From Rhizobiaceae bacterium (GTDB lineage Bacteria > Pseudomonadota > Alphaproteobacteria > Rhizobiales > Rhizobiaceae): 64,000 nt of DNA. Location of the stretch: the NCBI GenBank assembly GCA_014238155.1, contig JABABQ010000050.1:62001-126000 (forward strand). The letters run 5' to 3'. Shown piece after piece: positions 1 through 64,000 of the stretch (its first letter is position 1; every line of letters begins with the position of its first letter). The translations under genes were made by a program, and so were the position numbers. Below the pieces are notes generated by a model. The model worked only from the letters and a program-made list of their open reading frames with translations. It did no database searches and was not told where the DNA came from.

Positions 1-1733
1 AACGAAGAAATCAGATAACCATGCGCTGCGTGCAATTCAACCATATCGAATCCGGCCCGTTCAGCCATATCGGTGGATCGAACAAATTCATCACGAATTC
101 TATCCATATCGTCGCGGTTCATGGCGCGCGGTGTTTGATTGCCAGATGACCAGGGTATCGGGGACGCAGAAATCAATTCCCAATTATCTGCATCCAGCGG
201 CTGATCCATACCTTCCCAGCCGATCCGGGTTGACCCTTTTCGGCCTGAATGGCCAAGTTGACAGCAGATCCTGGCCGCTGTTTCACCATGCACAAAGTCG
301 ACCACCCGGCGCCAGGCAGTTTCTTGGTTCTTTGAATATAGCCCTGGACAACCCGGAGTGATTCGACCGGTGTCTGAAACACATGTCATTTCCGTGTAGA
401 TCAGGCCCGCACCACCCTTGGCGCGCTCTCCATAATGCACAAGGTGCCAGTCGGTCGGGCAGCCATGTTCAGCCTTGTACTGAGCCATGGGAGAAACGAC
501 CACACGGTTTTTCAGCTCCATGTCGCGCAATTTGTACGGCGCAAACATCGGTGCCCGCACCGGTGCATCCAGGGCAGTCCCGGCCTGTTGTTGAAACCAC
601 TTTTCCGCAGACAAAAGCCATTCTGGATCACGCACCCGCAAATTCTCATGGCTGATGCGTTGCGATCTGGTTAGCAACGAATAGTTCAGTTGTACCGGAT
701 CCAGATGCAAATAGCGCTCGACATCCTCAAACCACTCGACCGAATTTCGTGCCGCTGATTGCAGACGCAAAACTTCGATCTTGCGCAGGTCTTCATAGCG
801 CGCAAAGGCATCGTCCAGACTTTCCTGTTCCGACAGGCATTCAGCCAGCGCAGCGGCACTTTCCATTGCCAGTTTGGACCCGGAACCGATGGAAAAATGC
901 GCTGTCGCCGACGCATCGCCCAGCAACACAATATTATTGTGGCTCCACGTCTGGCAAAGCACTCTTGGAAATCTGATCCATGCCGACCCGCGAATGTGAC
1001 TGGCATTGGTCATCAGTTGGTGACCACCCAGATGGTCCTTGAAAATTTCTTCACAAAGGGCAATGCCCTGTTGCTGATCAAGTTCTCCAAACCCGAAACC
1101 TTCAAATGTCCGCTGGGAACATTCAACGATGAACGTCGCCGTATCCTCGTCAAACTGGTAGGCATGAGCCCAGACCCAGCCGTGTTTGGTCTGTTCAAAA
1201 ATAAAGGTGAAGGCATCATCAAATTTCTGATGAGTGCCGAGCCAGACAAATTGACAAAGCCGCTGATCAATATCGGCCTTGAAAACTTCCAAGAATTCAG
1301 CCCGTGCCTTTGAATTCAACCCGTCGGCAGCAACAACCACATCATAGTCAGCCGAATAATCTGAAGTTTTTGAAACTTCCGCTTCAAATCGAAGATCAAC
1401 CCCCAGATCGTGTGCCCGTTGCTGCAAAATGACCAACAGGCGGTGGCGGCCTATGCCGCAAAATCCGTGGCCTGTGGACACCATTTTCTGGCCGCTGTGA
1501 TAAACCGCAATGTCATCCCAATAGGCGAAATGCTGCTTGATTGTTTCGGCACTGACAGGGTCGTTCTGCTTCAGATTTTCCAGTGTTTCATCTGACAGAA
1601 CAACGCCCCAGCCGAACGTGTCGTCGGCTTTGTTGCGCTCCAACACCACAATTTTCCAATCTGGCTGGCGCAATTTCATCGAGATTGCAAAGTAGAGGCC
1701 CGCAGGTCCGCCACCCAATACCGCTATCCGCAT
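1..1733 (-). CDS. Anthraniloyl-CoA monooxygenase/reductase-type two-domain flavoprotein, C-terminus cut by window edge
   Basis: The frame is open from an ATG at 1733 (GGAAGG Shine-Dalgarno upstream) to the left edge, giving 577 residues; the family is about 760-790 residues long. The N-terminal half is an FAD aromatic hydroxylase: dinucleotide motif GGGPAGLYFA from residue 7 and a second FAD motif LLGDASATAH. From about residue 400 an old-yellow-enzyme domain begins (APMFAPYKLRDMELKNRVV, then the HSGRKGS motif). Known members (2-aminobenzoyl-CoA monooxygenase/reductase; bifunctional salicylyl-CoA 5-hydroxylase/oxidoreductase) hydroxylate and then reduce the ring of an aromatic CoA thioester in the cytoplasm. 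Because kynureninase and TDO are divergent neighbours, anthraniloyl-CoA is the likelier substrate here. That choice over salicylyl-CoA is inference. Confidence 0.85.
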   Translation of the reverse strand, partial: MRIAVLGGGPAGLYFAISMKLRQPDWKIVVLERNKADDTFGWGVVLSDETLENLKQNDPVSAETIKQHFAYWDDIAVYHSGQKMVSTGHGFCGIGRHRLLVILQQRAHDLGVDLRFEAEVSKTSDYSADYDVVVAADGLNSKARAEFLEVFKADIDQRLCQFVWLGTHQKFDDAFTFIFEQTKHGWVWAHAYQFDEDTATFIVECSQRTFEGFGFGELDQQQGIALCEEIFKDHLGGHQLMTNASHIRGSAWIRFPRVLCQTWSHNNIVLLGDASATAHFSIGSGSKLAMESAAALAECLSEQESLDDAFARYEDLRKIEVLRLQSAARNSVEWFEDVERYLHLDPVQLNYSLLTRSQRISHENLRVRDPEWLLSAEKWFQQQAGTALDAPVRAPMFAPYKLRDMELKNRVVVSPMAQYKAEHGCPTDWHLVHYGERAKGGAGLIYTEMTCVSDTGRITPGCPGLYSKNQETAWRRVVDFVHGETAARICCQLGHSGRKGSTRIGWEGMDQPLDADNWELISASPIPWSSGNQTPRAMNRDDMDRIRDEFVRSTDMAERAGFDMVELHAAHGYLISS

Positions 1734-1807
1734 AGGTTTCCTTCCCATGATGAAGACGTCATCGGCTCCAATTCAGTGGTGGAAGGCTAGGCTGGTGAAA
1801 AATTTAA

Positions 1808-1834
1808 TTCAAGTACTAAATTTTTAAGCTTGAA
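1808..1834. promoter_or_regulatory. Inverted repeat in the divergent kyn promoter region
   Basis: TTCAAG at 1808-1813 and CTTGAA at 1829-1834 form a perfect 6-bp inverted repeat around a very A+T-rich 15-bp centre, in the 145-bp gap between the divergent flavoprotein and kynureninase genes. The placement suits an operator serving both units, but the binding protein is unknown and arms this short could be chance. Confidence 0.3.
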
Positions 1835-1878
1835 ATATCTTTCGATGGGAAATAGCCTGATGAGAAAGGAGAGTGTCT

Positions 1879-3057
1879 GTGAAAAAACATCAATTCGACA
1901 TTCCGCAGGGCATGATTTACCTCGACGGCAACTCGCTCGGCCCGTTGCCCTCCAACGCTGCGCAACGGGTATCCCGCACGATTAACGACGAGTGGGGAAA
2001 ACTGCTGATCAAGGGATGGAATCAAGCCGGGTGGATGCAGCAGCCCGCCAACATTGGCGACCGGATTGGTAGAATAATCGGCGCCCCGGCGGGGACTACG
2101 ATGACTGGCGATACCCTGTGCATCAAGGTCTATCAGGCACTCGCTGCTGGATTGAACATGAATCCGGGCCGAAAAACTGTGCTGTCCGATTCAGGAAATT
2201 TTCCCACTGACCTCTATATGGCACAGGGACTGCTCAAGACGATGGGACAGGGCCATCAATTGCGTATTGTTGAACCTGAAAATGTCAGCGATGCGATTAC
2301 GGATGAAATTGCGGTACTGATGCTGACCCATGTGGATTATCGCACTGGCCGGATGCATGACATGGAGGCGTTGACGCAAAAGGCCCAGGCGGCAGGCGCG
2401 GTCGTTGTTTGGGACCTCGCCCATTCCGCCGGAGCCGTCCCCCTCGATATGGCGGCATCAAATGCTGAATTTGCTGTCGGATGTACCTATAAATACCTCA
2501 ATGGTGGTCCCGGCGCCCCAGCCTTTATCTATGTTCGACCCGATATTGCGCCAGTTGTTGAACCAGCCCTATCCGGCTGGCTTGGTCATCTGCAACCGTT
2601 CGATTTCGACCTTGAATATCGCCCCGGCCAGGGCATTGATCGGATGCGGGTGGGCACGCCTTCAATCCTCCAGCTGGCCGCGCTGGAGGCTTCTCTCGAC
2701 ATTTGGGAAGACGTGGACATGGACGAAATACGGGCTCGGTCGATTGACTTGTGTGAGCTGTTTATTCGCGAAGTTGAAGCGCGATGTCCGCAGCTGACGT
2801 TGGCAAGTCCGCGCGACGCCACACAACGCGGGTCGCAAGTCTCCTTTCGCTTCAAAGACGGCTATGCAGCCATGCAGGCTCTGATCGCACAGAATGTCAT
2901 CGGTGATTTTCGCGCTCCCGATATCATGCGCTTTGGTTTCACTCCGCTATATCTCGATCAAAGTGATGTGCTCAACGCTGCAAAAATACTGGGAAACATC
3001 ATGGCAACCAACGCCTGGGACACGCCCCAGTTCAAAGCACGGGCAGCGGTCACATGA
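1879..3057 (+). CDS. kynU: Kynureninase
   Basis: PLP enzyme that splits kynurenine to anthranilate and alanine in the cytoplasm. The fold-type I PLP site is clear: DLAHSAGA near residue 180 and the lysine motif [13 protein letters not shown] with the Schiff-base lysine at about residue 205. Length (392 residues) fits the bacterial family (about 400-420) at its short end. The frame also has a GTG at 1873, but AAGGAG at 1866-1871 leaves only one base before it and seven before the GTG at 1879, so 1879 is chosen. The stop overlaps the start of the TDO gene (ATGA), so the two are probably translationally coupled in one catabolic operon. Confidence 0.93.
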
Positions 3058-3896
3058 GCAGCAATGAGCCATACGATCCCGCGCAGGAGGGGGCGCAGAT
3101 GAACTTCGACGGCTCCATGTCATATGGCGACTATCTGCATCTGGACCAGATATTAAACGCCCAGAAATTGCTGACCAGCACCCATGATGAAATGCTGTTT
3201 ATTATCCAACATCAGACCAGCGAATTGTGGATGCGGCTGGCGCTGCATGAACTTGCAGCAGCGCGTGATGCTATCCGCCGCGATCATCTTCCACCAGCTT
3301 TCAAGATGCTCAGCCGGGTAGCTAAAATATTTGAACAACTGAACAACGCCTGGGATGTATTGCGCACCATGACCCCCAGCGAATACACCGCATTTCGCGA
3401 CGATCTCGGTCAGTCGTCGGGCTTTCAGTCTTGGCAATACCGGCTGATCGAATTTACCGTCGGCAACAGAAATTCAGCAATGCTGAACCCCCACGCCCAT
3501 TGCGACGACATCGCAAAAATACTTGAAGAGGAATTGCACAGACCAAGTCTCTATGACGAAGCTCTCCTGGCCCTTTCACGCGGCGGATTTTCAATCGACG
3601 AGGCGGTTCTGACCCGGGATTTGACCCAGCCCCACAGCCTCAATGACAGCGTTATGGGCGCCTGGGAACAGGTTTACAAAGATCCGGAAAAACACTGGTC
3701 GTTTTACGATTTAGCGGAAAAACTCGTTGATTTTGAAGACTATTTCCGTCGCTGGCGCTTCAATCACGTGACAACGGTTGAGCGGGTCATCGGCTTTAAA
3801 CGCGGTACCGGCGGAACCGGCGGTGTCAGCTATCTCAAGCACATGCTGGAAGTTGAACTTTTCCCGGAATTGTGGCGGGTGAGGACCAGTCTATGA
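3054..3896 (+). CDS. kynA: Tryptophan 2,3-dioxygenase
   Basis: Heme enzyme that opens the indole ring of L-tryptophan to N-formylkynurenine, the first step of the kynurenine route. The 280-residue length is typical. The substrate-pocket motif [11 protein letters not shown] carries His53; the proximal heme ligand is expected at His238 in [12 protein letters not shown], followed by the GTGGTGG loop (251-257) that closes over the substrate. It overlaps kynU by four bases (ATGA). No kynurenine formamidase lies in the window, so the intermediate step must be encoded elsewhere. Confidence 0.96.
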
Positions 3897-3902
3897 TATC
3901 GG

Positions 3903-4661
3903 TTATTGGAAATTGATCCCGCCATCAACCACAATGCTTTGGCCCGTTATTGATGAGGTTTTGCACAGGTAAACAACCTGCCCCGCAACATCTTCAATCG
4001 ACGTTGTAACGCCAAGCGCGGAGCGATTTCGCCAACCGTCATAAAGATGCTGTGGTCCACCGCTGCCAAGCCCCGTTTCCGCCATCAGACCAGGTGAGAC
4101 ACAATTCACCCGCACATCGGGGGCAAGTGCTGCCGCCAGAAACCGCGTCAGTGGGACAACTGCCGCCTTGCTCGGCGCAAAGGGCCTGTCTGCATACCAG
4201 TCGCCATGCCCCAATGTGGACCCAATATTGACCACCTGCCCCCATTTTGACACCCGAAGGTGAGCTGCACAGGCGCGCGTGACAAGATAGGGACCGCGCA
4301 TATTAATCGACATCATTTCATCCCAGATCTCAGGCGTAAAAGCATCCAGATCGCCCGGTGGAATATTATGTCCACCCATCGCGATGGCGGCGTTATTTAC
4401 GACAATGTCCAATCCGCCCATCACGGAGGTCACCTGTTTGATCGCCGCGTCTATGGATTTGGGGTCTTTGTGGTCGATGAAGACAGTGCAGGCTTTGGAA
4501 CCTGCAGCCTCAATCTCTGCTTTGACTTCATTGGCACGTTGTTCACCATTGAGGTAACCAATAGCGATGTCCACTCCCTCATCAGCCAGCAGGCAACAGA
4601 TGCGCGCTCCCAATCCGCCGCTGCCACCGGTGACCAGCGCTTTTGCATGTGTGAGTTCCAT
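3903..4661 (-). CDS. SDR-family protein lacking the catalytic Tyr
   Basis: Short-chain dehydrogenase/reductase fold: cofactor motif TGGSGGLG near residues 10-17, the NNAA motif, and a C-terminal TGQSIVVDGG typical of classical SDRs. The conserved Ser is present (NIGS, about residue 148), but the YxxxK motif reads FAPSK: the catalytic Tyr is Phe (about 161) and the Lys (about 165) remains. Normal oxidoreductase activity is therefore doubtful. The frame also offers a GTG at 4673; the ATG at 4661 is chosen, though neither start has a strong ribosome site. It follows the LysR gene after about 60 bp on the same strand and converges on kynA with only 6 bp between them. Substrate unknown. Confidence 0.8.
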   Translation of the reverse strand: MELTHAKALVTGGSGGLGARICCLLADEGVDIAIGYLNGEQRANEVKAEIEAAGSKACTVFIDHKDPKSIDAAIKQVTSVMGGLDIVVNNAAIAMGGHNIPPGDLDAFTPEIWDEMMSINMRGPYLVTRACAAHLRVSKWGQVVNIGSTLGHGDWYADRPFAPSKAAVVPLTRFLAAALAPDVRVNCVSPGLMAETGLGSGGPQHLYDGWRNRSALGVTTSIEDVAGQVVYLCKTSSITGQSIVVDGGINFQ

Positions 4662-4723
4662 TGCATTGTCCACGTTGCTGTCTTACTGCGTGATGTTAGC
4701 AACAGGATTGTTCTCACACCAAA

Positions 4724-5599
4724 TCAGGAATTGCTGACCAACATTTCACTTACCCGCTGCAACCTGCCTGCAGGCGCAGGTGTGGCCATGGTAAAAATTT
4801 TGAGATCCATCGACTGTTCAACCCGCATCGAAAACGGCTCTACCAGGCTACCGTCCGCAAGCCCATGACGAACCAGTGCTTCGTGGCCGATCAGCACGCC
4901 TGCACCATTTTTACATTCTTCCAATGCCAATGAGTAGAGCGAGAATTGTGGACCCGCCACGCTGATATTGTGGCCGGCCGCTGTCAGCCAGATCTGCCAG
5001 TCATGACGCCACGTCGTATCATGCAACAAAATTTCCCCGGCCAAATCCTTCGCCGTTTTGAGTCGCGCCGCTGTCGCCGGGGAGCAAACCGGAAATATTG
5101 AATCCCTGCTAACCACCATAGCCCTGTCCTGCTGGTCCCGTTGCGCATAGAATATAGCCAGGTCAAATGGCTCACGCACCAGATTGGGCTTGGTTTCAAG
5201 CGCGCTGACGGAAATAGAAATCTCCGGCATATGCTTCCTGATCAGCGGCAATCTGGGCGATAGAAAGTACTGGGCAACACTTGGCAATGCAGCGATCCGC
5301 ACTTCATGGGGCGACGCTCTCAATCGTAACTTCTGAACCGCCACACCCAATGCATCAAATGCTGCACTGAAATCCATCAGCACGCTGGCTCCGAGTTGCG
5401 TCAACTCAACCCCCTGCGGTTGCCGATCGAACAGTTTCTCTCCGGCCCATTGTTCAAGCGATTTGACCTGCTGCGCCACAGCAGCGGGTGTGACGCACAA
5501 TTCTGATGCAGCGGCCGCGATACTGTTTAGTCGGGCTGCAGCCTCAAAGGCGCGCAGTGAATTGAGTGGTGGCATTCTCGGGCGAGGAGGCGAAATCAT
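4724..5599 (-). CDS. LysR-family transcriptional regulator, GcvA-like
   Basis: DNA-binding regulator of 291 residues. The N-terminal winged helix-turn-helix (about residues 12-70) starts with MPPLNSLRAFEAAARLNS, the style of the GcvA subgroup, and includes TPAAVAQQVKSLE; the rest is the periplasmic-binding-protein-like effector domain. It is divergent from an SHMT paralogue, the usual layout for a LysR protein and its target, and the SDR gene follows it on the same strand. GcvA itself governs the glycine cleavage system in enteric bacteria, so a link to glycine/serine one-carbon metabolism is plausible but inferred. An internal ATG at 5575 is an alternative start. Confidence 0.88.
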   Translation of the reverse strand: MISPPRPRMPPLNSLRAFEAAARLNSIAAAASELCVTPAAVAQQVKSLEQWAGEKLFDRQPQGVELTQLGASVLMDFSAAFDALGVAVQKLRLRASPHEVRIAALPSVAQYFLSPRLPLIRKHMPEISISVSALETKPNLVREPFDLAIFYAQRDQQDRAMVVSRDSIFPVCSPATAARLKTAKDLAGEILLHDTTWRHDWQIWLTAAGHNISVAGPQFSLYSLALEECKNGAGVLIGHEALVRHGLADGSLVEPFSMRVEQSMDLKIFTMATPAPAGRLQRVSEMLVSNS

Positions 5600-5604
5600 G
5601 TTAA

Positions 5605-5627
5605 AGGCCTATTTTGTCTAGGCCTAT
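5605..5627. promoter_or_regulatory. Possible LysR operator between regulator and SHMT paralogue
   Basis: AGGCCTAT occurs at 5605-5612 and again at 5620-5627, i.e. 15 bp apart, just upstream of the LysR start. The second copy sits inside the palindrome TAGGCCTA (5619-5626). Repeats one and a half helical turns apart in a LysR-target divergent gap are a reasonable operator candidate. There is no binding evidence. Confidence 0.35.
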
Positions 5628-5737
5628 CATTTAGCAAATCTCGTTTGCGCTGACCATCCCCACCTGTTTGATTTGTGCAGCACTTAGGACCGGGCAGCTT
5701 TTCTAAGAACGGTCGATCAACCAAAGGAACACCGACA

Positions 5738-6994
5738 ATGGGCGCCTCAGCAAACCAGCTCCTCGCAACTACCGATCCTGTTATTGCAAATGCTCTGGCC
5801 GGAGAAAAACAGCGCCAGCAAGACCAGATCGAGCTCATCGCATCGGAAAATATTGTCAGCAAAAGAGTGCTTGAAGCACTGGGCCATGAAATCAACAACA
5901 AGACACTGGAAGGCTATCCGGGAAATCGGTTTCATGGGGGAGGAGAATTTGTCGACATTATTGAAAACACCGCAATCGACCGAGCCAAAGAGCTGTTTGG
6001 GGCAAAATATGTCAACGTTCAGCCCCATTCGGGAACGCAGGCCAATCAAGCGGTATTTTTCGCTCTACTAAAGCCTGGTGACAAGGTGCTCAGCCTGGAC
6101 CTCGCAGCAGGTGGTCACCTGAGCCACGGCGCCAAGCCAAACCTTTCCGGGCGTTGGTTTGAAAGCCATCACTACTTGGTAGATCGCGATACAGGTCTGA
6201 TGGATTACGACGCCATCGCCGATCAGGCCCTACTAATACAGCCTAAATTGCTGATAGCCGGTGGTTCGGCCTATCCGCGGGAAATAGACTGCGCCAGACT
6301 GGCCCAGATCGCTCGATCTGTAGGTGCCTGTTTTCTCGTGGATATGGCTCATGTGGCAGGACTTGTCGCGGCTGGTGTTTATCCATCTCCCCTGCCACAT
6401 GCCGATCTTGTCACCTGCACCACCACCAAAACGCTCCGTGGCCCGCGTGGTGGACTCATCCTGTCCTCCAAAGACGGGTTCTCAAAAAAACTTCAATCGG
6501 CAATTTTTCCCGGTGTCCAGGGCAGTCTGCATTCCAATGTGCTCGCCGCCAAAGCGGTTTGCCTTGGTGAAGCGTTGCAGCCATCCTTTCGGGCCTATGG
6601 ACGACAGGTGGTCACCAATGGACGAATTTTGGCCAAATCTCTTATCGATAAGGGCATCAAAATTGTCAGTGGCGGCACAGACAGTCACATGGTGCTGCTT
6701 GATCTTTCGCCTCTTGGCTTAAAAGGCAGGGACGCCGAATTGGCGCTGGCAAGTGCCAATATCACCTGCAACAAGAACCCAATTCCGTTCGATACTCCAA
6801 AACCGTCCGACTGGGTGGGTCTGCGACTTGGGGTTGCGGCCGCAACAACGCGGGGGCTCGATCAACTGGCAATATCGGTTTTGGGAAACACAATTGCCGA
6901 ACTGTTGATCGCCAGGTCTGAAAATCAGCTTGATCAAGTTTCCAATGAGCACAAAGCCATCGTGAAACAAATCTGTGATGACAACCCAGTTTGA
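5738..6994 (+). CDS. Divergent serine hydroxymethyltransferase paralogue (PLP enzyme)
   Basis: SHMT-family fold-type I PLP enzyme, 418 residues. Family motifs: IELIASEN, GYPGNR, NVQPHSGTQAN, VDMAHVAGL and the lysine motif TTTKTLRGPRGG (Lys231). Several usually fixed positions differ: the His just before the PLP lysine is Thr230, the RYYGGCE segment reads RFHGGGE, and FPGVQGGPL reads FPGVQGSLH. It may therefore be a specialised enzyme (for example an alpha-methylserine or phenylserine type aldolase/transferase) rather than housekeeping GlyA. The ATG at 5738 has AAAGGA nine bases upstream; the frame is open further up without a good site. It is divergent from a GcvA-like LysR gene that may regulate it. 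Confidence 0.85.
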   Translation: MGASANQLLATTDPVIANALAGEKQRQQDQIELIASENIVSKRVLEALGHEINNKTLEGYPGNRFHGGGEFVDIIENTAIDRAKELFGAKYVNVQPHSGTQANQAVFFALLKPGDKVLSLDLAAGGHLSHGAKPNLSGRWFESHHYLVDRDTGLMDYDAIADQALLIQPKLLIAGGSAYPREIDCARLAQIARSVGACFLVDMAHVAGLVAAGVYPSPLPHADLVTCTTTKTLRGPRGGLILSSKDGFSKKLQSAIFPGVQGSLHSNVLAAKAVCLGEALQPSFRAYGRQVVTNGRILAKSLIDKGIKIVSGGTDSHMVLLDLSPLGLKGRDAELALASANITCNKNPIPFDTPKPSDWVGLRLGVAAATTRGLDQLAISVLGNTIAELLIARSENQLDQVSNEHKAIVKQICDDNPV

Positions 6995-7059
6995 AATATG
7001 GCTATTCGATATTGCCATTCACCTTGATTGATTGAACCGGCGGCTCTATCGCTGCTATC

Positions 7060-7419
7060 ATGCTCACACTCGAAAACATCATATCCGACCGCGGCTCCAG
7101 ATATGCCGTTTCGGGTAGCGCTTGCCAGTCCGCCAATGACGTGAACATCCTGTTGAAAGAACTCAAACGAGCCAAGAAGTTTGCCAAAGCAACCCATAAC
7201 AGCTGGGGAGTTATCTGCAGCGATGGGCCGATAAAAAATGACGATGGAGAATCCGGAGCCGGCATGATCATCCTGCAAATGCTGGAACGGCAGAACCTCC
7301 ACAACCACCTCATCGTGGTCACCCGATGGTATGGTGGCAAACATCTGGGCGGTGATCGTTTCAAACACATAAAATCAGCCGTCCGCACTTATCTTGACGC
7401 ACTCGACAATGCCAGTTGA
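7060..7419 (+). CDS. IMPACT/YigZ N-terminal domain protein (UPF0029)
   Basis: A 119-residue protein matching the UPF0029 fold shared by bacterial YigZ and the N-terminal part of IMPACT. Recognisable are the ATHNSWG segment (family consensus AxHxCxA), NDDGESGAGMIILQ (family DDGEPxGTAGxPIL) and VVTRWYGGKHLG (family VVTRYFGGxxLG). It lacks the C-terminal domain of full-length YigZ (about 200 residues), so it is a single-domain form. Molecular function is not established; the family has been linked to translation control. It lies 65 bp behind the SHMT paralogue on the same strand and may be read from the same transcript. Confidence 0.8.
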   Translation: MLTLENIISDRGSRYAVSGSACQSANDVNILLKELKRAKKFAKATHNSWGVICSDGPIKNDDGESGAGMIILQMLERQNLHNHLIVVTRWYGGKHLGGDRFKHIKSAVRTYLDALDNAS

Positions 7420-7546
7420 CCGGTGCCGCCGACGGACTTCAAGTGAAGCGGTGAACCGCAGCAACGCCTCAATTACGGATCGCGCCTTGCATTTTTGCCC
7501 ACCTTTGGCATGAAGGACACACAGGCGTTTAACTTTAGGATAAAAC

Positions 7547-8161
7547 TTGACCATCCGGCTGCACCAGGGCGACCTGCCCGATCTCTCAAACTATGGTGAC
7601 AGTGTTGCCATCGATACTGAAACTTTGGGACTCAAACCCCATCGAGACCGCCTTTGCGTGGTGCAATTATCGCCGGGCGATGGCACTTGCGACGTGGTTC
7701 AGATCTCAAAGGGGCAGACTTCCGCGCCGAACATCGAAAAACTTCTGACGGATCAGTCGGTTTTGAAACTGTTCCATTTTGGCCGGTTTGATATTGCCGT
7801 ATTGCATCATGCCTTTGGCGCGCTCTGCCAAAATGTCTACTGCACCAAGATCGCCTCCCGCCTGACCCGAACCTATACCGACCGGCACGGCCTGAAAAAC
7901 CTGACACAGGAATTGCTGGGCGTAGACTTGTCGAAAGTTCAACAATCTTCCGACTGGGCAGCTGAAAAACTCAGCGAAGCCCAATTGGCCTATGCGGCGT
8001 CGGACGTGCTGCACCTGCACGACTTGAAAAACGCGCTGGATGCAAGGCTTGCGCGGGAAGAACGTGGCGAAATTGCCCAGGCCTGTTTCGACTTTTTGCC
8101 CCATCGCTCTCTTCTCGACCTGAAAGGGTGGGACGAAACAGATATATTTGCTCATTCTTAA
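7547..8161 (+). CDS. rnd: Short ribonuclease D-type 3'-5' exonuclease
   Basis: DEDD-family exonuclease of 204 residues. The three exo motifs are visible: Exo I AIDTET (Asp23, Glu25), Exo II with Asp82 in FHFGRFDIAVL, and Exo III LAYAASDVLHL with Tyr149 and Asp153, placing it in the DEDDy group. It lacks the HRDC domains of E. coli RNase D (about 375 residues), as is common in alphaproteobacteria. The start is a TTG at 7547 with AGGA six bases upstream; no ATG or GTG fits the N-terminus. Probable role: trimming the 3' ends of structured RNAs. It stands just before the lptCAB block. Confidence 0.9.
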   Translation: MTIRLHQGDLPDLSNYGDSVAIDTETLGLKPHRDRLCVVQLSPGDGTCDVVQISKGQTSAPNIEKLLTDQSVLKLFHFGRFDIAVLHHAFGALCQNVYCTKIASRLTRTYTDRHGLKNLTQELLGVDLSKVQQSSDWAAEKLSEAQLAYAASDVLHLHDLKNALDARLAREERGEIAQACFDFLPHRSLLDLKGWDETDIFAHS

Positions 8162-8304
8162 TGTCAGGATGATAATTCACCCATAGTCTCAAAATGACCG
8201 CATTGCTGTGAGCTTTAGGCAGGTGAGTCTGCGAGGGGCTCAAGACTGATCTGCAAAACATTTGGGGTGTTTTGGGCTGTAGGATAATAGGGCTGGAGCC
8301 ATTG

Positions 8305-9006
8305 ATGGCACACGAATCGACAGTATCGGTGGGTTTTGCGCCCGGACCTGCAAATATGCGCGGTGTGGCCGATTTCAACCGTGCGCGTCGACATTCCCGA
8401 CTGGTATTTCTGATGAAGGCGGTCTTGCCAGTGCTCGCAACGACCCTGGTTGGGGTTTTTGTAATGCTCGTCCTCACCGCACAATTGCCGGTTGCTGACG
8501 TATCGATTGACAAAGTCAGCCTGAGCGAAGGCCGGTTGGTTATGGAACAACCGAAAATGGCAGGCTTTGACAGGAACAGCAGACCTTATGACGTTCAGGC
8601 AGTTCAGGCCATTCAGGACCTTGCTCAACCAGGCAAAGTTCTGTTGAACAAAATTGACGCAAAAATTCCGTTTGATGCCACTTCTTTTGCCGATATCGGC
8701 GCAATGTCAGGTGTCTATGATACCAAAAGTGAAAAACTGTTTCTCGATGAAAACGTCACCATCACGGGAGCACGTGGCATGGACGTACATTTGAAAGATG
8801 CCGATATCGACATCAATTCGGGAAGCTTGGCCAGTGAAAAACCGGTTACAGTTAATTCTGAAAACACCAATATTTCAGCTGACTCGATCCGTGTTGAGAA
8901 AGGCGGCGACCGCATTTTGTTCAATCAACGCGTAAAAATGACGATTACGCGACCCGTAGAACGTGGTATTGGTTCGACCAACACCGACGAACCGAGACAA
9001 CCATGA
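8305..9006 (+). CDS. lptC: LPS export protein LptC
   Basis: Bitopic inner-membrane protein (233 residues) that passes lipopolysaccharide from the LptB2FG transporter to the LptA bridge. One hydrophobic helix near residues 36-56 (KAVLPVLATTLVGVFVMLVL) anchors a periplasmic beta-jellyroll domain of the OstA/LptC type. The open frame begins at 8272, but the ATG at 8305 with GGAG upstream is the better start. The stop overlaps the lptA start (ATGA). Order lptC-lptA-lptB-rpoN is the standard alphaproteobacterial arrangement. Confidence 0.9.
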   Translation: MAHESTVSVGFAPGPANMRGVADFNRARRHSRLVFLMKAVLPVLATTLVGVFVMLVLTAQLPVADVSIDKVSLSEGRLVMEQPKMAGFDRNSRPYDVQAVQAIQDLAQPGKVLLNKIDAKIPFDATSFADIGAMSGVYDTKSEKLFLDENVTITGARGMDVHLKDADIDINSGSLASEKPVTVNSENTNISADSIRVEKGGDRILFNQRVKMTITRPVERGIGSTNTDEPRQP

Positions 9007-9539
9007 AGCTTCCCCTGCGTGCCGGCCTGTATAAAATTGCCCTGACCCTTCTGGCTGGATGGTTTGCAACCGTCGCAAATGCACAGGTCTCCGGTCAGGC
9101 ATTTGAAGGTTTCCGTAGCAACAACAAGGACCCAGTGGAGATCGTAGCTGACCGGCTGGAAGTTTTCGACGCGCAGGCAAAAGCCATATTTGAGGGCAAC
9201 GTCAAGGTGCGCCAGGGGACCAGCCTGATTACCACCAGTCGTCTGGAAGTGAAATATCTGAAGGGCAGCAAGGGTGGTCAAAATGATATTGAAAAACTCA
9301 CCATGACCGGCGGTCTGATTGCGACTTCAAAGGAAAACACCGTAACCGCCGAAAATGGTGTCTATCAGGTGCAAACGGAAGATATTGTATTAACCGGCAA
9401 TGTGGTGATCAGTCAGGGAGCAAATGTGGCAAGTGGGTGCAAACTGATCGCCAATTTGAAGACCAATCAAGCCAAATTGGAAGCCTGCGCAGGGGGCGGC
9501 CGTGTCAAATCAATCTTCACACCAGGCACCAAGCCTTAA
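9003..9539 (+). CDS. lptA: LPS transport periplasmic protein LptA (OstA-like)
   Basis: Periplasmic bridge protein of the LPS transport machinery, 178 residues. A Sec signal peptide covers about residues 1-27 (hydrophobic ALTLLAGWFATVANA, cleavage after AxA), followed by the OstA domain with DPVEIVADRLEVFDAQAKA and repeated beta-strand segments such as AIFEGNVKV and IVLTGNVVI. It overlaps lptC by four bases and is followed by lptB, so the three are probably one operon. Confidence 0.93.
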   Translation: MKLPLRAGLYKIALTLLAGWFATVANAQVSGQAFEGFRSNNKDPVEIVADRLEVFDAQAKAIFEGNVKVRQGTSLITTSRLEVKYLKGSKGGQNDIEKLTMTGGLIATSKENTVTAENGVYQVQTEDIVLTGNVVISQGANVASGCKLIANLKTNQAKLEACAGGGRVKSIFTPGTKP

Positions 9540-9575
9540 CTTCCAATCACTTGTAATCTGAATCGGCAGCACGGC

Positions 9576-10418
9576 TTGAAATTACCTCAATTTCTTTCAA
9601 AAACCCAAGAGCACGATCAAAATATCGAAGCATCGCTGGCAGCTCCCGCGATTGTTCCACCGTCCGGACAAACTTCAAGTCAACCGAGATCTCGCGAAGG
9701 CGTGTTGTTGGCGCACGGGCTGATGAAGACCTACAAACAACGCACCGTGGTCGACGGCGCCAGTCTGGGTGTGCGGCGGGGTGAATCCGTCGGCTTGCTG
9801 GGTCCAAATGGTGCCGGCAAGACAACCTGTTTTTATATGATCACCGGTCTGGTGAGGCCTGATGCGGGAACCATCGTGCTGGACGGTCATGATGTGACAC
9901 GCATGCCGATGTATCGCCGGGCCCGACTGGGCATTGGTTACTTACCCCAGGAGGCTTCTATCTTTCGCGGCCTGTCGGTGGAAAATAATATCAAAGCGGT
10001 GCTCGAAGTCGTCGAAAAGAGCAAGAAGGAAAGACAACACCAACTTGATTCCCTGCTGGATGAATTCAAGATCGCTCATTTGAGAAAAGCTCCGTCCATT
10101 GCGCTGTCTGGTGGTGAACGACGGCGTCTGGAAATTGCCCGGGCATTGGCGTCACGCCCGGCTTTTATGCTGCTGGATGAACCGTTTGCCGGAGTTGATC
10201 CGATTGCCGTAGGTGACATTCAGGAATTGGTTCGCCATTTAACACGCCGTGGAATTGGAGTGCTGATCACCGATCACAATGTCCGCGAAACACTTGGTCT
10301 TATCGACCGAGCCTATATTATTGCCTCTGGTCAGGTCCTGACCCATGGCCAACCGCAAGAGATTGTTAATAATCCTGACGTTCGGCGGCTGTATCTGGGT
10401 GAACAATTTACACTTTAG
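9576..10418 (+). CDS. lptB: LPS export ABC transporter ATPase LptB
   Basis: Cytoplasmic ATPase that powers LPS extraction through LptF/LptG. Walker A GPNGAGKT (76-83), Q-loop GYLPQE, signature LSGGE (177-181), Walker B MLLDEP (198-203) and the switch His in ITDHNV are all present. The open frame starts with a TTG at 9576 and gives a roughly 40-residue N-terminal extension ahead of the ATPase domain; a GTG/TTG pair near 9702 preceded by GAAGG would give a protein closer to the E. coli length (241), so the start is uncertain. Neighbours lptC, lptA and rpoN support the call. Confidence 0.95.
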   Translation: MKLPQFLSKTQEHDQNIEASLAAPAIVPPSGQTSSQPRSREGVLLAHGLMKTYKQRTVVDGASLGVRRGESVGLLGPNGAGKTTCFYMITGLVRPDAGTIVLDGHDVTRMPMYRRARLGIGYLPQEASIFRGLSVENNIKAVLEVVEKSKKERQHQLDSLLDEFKIAHLRKAPSIALSGGERRRLEIARALASRPAFMLLDEPFAGVDPIAVGDIQELVRHLTRRGIGVLITDHNVRETLGLIDRAYIIASGQVLTHGQPQEIVNNPDVRRLYLGEQFTL

Positions 10419-10551
10419 TCGCTTCATCTTGCTATCAAATCACCAGATGAACTAACTTGGCATGAAAATTGCCTTGAGCAGTTTTCAGCTCACAGAAAAT
10501 GAATGCCCGGAAATTCCGGTTTCGAAGTGCAGGATTGGTGAAAAAGTAGAC

Positions 10552-12117
10552 ATGGCGTTTGCCCAAAAATTGACAATGCGTCAGGGCCAGAACCTGGTGA
10601 TGACGCCACAGCTGAGTCAGTCGATCAAGCTGCTGGCCCTGTCAAATATTGAGCTGGCGGCTTTCGTTGAAGATGAAATGGAGCGAAACCCATTTCTCGA
10701 AATAAAACCACAGGAGCCGGGTGAAGATCGAAATGCTACCGATCATTCAATGGAGTCTGCTGTTCCCAGCGATCTGACGGGCCAAACAGAGCTGGAAACC
10801 AGCGCTAAATCGCTGAGTGAGAATCTCGGCACAAGCATCGAAAACGTCTATCCTGACGAACAGGACTACCGCAATCGCACCAAGGACAATGCCAAGTCCA
10901 AAGAAGAATATGACAGCCGGATTTCAAGCGGTGGATTGCAGGTTTCCGGCAACGCGTCGGCCCACGATCAGTCCGTCGCTGATTATACAGCAGCCCACGA
11001 AACACTGCGCGACAAACTGGTCGGCCAACTTGCGATTTCGGCAGCATCCGTAACGATAATCATGATTGCCACCGACATCATCGACAATCTCGACGATGCC
11101 GGATATTTGCGAACCGATCTGGAGGCCATTGCATCACGGCTTGGCTGTACCGAGCAGGAATGCGAGGACGCTCTTCAGCTTGTCCAGGGGCTTGAACCAG
11201 TTGGTGTTGGCGCCCGTAATCTGGAGGAGTGCCTCAGCCTGCAGTTGAAAGACAAGAACCGGCTGGATCCGGCAATGACCATTGTGTTGGAAAATCTGGA
11301 TCTGCTGGCCAAACGAGATTTTGCAACATTGCGCAGCCTCAGCAATCTCGACATGGAAGACCTGGGTGATATTCTTTTGGAAATACAATCACTTGACCCA
11401 AAACCTGGGACGATTTTTGAAAGCACGCCTGTGCAACACATTGTGCCTGATGTATTCGTTCGGGAAAGCAATGATGGGTCGTGGCAGATTGAATTAAACA
11501 GCGATACCCTGCCCCGTGTTCTGGTCAACAATTCATATGTGACTGAAATTGGTGGCAAATTGAGCAATCCGCAGGAAAAGGACTTTCTCAGCGAATGTAT
11601 GCAGACTGCCAACTGGCTGACCAAAAGCCTCGATCAGCGTGCCCAGACCATTCTCAAAGTGGCGCGCGAAATCGTTAAACAGCAAGATGCATTTCTGGTT
11701 CACGGAGTTCGACACTTGCGGCCGCTGACACTGAAAATGGTGGCCGATGAGATCGAGATGCACGAATCATCCGTCAGCCGGGTAACATCCAATAAGTACA
11801 TGTTGACCCCGCGCGGCCTGTTTGAGTTGAAATATTTTTTCACCACAAGCTTGGGAAATGCCAGTGGCGGTGAAAGTCATTCTTCAGAAGCCGTGCGTGA
11901 TCGCATCAAATCTCTGATTGATACCGAAACAGCAAAAACGGTCCTCAGCGATGACGCGATTGTCGATGCGTTGAAGTCACAAGGCATTGAAATTGCCCGC
12001 CGCACGGTCGCAAAATACCGCGATGTCATGCAAATCCCCTCATCCGTTCAACGACGCCGTGAAAAGCGGGCTTTTGAAGCTAAAAGCAATTCCAGCTCAG
12101 TTGAACTCACGCATTGA
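10552..12117 (+). CDS. rpoN: RNA polymerase sigma-54 factor
   Basis: Alternative sigma factor needing AAA+ enhancer-binding activators. Region I (LTMRQGQNLVMTPQLSQSI, then LLALSNIEL) is at the N-terminus; the acidic, variable region II follows; the RpoN box ARRTVAKYR that contacts the -24 element is at about 482-490 of 521 residues. The frame is open back to 10462, but the ATG at 10552 gives the conserved N-terminus. It sits between lptB and hpf in the order found across proteobacteria. Confidence 0.97.
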   Translation: MAFAQKLTMRQGQNLVMTPQLSQSIKLLALSNIELAAFVEDEMERNPFLEIKPQEPGEDRNATDHSMESAVPSDLTGQTELETSAKSLSENLGTSIENVYPDEQDYRNRTKDNAKSKEEYDSRISSGGLQVSGNASAHDQSVADYTAAHETLRDKLVGQLAISAASVTIIMIATDIIDNLDDAGYLRTDLEAIASRLGCTEQECEDALQLVQGLEPVGVGARNLEECLSLQLKDKNRLDPAMTIVLENLDLLAKRDFATLRSLSNLDMEDLGDILLEIQSLDPKPGTIFESTPVQHIVPDVFVRESNDGSWQIELNSDTLPRVLVNNSYVTEIGGKLSNPQEKDFLSECMQTANWLTKSLDQRAQTILKVAREIVKQQDAFLVHGVRHLRPLTLKMVADEIEMHESSVSRVTSNKYMLTPRGLFELKYFFTTSLGNASGGESHSSEAVRDRIKSLIDTETAKTVLSDDAIVDALKSQGIEIARRTVAKYRDVMQIPSSVQRRREKRAFEAKSNSSSVELTH

Positions 12118-12329
12118 CATTTGGCGAGAGGCGCAATACGACCGCCATCAAATAAAAACCGGCCTGCATAGTCTGGTTTCGCATCGTGCAAAAACTTTAT
12201 TGTCAAGCTTCCATCGCGCATAAACAAAGTTGTAAACTCCCCTGGCGAAATGATTTCATTCGCTTGTTGCCATTCATGACCATCGGGACACGTCGCAAGA
12301 CCTGGCCTCGAAACCAAGGATAAACCACT

Positions 12330-12902
12330 ATGTCTCTTCGAATTTCAGGCAAACACATGGATATTGGTGATAGTCTGAAGAGCAAAATCGAAGATCGCAT
12401 CGGCGACGCTGTGGATAAATATTTCGGCCATGGTTTCAACGGTCATGTGAACATGGAGAAACAGGGCGCATTCTTTCACTGCGATTGCCTGCTGAATCTT
12501 GATTCCGGCATCAGTCTGCAAACCAGCGCCCGTGAGCCCGACGCCCATGCCAGTTTTGAAAAGGCAGCTGAGCGCATTGAGAAACGTCTGCGCCGTTATA
12601 AACGTAAACTTAAAGACCATCATGCCGGAAGCAGTGCCCAGGATCAGTCCAACGCCGCCTATTCGGTCATGTCCACCCCCGACGATGACGAGGAAATCAC
12701 CGAGGATTTCGCGCCGCTGGTGGTTGCTGAAAGTTCAATTTCTGTTCGCACACAAACCGTTGCAATGGCCGTAATGCAGCTGGAACTGATGGACCAGCCG
12801 GTCAACGTTTTCAAAAATGCCGCCAATGGTGAGGTTAACGTCGTATATCGCCGCGTCGATGGAAACATCGGGTGGGTCGATCCTTCGGCCACCAAAGAGT
12901 AA
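12330..12902 (+). CDS. hpf: Long-form ribosome hibernation promoting factor
   Basis: A 190-residue long-form HPF/RaiA-type protein. The N-terminal domain (about 1-110; MSLRISGKHMDIGDSLK, then KAAERIEKRLRRYKRKLKDH) binds the 30S decoding region; the C-terminal domain (about 130-190; VVAESSISVRTQTVAMAVMQ, then VVYRRVDGNIGWVDP) drives 100S dimer formation in long-form proteins. It lies about 210 bp downstream of rpoN and just ahead of ptsN, a conserved neighbourhood in which stationary-phase and nitrogen-PTS functions are grouped. Confidence 0.95.
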   Translation: MSLRISGKHMDIGDSLKSKIEDRIGDAVDKYFGHGFNGHVNMEKQGAFFHCDCLLNLDSGISLQTSAREPDAHASFEKAAERIEKRLRRYKRKLKDHHAGSSAQDQSNAAYSVMSTPDDDEEITEDFAPLVVAESSISVRTQTVAMAVMQLELMDQPVNVFKNAANGEVNVVYRRVDGNIGWVDPSATKE

Positions 12903-12960
12903 GCAAGAGTAACTATAGAACAAATCGGGCCGGCCATTTGTGGTCGGGACGGGATACATC

Positions 12961-13425
12961 ATGGATATCAACGAAATTATCATTCCTGAGCGGGTTCTTG
13001 CCAACCTCAAACCCAGTTCCAAAAAGCAGTTGCTGCAGGAATTGGCAAATGTTGCTGCGGAAGAAACCGGAATTGAATCTCAGGCGATATTTGAAACGCT
13101 GCTTGAACGAGAAAAACTAGGCTCAACCGGTGTTGGCAATGGCGTGGCAATTCCCCACGCCAAATTGCCCGGAATGGGCGGCATTGTTGGTGTATTTGCC
13201 CATCTTGGCAAACCGGTGATGTTCGAAGCCGTTGACGATCAACCGGTCGATATCGTTTTCATGCTGCTGGCGCCAGAAGGTTCTGGCGCTGACCATCTCA
13301 AAGCACTGTCACGTATCGCTCGGATGTTGCGCAATCAGTCAACACTGGCCGGCATTAGAAGTTCAACGGATCCGGATGCCATTTTCAGCTTGCTTACCTC
13401 ATTTGATAACGCCAACGCTGCTTAA
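12961..13425 (+). CDS. ptsN: PTS IIA-like nitrogen-regulatory protein (EIIA-Ntr)
   Basis: A 154-residue phosphocarrier with the EIIA fructose/mannitol fold. The phosphorylated residue is expected at His66 in GVAIPHAKLPG. In the nitrogen PTS it receives phosphate from PtsP and NPr and acts as a regulator (potassium transport, stress) rather than a sugar importer. The start is the ATG at 12961, with GGGA upstream; the in-frame codon at 12940 lacks a site. It closes the rpoN-hpf-ptsN block and converges on the exopolysaccharide operon, with a short tandem repeat in the gap. Confidence 0.96.
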   Translation: MDINEIIIPERVLANLKPSSKKQLLQELANVAAEETGIESQAIFETLLEREKLGSTGVGNGVAIPHAKLPGMGGIVGVFAHLGKPVMFEAVDDQPVDIVFMLLAPEGSGADHLKALSRIARMLRNQSTLAGIRSSTDPDAIFSLLTSFDNANAA

Positions 13426-13453
13426 AACCGTTCGACAGTTGGTGCAGCACCGC

Positions 13454-13525
13454 GCGCCTCGCCGAATGCCTCGCTGCGCGCCTCTACGCGTTCCTCGCCG
13501 CTGTCCTCGCCGCGTTCCTCGCCGC
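13454..13525. repeat. 12-bp tandem repeat (three clean units plus degenerate ones)
   Basis: Between the convergent ptsN and TolC-like genes, the unit GTTCCTCGCCGC occurs at 13490-13501 and 13514-13525 with the near copy TGTCCTCGCCGC at 13502-13513. More decayed copies extend back to about 13454. The array is strongly G+C-rich and lies in the 102-bp intergenic gap, ending two bases before the stop of the TolC-like gene. Confidence 0.8.
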
Positions 13526-13527
13526 CG

Positions 13528-14913
13528 CTATTGACGAAATGTCAGTTTGGTATCCAGCCGGGTTGTATCGGAAAGTGTCGCATTCAGCGCCGCCAGTTCT
13601 GCCGTTAAGCGAACCACTTCAATACGACCTTTCAAATGTGCCGAAATCCTGTCGGGCCGGGCGCTCCCGGCCCCATCCGCGGCACTCTGTCGCGCGGCCG
13701 ACAAGGCGGAGCGAACCTTCGACCGCTGCAGTTGCAAACTCCCGACAACAATCTTGTTGATGCGGGCTGCCTCCAGCGAACGCCACAAAACCCCATTGTT
13801 GACTTCGTAGAGTGATGCCGCCCGCGCATCGCTGGCAATATCCTCAAGTTCAAACCGCTGGGGAGAATAGGCCCCCAATCGTACTGAGACCGCAATTTTC
13901 GCAGTCATTTCACCATCGTCGCTGATGGTAATATCGTCGCTGCCATCACCACGTTGAGCATAGCCAACACTGGCTTTGAATTTTAACGCATCGGCGCTGC
14001 GCATTTGGGATTCCAGTTGTTGAATGCGGGTTTCGGTTTCTTCCAAACGCCTGTCCAGATCGAAATAGGACTTGCCCTGTATCCGCCGAACGATCTGCCG
14101 TTTGTTAGCCTCCCCTTCGGCGCTTGCGGCTTCTGCCTCCAATTGCCGGATGGACTGCCGCAGCACGTTGGCGCGAAACACCGTCAGTTCACCATTATTC
14201 AATCCCGATGATATCGCCTGTTTGATCGAGGCAATTTCACCCCGGGCACGTTTCAGATAACCGGCTTTTGCCTGAAATCCGGCCTGATTGAGGGATTGAT
14301 TGGAAGTTACCAGCAATTGCGCCAATTTCGCTGCTGCATCGTTGCGCGCGCATTGCACCATCGCCAGTTGTTCCTTCAGATTAGCCCGGCGCAAATCAAG
14401 AAGATCATAGCTGGCGCCGATATTGATGTCCTGGTCGGAATTAACGCTGCCATTGATTGTTGGTGACCGAAGCAGAGTGGACTCAATGCCTGCATGGGCA
14501 AGAATCCGACGACAGGACGGAGAAATCGTATTCGATATGCGTTCAATTCTGGACTTACCCTGCCCCAGAACTGCATCCGACTTGCCTGTTGAACCGGTGA
14601 CAATGTCATCCTGACGAAGTTGAGAATACTTGTTATCAGGATTTGTCTTGTTTCTGATGGTAGGTGCGTATGCAGCCGTCGCCCTCACATTTGATGTCAG
14701 TGCAGGCTGTGCGTGGGTGTCGGGCGCTTTCGCGGTCGATCCGACTGCCACCTGCTGATGGTTTGGTGTGGCAGAAGTCAACGCAGCCAGAGGGTTCGCA
14801 AATTTGTGGGCCGTACAGCCGCTGCCAATCCCGGCGCATGCCAGCAACAGGCAAATTCGCAAGCCAATTGACATCCCAGAACCAGATCGTCCCTTTTCAA
14901 TATCATTCAACAT
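13528..14913 (-). CDS. TolC-like outer-membrane lipoprotein of the exopolysaccharide locus
   Basis: About 461 residues. The N-terminus has a hydrophobic signal (IGLRICLLLACAGIGSGC) ending in a lipobox-like Cys, then a low-complexity linker to about residue 130. The rest is long helical, Ala/Gln/Arg/Glu-rich sequence with coiled-coil character (for example RRLEETETRIQQLESQMRSA) broken by short beta-like stretches (LKFKASVGYAQ, MTAKIAVSVRLGAYSP), the pattern of TolC/OEP proteins. It is the last gene of a three-gene unit after the HlyD-like protein, as expected for the outer-membrane exit of a secretion complex. ATG 14913 is used (AGGG upstream); a later ATG at 14874 is possible. Function is inferred from pattern and context. 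Confidence 0.65.
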   Translation of the reverse strand: MLNDIEKGRSGSGMSIGLRICLLLACAGIGSGCTAHKFANPLAALTSATPNHQQVAVGSTAKAPDTHAQPALTSNVRATAAYAPTIRNKTNPDNKYSQLRQDDIVTGSTGKSDAVLGQGKSRIERISNTISPSCRRILAHAGIESTLLRSPTINGSVNSDQDINIGASYDLLDLRRANLKEQLAMVQCARNDAAAKLAQLLVTSNQSLNQAGFQAKAGYLKRARGEIASIKQAISSGLNNGELTVFRANVLRQSIRQLEAEAASAEGEANKRQIVRRIQGKSYFDLDRRLEETETRIQQLESQMRSADALKFKASVGYAQRGDGSDDITISDDGEMTAKIAVSVRLGAYSPQRFELEDIASDARAASLYEVNNGVLWRSLEAARINKIVVGSLQLQRSKVRSALSAARQSAADGAGSARPDRISAHLKGRIEVVRLTAELAALNATLSDTTRLDTKLTFRQ

Positions 14914-14950
14914 ATCGCCCTGCACCCACACTCACTCAAACTCAAAAAAA

Positions 14951-16705
14951 TCAAAACCATAATGGGGCCGAACCAGAATGCACGATTTCCACTTTACCAG
15001 ACTTGGCGTCCTCAAATTTGGCTTCGACAAAACTCCCGCGCATGGGTTTAGAGAACAGCGGATGCACCGACGCGGTTTCCCCGTCGATCGCCTTTCCAAC
15101 CGTTCCAACCCTGGAGCAGAAAAATATGTTCAATGCACACCCATAAAGCGGATCACCTGCCTGAACGCTATCTGCGTTGTCGTATGGCACGAACAACACG
15201 GTTACGGGTGCGATCATGGCCCTTGCAGCCGGAGTTTTTTCCAATGAATGCAGGTTTTTGGAAATGACCTCAAAGGAATGTTCCAACTGAGCACTTCTCA
15301 ATCCGGCGGACGCCAGGGCAGTGCGAGCGGCCGCTGTTTGCGCTTTTGTCTCAATGATTTGGCGGGCAAGATTGGCAAATTCAGCATTTGTCGGCAAAAC
15401 GTGTTTCAATTCCGGCCGGTCAATTTCAAGTTGCAGTGCATTGAGAAATTTCAAGCTGGTTTCGTGGCCCTGCACGGCCAGTTTCTTACTGGCGATTTCC
15501 CCGTCAACGACAACCAGGCGATGCATCGTTTCAAGAATCGACAATGTAGACTTGTTCAGCTCATCCTTGGTAATCAACCGTTTGGCATAGGCCCTCTTCA
15601 GGTCTCTTGAAAAGTTCTTCTTTCCCGAAAACTTGTCGAAATCATCAACGATCTTGTTCAATCGTGCTATCTGGTTGAGCAGTTCATCGCGTTGGCCCGT
15701 TTCCGCCTTGATCTCCTGCGCTAGCGTACGCCGGGTCAGCAACAGCCGCAGCTCGCCGTCGCGCTCAGCCCGCCTGGCAATTTCCAATTCGGCGGTTACA
15801 GAAGTCAGATCCTGATGCAAATCATTGCGCCGCAGATTCAGCGAGGACAAATCCCTCTCGACTTTTTCCACCAGCACATGGCCACGCGACAATTCAAATG
15901 GCATCGACCAGTTGTCATTGGACAGGAAGAAAATGATCATTGCCCCATAAGCCACAAAGGTCAGGAACAGAGCGGAAAGCAATACGATCGCCAGCTTCTT
16001 GTAAATAAAACTGATCAGCGGAACAAATCTTCGCCAAATTCCCTTATCTATCGCATTCAACTTCGACAGACCGGGTGCGAGTTCGTTTTTCAACTGATCG
16101 TAATTTTCAGAAACCGACCACCAGTCAGACTTATCATCGCCTATGGTCGTCGGTTGAATGTCATGTGGTTGCGGTTGCGCCGCATCGTCGAGGTCGGATA
16201 GAGACGGTGCCAGTGGTGGAGAAGAATCATGCCCTGATTGATCGTCAGGACCCGTGTCTTTGGTGTCGGACTGGTTTTGCCCTGGCACCTCGGGCTGCGG
16301 AGCTGCAGCGACGATTGTCTTGACGATATCGATCGGCTGAACGGGCGCTACAAGTACTGTAGCAATCCCCCACACATCTTCGAAAACACCGGCATTTTGC
16401 TCATTTGCCAGAACTACAAGAGTGCCAAAGCTACCCAGCTTTGCCAGCCGCAGCACGTCTTCAGGGTCTCCCGCCTCCTGTTTGCGCAAATCAACCATCA
16501 CACAGTCAAATGGTCGCACCTTTGCTTGCGAAACAATGGCGTCACGAGCTGAATCTATCTGCGCTACATGCTCGCTACGAACCGCTTCCACTTTGCGTTG
16601 AAACAATTGATTTGCGGTTTGCAGATCAGCACCAACAAACAATGTGTGCACCGGAGTCTCAATGGCACGGAAGAAGGCCAGATTATCTCTTTTGACAGCA
16701 CTCAT
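14951..16705 (-). CDS. Inner-membrane HlyD-like periplasmic adaptor with N-terminal pseudo-receiver domain
   Basis: 584 residues in four parts. Residues 19-135 alternate strands and helices like a response-regulator receiver; the Asp after strand 3 is kept (VMVDLR, Asp72), but the acidic pair after strand 1 is reduced to GAD (Asp27) and the usual Lys after strand 5 is Gln123, so phosphorylation is doubtful. A Pro/Asp/Gln-rich linker (about 138-200) leads to one membrane helix (about 238-261). Then come a long coiled coil (about 275-500) and a short beta-rich end with RGSFVEAKF, typical of HlyD/EmrA adaptors. The start is one base after the synthase stop (TGATATG), so translation is coupled. 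By analogy with Alg44 it may link a cytoplasmic signal to polymer synthesis; that is inference. Confidence 0.7.
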   Translation of the reverse strand: MSAVKRDNLAFFRAIETPVHTLFVGADLQTANQLFQRKVEAVRSEHVAQIDSARDAIVSQAKVRPFDCVMVDLRKQEAGDPEDVLRLAKLGSFGTLVVLANEQNAGVFEDVWGIATVLVAPVQPIDIVKTIVAAAPQPEVPGQNQSDTKDTGPDDQSGHDSSPPLAPSLSDLDDAAQPQPHDIQPTTIGDDKSDWWSVSENYDQLKNELAPGLSKLNAIDKGIWRRFVPLISFIYKKLAIVLLSALFLTFVAYGAMIIFFLSNDNWSMPFELSRGHVLVEKVERDLSSLNLRRNDLHQDLTSVTAELEIARRAERDGELRLLLTRRTLAQEIKAETGQRDELLNQIARLNKIVDDFDKFSGKKNFSRDLKRAYAKRLITKDELNKSTLSILETMHRLVVVDGEIASKKLAVQGHETSLKFLNALQLEIDRPELKHVLPTNAEFANLARQIIETKAQTAAARTALASAGLRSAQLEHSFEVISKNLHSLEKTPAARAMIAPVTVLFVPYDNADSVQAGDPLYGCALNIFFCSRVGTVGKAIDGETASVHPLFSKPMRGSFVEAKFEDAKSGKVEIVHSGSAPLWF

Positions 16706-16706
16706 A

Positions 16707-17978
16707 TCAGCCCCTCACCTGTTGGACCGGTTGGGCCGGTTGGGCTTGCGGTGCAGTCAGCACGTCGGCACCGTATTTGGAAGGTTTGCTACCGCCGCGG
16801 GTTTCCCACACGGTTGTACCCAGAGTGAAGAGACCGAGCGGGGTCATGGTCAGATAGACGACGGGAAATACCGCCGCCATGGCGATGAACCACAGACCCG
16901 AAGTTTGGGCGAATTCCGGCAGACTGTGCTTGCTGAATTCGTAGCAAACCGCAAAACAGGTCACCAAAGCTGCATGCCAAATCATTGGCAAAACAAACTG
17001 CAATTCCATTGACTTAGCCAACAGAAACACAGGGTAAAAGAACAGCAATGCCCCCATTGAGACGTAATGGATCAACACAAACAAGTTGAATTTGTACAGA
17101 TGAGGTACCGCCGTGATCAGATCGATCATGTTTGATCTGCGCCAGCGCAATTGCTGATTAAGATATGTGGCCATTGTTTTTGGCGCTTTGGTGAAACAGC
17201 GGGCCGAAAAACACAGCCGGGTTTTATATCCATGCTCGACAAGTTTTCGGGTCAAAAAGCGATCTTCGCCATACTTGACCTGATCTCCCAGAAAACTGCG
17301 GTTTTCCAGATGCGGGTCAACCGCCAGCAAAACATCCCGCTTATAGAGAGTCAGACATCCCGACAGGCACATGACATGGCTATAGGCATTTTCGACATTT
17401 TTCAAAAACTGATAACCGATCCAGTATTTTACTGCCTGCATTCGGGTCAGCCAGGTGTCCTTGGCATTGGATACAAAAACGCAGCCGCCCACAGCATCAG
17501 CACCGGTTGAATACATGTGGCGGGTCAGTTCACGCACGACGTTGGGTTCAACGATCACATCACTGTCGACCGACATTACCAAATCAACGTCCAGCTGTTG
17601 CACCGCATTCTTGATCCCCAGCCGCTTGCCCATATTGGCGGCGTTCTGGGTCAGATCCATCCAGGGGTATCGCGCACAGGCCTGTTGGAGATACTCATAA
17701 GTGTCATCGGTGGAAACGTCATCGATGAACAGGATTTTCAGCTTGTCGCGAGGATAATCCAGTTGCGCAAAAGACTCAGCGGTCTGTAATACGCTGTCCC
17801 CTTCACAATAGACCGGCACCACAATGCCCACGAGAGGCCATTCCGGCGGATCGCCATTGTAAGACTTTAGAGTGCGGCGGTCAGCCAGGCGCAGGATAGA
17901 CCCATAGACATATCTGTTCGTGAAAACGATCAGAATCAAAAGGCCAAAAAGCCATTCTATGGTAGCGATTGCCAACAT
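16707..17978 (-). CDS. Processive GT2 polysaccharide synthase
   Basis: Membrane glycosyltransferase family 2 enzyme (423 residues) of the hyaluronan/NodC/cellulose synthase type, making and exporting a beta-linked polymer from UDP-sugars. The GT-A motifs are in order: IDDVSTDD (Asp86/87), DSD (138-140), GED (237-239) and QxxRW (275-279). One N-terminal helix and about four C-terminal helices flank the catalytic domain; the C-terminus ends in a Gln/Pro/Ala-rich tail. The open frame reaches a TTG at 18026, but the ATG at 17978 has AGGG six to seven bases upstream. It is the first gene of the operon, divergent from a UDP-sugar dehydrogenase. The sugar it polymerises cannot be read from sequence. 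Confidence 0.85.
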   Translation of the reverse strand: MLAIATIEWLFGLLILIVFTNRYVYGSILRLADRRTLKSYNGDPPEWPLVGIVVPVYCEGDSVLQTAESFAQLDYPRDKLKILFIDDVSTDDTYEYLQQACARYPWMDLTQNAANMGKRLGIKNAVQQLDVDLVMSVDSDVIVEPNVVRELTRHMYSTGADAVGGCVFVSNAKDTWLTRMQAVKYWIGYQFLKNVENAYSHVMCLSGCLTLYKRDVLLAVDPHLENRSFLGDQVKYGEDRFLTRKLVEHGYKTRLCFSARCFTKAPKTMATYLNQQLRWRRSNMIDLITAVPHLYKFNLFVLIHYVSMGALLFFYPVFLLAKSMELQFVLPMIWHAALVTCFAVCYEFSKHSLPEFAQTSGLWFIAMAAVFPVVYLTMTPLGLFTLGTTVWETRGGSKPSKYGADVLTAPQAQPAQPVQQVRG

Positions 17979-18296
17979 GATGCGCCCTACACGGCTGAAC
18001 CGTGCCCTGGTGATGCATCTGAACAACCCCTGCGTTGATCAGACATCGCTGGCAATAAGAATGGTTAGCAATGTGAGGTTCGTTAACGCGGGTGGTTAAT
18101 TACAATCTCAGCCACTGATTTAAGTCAAAATTAACGCTGTTTCAGCGACCATAGCTAACAATTGCTGAATCAATCAGCGGTTTTTATCAAACGATATCAT
18201 TGGTTAACCACAAACCCATTCACTGTCGTTTGATTACCTTTCGTCAAGTTGTTGCACTTCATGCTTGCGGCGTGAGTTAGGGGGCACTAGGGCGCT
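17979..18296. promoter_or_regulatory. Divergent promoter region of the exopolysaccharide locus
   Basis: This 318-bp A+T-rich gap separates the synthase operon (minus) from the UDP-sugar dehydrogenase (plus). It holds a consensus CtrA box (listed separately), further TTAAC half-sites near 18083 and 18094, and the perfect 10-bp palindrome TGGTTAACCA at 18201-18210. No reading frame in it looks real. Core promoters were not resolved with confidence. Confidence 0.6.
18120..18135. promoter_or_regulatory. Consensus CtrA box
   Basis: TTAA (18120-18123), seven bases, then TTAAC (18131-18135) match the TTAA-N7-TTAAC consensus of the alphaproteobacterial cell-cycle regulator CtrA exactly. It lies about 140 bp upstream of the synthase start and about 160 bp upstream of the dehydrogenase start. 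The match is seen in the sequence; regulation by CtrA is inferred. Confidence 0.65.
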
Positions 18297-19697
18297 ATGA
18301 GAATGACGACAAAATTGACTGCGTCAGAGCTTGACGCAAACACTGTTGTGCGGCCAACCTCCCGCACGCAGCTGCGGCTTTTGAAATCTCAACCTGTGGA
18401 ATTTCCCGACGCAGCAACCGCCAACGTGGCGATTGTTGGTCTTGGCTATGTCGGATTGCCACTGGTCTGCGGCTTTGCCGCGGCTAGTCGCTCGATTGGC
18501 CTGGATATTGACGGTGTCAAAATCCAGGAACTGAAGGCCAACATCGACCGCACCGGCGAAGTCAAAAGTGCCGATCTGGCTTACGCCGACGCCGAATTCA
18601 CGACCGATCCGGCAATGCTTGCAGAAGCTGATGTGGTGTTGGTCTGTGTACCAACGCCCGTCGATAGTCGAAACAGACCAGACTACGGACCGCTTTTGTC
18701 GGCGTCAAAATCTGTTGCCGAACACATGAAATACGGCGCCGTTATCGTTTATGAATCCACCGTTGACCCGGGCACCACAGAAGAAAAATGTCTCCCGATA
18801 TTGGAAGATATTTCCGGTTTCAAGGAAGGTGTCGACTTTTATCTGGGGTATTCACCAGAACGCATCAATCCAGGTGATCCGACAAGAAGATTGAGTGATA
18901 TCAAAAAGATAGTTGCAGGAACAACTCCTGTTGTCAGCCAGTTTTTGGCTGAACTATACGAACGAGTCGTAAATGCAGGCCTGTTTCAGGCTGCCAGTAT
19001 CAAGGTCGCTGAAGCGGCGAAAATTCTCGAAAACACCCAGCGCGACGTCAATATCGCACTGATGAACGAATTGATGGCGCTCTACGATAAAATGGGGATC
19101 CGCGCGAGCGACGTCATCGCCGCTGCCAGTTCGAAATGGAATTTCCACAGTTACAGACCTGGCATGGTCGGGGGCCACTGTATCGCTGTTGATCCATATT
19201 ACCTGGTCGACGCGGGTCGCCGTCACGGATTGACCATGGAGCTTGTTGCAGCTGGCCGTTCGGTCAACGAACAGACACCTTATTTTCTGGCCGAAAAACT
19301 GGAAGAATTGCTTGGCCAGAACGGCCAGAATATTGCCGGTAAACGTATCCTGGTACTGGGTCGCAGCTTCAAGGAAGATTGCCCCGACACCCGCAATTCC
19401 AAGACTTTCAAACTGATGGATTATTTGTGGGCGCAAGGTGCAGAAGTATTCAATTTTGATCCCGTGGCTGACGACGATCATTTTGCTGGAGGACGTGGCT
19501 CGCAGATCATCGACGATATTCTAAACGGCGAAATCTATGACGCCATCATCGTCACTTTGTGCCATTCGGTGTTTCGCCTGCATCTGGATCCGGAAACTCT
19601 GGCCAGTCTGGCACATCGACAAGCGCCGCTTATCGATATGCGGGGCCTGTATGATCAAGTGGATATGCACGACCATTTTACCTATTGGCGCCCATAA
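18297..19697 (+). CDS. UDP-sugar 6-dehydrogenase of the UDP-N-acetylhexosamine type
   Basis: Nucleotide-sugar dehydrogenase (466 residues) that oxidises C6 of a UDP-sugar with NAD+ to the uronic acid. The Rossmann motif VAIVGLGYVGLPLV is at 44-57, the catalytic-region Lys at about 242 (AEAAKILENTQRDVN) and the thiohemiacetal Cys at 295 in VGGHCIAVDPYYL. The VGGHCI form and the TQRDVNIAL segment are those of the WbpA/TviB/WbpO branch, which acts on UDP-GlcNAc or UDP-GalNAc, rather than of UDP-glucose dehydrogenase. About 40 residues precede the Rossmann fold. Being divergent from a GT2 synthase, it probably supplies an aminouronic precursor for the polymer. The exact substrate is inference. 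Confidence 0.85.
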   Translation: MRMTTKLTASELDANTVVRPTSRTQLRLLKSQPVEFPDAATANVAIVGLGYVGLPLVCGFAAASRSIGLDIDGVKIQELKANIDRTGEVKSADLAYADAEFTTDPAMLAEADVVLVCVPTPVDSRNRPDYGPLLSASKSVAEHMKYGAVIVYESTVDPGTTEEKCLPILEDISGFKEGVDFYLGYSPERINPGDPTRRLSDIKKIVAGTTPVVSQFLAELYERVVNAGLFQAASIKVAEAAKILENTQRDVNIALMNELMALYDKMGIRASDVIAAASSKWNFHSYRPGMVGGHCIAVDPYYLVDAGRRHGLTMELVAAGRSVNEQTPYFLAEKLEELLGQNGQNIAGKRILVLGRSFKEDCPDTRNSKTFKLMDYLWAQGAEVFNFDPVADDDHFAGGRGSQIIDDILNGEIYDAIIVTLCHSVFRLHLDPETLASLAHRQAPLIDMRGLYDQVDMHDHFTYWRP

Positions 19698-19739
19698 GTC
19701 GCATTTACTGTACCAAACGGTACCCCTCAGGAAAATTCC

Positions 19740-21062
19740 CTAATTGCGGATATAGTGCAGATCGGAAAATTCTGACCGCCATTCGGCAACTTCACTGGCA
19801 AGTTCATCAAAGCGATTGGCATTCAGGCTGCGGACAATCAGATCTGCCAGACGGTCGGCATCGGCGGACCGAACTCCCCAGCGCACCAGTTCCGGGGTAC
19901 CAATTCGCAATCCGTTCATATCGCCGGCCACCGGATCAAGCGGAAGCCCGATGCCGCATGCCAGAAATCCCGCCTTGCGCAGTGTTTTGGAAGCTGTTTG
20001 ACCACCACCATAATCCTTTGCTGCAATGGCAAACTGATGTGAGCGGGTAAATTCCTTGTCGGCAGCAAAAACCGGTACTCCCTTAGCGAACATTGCAGAA
20101 GCGAGAGCCTGCGACAGGTCAACCATGGCCTGTGCATAGGCAGGCCCGTATTCCTGCCAGTCCAGCATGGTGATCGCCATTGCAGCGGATTTGGCGGCGT
20201 CAAAATTGGCTGTCATGCCGGGAAAGGCAATCGCGTCGAGACGCTCGGCAATTTCCGCCTCATTGGTGACGATCAGACCGCCTGCTGGCCCTCCCAGACT
20301 CTTATAGGTGCTCATTGTCATCAAATGCGCGCCCTGCTCCAGCGGATTTGGCCAGGCCTTGCCCGCAATGATGCCGCATTGATGCGCCGCATCGAACAGA
20401 ACTTTCGCCCCACAGGTGTCGGCGATAGCGCGGATCTCGGCCACCGGATGGGCAAACAGATTTAAACTGCCTCCAATGGTGATCAGTTTGGGCCGCACCT
20501 CTTTTGACAGCGCAGCCAGACCATCCAGATCAACCGTATAACCATCACCATTGACGGGTGCTGGATGAATCTCCAACCCGTAAAGACCAGCACAACCCGC
20601 ATCATGATGGGTGACATGACCGCCAATTGTACCAGGTGGTACGATTATTGAGTCCCCCGGCTTGCACAAGGCCATAAACCCATAGAGATTGGCAAGCGCC
20701 CCGGAGCCGACGCGAATCTCGGCATATTTGGCGTTGAAAATATCGGCGCAGAGTTCGGCTGCAATCACCTCGATTTCCTCGATCGCCTCCAACCCCATCT
20801 CGTATTTATCGCCCGGATAGCCCAGCGAAGGGCGCGATCCCAATCCCGCCGACAGCATGGCTTCAGCCTTAGGATTCATCACATTGGTGGCCGGGTTAAG
20901 ATTGAAGCACTGATGCTCGTGCACAAGTTTGTTCTGCTCCACCAGCTGTTCCAACCGCTGATCAACAGCGCTTGTGGCTGCCGCATTTGCCCAGGCTGCC
21001 AGGTCCTGCACTCTTTGCTCACAATTTTCAGGGACCCAACCCCGTCGCACCAATTTGCTCAT
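19740..21062 (-). CDS. Second SHMT-like PLP enzyme, far diverged
   Basis: Fold-type I PLP protein of 440 residues related to serine hydroxymethyltransferase: NLNPATNVMNP, GYPGDKYEMG (family GYPGKRYYGG), VLFDAAHQCGI with Asp224, and the lysine motif STYKSLGGPAGG (Lys254; SHMT reads THK). The His before Lys is Tyr, and an N-terminal stretch of about 45 residues precedes the usual start of homology. A true SHMT reaction is uncertain; other aldolase-type or hydroxymethyl-transfer reactions on amino acids are possible. The ATG directly follows the stop of an 80-codon frame (TAAATG), and the gene converges on the UDP-sugar dehydrogenase with a 42-bp gap. Codon usage looks like its neighbours. Confidence 0.7.
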   Translation of the reverse strand: MSKLVRRGWVPENCEQRVQDLAAWANAAATSAVDQRLEQLVEQNKLVHEHQCFNLNPATNVMNPKAEAMLSAGLGSRPSLGYPGDKYEMGLEAIEEIEVIAAELCADIFNAKYAEIRVGSGALANLYGFMALCKPGDSIIVPPGTIGGHVTHHDAGCAGLYGLEIHPAPVNGDGYTVDLDGLAALSKEVRPKLITIGGSLNLFAHPVAEIRAIADTCGAKVLFDAAHQCGIIAGKAWPNPLEQGAHLMTMSTYKSLGGPAGGLIVTNEAEIAERLDAIAFPGMTANFDAAKSAAMAITMLDWQEYGPAYAQAMVDLSQALASAMFAKGVPVFAADKEFTRSHQFAIAAKDYGGGQTASKTLRKAGFLACGIGLPLDPVAGDMNGLRIGTPELVRWGVRSADADRLADLIVRSLNANRFDELASEVAEWRSEFSDLHYIRN

Positions 21063-21305
21063 TTAGAGCCGCTCACGATTAAATGGAGCTAATTCTGTTT
21101 GTGATTGGCGAGATGATCCAGAGGTGAGACGCACGCAGCGCGATGCCCTTGCATCGGGCAAGGGGGGCTCGGCCCTCTCTTCAACAAATGGGGGCGTCCG
21201 CCAATCGCGAACCCTTTGGGAAGGCCGCTTTTGCACCATGACCGGCGCAAAGTCTCCTGGACATATGCCCGATACGACCGGCGATCCTTTACTTGGTTCT
21301 GTCAC
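21063..21305 (-). CDS. Possible small protein abutting the SHMT-like gene (80 residues)
   Basis: GTG-initiated frame with AAGGAG seven bases upstream, ending TAA immediately before the ATG of the SHMT-like gene. The ribosome site and the back-to-back junction favour a real leader or companion gene. Against this, the whole frame lies inside an inverted-repeat element (21065-21350) whose right end forms its last codons, and the product is basic, Pro/Arg-rich and low in hydrophobic residues, as expected of a chance frame. No family recognised. Confidence 0.3.
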   Translation of the reverse strand: MTEPSKGSPVVSGICPGDFAPVMVQKRPSQRVRDWRTPPFVEERAEPPLPDARASRCVRLTSGSSRQSQTELAPFNRERL

Positions 21306-21350
21306 AAAAGCGCTCCTTCAGAATGGTTCCATTTAAACGTGAACGGCTCT
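21065..21350. repeat. Small inverted-repeat element (MITE-like or attenuator) upstream of the SHMT-like gene
   Basis: The left end 21065-21087 and the inverted right end 21328-21350 match at 21 of 23 bases (AGAGCCG, TCACG and TTAAATGGA shared). Inside is a perfect 7-bp hairpin, CCCTTGC/GCAAGGG, at 21146-21164, and GATTGGCG (21103-21110) is mirrored at 21199-21206. Size about 286 bp and the absence of a transposase gene fit a miniature element or mobile palindromic repeat; no clear target-site duplication was found. It separates the SHMT-like gene from glcB. Confidence 0.6.
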
Positions 21351-21487
21351 GGTTCAATATCCCGAATTTAAGTCAGATTGGCCTGCTCACAAGTTATCCG
21401 GTCACAGATTATCAGGCCCGACAGCGCAAGCAAAAGCAATTTTGACAGGATGTTTTCAGCTTATTGAAAGCCCGCAGGTCGTTCGGG

Positions 21488-23671
21488 TCAGCCTTGAGCT
21501 TTCTTTTGCAGACGGCGGCGATGCAGGATCGGTTCCGTATAACCGCTTGGTTGCATTCGACCTTCCATCACCAGTTCACAGGCTGCATGGAAGGCAATTG
21601 ATGTGTCCCAATTTCCATCCATCGCTTCATACAGAGGATCAGTGGCATTTTGACCATCCACCACTTTGGCCATCTTCTTCATGGTCGCAAGGATCTGAAC
21701 TTCATCCACGACACCGTGATGCAGCCAATTTGCCATGTGCTGGCTTGAAATGCGCAACGTGGCACGGTCTTCCATCAGGCCGATATCGTTAATGTCGGGC
21801 ACTTTTGAACAGCCAACACCCTGATCAACCCAGCGCACAACATAGCCCAGAATCCCCTGGGCATTGTTATCAAGCTCGTGCTGAATATCTTCCGGTGTCC
21901 AGTTGGGCCGCGATGCCACTGGCACTGACAGTATATCGCTCAACTTGGCCCGACCGCGGGCCTTCTTGGCTTCCTGAACCTGCGGAACATTGACCAGGTG
22001 GTAGTGAGTGGCATGCAAGGTGGCGGCAGTCGGGCTCGGCACCCAAGCCGTGTTCGCCCCAGCCAGTGGATGGGCAATTTTCTGCTCAAGCATCGCCGCC
22101 ATCAGATCCGGCATGGCCCACATGCCCTTGCCAATTTGCGCCCTGCCCTGCAGACCGCATTCAAGACCAATATCGACATTCCAGTCTTCATAAGCAGCAA
22201 TCCACGCAGACTGTTTCATGTCGCCCTTGCGGATCATTGGCCCTGCTTCCATGGAGGTGAAGATTTCATCTCCAGTACGGTCAAGGAAACCGGTATTGAT
22301 GAAAACCACACGCTCACACGCCACCCGGATACATTCCTTGAGATTGACCGTTGTGCGACGTTCTTCGTCCATTATGCCCATTTTCAGAGTGTTGCGGTCG
22401 AGACCCAACGCATCCTCAACGCGGGAAAAAATCTCACAGGCAAAGGCAACTTCTTCCGGACCGTGCATTTTGGGCTTTACAATATACATCGACCCTTCGG
22501 CAGAATTGGTCCGCCGACCCTCGAGCTTGGCGGTGCCAAGATCATGCAGGCCACACAATGCGGTCATCATACAATCCATGATGCCTTCGGGTATTTCACG
22601 GCCGTCAGCCAACAGGATTGCCGGGTTGGTCATCAAATGACCAACGTTGCGGTTGAGCATCAAAACCTGGGATTTAAGGGCCAGCCTGGACCCATCTGCA
22701 GCGGTGTATTCACGCGGATCGTTAAGGCGGCGGGTCATCATTTTGCCGCCCTTTTCGAAACTGTCTACCAGATCACCCTTCATCAATCCAAGCCAGTTAC
22801 GATAGGCAACAACCTTATCTTCGGCATCGACGGCGGCGATGGAATCTTCATTATCCATGATCGACGTGATGGCCGCTTCAACCACCACATCGGCAATGCC
22901 AGCCAAATCACGTTCTCCCACCGGGCTGTTGGGATTGATCACGACGTCAATATGTAGCCCGTTATTGATCATCAAAACATTTGTTGGCGACGCCGCTTCA
23001 CCGACATAGCCGACGAACTGATTGGTTTGCGCCAGACTTGTTGAAGTTCCGGATTTCAGCGTAATGGCAATTTTGCCGTCGACAATTGTCATGACATTGA
23101 CATCTGCCCAACTACCACTGGTCAGCGCAACGGACTGATCCAGAAAATTGCGCGCCCAGGCGACAACTTTGTCGCCGCGAACCGGATTGAATGCAGACCG
23201 TTTGCCGGCGCCACCTTCATGGGAAATCGCATCGGTGCCGTAAAGCGCATCATACAGCGACCCCCAGCGGGCATTTGCTGCATTCAGCGCATAGCGGGCA
23301 TTGGTGATCGGCACCACCAGTTGCGGGCCGGCAATATGAGAAATTTCATCGTCAACGTGTTGGCTATCTACCGAAAAGGCCGGGCCTTCGGGAACAATAT
23401 ATCCAATATCACGCAGAAAATTTTCATAAACGCCCATATCGGTAAATTTACCGACATTGTCCTTGTGCCAGGCACTGATCTGCTCTTGCAAGGAATCGCG
23501 TTTGGCCAGAAGAGCTGCGTTTTTTGGAGCCAGGTCGGCAACAATGGCACCAAGGGCCTGCCAAAAACTACTGGTATCGACACCAGTGCCCGGCAAGGCT
23601 TCCTTATTGATGAATTCATACAAGTTGCTGGCGACAAGCAAGCCGCCTGCTGCGATGCGTTGAGTGGCCAT
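21488..23671 (-). CDS. glcB: Malate synthase G
   Basis: Condenses glyoxylate with acetyl-CoA to malate, the second glyoxylate-shunt step, also used in glycolate growth. 727 residues, the length of the monomeric G isoform (about 720-730). The conserved active-site block [20 protein letters not shown] is present, as are the Mg-binding region around [13 protein letters not shown] and the C-terminal helical plug. The open frame begins at 23776, but the ATG at 23671 (GGAG upstream) gives the usual N-terminus. No isocitrate lyase or glycolate oxidase gene is in the window. Confidence 0.96.
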
Positions 23672-24353
23672 CGGTGGCTGTTCTCCAAACATATAGAAGA
23701 ATTTCAGCTTCATCTGCCGGATCACACCCGAAGGGTCAATACCAACAAAAGGACAAGCTGGCTGGTTGTTCGGCAAGACCAGAATACAATCGATTTAGGG
23801 GCCCATCTGGCACAGTCGAACAGCCGATTCTGGATGGCTTTTTCGGATTGCAGCAATAATCCAGACGACATTCCCCGCATATGGCACCACAGCGGCGCAG
23901 CGGCGAAGCGGCGCAGCGGGAGGACTGGTAATAAATACTTCCAGACCTCCCACCTTATAGTGCACAGGCAGCCTGCCGCTGTCATTCACCAGCAGCACTT
24001 CGTTGCGGGATAACGAGCGCTTGACTAACTCACGACATGCCAAGTCACCGCGTACTTTTGTGAACCTGCCAGTCGGGAAGTCGGACACAATAGCAGGATA
24101 CAACTGGATTCCCCCACGGCCGTTCGAGAACAGCCTGGATGCATTCTAGCAAAATACAACCAAACGAACACTGCACAATTATTAGTTGCAAATCACTATA
24201 ATGTCCACGCCTGTAAATATATCACGAAATCTGAAGCTGAGCTGCTCCAATCGTATGTAATATATGAATTATCCTGCTGGAGACCGAAAATGAGGGTGCG
24301 GATCGATAAGGGATTCACTAAACAACTCAGCTGATTTGGCACCAGATCGGAAG
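23672..24353. other. 682-bp intergenic stretch, no firm gene
   Basis: Between glcB and the esterase gene. It holds one weak minus-strand frame (listed separately), a short G+C-rich run near 23890-23922 in which GCGGCGCAGCGG-like units repeat, and an A+T-rich end from about 24140. No terminator or operator could be assigned. Composition is less regular than in the flanking core genes. Confidence 0.5.
23795..24103 (-). CDS. Hypothetical protein, possible gene remnant (102 residues)
   Basis: TTG-started frame with GGGGGA six bases upstream and a stop codon just before the preceding 20 codons, so it cannot be longer. The first two thirds read like ordinary protein (FPTGRFTKVRGDLACRELVK, then SRNEVLLVNDSGRLPVHYK), while the last third crosses the repeat-like G+C run. 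No family recognised; it may be a fragment of a decayed gene. It lies upstream of glcB on the same strand. Confidence 0.25.
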   Translation of the reverse strand: MYPAIVSDFPTGRFTKVRGDLACRELVKRSLSRNEVLLVNDSGRLPVHYKVGGLEVFITSPPAAPLRRCAAVVPYAGNVVWIIAAIRKSHPESAVRLCQMGP

Positions 24354-25250
24354 TTATTGCTGATTTTGCAACCAGGTAAGCCCTTCCCCGAGCCAGTTCT
24401 TCGGCATGCCATGACCGCCAGCATGCAGGCAAAACCGAATTGGTGTTTGGCTTTGGCAGCGGGTCCATTCGCGACACCAAAACGCTCCCTTTGCTGAAAC
24501 CCGGTCGGGACGCGAGCCGCATTGATTTGTATGGCGTTGCACCGAAAGCCCTTCAAATACATCACCCTGGTGCCAGGAACGTATCCCGCGTCCTTCCAAC
24601 GGCACCTGGCGGTCGCTGAATCCGTGGATATGAACCACTTTTCGCGGACCACCAGGGCATTTTTTCGCAAGTGACCGGTCGCCCTGTATTTCACCGCCAT
24701 CCGGCAAGGGTCGGCGCAGGCCACCAGCCACCGCAACAACACCGGCCAGCGGCATTTTTGAATAACAACTGAAATACCAGGCCATGGAACCACCAGAGGA
24801 AAAGCCGCTGACCACCGTCCTGGTCAAGTCCAGAGGATATTTTTGTGCCAAATCTGTCAGCACATTTTCAACGAATTTGATATCATCGCGCTGACCTCGG
24901 GGATTTTCTCCTTCGGGCCGCGCTGCCCATCCGCGTGTCGTGCGGCCATTTGAAGTAAATTGCGGCCCGTCAGGCGCCACCAGCAAATATCCCGCCTCCT
25001 GGAGTGTCTTTTTCATTCTTGCGTTACGCATGATTCCAGCCCCGGAGCCATTATGACCATGAAAAAAGATAAATGCTTTTAGGGGCTTGGGAGAATTTTG
25101 GGCAGCCGGGGTGGACACATGGTAAGTCCCGCCGTCAGGGCCCTCAATTGTGCAGGGAGCCTTTTGCCCACAACCATCTGTCGCCTGTACAACACCTGGC
25201 ACAAGCGTATGTCCGATTGCGCAAAGCAGGGCGACAACAAACCGTTTCAT
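24354..25250 (-). CDS. Secreted alpha/beta-hydrolase, LpqC/PHB-depolymerase-like esterase
   Basis: 298 residues with a Sec signal peptide (MKRFVVALLCAIGHTLVPG, cleaved near VVQA). The alpha/beta-hydrolase features are the oxyanion region FIFFHGHNGSG, the nucleophile elbow GFSSGGS (Ser about 151) and a late HAGGHGMP carrying the likely catalytic His. The family includes polyhydroxybutyrate depolymerases, feruloyl/acetylxylan esterases and LpqC; the substrate cannot be told. Several Cys (CGQKAPC; QCGS; FWCREWTRC) suggest periplasmic disulfides. The frame is open to 25283, but the ATG at 25250 gives the signal peptide. Confidence 0.75.
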   Translation of the reverse strand: MKRFVVALLCAIGHTLVPGVVQATDGCGQKAPCTIEGPDGGTYHVSTPAAQNSPKPLKAFIFFHGHNGSGAGIMRNARMKKTLQEAGYLLVAPDGPQFTSNGRTTRGWAARPEGENPRGQRDDIKFVENVLTDLAQKYPLDLTRTVVSGFSSGGSMAWYFSCYSKMPLAGVVAVAGGLRRPLPDGGEIQGDRSLAKKCPGGPRKVVHIHGFSDRQVPLEGRGIRSWHQGDVFEGLSVQRHTNQCGSRPDRVSAKGAFWCREWTRCQSQTPIRFCLHAGGHGMPKNWLGEGLTWLQNQQ

Positions 25251-25331
25251 ACCTTTTGGTAGCGCAATGATCCGCGCATACAAGCATAAGGGTCATCACA
25301 AATCCGAGAAGCTAAAAGTTTAACGAATTCC

Positions 25332-25390
25332 TTGACAGAAGTTTCGCACTTCTTAAGATATTCTACGGGGCAATTAGAATAACTTATTCT
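25332..25390 (+). promoter_or_regulatory. Promoter with two palindromes ahead of the 80-residue orphan
   Basis: TTGACA at 25332-25337 is a perfect -35; TAAGAT at 25354-25359 (16-bp spacer) is a fair -10. The region between them holds the inverted repeat AGAAGT-N5-ACTTCT (25336-25352), and downstream lies a perfect 7-1-7 palindrome AGAATAA-C-TTATTCT (25376-25390), 15 bp before the start codon. Either could be an operator; the 7-1-7 form resembles Fur-superfamily boxes, but no regulator is identified. Confidence 0.5.
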
Positions 25391-25405
25391 TAAGGATATC
25401 AGCGA

Positions 25406-25648
25406 ATGCTTCAGCGTTCACAAGTTGAATCGAACTTAGACAGCGTACAGGCGGCGATCGAATCTGATTCGATGCTCAACCGTTCAGTCGTCGACATACA
25501 GCAACATGATGAAACGCTGGTCATTTTTACAGCCACCGAAACTCCAATATCCTTTATCCGCCTTTTGTTGAAGAAAGTTTGGCAAGGTCCCATTGAAGTC
25601 TATTGCACGACTGCGTTGTTAGCTGGTTCGGAAATGAGCCTGACCTGA
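25406..25648 (+). CDS. Small orphan protein (80 residues)
   Basis: ATG at 25406 with AAGGA about nine bases upstream and the promoter described at 25332-25390. The product is soluble-looking, with an acidic first half (VESNLDSVQAAIESD) and a more hydrophobic second half (LVIFTATETPISFIRLLLKK, then IEVYCTTALLAG). No family recognised. The strong promoter and leader palindromes argue that it is expressed and regulated. Confidence 0.6.
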   Translation: MLQRSQVESNLDSVQAAIESDSMLNRSVVDIQQHDETLVIFTATETPISFIRLLLKKVWQGPIEVYCTTALLAGSEMSLT

Positions 25649-26029
25649 GTCCGCGTCAGAATTCTTTCTGCAACGTTTCCCAATTCAATCTCCCAATAAC
25701 TAAATCACTAAATCGCTGAAACTGCGTTGACCGAAGTTTGCGTTTCAGCAGATGACTGTCTGCGGCCCTTTCTGCACAATGTTGGCTCTATGCCGGCATA
25801 TACTGCAAGACCGTATGAACGAGTCGTCACAATTGCCGCTGCAGCCACAGCGAAGTTTGCATCCCTGATCGGCGAGTTTGCGGAACCCGCCGAGCCGGGG
25901 AGGCATTCAACTGTGGCCTATATATCCTTATTTTCACCGGACAATTCGGTTTTCAGGAAAAAATCAAATAAAAAATATTCGTGCAGTGGTAAATCCTTTT
26001 CAAAAGGTTCAATAAATGTGCGCGGCGAG

Positions 26030-26082
26030 AAGTAACGGAGATACTATCACTTAGCAATTTGTGAAAAATATCTCCGTTACTT
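26030..26082. repeat. Perfect 14-bp inverted repeat (stem-loop)
   Basis: AAGTAACGGAGATA (26030-26043) is exactly complementary to 26069-26082, with a 25-base A+T-rich loop. There is no U-run directly after the stem in either direction, so a plain intrinsic terminator is unlikely. It may be the end of an inserted element, a processing hairpin or a protein-binding palindrome. Confidence 0.7.
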
Positions 26083-26291
26083 CGACCTTACCGGAATTGG
26101 TTATATTATTTATATAACCCAGTAAAAACATAGAATTGGGTAATTCAGTATTATCGATATGAATATTTGAAACGTCACCTTCGCGTGTTTGCGTCTTGGA
26201 CGCTTCTGAAGTGGCTGTTGATATCTGAACCCCTACGACTTGCGCGCCATGCTGCCCTACTACGGCATCGCGCGTTGCCCGACGGTCTTCC

Positions 26292-26412
26292 GTCCCCAAG
26301 TTGCCCAACCCACAGAGGGAGGCATCGTCGGGCTCCGCACAGTGTGATGTTTTCATGACATTGTGCACGCCCGGCAGGTACCCTGTCCCCAAGTTGCCCA
26401 ACCCACAGAGGG
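26292..26412. repeat. 28-bp direct repeat, two copies 93 bp apart
   Basis: The 28-base block beginning GTCCCCAAGTTGCCCAACCC and ending CACAGAGGG is identical at 26292-26319 and 26385-26412. Partial similarity continues for about 17 bases after each copy (TCGGGC shared). The spacer is not itself repeated. Two copies only, so it is not a CRISPR array. Confidence 0.8.
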
Positions 26413-26596
26413 GGGCCTGTCGGGCCCCAATTTTCCCAAACGGAACAATCCCGGGCTCGAGGCTGCATGAGCCATGATCGGCAGGCGCCGAGTCGGTTCG
26501 ATAGCGGCGTATTTGCTTTTGCCTTCGCAGATCTTCCATTCAGGGATGAAACGAGCAGCGGGGCAATGTCACGCATTATCCTCAAATTTTCGAACA

Positions 26597-26621
26597 CCAG
26601 AATGTAAAACTGGTATTCTGG
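26597..26621. promoter_or_regulatory. Palindrome at the GT1 gene start
   Basis: CCAGAAT (26597-26603) and ATTCTGG (26615-26621) form a perfect 7-bp inverted repeat with an 11-base centre, ending five bases before the GT1 ATG. It could be an operator or a hairpin covering the ribosome-binding region; there is no obvious Shine-Dalgarno outside it. Confidence 0.4.
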
Positions 26622-26626
26622 AATTC

Positions 26627-27904
26627 ATGAATATTCTTATTCTGACATATGGATCCAGGGGTGATGTGCAGCCATATGTTGCACTGGGAAAGAAGCTGCA
26701 AGCAGACGGGTATCGCGTTACGCTGGCAACGAGTAACCGCTTTCAAGATTTTGTTGAAGACCACGAGCTGAATTACGCCCATATGAATGATGATCTGCTT
26801 GCCATCCTCGATACAGATGAAGGGAAGGATTTGCTGGAAAAGGGTAGTAATTTCTATCAGTTGGCAAGGCGTGGCCTTAAAATTGCAAAGCAAGTAAAAC
26901 CGGCAAATAAATCTCTTTTGCGTGAAAGCTGGCAGGTCGCACAAGCAGTAAATCCTGATCTGATTATCTTTCATCCCAAGGCAGGTGCTGCACCTCATAT
27001 TGCAGAAAAAATGGGCATAAAGGCAATTATGGTTACGCCGGTCCCGATGCTTGTGCCAACGAAGGAATTTCCTGCTCCAGGTCTTCCTGATCTTAATTTG
27101 GGTGGATGGTATAGGCGCATCGGTTACGCATTTGTTCGGTTTGTGACAATCAAGGCAATCAGCAGCTACATTCGAGATTTCCGTGCAGAAATTGATCTGC
27201 CACCTTTGAAAAAATATAGTTTAACCAAGTCGGGAAGTGGCAAAAACATCCACATTTTGCACGCACATAGTCCGGTCGTTTTGCCACGACCATCTGATTG
27301 GCCGAATACGGCGCATGTTACCGGTTATCTTTTCCTCGATGGAAAGGAAGAATGGACACCGTCACAAGAATTATTGGATTTCCTGAACGCAGGCGAACCG
27401 CCCGTTTATATTGGCTTTGGCTCAATGGTGGGGCGAAATCCAGAACGGCTTGCACTCATCGTGACAGAAGCTTTGCAAAAAGCAGGCTTGCGCGGCATCA
27501 TCGCCACAGGTTGGGGCGGATTAAAAGCGAAAAATTTGCCAGACACGATCTTCAACATTGAGCAGGTTTCTCATCACTGGTTGCTTCCGAAAGTTTCTGC
27601 GGTAGTTCACCACGGTGGTGCAGGAACGACAGCGGCCGGTCTGCGTGCCGGAAAACCATCTATCATTGTTCCGTTTTTTGCCGACCAGCCATTTTGGGGC
27701 TGGCGGGTGCATAAGATTGGTGCGGGACCCAAGCCCATTATTCAAAAAAAACTCAGTGCAGATTTACTGGCGACTGCCCTGCAAGAAGCGACAGGCGATC
27801 AGGCTATGAAAGATGCTGCCATGAATATTGGTCACCAAATCAAACGCGAAAATGGATTGGCTAATGCTATCACGATGATAGAGAAAATATGCGCAGTCCC
27901 CTGA
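26627..27904 (+). CDS. GT1-family glycosyltransferase (UGT/MGT type)
   Basis: GT-B fold enzyme (425 residues) of glycosyltransferase family 1, moving a sugar from a nucleotide donor onto a lipid, sterol, polyketide or other small acceptor. The N-terminal GSRGDVQPYVALGKKLQ motif is the acceptor-side loop shared with sterol glucosyltransferases and macrolide transferases; the C-terminal donor motif runs HHGGAGTTAAGLRAGKPS to PFFADQPFWG. No signal peptide or membrane helix is evident. The frame extends upstream to 26474, but that part lacks homology-like sequence, so ATG 26627 is used. It stands alone in an A+T-richer, repeat-bearing stretch, which suggests acquisition by transfer. The acceptor is unknown. 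Confidence 0.85.
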   Translation: MNILILTYGSRGDVQPYVALGKKLQADGYRVTLATSNRFQDFVEDHELNYAHMNDDLLAILDTDEGKDLLEKGSNFYQLARRGLKIAKQVKPANKSLLRESWQVAQAVNPDLIIFHPKAGAAPHIAEKMGIKAIMVTPVPMLVPTKEFPAPGLPDLNLGGWYRRIGYAFVRFVTIKAISSYIRDFRAEIDLPPLKKYSLTKSGSGKNIHILHAHSPVVLPRPSDWPNTAHVTGYLFLDGKEEWTPSQELLDFLNAGEPPVYIGFGSMVGRNPERLALIVTEALQKAGLRGIIATGWGGLKAKNLPDTIFNIEQVSHHWLLPKVSAVVHHGGAGTTAAGLRAGKPSIIVPFFADQPFWGWRVHKIGAGPKPIIQKKLSADLLATALQEATGDQAMKDAAMNIGHQIKRENGLANAITMIEKICAVP

Positions 27905-28149
27905 CAATGGTTTTGACGGGCACTATTGATTGCATTTATCTGTTTGTGAATTTTCGCCTTTTTTTTGTGATCTCTACGCCAAATCAACCAATCGTCGGGT
28001 TTGCTGCCGAAAGAGCCTCTTTGCCTATAGGGTCTGGCTCAATATGGTGATAACAGATCGCTTCTGGCCTAATCGTCGCGGCTCTTTGGGCCGAATTTCC
28101 CCAACCCCGGCACCAGGTTCACCCCTTACCGCCTCGTAGCTGGAAGAAT

Positions 28150-29040
28150 ATGAAACAGACCCGCCTCACTTTAACCACCCGCAAACCTGAAGCCTACCAT
28201 ATAGCCAGCATTCTCGACCCGCAGTTCGAAGAAGACGGCATTACAAGCGTATTGTTTGAAACCCGGGAAGACAGCGGTCAATGGTCCTATTCCATATATG
28301 TGCCCGAACAGGAATCTCGACATTGGGAGAGCGTGATTCGCGATCGACTGGGCCATGACTGTTTTGGCCTGAATCTGGTTCATGAACCGGTCGCCGACAT
28401 TGATTGGGTCAGTCAAACCCTGCAACAATTGTCGCCGGTAAGTGCCGGACGGTTTTTAGTTCACGGGTCGCACGACCGTGACAAAGCAACTCATAAACGC
28501 ATCGCGGTTGAAATTGATGCTGGTCAGGCATTTGGAACAGGCCATCACGGCACCACAGCTGGATGTCTGGAGATGTTGGAATTGTGCTTGCGGGAAAGCA
28601 GCGGTCAACTGGGATTGCCGCGCCGCGCACTCGATATTGGCACCGGGTCAGGTGTACTGGCCATTGCGCTGGCAAAAGCGGTTCATATTCCAGTTCTGGC
28701 AACTGACATCGATCCGGTAGCGGTAACAACCGCCCGCGAAAACTGTCTCTTAAATCAGATTGCCACCCATGTCCGCTGTGAGACAGCAAATGGGTTTCAT
28801 CATCCCCTGTTTGCAAAATTCGGCAAAGTCGATCTGGTATTTGCCAATATTCTGGCACGTCCGCTGGAAGCCTTGGCCCGTCCAATGGCACCACATTTGG
28901 CCCCCGGCGCGCAGGTCATATTGTCGGGCTTGTTGCCCCACCAGCGCGCCCGCATTACGTCCGCCTATCGCAGGCAGGGTTTGACTTTGCAGAACTGGAT
29001 AATTCGCGAAGGCTGGTTGACCATGTTGATGCGGTCATAA
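28150..29040 (+). CDS. prmA: Ribosomal protein L11 methyltransferase
   Basis: Class I SAM-dependent methyltransferase (296 residues) that trimethylates Lys and N-terminal residues of ribosomal protein L11. The substrate-binding domain fills about 1-100; the segment GQAFGTGHHGTT (125-136) and the SAM loop DIGTGSG (162-168) are typical of PrmA, as is FANILARPL, the NPxY-equivalent motif. GGAAG lies ahead of the ATG. An intrinsic terminator follows immediately, so it is probably monocistronic. Confidence 0.94.
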   Translation: MKQTRLTLTTRKPEAYHIASILDPQFEEDGITSVLFETREDSGQWSYSIYVPEQESRHWESVIRDRLGHDCFGLNLVHEPVADIDWVSQTLQQLSPVSAGRFLVHGSHDRDKATHKRIAVEIDAGQAFGTGHHGTTAGCLEMLELCLRESSGQLGLPRRALDIGTGSGVLAIALAKAVHIPVLATDIDPVAVTTARENCLLNQIATHVRCETANGFHHPLFAKFGKVDLVFANILARPLEALARPMAPHLAPGAQVILSGLLPHQRARITSAYRRQGLTLQNWIIREGWLTMLMRS

Positions 29041-29070
29041 AAAAAGCGGCCCCGAAGGACCGCTCTTTTT
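29040..29070 (+). terminator. Intrinsic terminator after prmA
   Basis: The stem AGCGGcCC/GGaCCGCT with a CGAA loop is followed by CTTTTT and preceded by a run of A, starting at the prmA stop codon. The flanking A and T runs could let it work in both directions, also ending the convergent DUF1127 gene. Confidence 0.85.
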
Positions 29071-29109
29071 GATATACGCTGCGCCTTATGTGGCGCGGCC
29101 AACCCAAGT

Positions 29110-29274
29110 TTAGAATGGGTAGACTGATACGCCCTGTTTCTTGATGGCGTCGCGGCTGAAACCGGCTTTGTTCAGGGTGTCGTCATCAAGGTTGAGGAGG
29201 GCACCATTGACATAGCGGCGGGCCTGTTTTTCACGTGCTGCAACCATGCGGTCGAATGTGCTTTTAAATCCCAT
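29110..29274 (-). CDS. DUF1127 (YjiS-like) small protein
   Basis: 54 residues: MGFKSTFDRMVAAREKQARR followed by the C-terminal LLNLDDDTLNKAGFSRDAI, which is the DUF1127 pattern (L..LDD..L.d.G.sR..i). Such proteins are abundant in alphaproteobacteria; some affect phosphate metabolism and RNA turnover, but no biochemical function is settled. The ATG at 29274 with AAGGAAGAG upstream is preferred over one at 29292. It converges on prmA across a terminator. Confidence 0.75.
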   Translation of the reverse strand: MGFKSTFDRMVAAREKQARRYVNGALLNLDDDTLNKAGFSRDAIKKQGVSVYPF

Positions 29275-29514
29275 CGTCTCTTCCTTTATCATCGTTTCGA
29301 AACATCATTGTTTCGCGATAGTTGAAAGATAGAATTCTGGTTGAGTTTAGTAAGGGGTATTGACGCAAACGAGCCTTGCAGCATTTGCATGGCAAAGTTT
29401 ACCAGTTTGTTACAGTCGCTCCATGATCGAATCCATGGTACCAATCGTCGACAATTCAAGCTGGATTTATTGCGGTAAATTCGGACCAAACGGCCAAACC
29501 AGAGGGCAGCATAC

Positions 29515-31359
29515 ATGTTCCAGAATTTCGATGCCCCGCCCGCACCGGTCATTGGCGATAATCGCCTCAACCAGTTGCGCCAGTTGATGACTGACAACAA
29601 CGTGACCATGGTGCTGGTTCCCCACAATGATGAGCAGAACAATGAATACCTGCCGGCGGACAAGGAGCGGCTGGCCTGGCTCACCGGCTTTACCGGTTCT
29701 GCCGGCACAGCATTGGTTACACAGGACCAGGCGGTGCTGTTTGTTGATGGTCGATACACTTTGCAGGCCGCAGAACAGGCCGATTTGAACCACTGGACCA
29801 TAGAAAGTCTGATCGATACACCACCGCACAAATGGTTTCAGCAAAACGCGACTTCAAATGACATTCTAGGATTCGATCCCTGGTTGCATACCAACACGCA
29901 GGTCAAGCAGTTGAAAACGGCGGGTGAGCAAAGCAAAAGTGGGCTGGTCGAACTGGCAAGCAATCCCATAGATCAAATTTGGCACGACCAGCCCCCGCCC
30001 CCTCTGGAACCAACAAGCATCCATGAATTCTCCCATGCCGGACGCCTGACCCGAGACAAATTGAAGGACATGCAAACCAAGCTGGAAGAAAATCAGGCCG
30101 ATATGTGCATTTTGACCGACCCGGCCTCGGTATGCTGGCTGTTCAATATCCGTGGCCAGGACGTCGCTCACACGCCGATCTCGCTGTCCCACGCCATATT
30201 GCGCAATTCAGACGAACCCCTGCTGTTCATCGACCAGCGCAAATTGGACATGGAGACAAAAGCATTCCTCACCCAGGTCGCGTCGATGCAGCCCCCTTCT
30301 GAGTTGGCTGAAACCGTCAAAAGCCTGGCAAACGGTGCGCGAGTCATGCTGGACGGGACCATCAGCCCATTTGCACTAAACTCGCTGGTTGAAGCCTCCG
30401 GTGGGACAATCATCGATGCCAAAGACCCCGTTTCTTTGCCAAGAGCGGCCAAAAACGACGTAGAAGTTTCTGGATCCCGAACCGCCCACAAGCGCGACGG
30501 AGCCGCAATGGTCTCCTTTTTGGCATGGCTGGACGCACAACCTGCGGGCACGATTGATGAAATCACCGCAGCCCGGAAACTCGAACAGTTCCGGTCCGAT
30601 ATGGCGGGCAATATGCCATTGCGGGATATTTCCTTTGACACCATATCTGGCTCCGGCCCCAACGGTGCGATTGTCCATTATCGGGTCAATGAAGCCACCA
30701 ATCGGGTGCTTCAGACCGGTGAACTCTATCTCAGCGATTCCGGGGGCCAATATGACGACGGCACCACCGACATCACCCGCACAATTGCCATTGGTGACCC
30801 GGGAACAGATCAACGCCGCGCCTTCACACTGGTGTTAAAGGGCCACATTGCAATTGCTCTGGCTCGTTTTCCAAAAGGCACACGCGGGGTGGACATTGAC
30901 GCCCTCGCACGGATGCCGCTTTGGCAACACGGCATGGATTACGCCCACGGCACCGGTCACGGCGTCGGATCCTATCTGGCAGTTCATGAAGGGCCGCAAA
31001 ATATCTCAAAGCGTGGCATCCAGGAATTTCTGCCCGGCATGATTGTCTCCAATGAGCCCGGCTATTATCGTTCCGGGGCGTTTGGCATTCGCATCGAAAA
31101 TCTTGTGATCGTCCGCGAGGAAATGCCGATTGATGGCGGCGACCAACCAATGATGGGGTTTGAAACCATATCGCTTGCTCCAATTGACCAACGACTGATC
31201 GATCCCAACTTGCTGAGCGATGAAGAGCTCCACTGGCTCAACGCTTATCATGGCTGGGTCAACCGTGAAGTCGGCCCCCTGGTTGAGGACGGTGTCGCAG
31301 ACTGGTTGCGCCACGCAACGCAACCGCTCGCCCGCGAACTACCCGCCGCATCAGCCTAG
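29515..31359 (+). CDS. Aminopeptidase P family Xaa-Pro peptidase
   Basis: Cytoplasmic metallopeptidase of 614 residues, the three-domain long form (two creatinase-like N-terminal domains and a C-terminal pita-bread domain). The five metal ligands are all present with family spacing: Asp408 (YLSDSGG), Asp419 (TTDITRT), His482 (GTGHGVG), Glu514 (NEPGYY) and Glu528 (RIENLV). It removes N-terminal residues preceding proline. AGGG lies upstream of the ATG. It is followed by the NUDIX gene after a short GC-rich repeat. Confidence 0.93.
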   Translation: MFQNFDAPPAPVIGDNRLNQLRQLMTDNNVTMVLVPHNDEQNNEYLPADKERLAWLTGFTGSAGTALVTQDQAVLFVDGRYTLQAAEQADLNHWTIESLIDTPPHKWFQQNATSNDILGFDPWLHTNTQVKQLKTAGEQSKSGLVELASNPIDQIWHDQPPPPLEPTSIHEFSHAGRLTRDKLKDMQTKLEENQADMCILTDPASVCWLFNIRGQDVAHTPISLSHAILRNSDEPLLFIDQRKLDMETKAFLTQVASMQPPSELAETVKSLANGARVMLDGTISPFALNSLVEASGGTIIDAKDPVSLPRAAKNDVEVSGSRTAHKRDGAAMVSFLAWLDAQPAGTIDEITAARKLEQFRSDMAGNMPLRDISFDTISGSGPNGAIVHYRVNEATNRVLQTGELYLSDSGGQYDDGTTDITRTIAIGDPGTDQRRAFTLVLKGHIAIALARFPKGTRGVDIDALARMPLWQHGMDYAHGTGHGVGSYLAVHEGPQNISKRGIQEFLPGMIVSNEPGYYRSGAFGIRIENLVIVREEMPIDGGDQPMMGFETISLAPIDQRLIDPNLLSDEELHWLNAYHGWVNREVGPLVEDGVADWLRHATQPLARELPAASA

Positions 31360-31426
31360 CGGCGGCGGCGAACGCGACGGCGACGGCGACGGCAAATGCA
31401 TCGCGAAAGCAGAGGTAAGAATTATC

Positions 31427-31867
31427 ATGCGGCACATCGTCTGCGGAATATTGCGGCGCGATCATCAAATATTGCTCGCCCATCGAAGTCCGCATCGAAT
31501 ATTTTATCCCGATTGCTGGAGGTTCCCGGGTGGCCATGTAGTAGCAGATGAATCAGTAAAAGATGCGCTGCAGCGTGAACTCCTGGAAGAAATTGGTGTT
31601 ACCCCCACGCGCTTCCAAACTGCCGGAAAAATCGCCACCACATCCCAATTAGCAAACAATGATGCAATTTTTTATATGTTTCTCATATCTCAGTGGATCG
31701 GAGAACCTTCGATCAAGGACACCGAGCACACAGAGCTAAAATGGATGACTATTGTGGAAGCAATAGCTGTTAAAAATCTGGCGTTACCGGAATATGTACC
31801 ACTGTTGAAGTCACTGCCCGCCCCGCAAACACCCGGTGCAAACGATCTATTCCACCGGCCAATTTAG
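31427..31867 (+). CDS. NUDIX hydrolase
   Basis: 146 residues with a complete Nudix box, GGHVVADESVKDALQRELLE followed by EIGV, matching GX5EX7REUXEEXGU. These enzymes hydrolyse nucleoside diphosphate derivatives with Mg. The sequence resembles MutT-like members, but substrate cannot be assigned. AGAGGTAAG precedes the ATG at 31427; the frame continues upstream into the peptidase gene without being coding. The upstream gap holds GCGACG repeated three times (31374-31391). Confidence 0.88.
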   Translation: MRHIVCGILRRDHQILLAHRSPHRIFYPDCWRFPGGHVVADESVKDALQRELLEEIGVTPTRFQTAGKIATTSQLANNDAIFYMFLISQWIGEPSIKDTEHTELKWMTIVEAIAVKNLALPEYVPLLKSLPAPQTPGANDLFHRPI

Positions 31868-31940
31868 GTCCCGTTCCCGACTTCACGCCTGTGCGACCAA
31901 AGTGCCAGCGCACATCAAATTCGTCAGCTCATATTATATT

Positions 31941-31979
31941 CAACCAAATGGTTGACTATTAATCTACTGCTCCTATGAT
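31941..31979 (+). promoter_or_regulatory. ArsR operator overlapping a promoter
   Basis: CAACCA-AA-TGGTTG (31941-31954) is a perfect palindrome partly covering a -35 (TTGACT, 31952-31957), with TATGAT (31974-31979) as -10 after a 16-bp spacer. This layout fits autorepression by the ArsR protein encoded just downstream. The -10 ends seven bases before the chosen ATG, so the mRNA may have almost no leader. Confidence 0.6.
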
Positions 31980-31986
31980 CGCCCGA

Positions 31987-32334
31987 ATGGTTGGACAGGA
32001 ACCCGATACGAGGCAGCTCTCTCATGTGCTTAAGGCGGTCAGTGATCCCACACGCAGGTCGATCCTCACCCAATTGGTGCAGGAAGGGCATATCCGCGTG
32101 ACAGATATCGCTGCATATTTTGACATGAGCCTGAATTCCGTCTCCAAACACATCAAAGTTCTGGAGGCTGCAGGACTGGTCTCCCGGCAGACCATGGGGC
32201 GCACTCATCTGATCAGCGCGAATATGGGACCGGTCTCTTTGATCGACGACTGGTTTACCCAATTGCGTTCGGTTTGGGATATCCGGCTGGAAAGACTGGA
32301 CAGCATGTTAAGTAAGGAAAATCAAAATGAGTGA
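31987..32334 (+). CDS. ArsR-family transcriptional regulator
   Basis: 115-residue winged helix-turn-helix repressor: LSHVLKAVSDPTRRSILTQL, recognition region MSLNSVSKHIKVLEAAGLV, then the beta-wing. No Cys-rich metal site is seen, so it belongs with the non-metal ArsR proteins that are paired with SRPBCC genes. An ATG at 31975 would overlap the -10, so 31987 is chosen. Its end overlaps the SRPBCC start by eight bases. It probably represses its own operon through the palindrome at 31941-31954. Confidence 0.9.
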   Translation: MVGQEPDTRQLSHVLKAVSDPTRRSILTQLVQEGHIRVTDIAAYFDMSLNSVSKHIKVLEAAGLVSRQTMGRTHLISANMGPVSLIDDWFTQLRSVWDIRLERLDSMLSKENQNE

Positions 32335-32752
32335 TCTGACCCTGACGACATCCCGTCACATAAAGGCCGCCCGGAACATTGTCTTTGACGCATGGCTCGA
32401 CCCGGAAATGTTGGCTCGTTTCATGCTCCCCGGCGAAGGTATGACTGTACCAAGCGCCTCTGTCGAGCCACAGGTCGGTGGTCGGTTTGCCATCGTCATG
32501 CAGGCTGGCGTCCAGCAAATTCCTCACGGGGGAGAGTATAAGGAAATCGACAGGTTTGACCGCATAATCTTCACTTGGGAATCGCCATTTTCGGTTGATG
32601 GAAGCACCGTGACATTGAACTTCAAGGACGCAGATTCCGGTGGCACTGACCTCGAACTCATTCATGTAAAATTCGCCGATGAACCAACCAGAGACAATCA
32701 TCTGGGAGGTTGGGACAGTATTCTGGCCACGCTGGACGACGTTCTGGCTTAA
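32327..32752 (+). CDS. SRPBCC (AHSA1-like) domain protein
   Basis: 141 residues of the START/Bet v1-like AHSA1 group: SRHIKAARNIVFDAWLDPEM, a central GGRFAIVMQ strand and a C-terminal HLGGWDSILATLDDVLA, typical of proteins encoded beside ArsR repressors. They bind hydrophobic ligands; the ligand here is unknown. It starts within the last codons of the arsR-type gene, so translation is coupled, and is followed by a DUF1761 membrane protein. Confidence 0.9.
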   Translation: MSDLTLTTSRHIKAARNIVFDAWLDPEMLARFMLPGEGMTVPSASVEPQVGGRFAIVMQAGVQQIPHGGEYKEIDRFDRIIFTWESPFSVDGSTVTLNFKDADSGGTDLELIHVKFADEPTRDNHLGGWDSILATLDDVLA

Positions 32753-32774
32753 CAATTTCCCAAAGGAGACAATT

Positions 32775-33161
32775 ATGGAAAGCGAACTTGGAAACTTAAA
32801 CTGGATTGCTGTTATTGTTGGAACTGTCGTGGCGTTTCTGGTCGGATGGCTCTGGTACAGCCCAAAACTGTTTGGCACCGGCTGGGCTGCTGGTTCCGGG
32901 GTTGAGTTGGGCAGCGCTCAATCGATGCCGGTTTTTGCAATGGTCAGCCAATTGGTGGCGTTATTTCTTCTCGCACTGGTGATTGGCATTACAGCCACAT
33001 TCGAACATCTGATAACCGCCATAATCGCCATTCTTGCTGCAGCCTGTTTCACCATGTCAGCGGGCGCATTTGTGAAGAAATCCGGATACGCACTGGGCGT
33101 GGATTTTGGCTATATCGTGGTTGCAGGGGTCGTTATGATCATCTGCCAGGGGATTTTCTGA
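32775..33161 (+). CDS. DUF1761 membrane protein
   Basis: 128 residues with four predicted helices. Starts NLNWIAVIVGTVVAFLVGWL, then WYSPKLFGTGW, the conserved signature of DUF1761. AAAGGAG lies six bases before the ATG at 32775. It is the third gene of the ArsR-SRPBCC operon, an association seen in many proteobacteria. Function unknown; it may handle the same compound as the SRPBCC protein. Confidence 0.85.
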   Translation: MESELGNLNWIAVIVGTVVAFLVGWLWYSPKLFGTGWAAGSGVELGSAQSMPVFAMVSQLVALFLLALVIGITATFEHLITAIIAILAAACFTMSAGAFVKKSGYALGVDFGYIVVAGVVMIICQGIF

Positions 33162-33164
33162 TCT

Positions 33165-33450
33165 TCAGATAAACGCCCGCAATCCAACCAGCACGGCCGT
33201 GCTGACGGCGACACTGAACATCAGTGGAGCACGAAGCGCAATCAAGCCGGAAACAATGATTGCCAGCACTTCTGCCGGGCCGTGTGTGACCAATGAGGGC
33301 GCCACCAGCGCCGCCATCACAGCGGTCGGCACAGCATCGAGTGCTGCACTTACCCGGTGATGAATCGTCCCGAATCTCGACAGGATCAAATGCCCGCCGC
33401 ACCGGGTTGCATAGGTAACAGCGGCACAGGCGATAAAAAGCAAGGTCAGA

Positions 33451-33464
<14 letters not shown>
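33165..33464 (-). CDS. azlD: AzlD-family branched-chain amino acid exporter subunit
   Basis: Small membrane protein (99 residues) with three to four helices; the YATRCGGHLILSRF segment and A-rich helices match AzlD. It forms an exporter with AzlC for branched-chain amino acids or analogues. It overlaps azlC by 14 bases and converges on the DUF1761 gene with a 3-bp gap. Confidence 0.87.
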
Positions 33465-37967
<4,503 letters not shown>

Positions 37968-38128
37968 GGATCTCTTTGATCTAATTTGGAGCGAGTCTTA
38001 TGGCAAAGACTATTACCTAATGCGACGATCAGGAACCAGTCTGTTTCCGGTATGTACCAGAATATTTACTGGATACCACACACCATCGGACCATATCGGT
38101 CTGAAACGGTAACTTGGCAGTTCTTGCT

Positions 38129-39016
38129 CTAGGCGCCGGAAATCAACTTAGACGCACGAGACAGCCACGACCCTCGGTTTTCCTGCGGGCGCAATCCGCC
38201 CTTCTCCAACAATGCGTATGAATCGCGGTACCATTTGCTGTCGGGAAAATTATGCCCCAAAACCGCCGCAGCTGACTGAGCATCTGATGTCAGGCCGAGT
38301 GCGAAATAAGATTCGGTCAGCCGGGCCAGCGCCTCTTCGACGTGACGGGTGTCTTCAAATTGCTCCACCACACCGCGGTAACGGTTGATAGCGGCAAGAT
38401 ATTCCTTACGTTCCTGATAATAGCGACCAACCAGCATTTCCTGGCCAGCAAGCTGGTCCTTGGCGATGCGCTTCTTGCGCTTTGCGTCCTCGACATATTC
38501 GCTCTCGGGATAACGCTCAATCAACACATTCATGGCGCGGAAAGTCTCTTTAGCAGAGCGCTGATCGCGGGTCACGTCAGAGATTTGGCGATAGTGCGAC
38601 ATACCCACCAGATACTGCGCATATGGCGCCTCTGTATTGGCTGGATAGAGCTGTACGAACCGTTTGCCTTGCGCAATCGCTTCGGCATAGTCACCCTGCC
38701 TGTAGGCGATAAATGTTGCCATCACACCAGATCTCTTGGCGTATTCGGAATAAGGATGTTGTCGGTCGAGTTTTTTGAACTTGCGCTTCGCCTGAGTGAA
38801 TTTTCCAGCATCAATATTGGCCAGGGCTTCGTTATAAGTCTGATCCGCCGGCACGGTAGGATCGATAAATGCATTAACGTCCTGCTCTTTAGCGCAAGCA
38901 CTCAACAATATTGCAAAGGAAGCCAGGCCAATAGCCAGTTTTCCAGCGCTTTTCCCTCCAGCGTTATATTCCGGGGATTTCACTGGCTGTATCTCGGTCG
39001 ACATTCGTTTTCTCAC
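38129..39016 (-). CDS. bamD: Outer-membrane assembly lipoprotein BamD
   Basis: Essential subunit of the BAM complex that inserts beta-barrel proteins. 295 residues: signal peptide with lipobox LLSAC (lipidated Cys41, counting from the first ATG) and five TPR-like repeats (ADQTYNEALANIDAGKFTQA, QHPYSEYAKRSG, and so on). An ATG at 39004 would shorten the n-region. The 160-bp gap to lpxC and its own direction suggest it is read with lpxC or from a local promoter. Confidence 0.95.
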   Translation of the reverse strand: MRKRMSTEIQPVKSPEYNAGGKSAGKLAIGLASFAILLSACAKEQDVNAFIDPTVPADQTYNEALANIDAGKFTQAKRKFKKLDRQHPYSEYAKRSGVMATFIAYRQGDYAEAIAQGKRFVQLYPANTEAPYAQYLVGMSHYRQISDVTRDQRSAKETFRAMNVLIERYPESEYVEDAKRKKRIAKDQLAGQEMLVGRYYQERKEYLAAINRYRGVVEQFEDTRHVEEALARLTESYFALGLTSDAQSAAAVLGHNFPDSKWYRDSYALLEKGGLRPQENRGSWLSRASKLISGA

Positions 39017-39175
39017 TAATTAACGCCTGCTAGATTTAACGGGACAATACCCCCATCCCGCAAATCGGACAATCGATTGTCTGACTTGTGAGGGTAAAAT
39101 CGTTCATTTTTGAGGCAATGCTTAACACGGCAACCAATTCGAACGCATTTTGAACCAAGACAGAGGTGCAGTTGC

Positions 39176-40132
39176 TTAGTTCTTGTCTGCAGCAAATGTC
39201 GCCGAAGCCACAGAACGAAGTTCTGCACGCGCTCCGCCGCGAACAACCGGTTCGGCTTCCGTCCACTCATAATTCGATGGATCTGAGAGCAGGAATTCCA
39301 GCGCCATCGCATTCAGCTTATGGCCACCGCGATAAGAGCGGAAACAGCCAAGAATCTGACCACCAGCGAGCGCAAGGTCACCGACAGCATCAAGTGTTTT
39401 ATGGCGCACAAACTCGTCTGTGTAACGCAGGCCTTCGGGGTTGATAATTTTGTTATCATCACAAATGACCACGGAATTATCGAGGCTCGATCCGAGCGCG
39501 AATCCGGCCGCCCAATAGCGTTCGACATCCTTCATAAATCCAAATGTCCGGGCACGGGAAAGTTCTGTGCGGAATGTTTCTGGGGTCAGATCACCGCAGA
39601 ATTTCTGGCGGCCGATAATCTCTTCTTCAAAGTCGATTTCGACTTCATATCGTGTGGCATCGTGAGGCTCAAAAACGCCCCAGCTGGATCCCATGGTAAA
39701 GCGAACCTCCTTGAGAATTCGCAAATATCGACGACGACGCTTTTGCTCAACCAGTCCAACCTGATCGATCGCTTCCACAAACACTTCTGAAGAACCGTCC
39801 ATAACCGGGATTTCGGCGCTGTCGACTTCGATCACCACATTATCAACGTGAAGCGCAACCAAAGCAGCCATAAGATGTTCAACAGTTTTTACATGCACAC
39901 CGGCAGGGTCACCCAACACGGTACACAGATCGGTTGCACCGACGGATTGAATATTGGCTGAAATGTCGACCTGATCCAGCGGAGAAATATCACAGCGCTG
40001 AAATACGATACCTGTATCTTCATCGGCTGGAAGGAGAGAGATGGAAACTGGCTTACCGCTGTGGACTCCAACACCCGACAAGTCAATTCGATCTGCCAAT
40101 GTGTTCTGCTTACTTGAAACTTTCGTTCCCAT
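39176..40132 (-). CDS. lpxC: UDP-3-O-acyl-N-acetylglucosamine deacetylase
   Basis: Zinc enzyme for the committed step of lipid A synthesis. 318 residues; the zinc ligands are His86 (KTVEHLMAAL), His244 and Asp248 (HKTLDAVGD), and the catalytic Glu85 precedes the first. A conserved pocket segment (MDGSSEVFV) is also present. It is separated from ftsZ by an intrinsic terminator and has its own 350-bp upstream region with a CtrA box and a large hairpin, so its transcription is probably independent of the dcw cluster. Confidence 0.97.
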   Translation of the reverse strand: MGTKVSSKQNTLADRIDLSGVGVHSGKPVSISLLPADEDTGIVFQRCDISPLDQVDISANIQSVGATDLCTVLGDPAGVHVKTVEHLMAALVALHVDNVVIEVDSAEIPVMDGSSEVFVEAIDQVGLVEQKRRRRYLRILKEVRFTMGSSWGVFEPHDATRYEVEIDFEEEIIGRQKFCGDLTPETFRTELSRARTFGFMKDVERYWAAGFALGSSLDNSVVICDDNKIINPEGLRYTDEFVRHKTLDAVGDLALAGGQILGCFRSYRGGHKLNAMALEFLLSDPSNYEWTEAEPVVRGGARAELRSVASATFAADKN

Positions 40133-40204
40133 TTATACCCCGATCCCGCAAATACGTCTTGCGGTACTTTCATTACACCCGACACAACAGAAACTGCAGC
40201 TCTT

Positions 40205-40250
40205 GAGTTCTTCTTACAGGCGCATCAAATGCGCCCCCCCTGTAGAACTC
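40205..40250 (-). ncRNA. Extended hairpin in the lpxC 5' leader
   Basis: Three paired blocks: GAGTTCT/AGAACTC outside (40205-40211 with 40244-40250), ACA/TGT (40216-40218 with 40241-40243), and GGCGCAT/ATGCGCC inside (40219-40225 with 40229-40235) around a 3-base loop. Two unpaired stretches (four and five bases) lie on opposite sides. It ends about 73 bp before the lpxC start codon and has no U-run, so it looks like a leader structure rather than a terminator. Confidence 0.5.
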
Positions 40251-40342
40251 ACAAAACGAGCCTTATTCCCCGATCTTGTTTACTTTCCTACCCTTTGTCG
40301 GCCTGCTATCCAAATCACGCTTTCTTACCGAATGTTAACAAG

Positions 40343-40359
40343 TTAACGGATCGTTAACC
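40343..40359. promoter_or_regulatory. Consensus CtrA box upstream of lpxC
   Basis: TTAA (40343-40346), seven bases, TTAACC (40354-40359): exact match to TTAA-N7-TTAAC. Another GTTAAC lies at 40334-40339. It is 210 bp upstream of the lpxC start and downstream of the ftsZ terminator, so lpxC is the only gene it could control from a promoter position. CtrA regulation is inferred. Confidence 0.65.
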
Positions 40360-40376
40360 GTCTGGCTTCGCTCATC

Positions 40377-40415
40377 AAAAGAGGCCGTTGGGCTTATTAT
40401 GCCCAGCGACCTCTA
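40377..40415 (-). terminator. Intrinsic terminator after ftsZ
   Basis: Read on the minus strand: AGAGGtCGcTGGGC, loop ATAATAA, GCCCAaCGgCCTCT, then TTTT. The stem is twelve pairs with two mismatched positions. It lies about 70 bp beyond the ftsZ stop and closes the dcw transcript before lpxC. Confidence 0.85.
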
Positions 40416-40484
40416 AGAATCGTTAACAGCAGCAATTAAGGTGCACCAAATCGGCACACCGGGCCACCAGCCCAATCAGGCAAT

Positions 40485-42155
40485 CTATGCTTGTCGGCGC
40501 AGAAATGCCGGTATGTCGAGCTGATCATCTTCGCTGATTGGTTTTGCAGCAGGGACCGCCCGACCGTGGACGTCCAGAGATCCATCTTTGGGCGGTGCAT
40601 AAGGATTGTTGTCCTCACGCGCCGCCGCCGCCGCCGCCGTCGCCGCCGGAGCGGTGGTTGCAGCCGCAGGCTTGACCGCCGGTGCAGGTTCCGTCGCCGG
40701 AGCCGACCCACCCAGACCTGTCGCCAGGCGTTTCAACAATCCCATCGGGCCATTTTCTTCAGCCGGTGATTTTGGCTGAGTTGCCAGGTTTTGCTGAGCA
40801 ACAGCTGGAAAATCTTCAACAGACGGCATCCGGGTCGCCCGTGACGGTACTGCAGGTTCGGGATGAGCTGCCGATGGCGCAACCCTATCAGCTACAAATG
40901 TCGGAGCGGTCAGATGTTCATCCAGGGCGCTCTGGAAATCGGAATCCGAAATCGGGTCGTCGAAATCTGCATTTTCGGCTTGAAACGGTACTGCACCAGG
41001 ATTGCGCTCGATCTCCAGCGACGGCGCCGCCGGAATTGTCAGTTCTTCTTCTATTGCATCGGCACCGCTACGGTCCGGGCTTGCCGCTGCTTCATCGTCG
41101 GAAGTGCCTGTACGGGCCATTGCAGACTGACGCAGCCGTTCAGCGGCATCATGCATTAGCTGGGCATTTGGTGCAGCCGCGGCACTGACTTCAGCGTCAA
41201 TGCCGGTAGCAACCACAGAAACCCGGATGACACCTTCAAGGCTCTCATCAAACGTCGCACCGAGAATAATATTGGCATCAGGATCAACTTCCTCGCGGAT
41301 GCGGGTTGCCGCCTCGTCGACTTCAAACAGTGTCATATCGCGGCCACCAGTGATTGAGATCAACAGACCCTGCGAACCCGCCATTGAGGTTTCATCGAGC
41401 AGCGGATTGGATATTGCAGCCTCTGCAGCAGCCATCGCACGGCCTTCGCCGGAAGCTTCGCCGGTGCCCATCATTGCGCGGCCCATTTCACGCATGACAG
41501 AACGTACATCGGCAAAATCAAGGTTGATCAGACCTTCTTTCACCATCAAATCAGTGATGCAGGCAACACCGGAATACAATACCTGGTCTGCCATCGAGAA
41601 AGCATCGGCAAACGTGGTTTTGTCGTTTGCGACCCGGAACAGATTCTGGTTCGGAATGACAATCAACGTATCAACATTCTTCTGCAGTTCGATAATCCCC
41701 TCCTCAGCCAGCAACATGCGTCGCTTGCCTTCAAAGGAAAACGGCTTGGTTACAACGCCAACGGTGAGAATCCCGGCATCACGTGCCGCCTGAGCAACAA
41801 CGGGTGCCGCACCGGTGCCGGTACCGCCCCCCATGCCAGCAGTCACAAATGCCATATGCGTCCCGGACAAATGATCATTGATCTCATCAATGCATTCCTG
41901 AGCAGCAGCGGCACCAACCTCGGGCTGAGAACCGGCACCAAGACCTTCGGTGACGGCCACGCCCATTTGAATGAGGCGTTCCGCCTTGGACATGGTCAGC
42001 GCCTGCGCATCGGTATTGGCGACCACAAAGTCGACCCCGTCCAGGCCAGATGTAATCATGTTATTGACGGCGTTTCCACCGCCTCCGCCGACACCAAATA
42101 CGGTGATGCGTGGTTTCAGCTCAGTAATGTCTGGCTTATGAAGATTGAGAGTCAT
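40485..42155 (-). CDS. ftsZ: Cell division protein FtsZ with long C-terminal linker
   Basis: Tubulin-like GTPase forming the division ring. GTP-binding motifs GGGGGNAV (about 23-30) and [11 protein letters not shown] (about 109-119) and the T7 loop NLDFADV are present. The GTPase core ends near residue 320; a linker of about 220 residues rich in Ala, Pro and Glu follows, then the C-terminal peptide [13 protein letters not shown], which binds FtsA. 556 residues is long, as usual in this order. GAGGA lies seven bases before the ATG. The linker contains a run of GCC/GCG alanine codons (40620-40655). Confidence 0.98.
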
Positions 42156-42192
42156 GGGTCATTCCTCGTTTTGTTTTGAGCCGCCTGATCAC

Positions 42193-42210
42193 CTCTCTTT
42201 TTTGAGAGAG
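42193..42210 (-). promoter_or_regulatory. Small hairpin in the ftsA-ftsZ gap
   Basis: CTCTCT and AGAGAG (6 bp, 6-base A/C loop on the transcript) lie about 40 bp before the ftsZ start. It has no U-run, so it may be an mRNA processing or stability element that separates ftsA and ftsZ expression levels. Confidence 0.3.
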
Positions 42211-42251
42211 CGGCCCGTTCGATTTTCCCCGATCTGCGTCGGAGTAAAGGT

Positions 42252-43583
42252 TTAAAAACTTTCTTTCAGCCAGCGGGTCATGCGTGACAAAGACCCTCCG
42301 GATGAATGAGCGACTAGATTTGCAGTTCTTGATGTACGGTCGGCATATTCCGATCCCGCCACCTGCGGATAGATCAAAAGGCCTGCAGCGGTCGAAAATG
42401 CTGCCCCCTTTGCTGTCTTCGGCAAGCCCGATATTCCCATCGGCCGTCCAAGACGAATATTTGCTGACAACACACGAGTTGCCACTTCACTGATGCCAAC
42501 CAGTTGACTGGCACCACCTGTCAAAACAATGCGCCGCCCAACTGCACCGGCAAATCCCGAGCGATTGATACGGTCTCTGATGAGCTCAAATGTCTCTTCA
42601 ACACGCGGGCGGATAAATTGGGCCAATTGTGCCACCGAAACCTGATCCGGCATGACATGCCCGTCATCACCGATCGGCGGCACGGCAATCAATTCACTTT
42701 CATCGACCTGGGCGGGTGAGGCCTTGCCGTGCAGCACTTTGAGGCGTTCAGCATCGCTGACACGCATCGATAAGAGGCGCGCAATATCCATCGTTACATG
42801 ATTGCCACCCACCGCAATGGCGTCAGCAAATACCAGTTGTCCATTGAGGAAAATTGACACCGTTGTCGTGCCTCCCCCCATATCGATACAGGCACAGCCC
42901 ATTTGTGTTTCATCTTCTACCAACGCCGACAATCCAGATGCATATGGCGCAGCAACCATGCCGTCGACACGCAGATGAGACCGGTTGATGCAATTTTCCA
43001 GATTGCGCAGCGGCGCCGCATCGCAGCTGACCAGATGCATGTCCACACCAAGCTCTGCACCTACCATGCCCAGTGGTTCACGGATGCCGTGTTCCAAATC
43101 TATTGAATACCCAATCGGCAGTGCGTGCAGGATGGCGCGTTGGTCGCGAACTGCATTTCTGTGCCCGGCCGCCAGAACCGATCTGATGTCGGACGGCTCG
43201 ACTTCGTGGCCATTCAAAGCGATGCCAGAGGAAAAGGTTTCGCTGCCCAGACGGCCCGAGGATACCGAAACAATGAGAGATTCAACTGGCATTTTGGCCG
43301 AGTTTTCAGCAGCATCCACGGCCAGACGCAAGGCCTTTTCCGCCTCGTCCATGTCAACGACTACACCCGATTTCATTCCCCGGGATCGTTGGTAGCCGAA
43401 CCCCAGAACTTCAATGGAATGGGACCGATTCGGTAAGACATCAACGCCGCTGCGTGGCCGCAATCTGGCGATCATGCAGGAAATTTTTGTACTGCCGACA
43501 TCCAGAACGGACACAATGGCAGACTTGTTAGTCGACAGGCGACCTACGCGGGAAATTTCGGAAGAGGATCTGAACAGACTCAC
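42252..43583 (-). CDS. ftsA: Cell division protein FtsA
   Basis: Actin-like ATPase that ties FtsZ to the membrane. 443 residues; phosphate loop SVLDVGSTKISCMIA near the N-terminus, GCACIDMGGGTTTVSIF for the second phosphate motif, RIVLTGGASQLVG for the adenosine motif, and a C-terminal amphipathic end SRMTRWLKESF for membrane binding. It overlaps ftsQ by four bases and is followed by ftsZ. Confidence 0.97.
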   Translation of the reverse strand: MSLFRSSSEISRVGRLSTNKSAIVSVLDVGSTKISCMIARLRPRSGVDVLPNRSHSIEVLGFGYQRSRGMKSGVVVDMDEAEKALRLAVDAAENSAKMPVESLIVSVSSGRLGSETFSSGIALNGHEVEPSDIRSVLAAGHRNAVRDQRAILHALPIGYSIDLEHGIREPLGMVGAELGVDMHLVSCDAAPLRNLENCINRSHLRVDGMVAAPYASGLSALVEDETQMGCACIDMGGGTTTVSIFLNGQLVFADAIAVGGNHVTMDIARLLSMRVSDAERLKVLHGKASPAQVDESELIAVPPIGDDGHVMPDQVSVAQLAQFIRPRVEETFELIRDRINRSGFAGAVGRRIVLTGGASQLVGISEVATRVLSANIRLGRPMGISGLPKTAKGAAFSTAAGLLIYPQVAGSEYADRTSRTANLVAHSSGGSLSRMTRWLKESF

Positions 43584-44551
43584 AGCTTGCGATCCACTTT
43601 TTTCATGGCCTTCAGCCGGGCCTTGACCAATGTAGCCCGGGCCTTGGCGGCATCTTCCTGCAATCGCAGCACGATCCTGTCTTTTAGCCGCATATCGATG
43701 ACATTGATCTGCCGTTCCAACAGACGATCATCAGTTGCCAGTTGCGCCAACTGCGTCAGGCTCTGCTGCATCCCTGATTCTGGCAATTTCACCAACATGC
43801 CGTTGGCCAGTTCCAGATCCCAGCGACGATCGGCAACACGGCTGTAGGATGCAACCCGCCCCGCCAGTTCCGGATAATCAGCAACCAGCGGCAAAATTTT
43901 ACTGGCCGATTGCGAGGCGCCTTCGCCAACCAGATGAGGCAAATGAGCGAACCGGTTGTTCAGCAGATCCGCTATACCAAACTTGGCAATCAATTTTCCT
44001 GACTGTTCCACCACCGTCAAACGATCATTGTGCTGCCAGACCGCTGCTGCACGTTTTTCGGCCAGTGCCACGGTCAATTTTCCGGGATAAAGCTTGCGAA
44101 TCGCAACGTCTTTGACCCATGGCAACGCCATCAACCGGGCGCGGGCGTCGGCTGCGTCGAAACCGAGCAGCGAATTCCTGTCGAACAGACCCAATGCGGT
44201 AATCAAATCCTGCTCACTGGTTTCCACCTGACCGGTCAGCACAATGTCTTCGGCCTGTAGTCCAACTGAAGCACCAATTCCAGAAACCAACGTGGACGCC
44301 GTGCCGGCAACTACCGACCCGTAGAACCAGCCGGCAACGATAAAACCAACCGCCAGACTGGTGCCGGGCCCGGTGCGTGGAACTGCAACCGCATCCAATC
44401 GGCGCAAGAAAGCACGCAACCTGGAGCGCACGGCCAACACCAGCGGATTGAAGTCACCGGACGATGTGTAAACGCCACCCGCATTGCTGCGACCGTTCCT
44501 GCGTCCCATCATTCGGCTCAACGACGACAACTTGCGTCCTCCACCATCCAT
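43580..44551 (-). CDS. ftsQ: Cell division protein FtsQ
   Basis: Bitopic divisome protein. A positively charged cytoplasmic N-terminus of about 60 residues, one membrane helix (about 67-90, [19 protein letters not shown]), a POTRA domain (about 98-165, [20 protein letters not shown], then [20 protein letters not shown]) and the beta domain. The reading frame overlaps the end of ddl by 34 bp from this ATG; starting at ATG 44512, just past the ddl stop, is an alternative. It overlaps ftsA by four bases. Confidence 0.94.
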
Positions 44552-45438
44552 GTCAACAATTCACCAAAAGTGTGCCCGGCATGCTCGGCCAGTTCCGGCA
44601 ACAATGAGGTAGGCGTCATCCCTGGCTGGGTATTTACCTCCAGCCAGATCAGTTCACCCGTCCCGTTCACACGATCATCCAACCGAAAGTCTGAACGGGT
44701 TACCCCGCGACAACCAATTGCCTGATGCGCCTTCAAAGACAGTGTCTGAATCTTTTGGTAAACATTTGGTAAAATTTCAGCCGGAAGGACGTGTTTTGAT
44801 CCACCTTCGGCATATTTGGCGTCATAGTCGTAGAATGTGTCGCCCAAAGGCAGGATTTCGGTCACACCCAGCGCCACATCTCCCATCACTGCACAGGTCA
44901 GTTCTCGCCCGGGAACGAATCGCTCAACCATCACAATGTCGCCATATGGCCATTCATCGGAGTATAATTCCTGCGGTGGTTTTGATCGGTCTTCCCCGAC
45001 AATCAACACGCCGAAACTCGACCCCTCATTGACCGGCTTGACCACATAGGGCGGCTTCATGGCATGTTTTTCAGCGGCCTCCAGGCGGTGCATGACTTTG
45101 GCTTCGGCAACCGCAACGCCGACACGGCGCACGACAGTTTTCGACCGCTCCTTATCCATCGCCAACGCGGACGCCATCACTCCGGAATGGGTGTAGGGAA
45201 TTTCCAGATATTCCAGCACTCCCTGAATCGTCCCGTCTTCGCCATAGGGACCATGCAATCCATTAAACACAACGTCAGGCTTCAGCTGTTGCAACGTTGA
45301 GGAGATATTGCGGTCAACATCGATCCGCGTCACTCCGAAGCCTTCGGCTTCCAGAGCATCAGCACAGGAATTGCCGCTGGACAGGCTGACCGGACGTTCC
45401 GCCGATAGCCCTCCCATGAGCATGGCAACATGCGTCAT
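44518..45438 (-). CDS. ddl: D-alanine-D-alanine ligase
   Basis: ATP-grasp enzyme making the D-Ala-D-Ala dipeptide for peptidoglycan. 306 residues; N-terminal [20 protein letters not shown]-grasp region [13 protein letters not shown], and the C-terminal metal site [16 protein letters not shown]. The ATG at 45438 follows GGAGAGGA; the frame is open further upstream without homology. The 266-bp gap to murB is the largest within the dcw cluster and may hold an internal promoter for ddl-ftsQAZ. Confidence 0.97.
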
Positions 45439-45704
45439 CGGCATTCCTCTCCTCTGTTCCCCTTTGAACACCAGAAGAATCACATGCGAATTGGGCTTTC
45501 AAGCGGCGATTGACCGACAAAACGGACTGCAATTGAATCGATATTTCAGGCGGTCGCGATAACGGATTCAAAAGACTCGGTAATCAGCGATGGGCTTGCT
45601 CAAAATTATTTTTGGCAATTAATACTGCGCCCGACATCAATCTTGAAGTTACCTCATCCGGTTGTCAGAATCTGACGGATTTTCAGTGACTAGGAAGTGA
45701 TTCG

Positions 45705-46649
45705 TCACACGCAGCTTTTGACTTCGCGCTCCGGCTCAAATCGACCCAGGCGCTTAATTTCCCATTCCAGAACGATCCCGCATTTGGCGTGAACCTCAGT
45801 ACGAACCGTTTCACCCAGCGTCTCCAGATCATAGGCCGTCGCACCGCCGGTATTGAGCATAAAATTACAGTGCATTTCACTCATTTGCGCACCGCCGACC
45901 CGAAACCCCCGCATGCCTGCTTCTTCGATCAGTCTCCATGACGAATGAGGCAAAGGGTTTTTGAAGGTTGAGCCCCCGGTTTTCTCGCGGATCGGTTGAA
46001 CCGTTTCACGGTGGTGCTGGACCTCATCCATGGCCTTTTGAATATCGATTCTGTCAGCCGGCACACCTTCAAAGACGGCTCCGGTGAATATCAGTTGTTT
46101 CGGCGCTTTAGAATGACGATAGCTATATCCCATGTCGGCATGGCTCAGTACATGGCGATTTCCCTGGCGATCCAGCGCATGTACTTCAACAACACGATCC
46201 GTTGTTTCGGTGCCATTGGCCCCGGCATTCATGCGCAGCGCACCTCCAATGGCGCCGGGAATGCCATGATAAAACTCAAAACCTCCCAGTCCCGCTTCAA
46301 GCGCTGCAGCGGCCAGCCGTTTGTCCGGCACCGCCGCGCCCGCATAGACGCGGTTATCACCAAGTTCTTTGACGTGGCCAAATCCCCTGCCCGACAAGCG
46401 GATTACGACACCTTCAATGCCACCATCACGCACCAGAAGATTGGAACCGATGCCGACCACCAGAACAGGAATATCAGCCGGCAGCATTCTCAGGAAACTG
46501 GCAAGGTCGTCCTCATCTGCCGGTGAAAACAAGATGTCAGCGGGTCCGCCCACCTGAAACCAGGTAATCTTGGACATGGGTGCATCCGGTGTTAACCGTC
46601 CGCGGATTTCCGACACATCAAGCCGGTCCAGCAAAGCCTGGCCATTCAT
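45705..46649 (-). CDS. murB: UDP-N-acetylenolpyruvoylglucosamine reductase
   Basis: FAD/NADPH enzyme completing UDP-N-acetylmuramate. 314 residues, type I form: FAD motifs [20 protein letters not shown] and [18 protein letters not shown], catalytic Ser in GSTFKNP, and [13 protein letters not shown] near the C-terminus. Overlaps murC by four bases (ATGA). Confidence 0.97.
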
Positions 46650-48061
46650 TTGATCTTGGCCAGTTCATCCGGCAAAGCCTGCGCCCAGGCTGTGATATCG
46701 CCAGCCCCGAGAAACAACACAAAATCTCCCGGTTCGGCAATGGAATGCACCAGTGGCGCGATTTCGTCTGGTGAACCAATGGTTCGCACGTCACGATGAC
46801 CCCCCGATTTCATGGCCGATGCCAGACTGGAAGAATTTACATTTTGAATTGGCTCTTCCCCGGCTTCATATACCGGTGCAACCAGAACAGTATCCGCGTC
46901 GTTGAAACAGGCACTGAACTCGTCAAACAGATCATTCAGCCTTGAATATCTGTGCGGCTGTTTGATGGCGATGACCCGCCCTTTGCCATTTGAGCGAACC
47001 GCTGTGCGGGCGGCCTTCAAAACAGCCGAGATTTCAACAGGGTGGTGGGCATAATCGTCAAATATCTCAACCCCATTCCACGACCCCATCGGTGTGAAGC
47101 GGCGGCGAACGCCTTTAAAACTTTTCAGTCCCTTGCGAATGTCATCAACACTCGCACCGAGTTTATGGGCGACTGCAATTGCTGCGGTAGCATTTGATAC
47201 ATTGTGAATTCCCGGCATTGGCAGAACCAGACGTTCAATCAGCTCATCATTACCGGACTTGCGGTCGTGGATGGTGACATCAAAACGTGACTTGGCACCC
47301 TCTGGTTGAACATTGTTGAAACGATATTCCGACTGGGGATTGTTGCCATAAGATACAATGCGTCGATCTTCAATGCGGCTGACCAAAGCCTGTACTTCAG
47401 GATGATCGATACACATCACACCAAAACCGTAAAACGGCACGTTTTCTACAAAGGTTTTAAAGGCTTCCTTGGCTTTGTCGAAGGTACCGTAATGATCCAG
47501 ATGTTCGGGATCGATATTGGTGACGATCACAATATCGGCCGGCAGGCGCAGAAATGTGCCATCACTTTCATCAGCTTCGACCACCATCCAGGATCCATCA
47601 CCCATGCGGGCATTGGTTCCGATGGCATTGAGTATGCCGCCATTGATAATTGTCGGGTCGAGCCCACCGGCTTCCAGCAATTGGCCGACCATCGACGTTG
47701 TCGTGGTTTTGCCGTGGGTACCGCCAACGGCAATCGACTGTTTGAACCGCATCAGCTCGGCCAGCATTTCCGCACGCCGAACGACCGGCAGACTACGTTC
47801 CTTGGCTTCAACCCGCTCGGGATTATCAAACTTGATCGCCGAAGAAGTTACAACGACCTCGCTGGCCCCAAGGTTTTCGGCCCTGTGGCCGACATGGACT
47901 TCAATGCCCTTTTCGCGCAGGCGTTGCACGTTGGCCCCGTCATTTAGATCCGAACCCTGAACCGGATATCCAAGATTATGCAACACTTCGGCAATCGCAC
48001 TCATGCCAATCCCGCCAATGCCGATAAAATGTATCAGGCCGATATCGTCTGCCATCCGCAT
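46646..48061 (-). CDS. murC: UDP-N-acetylmuramate-L-alanine ligase
   Basis: Mur ligase adding L-Ala to UDP-MurNAc. 471 residues; N-terminal [23 protein letters not shown] loop [13 protein letters not shown], central [12 protein letters not shown] and C-terminal [14 protein letters not shown] motifs. Two starts are possible (48061 and 48055). The gap to murG is 18 bp; its stop overlaps murB. Confidence 0.98.
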
Positions 48062-48079
48062 AGATGCTGTCCTTTGAAT

Positions 48080-49168
48080 TTATCCTACGTGGACCTGAAC
48101 AAGATCAGCCAATCTCACCGCCGCGTCAGCCACGCCCGCCTTTTTGGCGTTTTCAGCCTGTATTGCAAGGGTTTGGGGATGTTTCATGGCGCTGGACAGC
48201 AAATTAGCCAGTTTTTCCGGTGTCAGATCTTTTTGTCGTACAAGCAGCGCACCCTCGGCAGCCGCCAGATGGGCCGCATTTGCACCCTGATCATCATCCA
48301 GCGCTCCGGGTAGCGGAACCAATATGCTGGGGCATCCAATCAGCGCGAGTTCGCTGACGGAAGATGCCCCTGCCCGGCAAATGACAAGATGCGACTGGGC
48401 GATGCGTCCGGGCATATCGGAAAAGAAGTCACTTACGTCAGCATCCACCTTGAGCTTCGCCAATCCAGAACGCACCTGATTGGCATCTTCGGGGCGGGCT
48501 TGCAGCACCAAATTCAGCCGGCTGAGCAATTGTTCATCCATCCGGGCCAGCGCAGCCGGGAGGACCTGTGAAAAAAACTGGGCTCCCTGACTGCCACCAA
48601 ACACCAACAACTTGAACGGACCCGTCAGACTGTGCGGCACATAGGGTTGAAGAGCCGCCTGATGGGCGATGTCGCGCAACGGATTTCCCGTTACCGTGAC
48701 CGGTGCACTTTCAGGATGCATTTCGCCTTCTAGCGAAAATCCCGTGGCGATGGCGGTGACACGCGACGCCAAAAACCGGTTGGCCCGCCCCATGATTGCG
48801 TTCTGCTCGTGCAGAATCGTTGGATGGCCTTTGTGAGCTGCGGCTAGCAGCGGTGGAACCGTTGGATATCCGCCAAAGCCCACAACAGCGTTTGGTTTGA
48901 CTTTCGCCAAAACACGCCGCGACATCAAATAACCGCTGGCCAGCCGATACAGCGTTCGCAGCAACGCCAGCGGGCTTTTACCAGCAAATGTTGCTGAAGG
49001 AATGATATGCACCTGGTCGGCTGGAAAGCTGTCGACAAATTTTTTGGCGCGCGAATCGGTCGCCAGATGAACGGACCAGCCACGCTGCTGCATCTCCTGG
49101 GCAAGGGCCTGAGCCGGAAACAGATGTCCCCCGGTTCCGCCAGCTGATAGCAATACTGTTTTGTTCAT
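48080..49168 (-). CDS. murG: Lipid II synthase MurG (GlcNAc transferase)
   Basis: GT28-family peripheral membrane enzyme adding GlcNAc to lipid I. 362 residues; G-loop LSAGGTGGHLFPAQALA, second G-loop FGGSQGAQFFSQVLP, and donor-site CRAGASSVSELALIGCPSILVPLP. Four bases after ftsW. Confidence 0.98.
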   Translation of the reverse strand: MNKTVLLSAGGTGGHLFPAQALAQEMQQRGWSVHLATDSRAKKFVDSFPADQVHIIPSATFAGKSPLALLRTLYRLASGYLMSRRVLAKVKPNAVVGFGGYPTVPPLLAAAHKGHPTILHEQNAIMGRANRFLASRVTAIATGFSLEGEMHPESAPVTVTGNPLRDIAHQAALQPYVPHSLTGPFKLLVFGGSQGAQFFSQVLPAALARMDEQLLSRLNLVLQARPEDANQVRSGLAKLKVDADVSDFFSDMPGRIAQSHLVICRAGASSVSELALIGCPSILVPLPGALDDDQGANAAHLAAAEGALLVRQKDLTPEKLANLLSSAMKHPQTLAIQAENAKKAGVADAAVRLADLVQVHVG

Positions 49169-49172
49169 GGGA

Positions 49173-50342
49173 TCAGGCCGCAGCTGGGGAAACCGCCAAT
49201 TGCCCCGACGGGACAGTGTGAACCGAAGTCCGACGATAGCTTTCAGCCCGTTTGCGGCTTAGCGCCAAAACCAGCCCCATACCCAACGCAACTGCCATCA
49301 TCGAGGAACCACCATAGGAGATAAAAGGCAGGGTCATGCCCTTTGCCGGCATAAGTCGCAGATTTACACAGATGTTTATGATCGCCTGAAACCCAAACAT
49401 CAGCACCAGCCCGGACAAGGCCAGTTGCACAAATCGGTCACGTTCCTGCAATCCGTGATACAGCCCGCGCAACACGATGAACGCAAAGGTCGCGACCAGC
49501 GCCATCACCAGGACCACTCCAAATTCCTCAGCAGCAACCGAAAAGATGAAATCCGTGTGACTGTCGGGCAGTCCATATTTGACCTGCCCCTCACCCGGGC
49601 CCCGTCCGAACCAGCCGCCTGTTGTGATGGCTTCCAGTCCCCGGTCGACCTGAAAATTATCACCGGTGCCGGTAATGAATCTGTCAATACGAGCCGTCAC
49701 ATGAGGTATCGTCAAATACGCACCTGCAAAGCCCAAAACACCCAATCCGCCGAGCAAGGCAATCCACATCCACGGCATGCCAGCCATGAAGAACATGGTG
49801 CCCCATATGAGAGCAAGCAGGACCGTCTGTCCAAAGTCCGGCTGGGTCACCAGCAATCCTGCACAGGCGGCAAACAACAATATTGAAAACAGGTTGCAGG
49901 GTATATCTGGTCGTTTGGTGCTTTCGGCGAACAAAAAGGCCGTCACCACAACAAATACAGGTTTGAGGAACTCCGACGGCTGCAACAGGAACGATCCGAC
50001 GGCCAGCCAGCGGGTCGCTCCCTTGGCCGAATACCCGATCAATGGTAGCGCCAACAACGCCAGAAGTGTTCCCAATAACATCAACAAGGACAGCCGCTTA
50101 ACCTGTTTAAGGCTCAAAAAGGATGTGCCAATCAGGATCATCAGAGCGGGCAGCAAAAACACTGCATGACGCTTTACGAAATGAAAGCTGTCAGGAATGC
50201 TCAGCCGCGCCGTCACCGAAGGGCTTGCAGACAGCGAAAGCAGAAACCCGCTGGCCAGTAGCAACAGTGCCGCCGCCAACAGATACTTGTCGACCGTCCA
50301 CCACCAATCCGAAACCGGGCTTTTTCTGGCGCGTGACATCAT
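49173..50342 (-). CDS. ftsW: Septal peptidoglycan polymerase FtsW
   Basis: SEDS-family glycosyltransferase acting with FtsI at the septum. 389 residues with about ten membrane helices; the conserved GYSAKGATRWL (including the family Arg), QPSEFLKP, HTDFIFSVAAEEFG and PFISYGGSSM blocks are present. ATG 50342 with GAGGA upstream is preferred over a TTG at 50357. It sits between murD and murG. Confidence 0.97.
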   Translation of the reverse strand: MMSRARKSPVSDWWWTVDKYLLAAALLLLASGFLLSLSASPSVTARLSIPDSFHFVKRHAVFLLPALMILIGTSFLSLKQVKRLSLLMLLGTLLALLALPLIGYSAKGATRWLAVGSFLLQPSEFLKPVFVVVTAFLFAESTKRPDIPCNLFSILLFAACAGLLVTQPDFGQTVLLALIWGTMFFMAGMPWMWIALLGGLGVLGFAGAYLTIPHVTARIDRFITGTGDNFQVDRGLEAITTGGWFGRGPGEGQVKYGLPDSHTDFIFSVAAEEFGVVLVMALVATFAFIVLRGLYHGLQERDRFVQLALSGLVLMFGFQAIINICVNLRLMPAKGMTLPFISYGGSSMMAVALGMGLVLALSRKRAESYRRTSVHTVPSGQLAVSPAAA

Positions 50343-50346
50343 AGGC

Positions 50347-51774
50347 TCAGTCCTCAATTCCTTTAAAACCTTCCAGAGCGCTCACAGCTTTCTTGAAGGC
50401 GTCTCCCCGAATTTCAAAATTGGCATACTGGTCGAAACTTGCCGCCGCCGGGGAAAGCAATACGACAGCAACAGAACCTGCGCCCGATTCGGGCATCGGT
50501 GATGCATCACCAAATTTCATTCCTGCATCCTTCGCCGCATGGTTAACGGCTTGTTGCAGTGTGCCAGCAATTTCATAAGGAATCGTATCCCCAAGCTGGG
50601 CGGCAAACGTTGCAGCAGCTTCACCGATCAAATAGGCCTTTTCGATGCGGGAAAAATGCGGTGCAAGCGCTTCGATTCCGCCATCCTTGGCCAACCCACC
50701 GGCAATCCAGTGAACTTTGTCAAAGCTTGACAGAGCCGGTGCCGCAGCCTCGGCATTTGTGGCTTTTGAATCATTGATAAACAGAACATTCCCGACGGTC
50801 CCCACCTGCTCCATACGATGAGCAAGGCCCGGAAACGATGAAAACCCGCTCAGAACTTGCTCATTTGACACGCCAAGCGATTGACAGACCGCAAGACATG
50901 CTGCGGCGTTTTGGCCGTTGTGTTGTCCACGAAGTGATCCTAACCCGGTCAGCGAGATCACCGGTTCACGCGCCTCATTGATCAGGTCCGACCCATCAAA
51001 CCCTATGTCGGAGCCCGAAACCGGGGTGCCTGAAATGCGCAGAAGAGGTGTAGAATTGTGCTCAATGCTATTAGCTGCTTGCCGGCAGAAATCATCATCG
51101 ACACTGACAACAGCGATATCACTTGCTGCCACCAGACGTTGTTTGATGGCAGCATAATTTTCAATCGTGCCGTGTCGTTCCAGATGATCTGGAGTAATGT
51201 TCAGCAAAACACCAACATGGGCCTGCAAAGATGGCGCGAGGTCGATCTGATAGGATGAGCACTCAACCACGTAGACCTGATTGGCAGGATCATCGCTGAG
51301 CGGGTCGAGATCGAGAACCGCGCGGCCGATATTACCGCCCATTTGAACATCGCGACCGGCACTGGACAGGACATGCGAAATCAGCGCCGTCGTTGTCGAC
51401 TTGCCGTTTGTCCCGGTGATCGCCACGAAAGGTGCCGTACGCCCTTGTTTTTGCATCATCCGTGAAAACAGTTCTATGTCACCAATGACTTCCACCCCTG
51501 CCCGAGCTGCCAGATCAACCGACCAGTGGGGTTGTGGATGGGTCAATGGGACGCCCGGCGCCAGTATCAGGGCCTGACAATTATCCCAGTCAATTTTGCG
51601 TAAATCACCGGTGGGAATACCGATTTGATGCGCCTTTTTAACACTCGCCGGATTGTCGTCAAAGGCGACAAGCTCCGCTCCACCGGCCTGCAATGCCCGT
51701 GCGGTGATCAGTCCTGAACCGCCAAGCCCGAACAGCGCAACCTTCTGCCCTTCAAAAAGTGTAACCGGAATCAT
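50347..51774 (-). CDS. murD: UDP-N-acetylmuramoylalanine-D-glutamate ligase
   Basis: Mur ligase adding D-Glu. 475 residues; N-terminal [19 protein letters not shown] loop [12 protein letters not shown], substrate region ECSSYQID, and [11 protein letters not shown] with C-terminal [11 protein letters not shown]. Eight bases after mraY; its stop is close to the ftsW start. Confidence 0.98.
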
Positions 51775-51782
51775 GAGGCCAA

Positions 51783-52889
51783 TTACCGCAGTTTCAGCGT
51801 CGCAAGACCGGCCAGCGCGAACATGATGGATATAATCCAGAATCGGATTACCACCTGACTTTCGGTCCAGCCAAGTTGTTCGAAATGATGGTGGATCGGT
51901 GCCATCTTAAACACCCGTTTGCCTGTCATCTTGAAGGAACCTACCTGAATTATCACCGACAGTGCTTCCATCACAAAAAGCCCGCCGATGATCATTAAAA
52001 CGATTTCATGTTTGGCTGCGACCGCAATTGTTCCCAACATGCCACCGAGTGCCAAAGAGCCAGTATCGCCCATAAAAATCGCTGCCGGCGGTGCGTTAAA
52101 CCACAGGAATCCGAGTCCCGCGCCAATCATCGCGCCGCAAATAATGGCCAGTTCGCCGGTACCCAATACGAAGTGAATCTGCAGGTAATCGGCAAATACC
52201 TTGTTACCGGCCAGATAGGCAATAACCCCGAAGGAAGCCGCCGCGATCATCACTGGCACGATCGCCAACCCATCCAACCCATCGGTCAAATTGACGGCGT
52301 TGCCAGCCCCAACAATCACGAAGGCGCCAAAAAAGATAAAGAACCAGCCCAGATGCAATACCAGGTTTTTGAAGAACGGGAATGTCAGTGCACTCGACAT
52401 ATCCACTCCCGATACAGACGAAGTCTGATCACCGAGCATCATGATCACCGCGCAGGCGATGCCGGCGATGATAAATTCAAGCAGCAACCGCAGACGCCCG
52501 GAAAACCCTCCATGACTGGCTTTCTTGACCTTCAGATAATCGTCATAAAATCCGATGCCGCCGAATGACAGCGTCACCAGCAGAACGGTCCAGACATACA
52601 CACTGGACAGATCGGCCCAGATCAAGGTTGAGCCGACCAGTCCAACAAGGATCATCAACCCCCCCATGGTTGGGGTTCCGGCTTTCTTGAAATGGGTGGT
52701 CGGGCCGTCGGCCCGGATCGGCTGGCCCTTTTTCTGCCGCCCACGCAGCGAACGAATGATCTGTGGTCCAAACAGGAAAACAATCAGCACAGACGTAAAC
52801 AATGCACCGCCGGTTCGAAACGTGATGTAACGAAACACATTGAGCAGGGGAATCTGGTTGCCGAATTCGGTCGCGAGATAATGAAGCAT
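51783..52889 (-). CDS. mraY: Phospho-MurNAc-pentapeptide transferase
   Basis: Polytopic enzyme loading the MurNAc-pentapeptide on undecaprenyl phosphate to form lipid I. 368 residues, about ten helices; catalytic-site motifs [33 protein letters not shown] and the HHHFE segment ([12 protein letters not shown]) are all present. 49 bp after murF. Confidence 0.98.
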
Positions 52890-52938
52890 ATTTTCCTGTC
52901 CGGCGAATTTATCCGCCTCATGTTTCCCTAATAGACGT

Positions 52939-54366
52939 CTATGACGCGTTGAGCTGTTTCTGGTCGACCTGCATCAGTGCATCAATAAATTTTGCAAACT
53001 TCATTCCTAAAGATGCCTTGGCCATAACCACATCTCCACCGCGCAATTCGGCGCAGACCAACGGTACCAACTGATCAATGGTTTGTCTGTGAACTGCACC
53101 AGCGCCCGTTGACAGCGCTTTTTGCAGCGATTTCATTTCAGGTCCGGCAAGAAATACCTTGTCGATACCAGCTGCCAAAATCGGCTCTTCCAGACCAGCA
53201 TGGAACTGCGCCGACAGCGGCCCGAGTTCAAGCATGTCGCCCAGCACCGCAATTCGACGGCCTTTGCCCTTGATTGGAGCTGTGGCAAGCAGCTCCAGCG
53301 CGGCGCGCATGCTGGTTGGATTGGCGTTATAGCTTTCATCAATCAACACCAGGCGATTGTCACCTGTACCGATCGTATGACGTTGACCCCTGCCCTTGAC
53401 CGGTTGCATATCTGCAACCGCCAGACCGGCGCGCGCCAGATCAGCACCGACCAGTTTGCAAGCCGCCAGAACACCGAGAATATTTTGCGCGATGTGACGG
53501 CCCGGAGCGCCAACCTTGACAACAACATCATCTCCAAGAATCGTCGCCGTCAGGCAGGAACATGACCCGTGCAACACCAATTTTGACAGATGGGCATCGC
53601 ATCCTTCGGCTTCTCCAAAGGTACAAATAGTCTCAACTCCGGCTTTCCCGGCCCAATTTCGCAGCAGGTCCAGCCTTTCATCATCGCCGTTTATCAGGGC
53701 AACGCCTCCGGGCTCAACGCCTTGAAAAATCTCAGCTTTTGCACGTGCGATTTCATCGACACTGGCAAATGCGCCAAGATGTACGGCGGCAACGTTCATC
53801 ACCATGGCCACATCTGGCCGCGCCATTTTTACGAGCGGCGTGATTTCGCCGGGGTGGTTCATGCCGATTTCAATTACTGCAAAATCTGTGTCCTGGGGCA
53901 TCCGCGCCAGCGTCAGCGGCACGCCCCAGTGGTTGTTAAATGAAGCGACAGCCGCGTGAACTTTTCCCGACGGCGCAAGAGCTGTTCTCAGCGCTTCCTT
54001 GGTCGTGGTTTTACCAACACTGCCGGTAACCGCAATGACCTTTGCCCCGGTGCGGCCTCGTGCAGCAATACCCAGACGTTCCAGAGCGCCCAGCACATCA
54101 TCCACCACCAGCAAGGAGCCGGTATCGCCGGTCAGTCGGTCACACCAATCCTCGCTGACCACGCTGAGTGCGCCACCACTGGCAAACGCCCCCGCGACAA
54201 ATTTATGGCCATCATGGACATCGCCCTTGATGGCAAAATAGGCGTCGCCCGGCGAAATGGTCCGGCTGTCAATTGAAATGCCGGTTATGCCGTCTGGCAT
54301 GTCGCCAAGCACCCGCGCCTGCATCACGTCGCAAAGTTCCTTACTGGTCCAGAGCAGGTCTGTCAT
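52939..54366 (-). CDS. murF: UDP-MurNAc-tripeptide-D-Ala-D-Ala ligase
   Basis: Mur ligase adding D-Ala-D-Ala. 475 residues; ATP loop [24 protein letters not shown] and [15 protein letters not shown] motifs, and a long N-terminal substrate domain. It overlaps murE by four bases (ATGA). Confidence 0.97.
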
Positions 54367-55808
54367 TTGCCCCCCTCCAGCGCCTGCGCCACAACTTGAT
54401 GATCTGAAAACGGCAGTGTCTCGGTGCCGACGATCTGCCCTTCTTCGTGTCCTTTTCCAGCGACTATCAACGAATCACCTGCCTGCAATTGGTCAACGGC
54501 ATGTTCAATAGCCGCGCGACGATCACCGATTTCCGTGGCGCCGGGAACAACGGCAAGTATCTGAGCGCGTACAGCAGCGGCATTTTCGGTCCTTGGATTG
54601 TCATCCGTTACAATCACCAGATCAGCCAGTCTGTGGGCGATCTCGCCCATGATCGGGCGCTTTCCCTGATCCCGGTCACCACCACATCCAAATACAAGAA
54701 CAAGCTTGCCAGTCGTATAGGGTTTTAGGGCAGTGAGGACGTTTTCCAGCGCTTCGGGTTTATGGGCGTAATCCACGTAAGCGGGCGCCCCATCACCAGT
54801 CTGGCCGATCAATTCCAGCCGTCCCGATGCCCCCTTCAGATTTTCAAGCGACGCCAGCACCGCGGCCGCATCACCACCGGTCGCGATTGCCAATCCGGCG
54901 GCGACCAAAGCATTGGACATCTGAAATTCTCCGGCAAGCGGCAATTCCACCCGAAACATTTTGCCCGCATGGACAACTTCGGCGATTTGCGCATGTCGAT
55001 GCTGTTCCAGCCTCTTTAAACACAGAAAATCACCCTTGCGCCCGACGGTCCTGACGTTTAGCCCACGTTTCCCGGCGGCTGCAATCACCGGGTCGCTATA
55101 CGGGTCGTCAGCAAATACCACCGCCGACTGTTGTGGTTCCAACAGCGTATCGAACAACCGCAACTTGGCCGTCAAATATTCATCAATATCGGCGTGGTAG
55201 TCGAGATGATCGCGGCCAAGATTTGTAAAGCCACCAGCCACCAGATTCACCCCGTCCAGCCGCCGCTGATCAAGTCCGTGGGACGACGCTTCCATCGCAC
55301 AATGAGTGACACCTTCACCAGCAAGTTCGGCCAGCAACTGGTGCAATTGCACCGGGTCAGGTGTGGTCAGCGATCCGTAATCATCGCGTCCCGGCGCAAA
55401 AACGCCGGTTGTTCCGATCATCGCAGCCTGACAACCGAGCTGCAACCAGATCTGGCGCAGGAACGAAGCCACGGAGGTTTTGCCAGCCGTACCCGTGACG
55501 GCGGCCATAAATTGCGGTTGGTCTGCATAATAGTGTGCTGCCGCCAGAGCAATGGCGCGGCGCACATCAGGCGACCGAACCACCGGCAGGTCAGCAAAAT
55601 CCCCCAAATCCGTGTCGGCTGAAACCAGGATCGCAGCGGCTCCCGATTGCATTGCAGCTGGAATGAACGCTGAGCCATCGACATTGGATCCCGGCATGGC
55701 GGCAAACAGCATACCGGGCTTCACCTGTCGGGAATCGACAGTAAGACCGGAGATTTCAACATCTCCTATACGCCTGACATCGGGTCCAAAAATCTTGCTC
55801 AACAGCAT
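54363..55808 (-). CDS. murE: UDP-MurNAc-L-Ala-D-Glu-meso-DAP ligase
   Basis: Mur ligase adding the third residue of the stem. 481 residues; ATP loop [15 protein letters not shown], the [14 protein letters not shown] motif and DDNPRTE near residue 410, where DNPR is the signature of meso-diaminopimelate specificity rather than lysine. 25 bp after ftsI and coupled to murF. Confidence 0.98.
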
Positions 55809-55833
55809 TTATGCAGCGCTCTTTAATAAATAT

Positions 55834-57567
55834 TCATCGCCGATACGACGACAAAGTGGCGGTATCACGAATATCAAAATCAGGCCGAATGCCCAGCAAC
55901 GGGGCGGATCGTTTGATAATATTGGCAACCGATGGGGCAGCATTCATACCGGCGGTTGCATATCTTTGGCCCTTTTCAGGTTTCGGCTCATCAATGATCA
56001 CCAATACGATATATTGCGGATCATTGACCGGGAATGTGGACAAAAATGCATTAAACCGGTGGCCGCTTGAGTAGCGCCCTTTGATCACTTTTTCAGCGGT
56101 TCCGGTTTTGCCGCCAACCAGATAGCCCGGCACCTCCGAACGTCTGCCCGACCCCTTCACAACATTAAGGCGCAACAAATAGCGCATCGTGTCGGACGTT
56201 CGGGGCTTGAGAACCCGGCGGGCCAGCGTATCGGCCTCGTCTGCTGACCGGGGAAACAGCGTCGGTGGTATTAATTTTCCACCATTGACCAGCGCAGCAG
56301 CAGCCACGGCGGTCTGCAAGGGTGTTGTCGAGATACCGTGACCATAGGAAATAGTAATCGAATTGACCTTTTTCCATTTCTTGGGCTGGGTTGGCCGAGC
56401 AATTTCCGGCAGTTCCAACCCTTCCATTTTGGTCAGCAATCCCATCCGGGTGAGGAATTCTTGATGCCCCTTGATACCGACCACATCGGCCATTTTGGCG
56501 GTACCGATATTGGACGAATAGATGAACACTTCAGGTACAGACAAAATACGTTTTTTGCCGTGAAAATCGGTGATCCGGAAGCGCCCGATGCGAATTGGAT
56601 TTCGTGCATCAAACCGGTCACGAAGGTTGACCTTTCCGCTGTCCAGCGCCATCGCGGTGGTGAAGGTCTTGAACGTCGATCCCATTTCAAAGAGCCCCGC
56701 CGACATCCGGTTCAAGCGGTCCTTTTTCAACGCGTCAACGGGGTTGTTGGGATTGTAATCCGGCAGCGATGACATGGCGACAATTTCACCTGTATGAACA
56801 TTCAATACCACTCCGGCTGCTGCGATCGCCTGGTATTTCCGCATGGCCTCAACCAGCGTTTCACGAACATAATGCTGCACCCGTAAATCAACGCTGAGTT
56901 TTACCGGCTCAAGTTCCTTATCCACCGCAAAACCTGATGCCTGCAGCTGTCGCAGCCAGGAATCATCGAGGTGTTTTTCAATTCCGGCAATGCCCTGATT
57001 GTCGATATTTGTGTGGCCAAGAATATGCGAAGCCGTTTCACTTGCGGGATAAAATCTCTGGCTTTCAGGGCGAAACCCAACACCTGGAAGTCCAAGCGCC
57101 AGAATGTCGGCCTGTTGGCGCGGCGTAATCTCCCGTTTGATCCATACAAACCCTTGCCCGCTCTTGAGCTTGCGCATGGTGTTTTTGTACTCGAGCTCCG
57201 GTAAAACTGTTACAAGTGCCTCATAGATCTCGTTTGGCCGTTCGATAATTTTGGGCTCAGCAAACAACGACTGAACTTCGATATCCAGCGCCAGTATCTG
57301 ACCATTGCGGTCGAGAATTTTTGGGCGGGCAGCGGTCAGAGCCGTGTCGACATTTCGGCGTACAATCCGCCCTTCATTGCCATTCATGCCCAGATAGATC
57401 AGCCGACCCTGAATGATGATAAACAGAGCAGCAATTCCAAACATTACGACAAAGATGCGGTCACGCGCCTGGACCGTCACGTCCGTAGGTTCATATCCAT
57501 TCCCGGCGCCAGAAAAACTTAATTTCTTTGACAATTCCGAGATTGCCCTGAGACATCTATCAATCAA
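55834..57567 (-). CDS. ftsI: Septal transpeptidase FtsI (PBP3)
   Basis: Class B penicillin-binding protein, 577 residues. A single membrane anchor (about 37-58), a pedestal domain, and the transpeptidase with Ser287-x-x-Lys290 (GSTFK), Ser341-Ser-Asn343 (YSSN) and Lys477-Thr-Gly (GGKTGTAEK). It works with FtsW. Overlaps ftsL by four bases. Confidence 0.98.
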   Translation of the reverse strand: MIDRCLRAISELSKKLSFSGAGNGYEPTDVTVQARDRIFVVMFGIAALFIIIQGRLIYLGMNGNEGRIVRRNVDTALTAARPKILDRNGQILALDIEVQSLFAEPKIIERPNEIYEALVTVLPELEYKNTMRKLKSGQGFVWIKREITPRQQADILALGLPGVGFRPESQRFYPASETASHILGHTNIDNQGIAGIEKHLDDSWLRQLQASGFAVDKELEPVKLSVDLRVQHYVRETLVEAMRKYQAIAAAGVVLNVHTGEIVAMSSLPDYNPNNPVDALKKDRLNRMSAGLFEMGSTFKTFTTAMALDSGKVNLRDRFDARNPIRIGRFRITDFHGKKRILSVPEVFIYSSNIGTAKMADVVGIKGHQEFLTRMGLLTKMEGLELPEIARPTQPKKWKKVNSITISYGHGISTTPLQTAVAAAALVNGGKLIPPTLFPRSADEADTLARRVLKPRTSDTMRYLLRLNVVKGSGRRSEVPGYLVGGKTGTAEKVIKGRYSSGHRFNAFLSTFPVNDPQYIVLVIIDEPKPEKGQRYATAGMNAAPSVANIIKRSAPLLGIRPDFDIRDTATLSSYRR

Positions 57568-57950
57568 TTTTCCGAGGCCTTTTGTATGAGGTCGCCAATA
57601 CTTCCGGTGGTCAGTTCCTCTCCCTCGCCGGCTTGTTGTTCATCAACTTCAGGTTCAATTGGTGGACGCATATCGGGCAATTCTGACGAGTCGATGATCT
57701 GGAAGGATTCCATCGGCTTTAGCATCAGCTGATCGGAAAACTGTCGCGCGATGGCTTCCAGCCTCGACGGCCCGGTTTCCAGCGCCCAGTCGGCCTGCAG
57801 TAGCGAGATTTTTCGTTGCTGAGCCGCGATCTGCGCCTTTAGTGTTTTCAGTTCCTTGGCAGAAAGTTCCGCCTCATGTTTGATTTGAAAAGTGTAAATC
57901 GCACCGGCGACTGCAACGCCCAGCAGGATTGCATCAGTAATTCGAATCAT
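57564..57950 (-). CDS. ftsL: Cell division protein FtsL
   Basis: Small bitopic divisome protein, 128 residues: membrane helix at about 5-23 (ITDAILLGVAVAGAIYTF), then a coiled coil (AELSAKELKTLKAQIAAQQR) and the short motif LEAIARQFSDQLMLKP, then an acidic tail. Called by position between rsmH and ftsI as much as by sequence, since FtsL is poorly conserved. Coupled to both neighbours by 4-bp overlaps. Confidence 0.92.
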   Translation of the reverse strand: MIRITDAILLGVAVAGAIYTFQIKHEAELSAKELKTLKAQIAAQQRKISLLQADWALETGPSRLEAIARQFSDQLMLKPMESFQIIDSSELPDMRPPIEPEVDEQQAGEGEELTTGSIGDLIQKASEN

Positions 57951-58960
57951 GCCGACCTCCCAGCAGAAACAACATCAGCCAGTCGTGGCAGGCCAAAAAC
58001 CGACCGGTCATCGCTTCCAACAGGCGCGTCGGTTCGCACCGCTGTGCGCAATTTGGCGGACCTTGAACGCGGGTTCTGCTCACTCTCTTCCTTCGACGCC
58101 GCCAATGCCCCTCTTTTGGTCTGGTGAAAGGTCAACGGCGTATTCTGCGTCTCGGGCAGATGACGGGAGCCTCCCGATTGCTCGGCCCGATCTTTGAAGA
58201 ACCGTTTTACCAGCCGGTCCTCCAGTGAATGAAAACTGACAATCACCAATCGCCCGCCGGGCTTGAGAATTCGTTCTGCCGCCAGCAAGGCGTCGGCCAG
58301 TTCATCAAGTTCCCGATTAACAAATATCCGCAATGCCTGAAATGTTCGTGTCGCCGGGTGGATCCGGTCGTTTGGCTTGCGACTCAATACTTTTTCAACA
58401 CATGCTGCCAATTGTTTGGTTGTATCAAATGGTGCTTTGGCGCGCTGCTCGACAATTTCAGCAGAAATGCGCGAGGCCTGTCGCTCATCTCCCAGTATAC
58501 CGATAATGCGTGTTAAATCAGAGCGTTGGAGAGAGTTGACAACATCAGCCGCGCTGACCCCAGATTGCTCCATGCGCATGTCGAGAGGGCCTTCTTTTTG
58601 GAAAGAAAACCCCCGTTCCGCCTGATCAATCTGCATCGACGAAACACCAATATCAGCAACCACACCATCAACGGCATCAAACCCCGAAGCTTTGGCCAGC
58701 GCATCAAGATTGGAAAATCGGCCATGCTGCAGGATCAACCTGCCCTTATGGGCATTCACCAGATCGGCCCCGGCAGCGATGGCATCAGGGTCACGATCGA
58801 TTGCCACAACCTGCGCACCGGCATCAAGCAGTGCACCGGTATAACCACCCGCCCCGAATGTCGCGTCGATAAATATGCCACCTTCCAAAGGTGAAAGTGC
58901 TTGCAAAACCTGCGGCAACATTACCGGAATGTGAGGTGGCGATGGCACGGCATTTGGCAT
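57947..58960 (-). CDS. rsmH: 16S rRNA (cytosine1402-N4)-methyltransferase
   Basis: SAM-dependent methylase of C1402 in the ribosomal P site. 337 residues; HIPVMLPQVLQAL, SAM motif DATFGAGGYTGALL, and the C-terminal SFHSLEDRLVKRFF are diagnostic. The frame is open for another 134 codons upstream, but that part runs into rnpB and is not coding; ATG 58960 begins the conserved N-terminus. First gene of the dcw cluster here, since mraZ is absent. Confidence 0.97.
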   Translation of the reverse strand: MPNAVPSPPHIPVMLPQVLQALSPLEGGIFIDATFGAGGYTGALLDAGAQVVAIDRDPDAIAAGADLVNAHKGRLILQHGRFSNLDALAKASGFDAVDGVVADIGVSSMQIDQAERGFSFQKEGPLDMRMEQSGVSAADVVNSLQRSDLTRIIGILGDERQASRISAEIVEQRAKAPFDTTKQLAACVEKVLSRKPNDRIHPATRTFQALRIFVNRELDELADALLAAERILKPGGRLVIVSFHSLEDRLVKRFFKDRAEQSGGSRHLPETQNTPLTFHQTKRGALAASKEESEQNPRSRSAKLRTAVRTDAPVGSDDRSVFGLPRLADVVSAGRSA

Positions 58961-59160
58961 GAGATGCAAATATTCCCTTGATGAGCTGTTTCTTGCCCCA
59001 GCTCTCCAGTCCCGCCTGGCAGCAGCGGGCAATAATCGGCTGTTTGGGCGCAGGTTGGCGAAATCTCCGTGCACTATTTGTTCAAAACTCCTTTTAAGGC
59101 ACAGGAGAAGCCTGCCTTGCGACTCGCCAGCACCGGTTAACCGAACATGAATAGATAATC

Positions 59161-59176
59161 TTAAGGGTTCGTTTAC
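59161..59176. promoter_or_regulatory. Near-consensus CtrA-like box upstream of rsmH
   Basis: TTAA, seven bases, TTTAC: one base off the TTAA-N7-TTAAC consensus, about 200 bp upstream of rsmH and about 100 bp downstream of the rnpB 3' end. A GGTTAACC lies at 59136-59143. The mismatch makes this a weak candidate. Confidence 0.3.
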
Positions 59177-59274
59177 ATTGATCAGAATTCCGCAGTTTGA
59201 AGACCAGCGAAAATCCGCCAATTTGCAGGCTCCGTTGACCAGTCGGACTTGGGTGTGAACCAGAAATTTAATTA

Positions 59275-59665
59275 CCAGCTGGCCTGTAAGCCGGGTTCTG
59301 TGCGCTTCGACGAGCGAAGGCGATGACCATTCCTCTGGGGCAGCCATTGCTGGACACCTCAATGCGACCTACCCGAACACTCTCACCTGGAAACAGGCTG
59401 GTTCTGCTTGCGCAAAACATGGTGTTCCTATTCGGTCTTGCTCCCGGTGGGGTTTACCTTGCCACATCCGTTGCCGGCTGTGCGGTGGGCTCTTACCCCA
59501 CCATTTCACCCTTGCCTCTTACGAGGTGGTATACTTTCTGTTGCACTTTCCCTAGGGTCACCCCCGCCGGGCGTTACCCGGCACCGTGTTTCCATGGAGC
59601 CCGGACTTTCCTCCCCTCACCATCTTTCGACGTTGCAAAGGGCGGTCATCCAGCCAGCTGGTCAG
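59275..59665 (-). ncRNA. rnpB: RNase P RNA, bacterial class A
   Basis: Catalytic RNA that matures tRNA 5' ends. On the minus strand the 5' P4 element GAGGAAAGTCCGGGCTCC and its 3' partner with ACAGAACCCGGCTTA are both present, the ends pair as P1 (CCAGCTGGC with GCCAGCTGG), and the AGGGTGAAATGGTGGGGTAAG block of the core is intact. Length of about 390 nt fits alphaproteobacteria. Ends are estimated from the P1 pairing. It lies upstream of rsmH on the same strand. Confidence 0.95.
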
Positions 59666-59756
59666 ACTATTTGGCGTGAAAATGTCAACGGGTCAAAGAA
59701 AATCGCCAAACGGCGACAAAGTTCCAACTATTACGGGTGATTGTTGGAGCAGAACT

Positions 59757-60494
59757 CTATGTCTGACGCATAATCCGCCGGACGCGTTTACAATAATGGC
59801 GGCTGATCTTGTTCATGCGCTTTGCAGCATGGCCGGCATTATATTTCAATATCGCACCACAGGTTGACCCGCCGCCCAGTTTATAGGCTTTGCCAAGATA
59901 TTTCATACCGTAGCGGATATTGATATCCGGATGATACAGATGCTTCATCTTGCCTTCATAGCCGATATAACGGGCAGTTCTCGGCAGCAATTGCATCAGG
60001 CCGATTTCACCGGCCCGACCGCGAGCGGCTGGCCTGTAATTTGACTCAACCTCGACCACCGCCAAAGCCAATTTCAAAGGTACACCGTTCGCCTTGGCGT
60101 GTTTAGCGATAATTGGGGCGAACATCTGGCGGTTTTCGACCACCAGTTGCTTGGACGTCAGGTCCTTGTGGGTCGGAGCAGCAACAGCGGCCACTTCTTC
60201 AATTTTTGCCACGGCTACCGGATTTTTCAGTTTTTCCGTTTGCTTCAGCGCCACCTGAGTTTCAACCAACTTGGTTTCATCCACTTTGGTTTCGGCCACC
60301 TTCGTTTCGATTGTTGGCTCGACCGAACGGGAGGCTTCATTGGAAGCAACCAGCATCTTCAAATTAACAGGTGTTTTTAGTGGTTGATCAAAATTACTGC
60401 CACCATAGACATTACGCGCCGTTTGAGAGTTCTGACATGCTGAAAGTGCAAATGGCACAATCGACACAACAAATATCAGACGGAGAAACTGCAT
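59757..60494 (-). CDS. Lytic transglycosylase lipoprotein (SLT domain)
   Basis: 245 residues. A lipoprotein signal (MQFLRLIFVVSIVPFALSAC), then a linker containing repeated short units (VAETKVDETKLVETQ) and a C-terminal SLT domain: catalytic Glu in VVEVESNYRPAA, GEIGLMQLLPRTARYIGY, NIRYGMKYLGKAY and ILKYNAGHAAKRM. It cleaves glycan strands to anhydro-muropeptides, probably from the inner face of the outer membrane. ATG 60494 gives the signal peptide; the frame extends to 60539. Confidence 0.9.
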   Translation of the reverse strand: MQFLRLIFVVSIVPFALSACQNSQTARNVYGGSNFDQPLKTPVNLKMLVASNEASRSVEPTIETKVAETKVDETKLVETQVALKQTEKLKNPVAVAKIEEVAAVAAPTHKDLTSKQLVVENRQMFAPIIAKHAKANGVPLKLALAVVEVESNYRPAARGRAGEIGLMQLLPRTARYIGYEGKMKHLYHPDINIRYGMKYLGKAYKLGGGSTCGAILKYNAGHAAKRMNKISRHYCKRVRRIMRQT

Positions 60495-60668
60495 CCGGTT
60501 GCCTTTTATCAAATCTTCTAACGACCCCAAGGAAGGCAAAATAAATTCACCATTCTCTCATCCCTATGGCTTGAACATCCAAAACGTACAGAAATAAGGC
60601 AGAGCCGCCATATTTGTCACATTGTTGCGACAATTTCTCAATCCCGCCGAGTATTGCACAGCCAATTT

Positions 60669-61451
60669 TCACCCAACAGGCAGTGCTTTCAACAATTGAT
60701 GGAGTGTCTCAATAGTCGAAATATCTGCCACACCATCCACCTGTTCCGGTCGGAAATGACGTTGAAACGCCTCCACAACAATATGCGTCTCATCATCAAA
60801 CAAACCAGATATTTCAACATCATATCCATACAACGCCAACATCGATTGCAGTGCCTCGATGGGTTCGCCCTTTTCGCCACGCTGAAAAAACCGACCGGAG
60901 CGGACGGGGACCGGATCCTCCCAGTGTCCAACTCCCTGACTGGCCAGCCAGGCCCAGTTAAATTTTTCACCCGGATCAATTTTACGACCGGGGGCAATAT
61001 CCGAATGGGCCAGAACACATGCGGGTGAAATGTGATGGCGTTGAATGATGTCGCGACTCAATTGCGCCACCGCCTGCATCTGAACTTGCGGAAAGTCCGG
61101 CAGACCCGCGGGGTGCCCACCATTGACAATTTCAATGCCGATGGATCGGGAATTTGTGTCCCGGTCCCCTTTCCACGAGCCAACACCAGCATGGTATGCG
61201 CGATCTTGTTCGCGCACCAATTGCACGACTTCACCATCCTCACGGATGAAATAATGACAGGATACCCCGCTCTCCTCACAGCATAGCCATTTGAGCGCGC
61301 CGTTGCCCTGCGCATCGTCTTCCATGCCGGTATAATGCAACAGTAAAATATCCGGTGAAGCATTGTCGCCATTCGGGCCGGGCTTGCGGTCACCGAAATT
61401 GACGGCAGGGCAGACCAGGTCAACGCAGTTGGAATCGGCAGTAAAATTCAA
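60669..61451 (-). CDS. N-acetylmuramoyl-L-alanine amidase, AmpD/AmiD type
   Basis: 260 residues: an amidase_2 zinc domain (His39 in LLHYTGM; His149 and Asp159 in VLAHSDIAPGRKIDP) and a C-terminal peptidoglycan-binding domain (about 195-255, GEPIEALQSMLALYGYDVEI). No signal peptide is seen, so it is likely a cytoplasmic AmpD-like recycling enzyme with an extra binding domain. The start is a TTG whose last bases overlap the stop of the upstream J-domain gene (TTGA), implying coupled translation. Confidence 0.9.
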   Translation of the reverse strand: MNFTADSNCVDLVCPAVNFGDRKPGPNGDNASPDILLLHYTGMEDDAQGNGALKWLCCEESGVSCHYFIREDGEVVQLVREQDRAYHAGVGSWKGDRDTNSRSIGIEIVNGGHPAGLPDFPQVQMQAVAQLSRDIIQRHHISPACVLAHSDIAPGRKIDPGEKFNWAWLASQGVGHWEDPVPVRSGRFFQRGEKGEPIEALQSMLALYGYDVEISGLFDDETHIVVEAFQRHFRPEQVDGVADISTIETLHQLLKALPVG

Positions 61452-62179
61452 GAGACGGTGGCCGGTCTGCGCGGTGCGTGGATCGCCTCAATTGCTTCCC
61501 AAGCAGCGTTCAGTGCCGCCAGCCGTTCGGTGGCTATGACCACAAATTCAGAAGGAACGCCGCGGGCGATCAACCTATCGGGATGACTTTCAGCCACCCG
61601 TTTGCGGTAATGCGACTTGAGTCTGGGAAAATCCCACTTTGGATCGGCATCCAGAATTGTATAGGGATTTGCGTTTCCAGGATGCATGTGCCGCATCTTG
61701 ATACGTTCATAGGCAACTGCTTCAAATCCCAGCAGATAGGCCACTTCGTCGAGAAACAGAACTTCGTTTTCATGGATCAGTCCATCTGCCTTGGCGATGT
61801 GGAACAGAGCGTCCAAAACATCCTGCAGCACGTCGTGATCAGTCGGATCATCACCGGGAAACAGCGCCCGCACCTGTGCGCTATAGGCATCAAATCCCGC
61901 AACATCCTGCTTGGCCAGATTAAACAGTCTGGAAACGTTATCGAACTCTTCCGGCGGCACTTTAAACACCTGCCGGAAGGCTTGCACCTCAGCCTGGGTC
62001 ACCACCCCGTCGGCCTTGGCCATTTTGGCTGCCAGAGCGATGAGTGCAATTGAAAACGTAACCCGCCGCCGCTTTTCACGATTTTCAGCAAAAGCAGTGC
62101 GCACGCCGTCCAACACCGTGCAAACAGCATCGCTGGCAACAGTTTTCAGGTAGTTTCCAATGTCGGACCAAATGGACAT
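61448..62179 (-). CDS. TerB/J-domain protein (DjlA-like)
   Basis: 243 residues: a TerB-like helical domain (about 38-150, with two KADGxx repeats, AKMAKADGVVTQAEV and FHIAKADGLIHENEV) and a C-terminal J domain carrying the HPD triplet (199-201) that stimulates DnaK. Unlike E. coli DjlA there is no clear N-terminal membrane helix. Coupled to the amidase gene; this pairing recurs in the order and hints at a wall-stress role, which is inference. Confidence 0.88.
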   Translation of the reverse strand: MSIWSDIGNYLKTVASDAVCTVLDGVRTAFAENREKRRRVTFSIALIALAAKMAKADGVVTQAEVQAFRQVFKVPPEEFDNVSRLFNLAKQDVAGFDAYSAQVRALFPGDDPTDHDVLQDVLDALFHIAKADGLIHENEVLFLDEVAYLLGFEAVAYERIKMRHMHPGNANPYTILDADPKWDFPRLKSHYRKRVAESHPDRLIARGVPSEFVVIATERLAALNAAWEAIEAIHAPRRPATVS

Positions 62180-62282
62180 GGCAGCATTCTAATGATTTGA
62201 GAAGAGGGATGCGAGTGAAATTACCGTCATGATTGTCACATAAATTTGTCGACGATGAGGCAATCAGACCCTAAGAGAGGTG

Positions 62283-63176
62283 ATGCAATGCAAATCTCCC
62301 TCCAGCGACCGCAAAAATGCCCTGTTGGGTCTCCTTCTCGGGTTGATCGGTGTTGTATTCTTTGCGGGAACTTTGCCAGCAACCCGTATTGCAGTACTCA
62401 GTTTTGACGCCGGGTTTTTAACCTTTGGCCGAGCCGTGATTGCCGGATTGGCGGCCATCATCTGTATTGCCGCAATGAGGAAAAAAATTCCTCGCCAGCA
62501 TCTGGGAGCTTTGCTGTTTGCCGGGTTAACACTGGTATTTGGCTTTCCCGGCTTTATGACGCTGGCCATGTATACAGTTCCGGCGTCCCACGGGGGTGTG
62601 GTTTTGGGTATTCTGCCGCTTGCAACGGCGGTATTTGCGACGCTTCTTGCCGGTGAACGCCCCTCCCCGCTGTTCTGGCTTTGCGGCATTGTCGGCGCGG
62701 TTCTGATCCTCATATTTACCTTTCGCGACAGCGGTTTTGGATTCGTAATCGGCGATTTGTGGCTGCTGTTGGCCGGCATAAATGCCTCTGCAGGCTATGT
62801 GGTATCGGCAAAGCTCAGCCGTCACATGCCCGGATGGGAAGTCATCTGCTGGGCACTGATCCTGTTTTTGCCGGTCTCGGCAGTTGGAAGCTGGTTCTTC
62901 TGGCAAGCCGGATATGCTCATGCGCCCGCGCCACAAATGTGGGCATTTGCCTATGTTTCGCTCGGCTCAATGTTTTTGGGGTTCTTCGCCTGGAATACAG
63001 GATTGCAGCTGGGCGGGATTGCCAAGGTTGGTCAGTTGCAATTGTTGCAGCCATTTATAACGCTGGGCATTGCAGCGGTTGTGGTCGGTGAGCATATCTC
63101 GCTGGAAACGCTGGCTTTTGCCGGGGCTGTATTGGTAATTGTTCTGGTCGGACGTAGCGCACAGGTGACGCGATGA
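62283..63176 (+). CDS. EamA-family (DMT) permease
   Basis: 297 residues with ten predicted helices in two EamA repeats, the second starting near GDLWLLLAGINASAGYVVSA. The end of each repeat carries the usual motif (TVPASHGGVVLGILPLATAV; GGIAKVGQLQLLQPFITLGI with VVGEHISLETL). Members export amino acids or other metabolites. A GTG at 62280 directly precedes the ATG. Its stop overlaps the methyltransferase start (ATGA). Confidence 0.9.
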   Translation: MQCKSPSSDRKNALLGLLLGLIGVVFFAGTLPATRIAVLSFDAGFLTFGRAVIAGLAAIICIAAMRKKIPRQHLGALLFAGLTLVFGFPGFMTLAMYTVPASHGGVVLGILPLATAVFATLLAGERPSPLFWLCGIVGAVLILIFTFRDSGFGFVIGDLWLLLAGINASAGYVVSAKLSRHMPGWEVICWALILFLPVSAVGSWFFWQAGYAHAPAPQMWAFAYVSLGSMFLGFFAWNTGLQLGGIAKVGQLQLLQPFITLGIAAVVVGEHISLETLAFAGAVLVIVLVGRSAQVTR

Positions 63177-63826
63177 ATAATCGAAAAGATTCCAAGACCC
63201 ATGGCATTGATAAATACCACCATTTTGACGACTCAAACGACGGCGACATCTCCGGCCAGCTAAAATCTGTCTATGCCAACTGGGCCGACGCCTATGATGA
63301 CGATAATGACAACAAGCTCGGCACCGTCTCGCAGCCAAATACCGTGGCCATGTTGACCCGGCATTGTCAGGACCCACAAGCGCAGATCATGGATGTGGGA
63401 TGCGGCACCGGTCTTGTCGGTCTGCACCTGCAGCGTGCGGGTTTCAAAAACTATGACGGCACAGATATATCCACTGAAATGATGTCCCATGCCAAAGCAC
63501 GCGGGTATCGCAAACTGCTCGAACTGGACCCGACGCAACAACTGGCCGCAGATGAGAACAGTTATGACGCGGTGCTTTGTGTTGGCGTGTTTACCCATGG
63601 CCATCTGGGCCCGGAGGGGTTTGATGAGCTGATCCGCATCACCAAACCGGGTGGACTGATCTGTTTTACTGTCAATGAAGGTGTATGGGATGAGGCGCAA
63701 TTCGACGAGGCCATCGAAGCCCATGTCGAAAACGCCGTATGGCGCATTCTTGAGCAGAGCAAAATGGACTATATGGTCAATGAAGGCGTTGAGGCCTGGT
63801 ACATTGCTGCCCAAAAACTCGGCTAG
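63173..63826 (+). CDS. Class I SAM-dependent methyltransferase
   Basis: 217 residues; SAM motif MDVGCGTGLVGLHL near residue 75, acidic loop YDGTDISTEMM, and LDPTQQLAADENSYDAVLC with a C-terminal beta core. It resembles the small-molecule methyltransferases annotated beside Williams-Beuren syndrome candidate homologues, but the substrate is not known. Coupled to the EamA permease by a 4-bp overlap, so both may act on one compound. Confidence 0.85.
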   Translation: MNNRKDSKTHGIDKYHHFDDSNDGDISGQLKSVYANWADAYDDDNDNKLGTVSQPNTVAMLTRHCQDPQAQIMDVGCGTGLVGLHLQRAGFKNYDGTDISTEMMSHAKARGYRKLLELDPTQQLAADENSYDAVLCVGVFTHGHLGPEGFDELIRITKPGGLICFTVNEGVWDEAQFDEAIEAHVENAVWRILEQSKMDYMVNEGVEAWYIAAQKLG

Positions 63827-63839
63827 AACCATTCAGGCC

Positions 63840-64000
63840 CTAACGCCGCGCCTTGTTAAACTCCCTCATCCGGGCCAGCACATCAACGCCAATCTGGTGA
63901 TAGACGTCCAGCAAGTCCACCAGAACCCAGTTTTCGCGAATGAGGCCATTTTCACAGCGCCAAAAATCGAGGCTGCGCATGGTAATGCGTTTGTTGACCG
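63840..64000 (-). CDS. C-terminal end of a SnoaL-like (NTF2-fold) protein, cut by window edge
   Basis: Fifty-two codons are open from the right edge to a TAG at 63840-63842. The end RSLDFWRCENGLIRENWVLV, then DLLDVYHQIG, is typical of SnoaL-like polyketide cyclase/ester cyclase family proteins (NTF2 fold). Convergent with the methyltransferase gene. The N-terminal part and catalytic residues are outside the window. Confidence 0.6.
   Translation of the reverse strand, partial: VNKRITMRSLDFWRCENGLIRENWVLVDLLDVYHQIGVDVLARMREFNKARR

What the first reader, a model, noticed from the sequence alone, without database searches (positions are those of the whole stretch)
13528..19697. Compact exopolysaccharide system: GT2 synthase, pseudo-receiver/HlyD adaptor, TolC-like lipoprotein and divergent UDP-aminosugar dehydrogenase
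Seen: a coupled minus-strand operon of a processive GT2 enzyme, a one-helix coiled-coil protein with a receiver-like N-terminal domain, and a TolC-like lipoprotein; divergent is a WbpA/TviB-type dehydrogenase. Known: alginate and related systems pair a GT2 synthase with a PilZ-bearing co-polymerase (Alg44) and separate outer-membrane parts. Inferred: this locus is a minimal synthase-dependent system in which a pseudo-receiver replaces PilZ and a TolC-type conduit replaces a porin, making an aminouronic polymer. I do not recognise it as a described system.
Basis: partly seen in the sequence, partly recalled or inferred. Interest (0 to 1): 0.72.

Follow-up and report, generated by a model that had tools for sequence, protein, structure and literature searches.

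The report
Four-gene sugar-polymer export system
This is a compact four-gene bacterial set that probably makes an acidic amino-sugar polymer and pushes it out of the cell, a build not matched to any named system tested here; its product and the shape of its export parts are still guesses.

Summary
The four-gene set is conserved: the 584-aa gene occurs in 8 of 15 genus genomes, each time beside ptsN; another family of the order carries the set elsewhere; a Paraburkholderia plasmid and four unnamed, probably Burkholderiales, genomes carry a receiver-less version. GT2 keeps the processive-synthase motifs and is nearest NodC/hyaluronan synthases; the dehydrogenase is nearest TviB. Fold support is graded: receiver-like domain good (96.5%, partners selected) but without acidic pair and Lys; TolC and HlyD likeness only suggestive (49% and 42%; an HlyD-versus-OEP control reaches 67%). 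The divergent promoter is rich in CtrA-type TTAAC sites (36 vs 7.7 in shuffles). Best reading: a new variant of synthase-dependent exopolysaccharide secretion, GT2-adaptor-TolC type, with a pseudo-receiver in Alphaproteobacteria only. The product is inferred. Hallmark tests for alginate, mixed-linkage glucan, PNAG, cellulose and NodC were not met; curdlan parts were not compared.

The parts
18297..19697 (+). Nucleotide-sugar dehydrogenase (DH), TviB-like, divergent from the synthase operon
   Evidence: NCBIfam NF011729 TviB 350.3 bits (cut-off 592), TIGR03026 347.9 bits (cut-off 189.8); 72-79% identity in 5 genus relatives with an invariant GGHC block
17979..18296 (.). Divergent promoter region rich in TTAAC half-sites; TTAA-N7-TTAAC at 18120-18135 (CtrA-type box)
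   Evidence: consensus TTAA-N7-TTAA and TTAACCAT as used in PMC11527210 (passages)
16707..17978 (-). Processive GT2 synthase (likely start ATG at 17978; longest ORF runs to 18026), one N-terminal and three C-terminal hydrophobic segments
   Evidence: Pfam PF13641 4.2e-27; DD, DxD, GED, QQxRW kept in 14 of 14 family members compared; nearest PDB chain hyaluronan synthase 1, E 3.7e-27; segments
14951..16705 (-). Adaptor-like protein: cytoplasmic pseudo-receiver (about residues 12-140), linker, one TM (240-258), periplasmic helical region, conserved C-terminal domain (about 490-584)
   Evidence: invariant Cys523 and Cys530 in 13 of 13
13528..14931 (-). Outer-membrane lipoprotein, candidate TolC/OEP-like duct; Cys39 lipobox; Cys140 and Cys194 invariant in 14 of 14
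   Evidence: 91 and 92 superseded

Best explanation
A compact synthase-dependent exopolysaccharide system. The dehydrogenase oxidises a UDP-N-acetylhexosamine (most simply UDP-GlcNAc) to the uronic acid; the membrane GT2 polymerises it, alone or with another UDP-sugar, into a beta-linked acidic amino-sugar polymer while pushing it through the inner membrane; the one-helix protein bridges the periplasm; the polymer leaves through the outer-membrane lipoprotein, probably a TolC-type duct. In Alphaproteobacteria the bridge protein carries a cytoplasmic pseudo-receiver that probably senses a partner or ligand rather than phosphate, and the divergent promoter is probably under CtrA-type cell-cycle control. 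Shown here: gene linkage, motifs, homology across two groups of bacteria, promoter motif enrichment. Inferred: substrate, product, physical complex, duct, direction of secretion, regulation.
For: Neighbourhood conserved in the genus, in another family of the order at a different site and, rearranged, in 5 receiver-less loci. Adaptor homology between the two groups: hhalign 99.5%, E 1.2e-22; outer-membrane proteins 84.4%, E 7e-6. DH overlaps the outer-membrane gene by 4 nt in L045, L058 and L059, so DH belongs to the system. GT2 keeps the processive motifs and is nearest NodC/HAS. Lipoprotein vs 33 OEP proteins: 49.1%, E 1.7e-4, score 42.0 over 300 collinear columns; reversed 30.7, 25 column shuffles at most 15.7. 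Adaptor core vs 11 HlyD proteins: 41.9%, E 2.7e-4, score 38.1; reversed 17.7, shuffles at most 17.3. Receiver: 96.5%, E 7.8e-10 vs 16 REC domains; 0.1-0.2% vs OEP and HlyD sets.
Against: HlyD vs OEP as a control scores 44.6 (66.6%, 81 columns), no worse than the lipoprotein vs OEP. No Pfam family above cut-off for adaptor or lipoprotein. OEP appears in 1 of 14 lipoprotein members, at E 5.3. No internal repeat seen in the lipoprotein. The REC partners were picked because this profile hits them. DH stands without the other three genes at the ptsN locus in G005 and G012, where GT2 and adaptor are not found in the genome either (G005 is 77% complete), so DH can serve another glycan. No structure prediction was possible.
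Confidence: 0.6

Rival explanations
1. The GT2 makes and extrudes a hyaluronan-like capsule by itself, and the adaptor plus lipoprotein only anchor it or set chain length, with no tunnel to the outside.
For: HAS enzymes polymerise and secrete alone (recalled); GT2 is nearest HAS/NodC; adaptor and lipoprotein diverge faster than GT2 (44-61% and 32-58% vs 76-85%); the TolC-like signal is not above the HlyD-OEP control.
Against: Polymers of Gram-negative cells must cross the outer membrane; the lipoprotein profile aligns with OEP channels over 300 columns, above its decoys.
Confidence: 0.17
2. A non-processive glycosyltransferase and dehydrogenase that modify LPS or another lipid-linked glycan; the adaptor and lipoprotein are a separate envelope function.
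For: DH stands alone at the ptsN locus in 2 of 15 genus genomes; the locus lies close to lptC-lptA-lptB in the genus.
Against: QQxRW and NodC/HAS kinship indicate processivity; no lpt-like gene was noticed by eye around L111 and L020 (no search made); GT2 and adaptor genes overlap in relatives.
Confidence: 0.12
3. Short chitin-like oligosaccharides exported as signals, in the manner of Nod-factor backbones.
For: NodC is the best NCBIfam model for the GT2 (169.5 bits).
Against: Far under the NodC cut-off of 550; no NodB- or NodIJ-like gene was noticed by eye at the loci read (no search made).
Confidence: 0.06

Closest known systems
Cyanobacterial XcsA-XcsB-TolC cellulose model (Maeda et al. 2018, as told in PMC12430437; passages read)
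   Same: GT2 synthase, periplasmic adaptor and (here suggestive) TolC-type exit
   Different: The review says the genes are scattered in T. vulcanus, that synthase and HlyD-like genes adjoin in S. elongatus and Nostoc, that TolC is not in the same operon, and that the model lacks experimental proof; XcsA there carries PilZ. Here all parts plus the precursor enzyme share one locus and no PilZ was found
Alginate Alg8-Alg44 with AlgD (recalled)
   Same: Sugar-nucleotide dehydrogenase + GT2 + one-helix protein with a cytoplasmic regulatory domain and a periplasmic domain
   Different: No PilZ among the Pfam families shown for 13 adaptors; no AlgK/E-like gene noticed at the locus by eye; TviB-type dehydrogenase
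Rhizobial mixed-linkage glucan bgsBA (R. etli, PMC9495663, passages) and curdlan crdASC (named there)
   Same: Two- or three-gene GT2 plus adaptor operons in Rhizobiaceae
   Different: BgsB has no blastp similarity to the adaptor; BgsA and GT2 share 22% identity. CrdA, CrdS and CrdC were not compared
Hyaluronan synthase hasA-hasB and NodC
   Same: Nearest GT2 relatives; HAS is likewise paired with a UDP-sugar dehydrogenase (recalled)
   Different: No outer-membrane parts in hasAB (recalled); NodC cut-off not reached

Membership tests
Alginate-type (Alg44) systems | PilZ domain on the co-polymerase | tested here: not met
   No PilZ in the full Pfam list of the window protein nor among the 25 of 36 families shown for 13 adaptors; receiver-like domain instead
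HlyD/membrane fusion proteins | HlyD-family profile similarity | tested here: inconclusive
   41.9%, E 2.7e-4, score 38.1 over 49 columns vs 11 HlyD proteins; reversed 17.7, shuffles at most 17.3; but HlyD vs OEP control 44.6. An earlier run with 6 proteins, 5 minus-strand ones lost by my error, gave 31.3 against 33.5 reversed
TolC/OEP outer-membrane factors | Pfam OEP match above cut-off | tested here: not met
   1 of 14 members shows OEP at all, E 5.3
TolC/OEP outer-membrane factors | Profile-profile similarity | tested here: inconclusive
   49.1%, E 1.7e-4, score 42.0 over 300 columns vs 33 OEP proteins; reversed 30.7, shuffles at most 15.7, adaptor core 30.6, but HlyD 44.6; internal repeat not detected
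Receiver (REC) domains | Profile similarity to receivers | tested here: met
   96.5%, E 7.8e-10 vs 16 RECs (selected by this profile); 91.3% vs CpaE-type domains; no Pfam REC hit
Receiver (REC) domains | Phosphorylation residues: beta1 acidic pair, beta3 Asp, beta5 Lys (recalled) | tested here: not met
   beta3 Asp in 8 of 8; acidic pair 0 of 8; Lys 0 of 8 (read by eye from alignment)
Processive GT2 synthases | D, DxD, ED, Q(Q/R)xRW motifs (recalled) and C-terminal TM segments | tested here: met
NodC / PgaC / cellulose synthase (CelA) | NCBIfam equivalog cut-off | tested here: not met
   169.5 vs 550, 95.7 vs 422.3, 39.0 vs 699.1
TviB dehydrogenases | NCBIfam equivalog cut-off | tested here: not met
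   350.3 vs 592; still the best of the 13 models listed
Mixed-linkage glucan bgsBA | BgsB homologue | tested here: not met
   Best blastp E 1.8
Curdlan crdASC | CrdA, CrdS, CrdC homologues | not tested
   No Crd sequence was fetched
Hyaluronan-like synthases | Product and alternating transfer | not testable with these tools
   Needs biochemistry

The most novel reading that the evidence does not exclude
Probability: 0.2. Interest if true: 0.75.

Novelty: new variant of a known kind. Interest (0 to 1): 0.5.

Why it matters
Whether a polysaccharide synthase can work with a TolC-type duct is an open point: for the cyanobacterial model the review says that proof is lacking and that TolC is not in the same operon (PMC12430437, passages). 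Here synthase, adaptor, outer-membrane part and precursor enzyme share one small locus, so the idea can be tested by a few deletions. It would also show a receiver-derived domain on a polymer-export adaptor, where PilZ is the usual part (recalled), and possibly tie a polymer to the CtrA cell-cycle circuit.

Tried and rejected
CpaE/TadZ-type domain (named by recall) as the specific origin of the receiver: suggested by the single class hit besides the own genome, but the domain matches CpaE receivers less well (91.3%, E 9.5e-7) than ordinary receivers (96.5%, E 7.8e-10), so it is not favoured; polar placement stays a guess. PDB searches with adaptor and lipoprotein, single and profile: nothing convincing. 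Plasmid search with the lipoprotein: no match. PHROGs with adaptors: best E 0.044, 1 of 13. Phage search with GT2: 12 records, all under 60% identity, 22.6-25% in the 5 listed.

A flaw found on checking: I read OEP and HlyD loci on the plus strand only, though minus-strand matches lie on the minus strand. thus used 5 OEP proteins (one a 96-aa fragment) and gave 3.1% at best; searches kept 16 of 33 and 16 of 37 ids, at least one likely a wrong frame, and gave 67.7% and 65.0% for the lipoprotein, and HlyD below its reversed decoy. One search took each locus on its own strand (33 of 35 OEP ids kept, 1 duplicate and 1 short dropped; all 10 HlyD loci plus BgsB): lipoprotein-OEP fell to 49.1%, adaptor-HlyD rose to 41.9%, and the HlyD-OEP control rose to 66.6%. 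I use. It weakens the duct step and helps the adaptor step; I moved my confidence from 0.62 to 0.6 and the first rival from 0.15 to 0.17.

CtrA spacing control: exact TTAA-N8-TTAA occurs in 5 of 9 loci against 3 of 9 for N7, so N7 is not special; the signal is the half-site count. The shuffles ignore the kinship of the seven genus loci. Literature leads on homopolymers and sheath polymers gave nothing on this system (listings only).
Full report
The observation. The GT2 probably starts at 17978 rather than 18026: in 4 of 6 relatives the longest ORF begins at that Met. GT2 and the 584-aa gene are separated by one base, and overlap by 4 nt in L011, L012, L013, L014 and L015. Rfam finds nothing in the locus at gathering scores.

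Conservation. In the genus, the 584-aa protein is found in 8 of 15 genomes (G000, G001, G007, G008, G009, G010, G011, G013) and GT2 in 7 of 15 (G008's contig ends inside the adaptor gene). In these 8 the lipoprotein gene lies next to ptsN, after hpf and rpoN, and where the contig goes on, DH is divergent from GT2. Identity to the window is 76-85% for GT2 (6 relatives), 72-79% for DH (5), 44-61% for the adaptor (5) and 32-58% for the lipoprotein (7): enzymes conserved, envelope parts fast-changing. Of the other 7 genus genomes, G003 (PtsN 95.7% identical) has other genes at the site; G005 and G012 have DH alone at the ptsN locus; in the stretches read from G002, G004, G006 and G014 none of the four genes appears. 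In one search, 0 of 46 genomes from other genera had the 584-aa protein.

Wider spread. By profile: 385 class genomes gave the own genome and one protein that by eye and recall is CpaE-type; 397 order genomes gave four: the own genome, two genomes of one genus in another family (G1109, G1321) and an orphan with the N-domain but no C-terminal domain (G1309). G1109 has DH divergent from GT2, adaptor and lipoprotein in the same layout with other neighbours, among them an HD-domain protein (Pfam HD_5; GYP-like by eye). G1321's contig ends after the adaptor. In 398 phylum genomes 23 matched; besides the own genome only G643 was a true adaptor, the other 21 being receiver-domain proteins by eye. Around G643, 5 of 250 family genomes matched, the fifth at E 1e-3 over 84 residues, which I take as spurious, leaving 4; in 399 genomes of its order only G643 itself matched. 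Among 72,556 plasmid records the adaptor matched one, Paraburkholderia sp. PGU19; a query from that record also hit a fragment in Caballeronia. So the set is rare and patchy, which suggests transfer or repeated loss.

The receiver-less version. L020 is the named Paraburkholderia record. In these four the order is GT2, adaptor, outer-membrane protein, DH, all on one strand, with DH overlapping the preceding gene by 4 nt in L045, L058 and L059; in L057 the DH start is unclear. In Paraburkholderia the order differs, with a GH16-like gene (22.4 bits, cut-off 22) and an EAL gene alongside. These adaptors start just before the TM helix (starts chosen by me where the open frame runs on upstream) and have no receiver domain. 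Homology to the window's adaptor core is strong (hhalign 99.5%, E 1.2e-22), clearest in the TM segment and a C-terminal domain with two invariant Cys; the outer-membrane proteins are homologous at 84.4%, E 7e-6. The core system therefore is DH, GT2, adaptor, outer-membrane protein; the receiver is an alphaproteobacterial addition in the loci seen.

The enzymes. GT2 keeps the DD, DxD, GED and QQxRW motifs in 14 of 14 family members, scores 169.5 bits with NodC (cut-off 550), 95.7 with PgaC (422.3) and 39.0 with CelA (699.1), and best matches hyaluronan synthases in the PDB. The A3 profile scores the receiver-less group's GT2s at 199-215 bits, one NodC at 158 and BgsA at 41; in the tree 3 of 13 inner branches are well supported. 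The dehydrogenase is nearest TviB, and its best PDB chains are named UDP-ManNAcA dehydrogenase, Cap5O, GalNAcA dehydrogenase and CalS8. That the precursor is a UDP-HexNAcA is inference from family; UDP-GlcNAc as substrate is the simplest guess.

The adaptor. Its first 140 residues match receiver domains: hhalign 96.5%, E 7.8e-10 against 16 receivers, which were however chosen because this profile hits them. The same domain scores 0.1-0.2% with OEP and HlyD sets. The beta3 Asp is kept in 8 of 8 alphaproteobacterial copies, the beta1 acidic pair and beta5 Lys in 0 of 8 (by eye), so phospho-transfer of the usual kind is unlikely. The periplasmic core against 11 HlyD proteins scores 38.1 (41.9%, E 2.7e-4) over 49 columns; its reversed profile scores 17.7 and 25 shuffles at most 17.3. 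This is suggestive only; 'adaptor' rests mainly on topology and gene company.

The lipoprotein. There is a lipobox at Cys39 in the window and its genus relatives; the receiver-less group shows none by eye. Against 33 OEP proteins the 14-member profile scores 42.0 (49.1%, E 1.7e-4) over 300 collinear columns; the reversed profile scores 30.7, 25 column shuffles at most 15.7, the adaptor core 30.6; but HlyD proteins, as a control, score 44.6 (66.6%) over 81 columns. So the score alone does not set it apart from other long-helix envelope proteins; the length and order of the alignment, the lipobox and the gene company speak for a TolC-type part. Earlier, better-looking figures came from a partly misread set and are set aside. 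No internal repeat was detected.

Promoter. The 318-base divergent region holds TTAA-N7-TTAAC at 18120-18135; the pattern has 2 places in 64 kb, the other (40342-40358) in the ftsZ-lpxC gap. Over the 9 loci, TTAAC half-sites number 36 against a mean of 7.7 in 200 shuffles (largest 16). In the window their density is 22.2 per kb against 3.7 in 14 other gaps, of which the ftsZ-lpxC gap has 22.7. N8 spacing is at least as common as N7, and TTAACCAT itself is absent from the window's region. The CtrA consensus is that used for Agrobacterium in PMC11527210 (passages). This is a lead, not proof.

Known systems. Searches of the paper library (listings, with passages read only in PMC12430437, PMC9495663 and PMC11527210) showed no description of this gene set; most subscription papers are not held. 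The nearest idea is the cyanobacterial XcsAB-TolC model. BgsB of the Rhizobium MLG system is not similar by blastp; curdlan proteins were not compared.

Verdict. A real, rare, conserved four-gene set, most likely for polymer export; a new variant of synthase-dependent secretion; product and folds open.

Noticed in passing
window 40133-40484: Gap between ftsZ and lpxC is as rich in TTAAC sites (8 in 352 bases) as the promoter studied here and holds a near-palindromic GTTAACGGATCGTTAAC.
   Followed up: partly
window 13440-13532: C-rich run of CGCCTCGC / CCTCGCCGC-like units between ptsN and the end of the lipoprotein gene; possible repeat or terminator.
   Followed up: no
L112:9329-10519: Orphan 396-aa protein with the same receiver-like N-domain but no C-terminal domain; no GT2, DH or lipoprotein match in the 19 kb read.
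   Followed up: partly
L070:7496-10282: At the same site in the close relative G003 lie several small proteins that by eye look like secreted pilin-type proteins, in place of the polymer genes.
   Followed up: no
L072:6198-7598 and L075:5329-6753: The dehydrogenase alone stands at the ptsN locus in two genus genomes without the other three genes.
   Followed up: partly
L020:14014-14691 and 18420-19739: In Paraburkholderia sp. PGU19 a GH16-like gene and an EAL-domain gene accompany the set, hinting at polymer trimming and c-di-GMP control.
   Followed up: partly
adaptor and outer-membrane alignments A9, A10: Each of the two envelope proteins has an invariant Cys pair (523/530 in 13 of 13; 140/194 in 14 of 14), perhaps disulfides.
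   Followed up: no
G014: A 0.9 Mb genome rated 98% complete sits in the same genus as genomes of 2.4-4.8 Mb, pointing to strong genome reduction.
   Followed up: no
L045 flanks: Plasmids of Comamonas, Variovorax and Burkholderia share DNA with the flanks of one unnamed carrier, none shown to cover the polymer genes in the rows listed.
   Followed up: no
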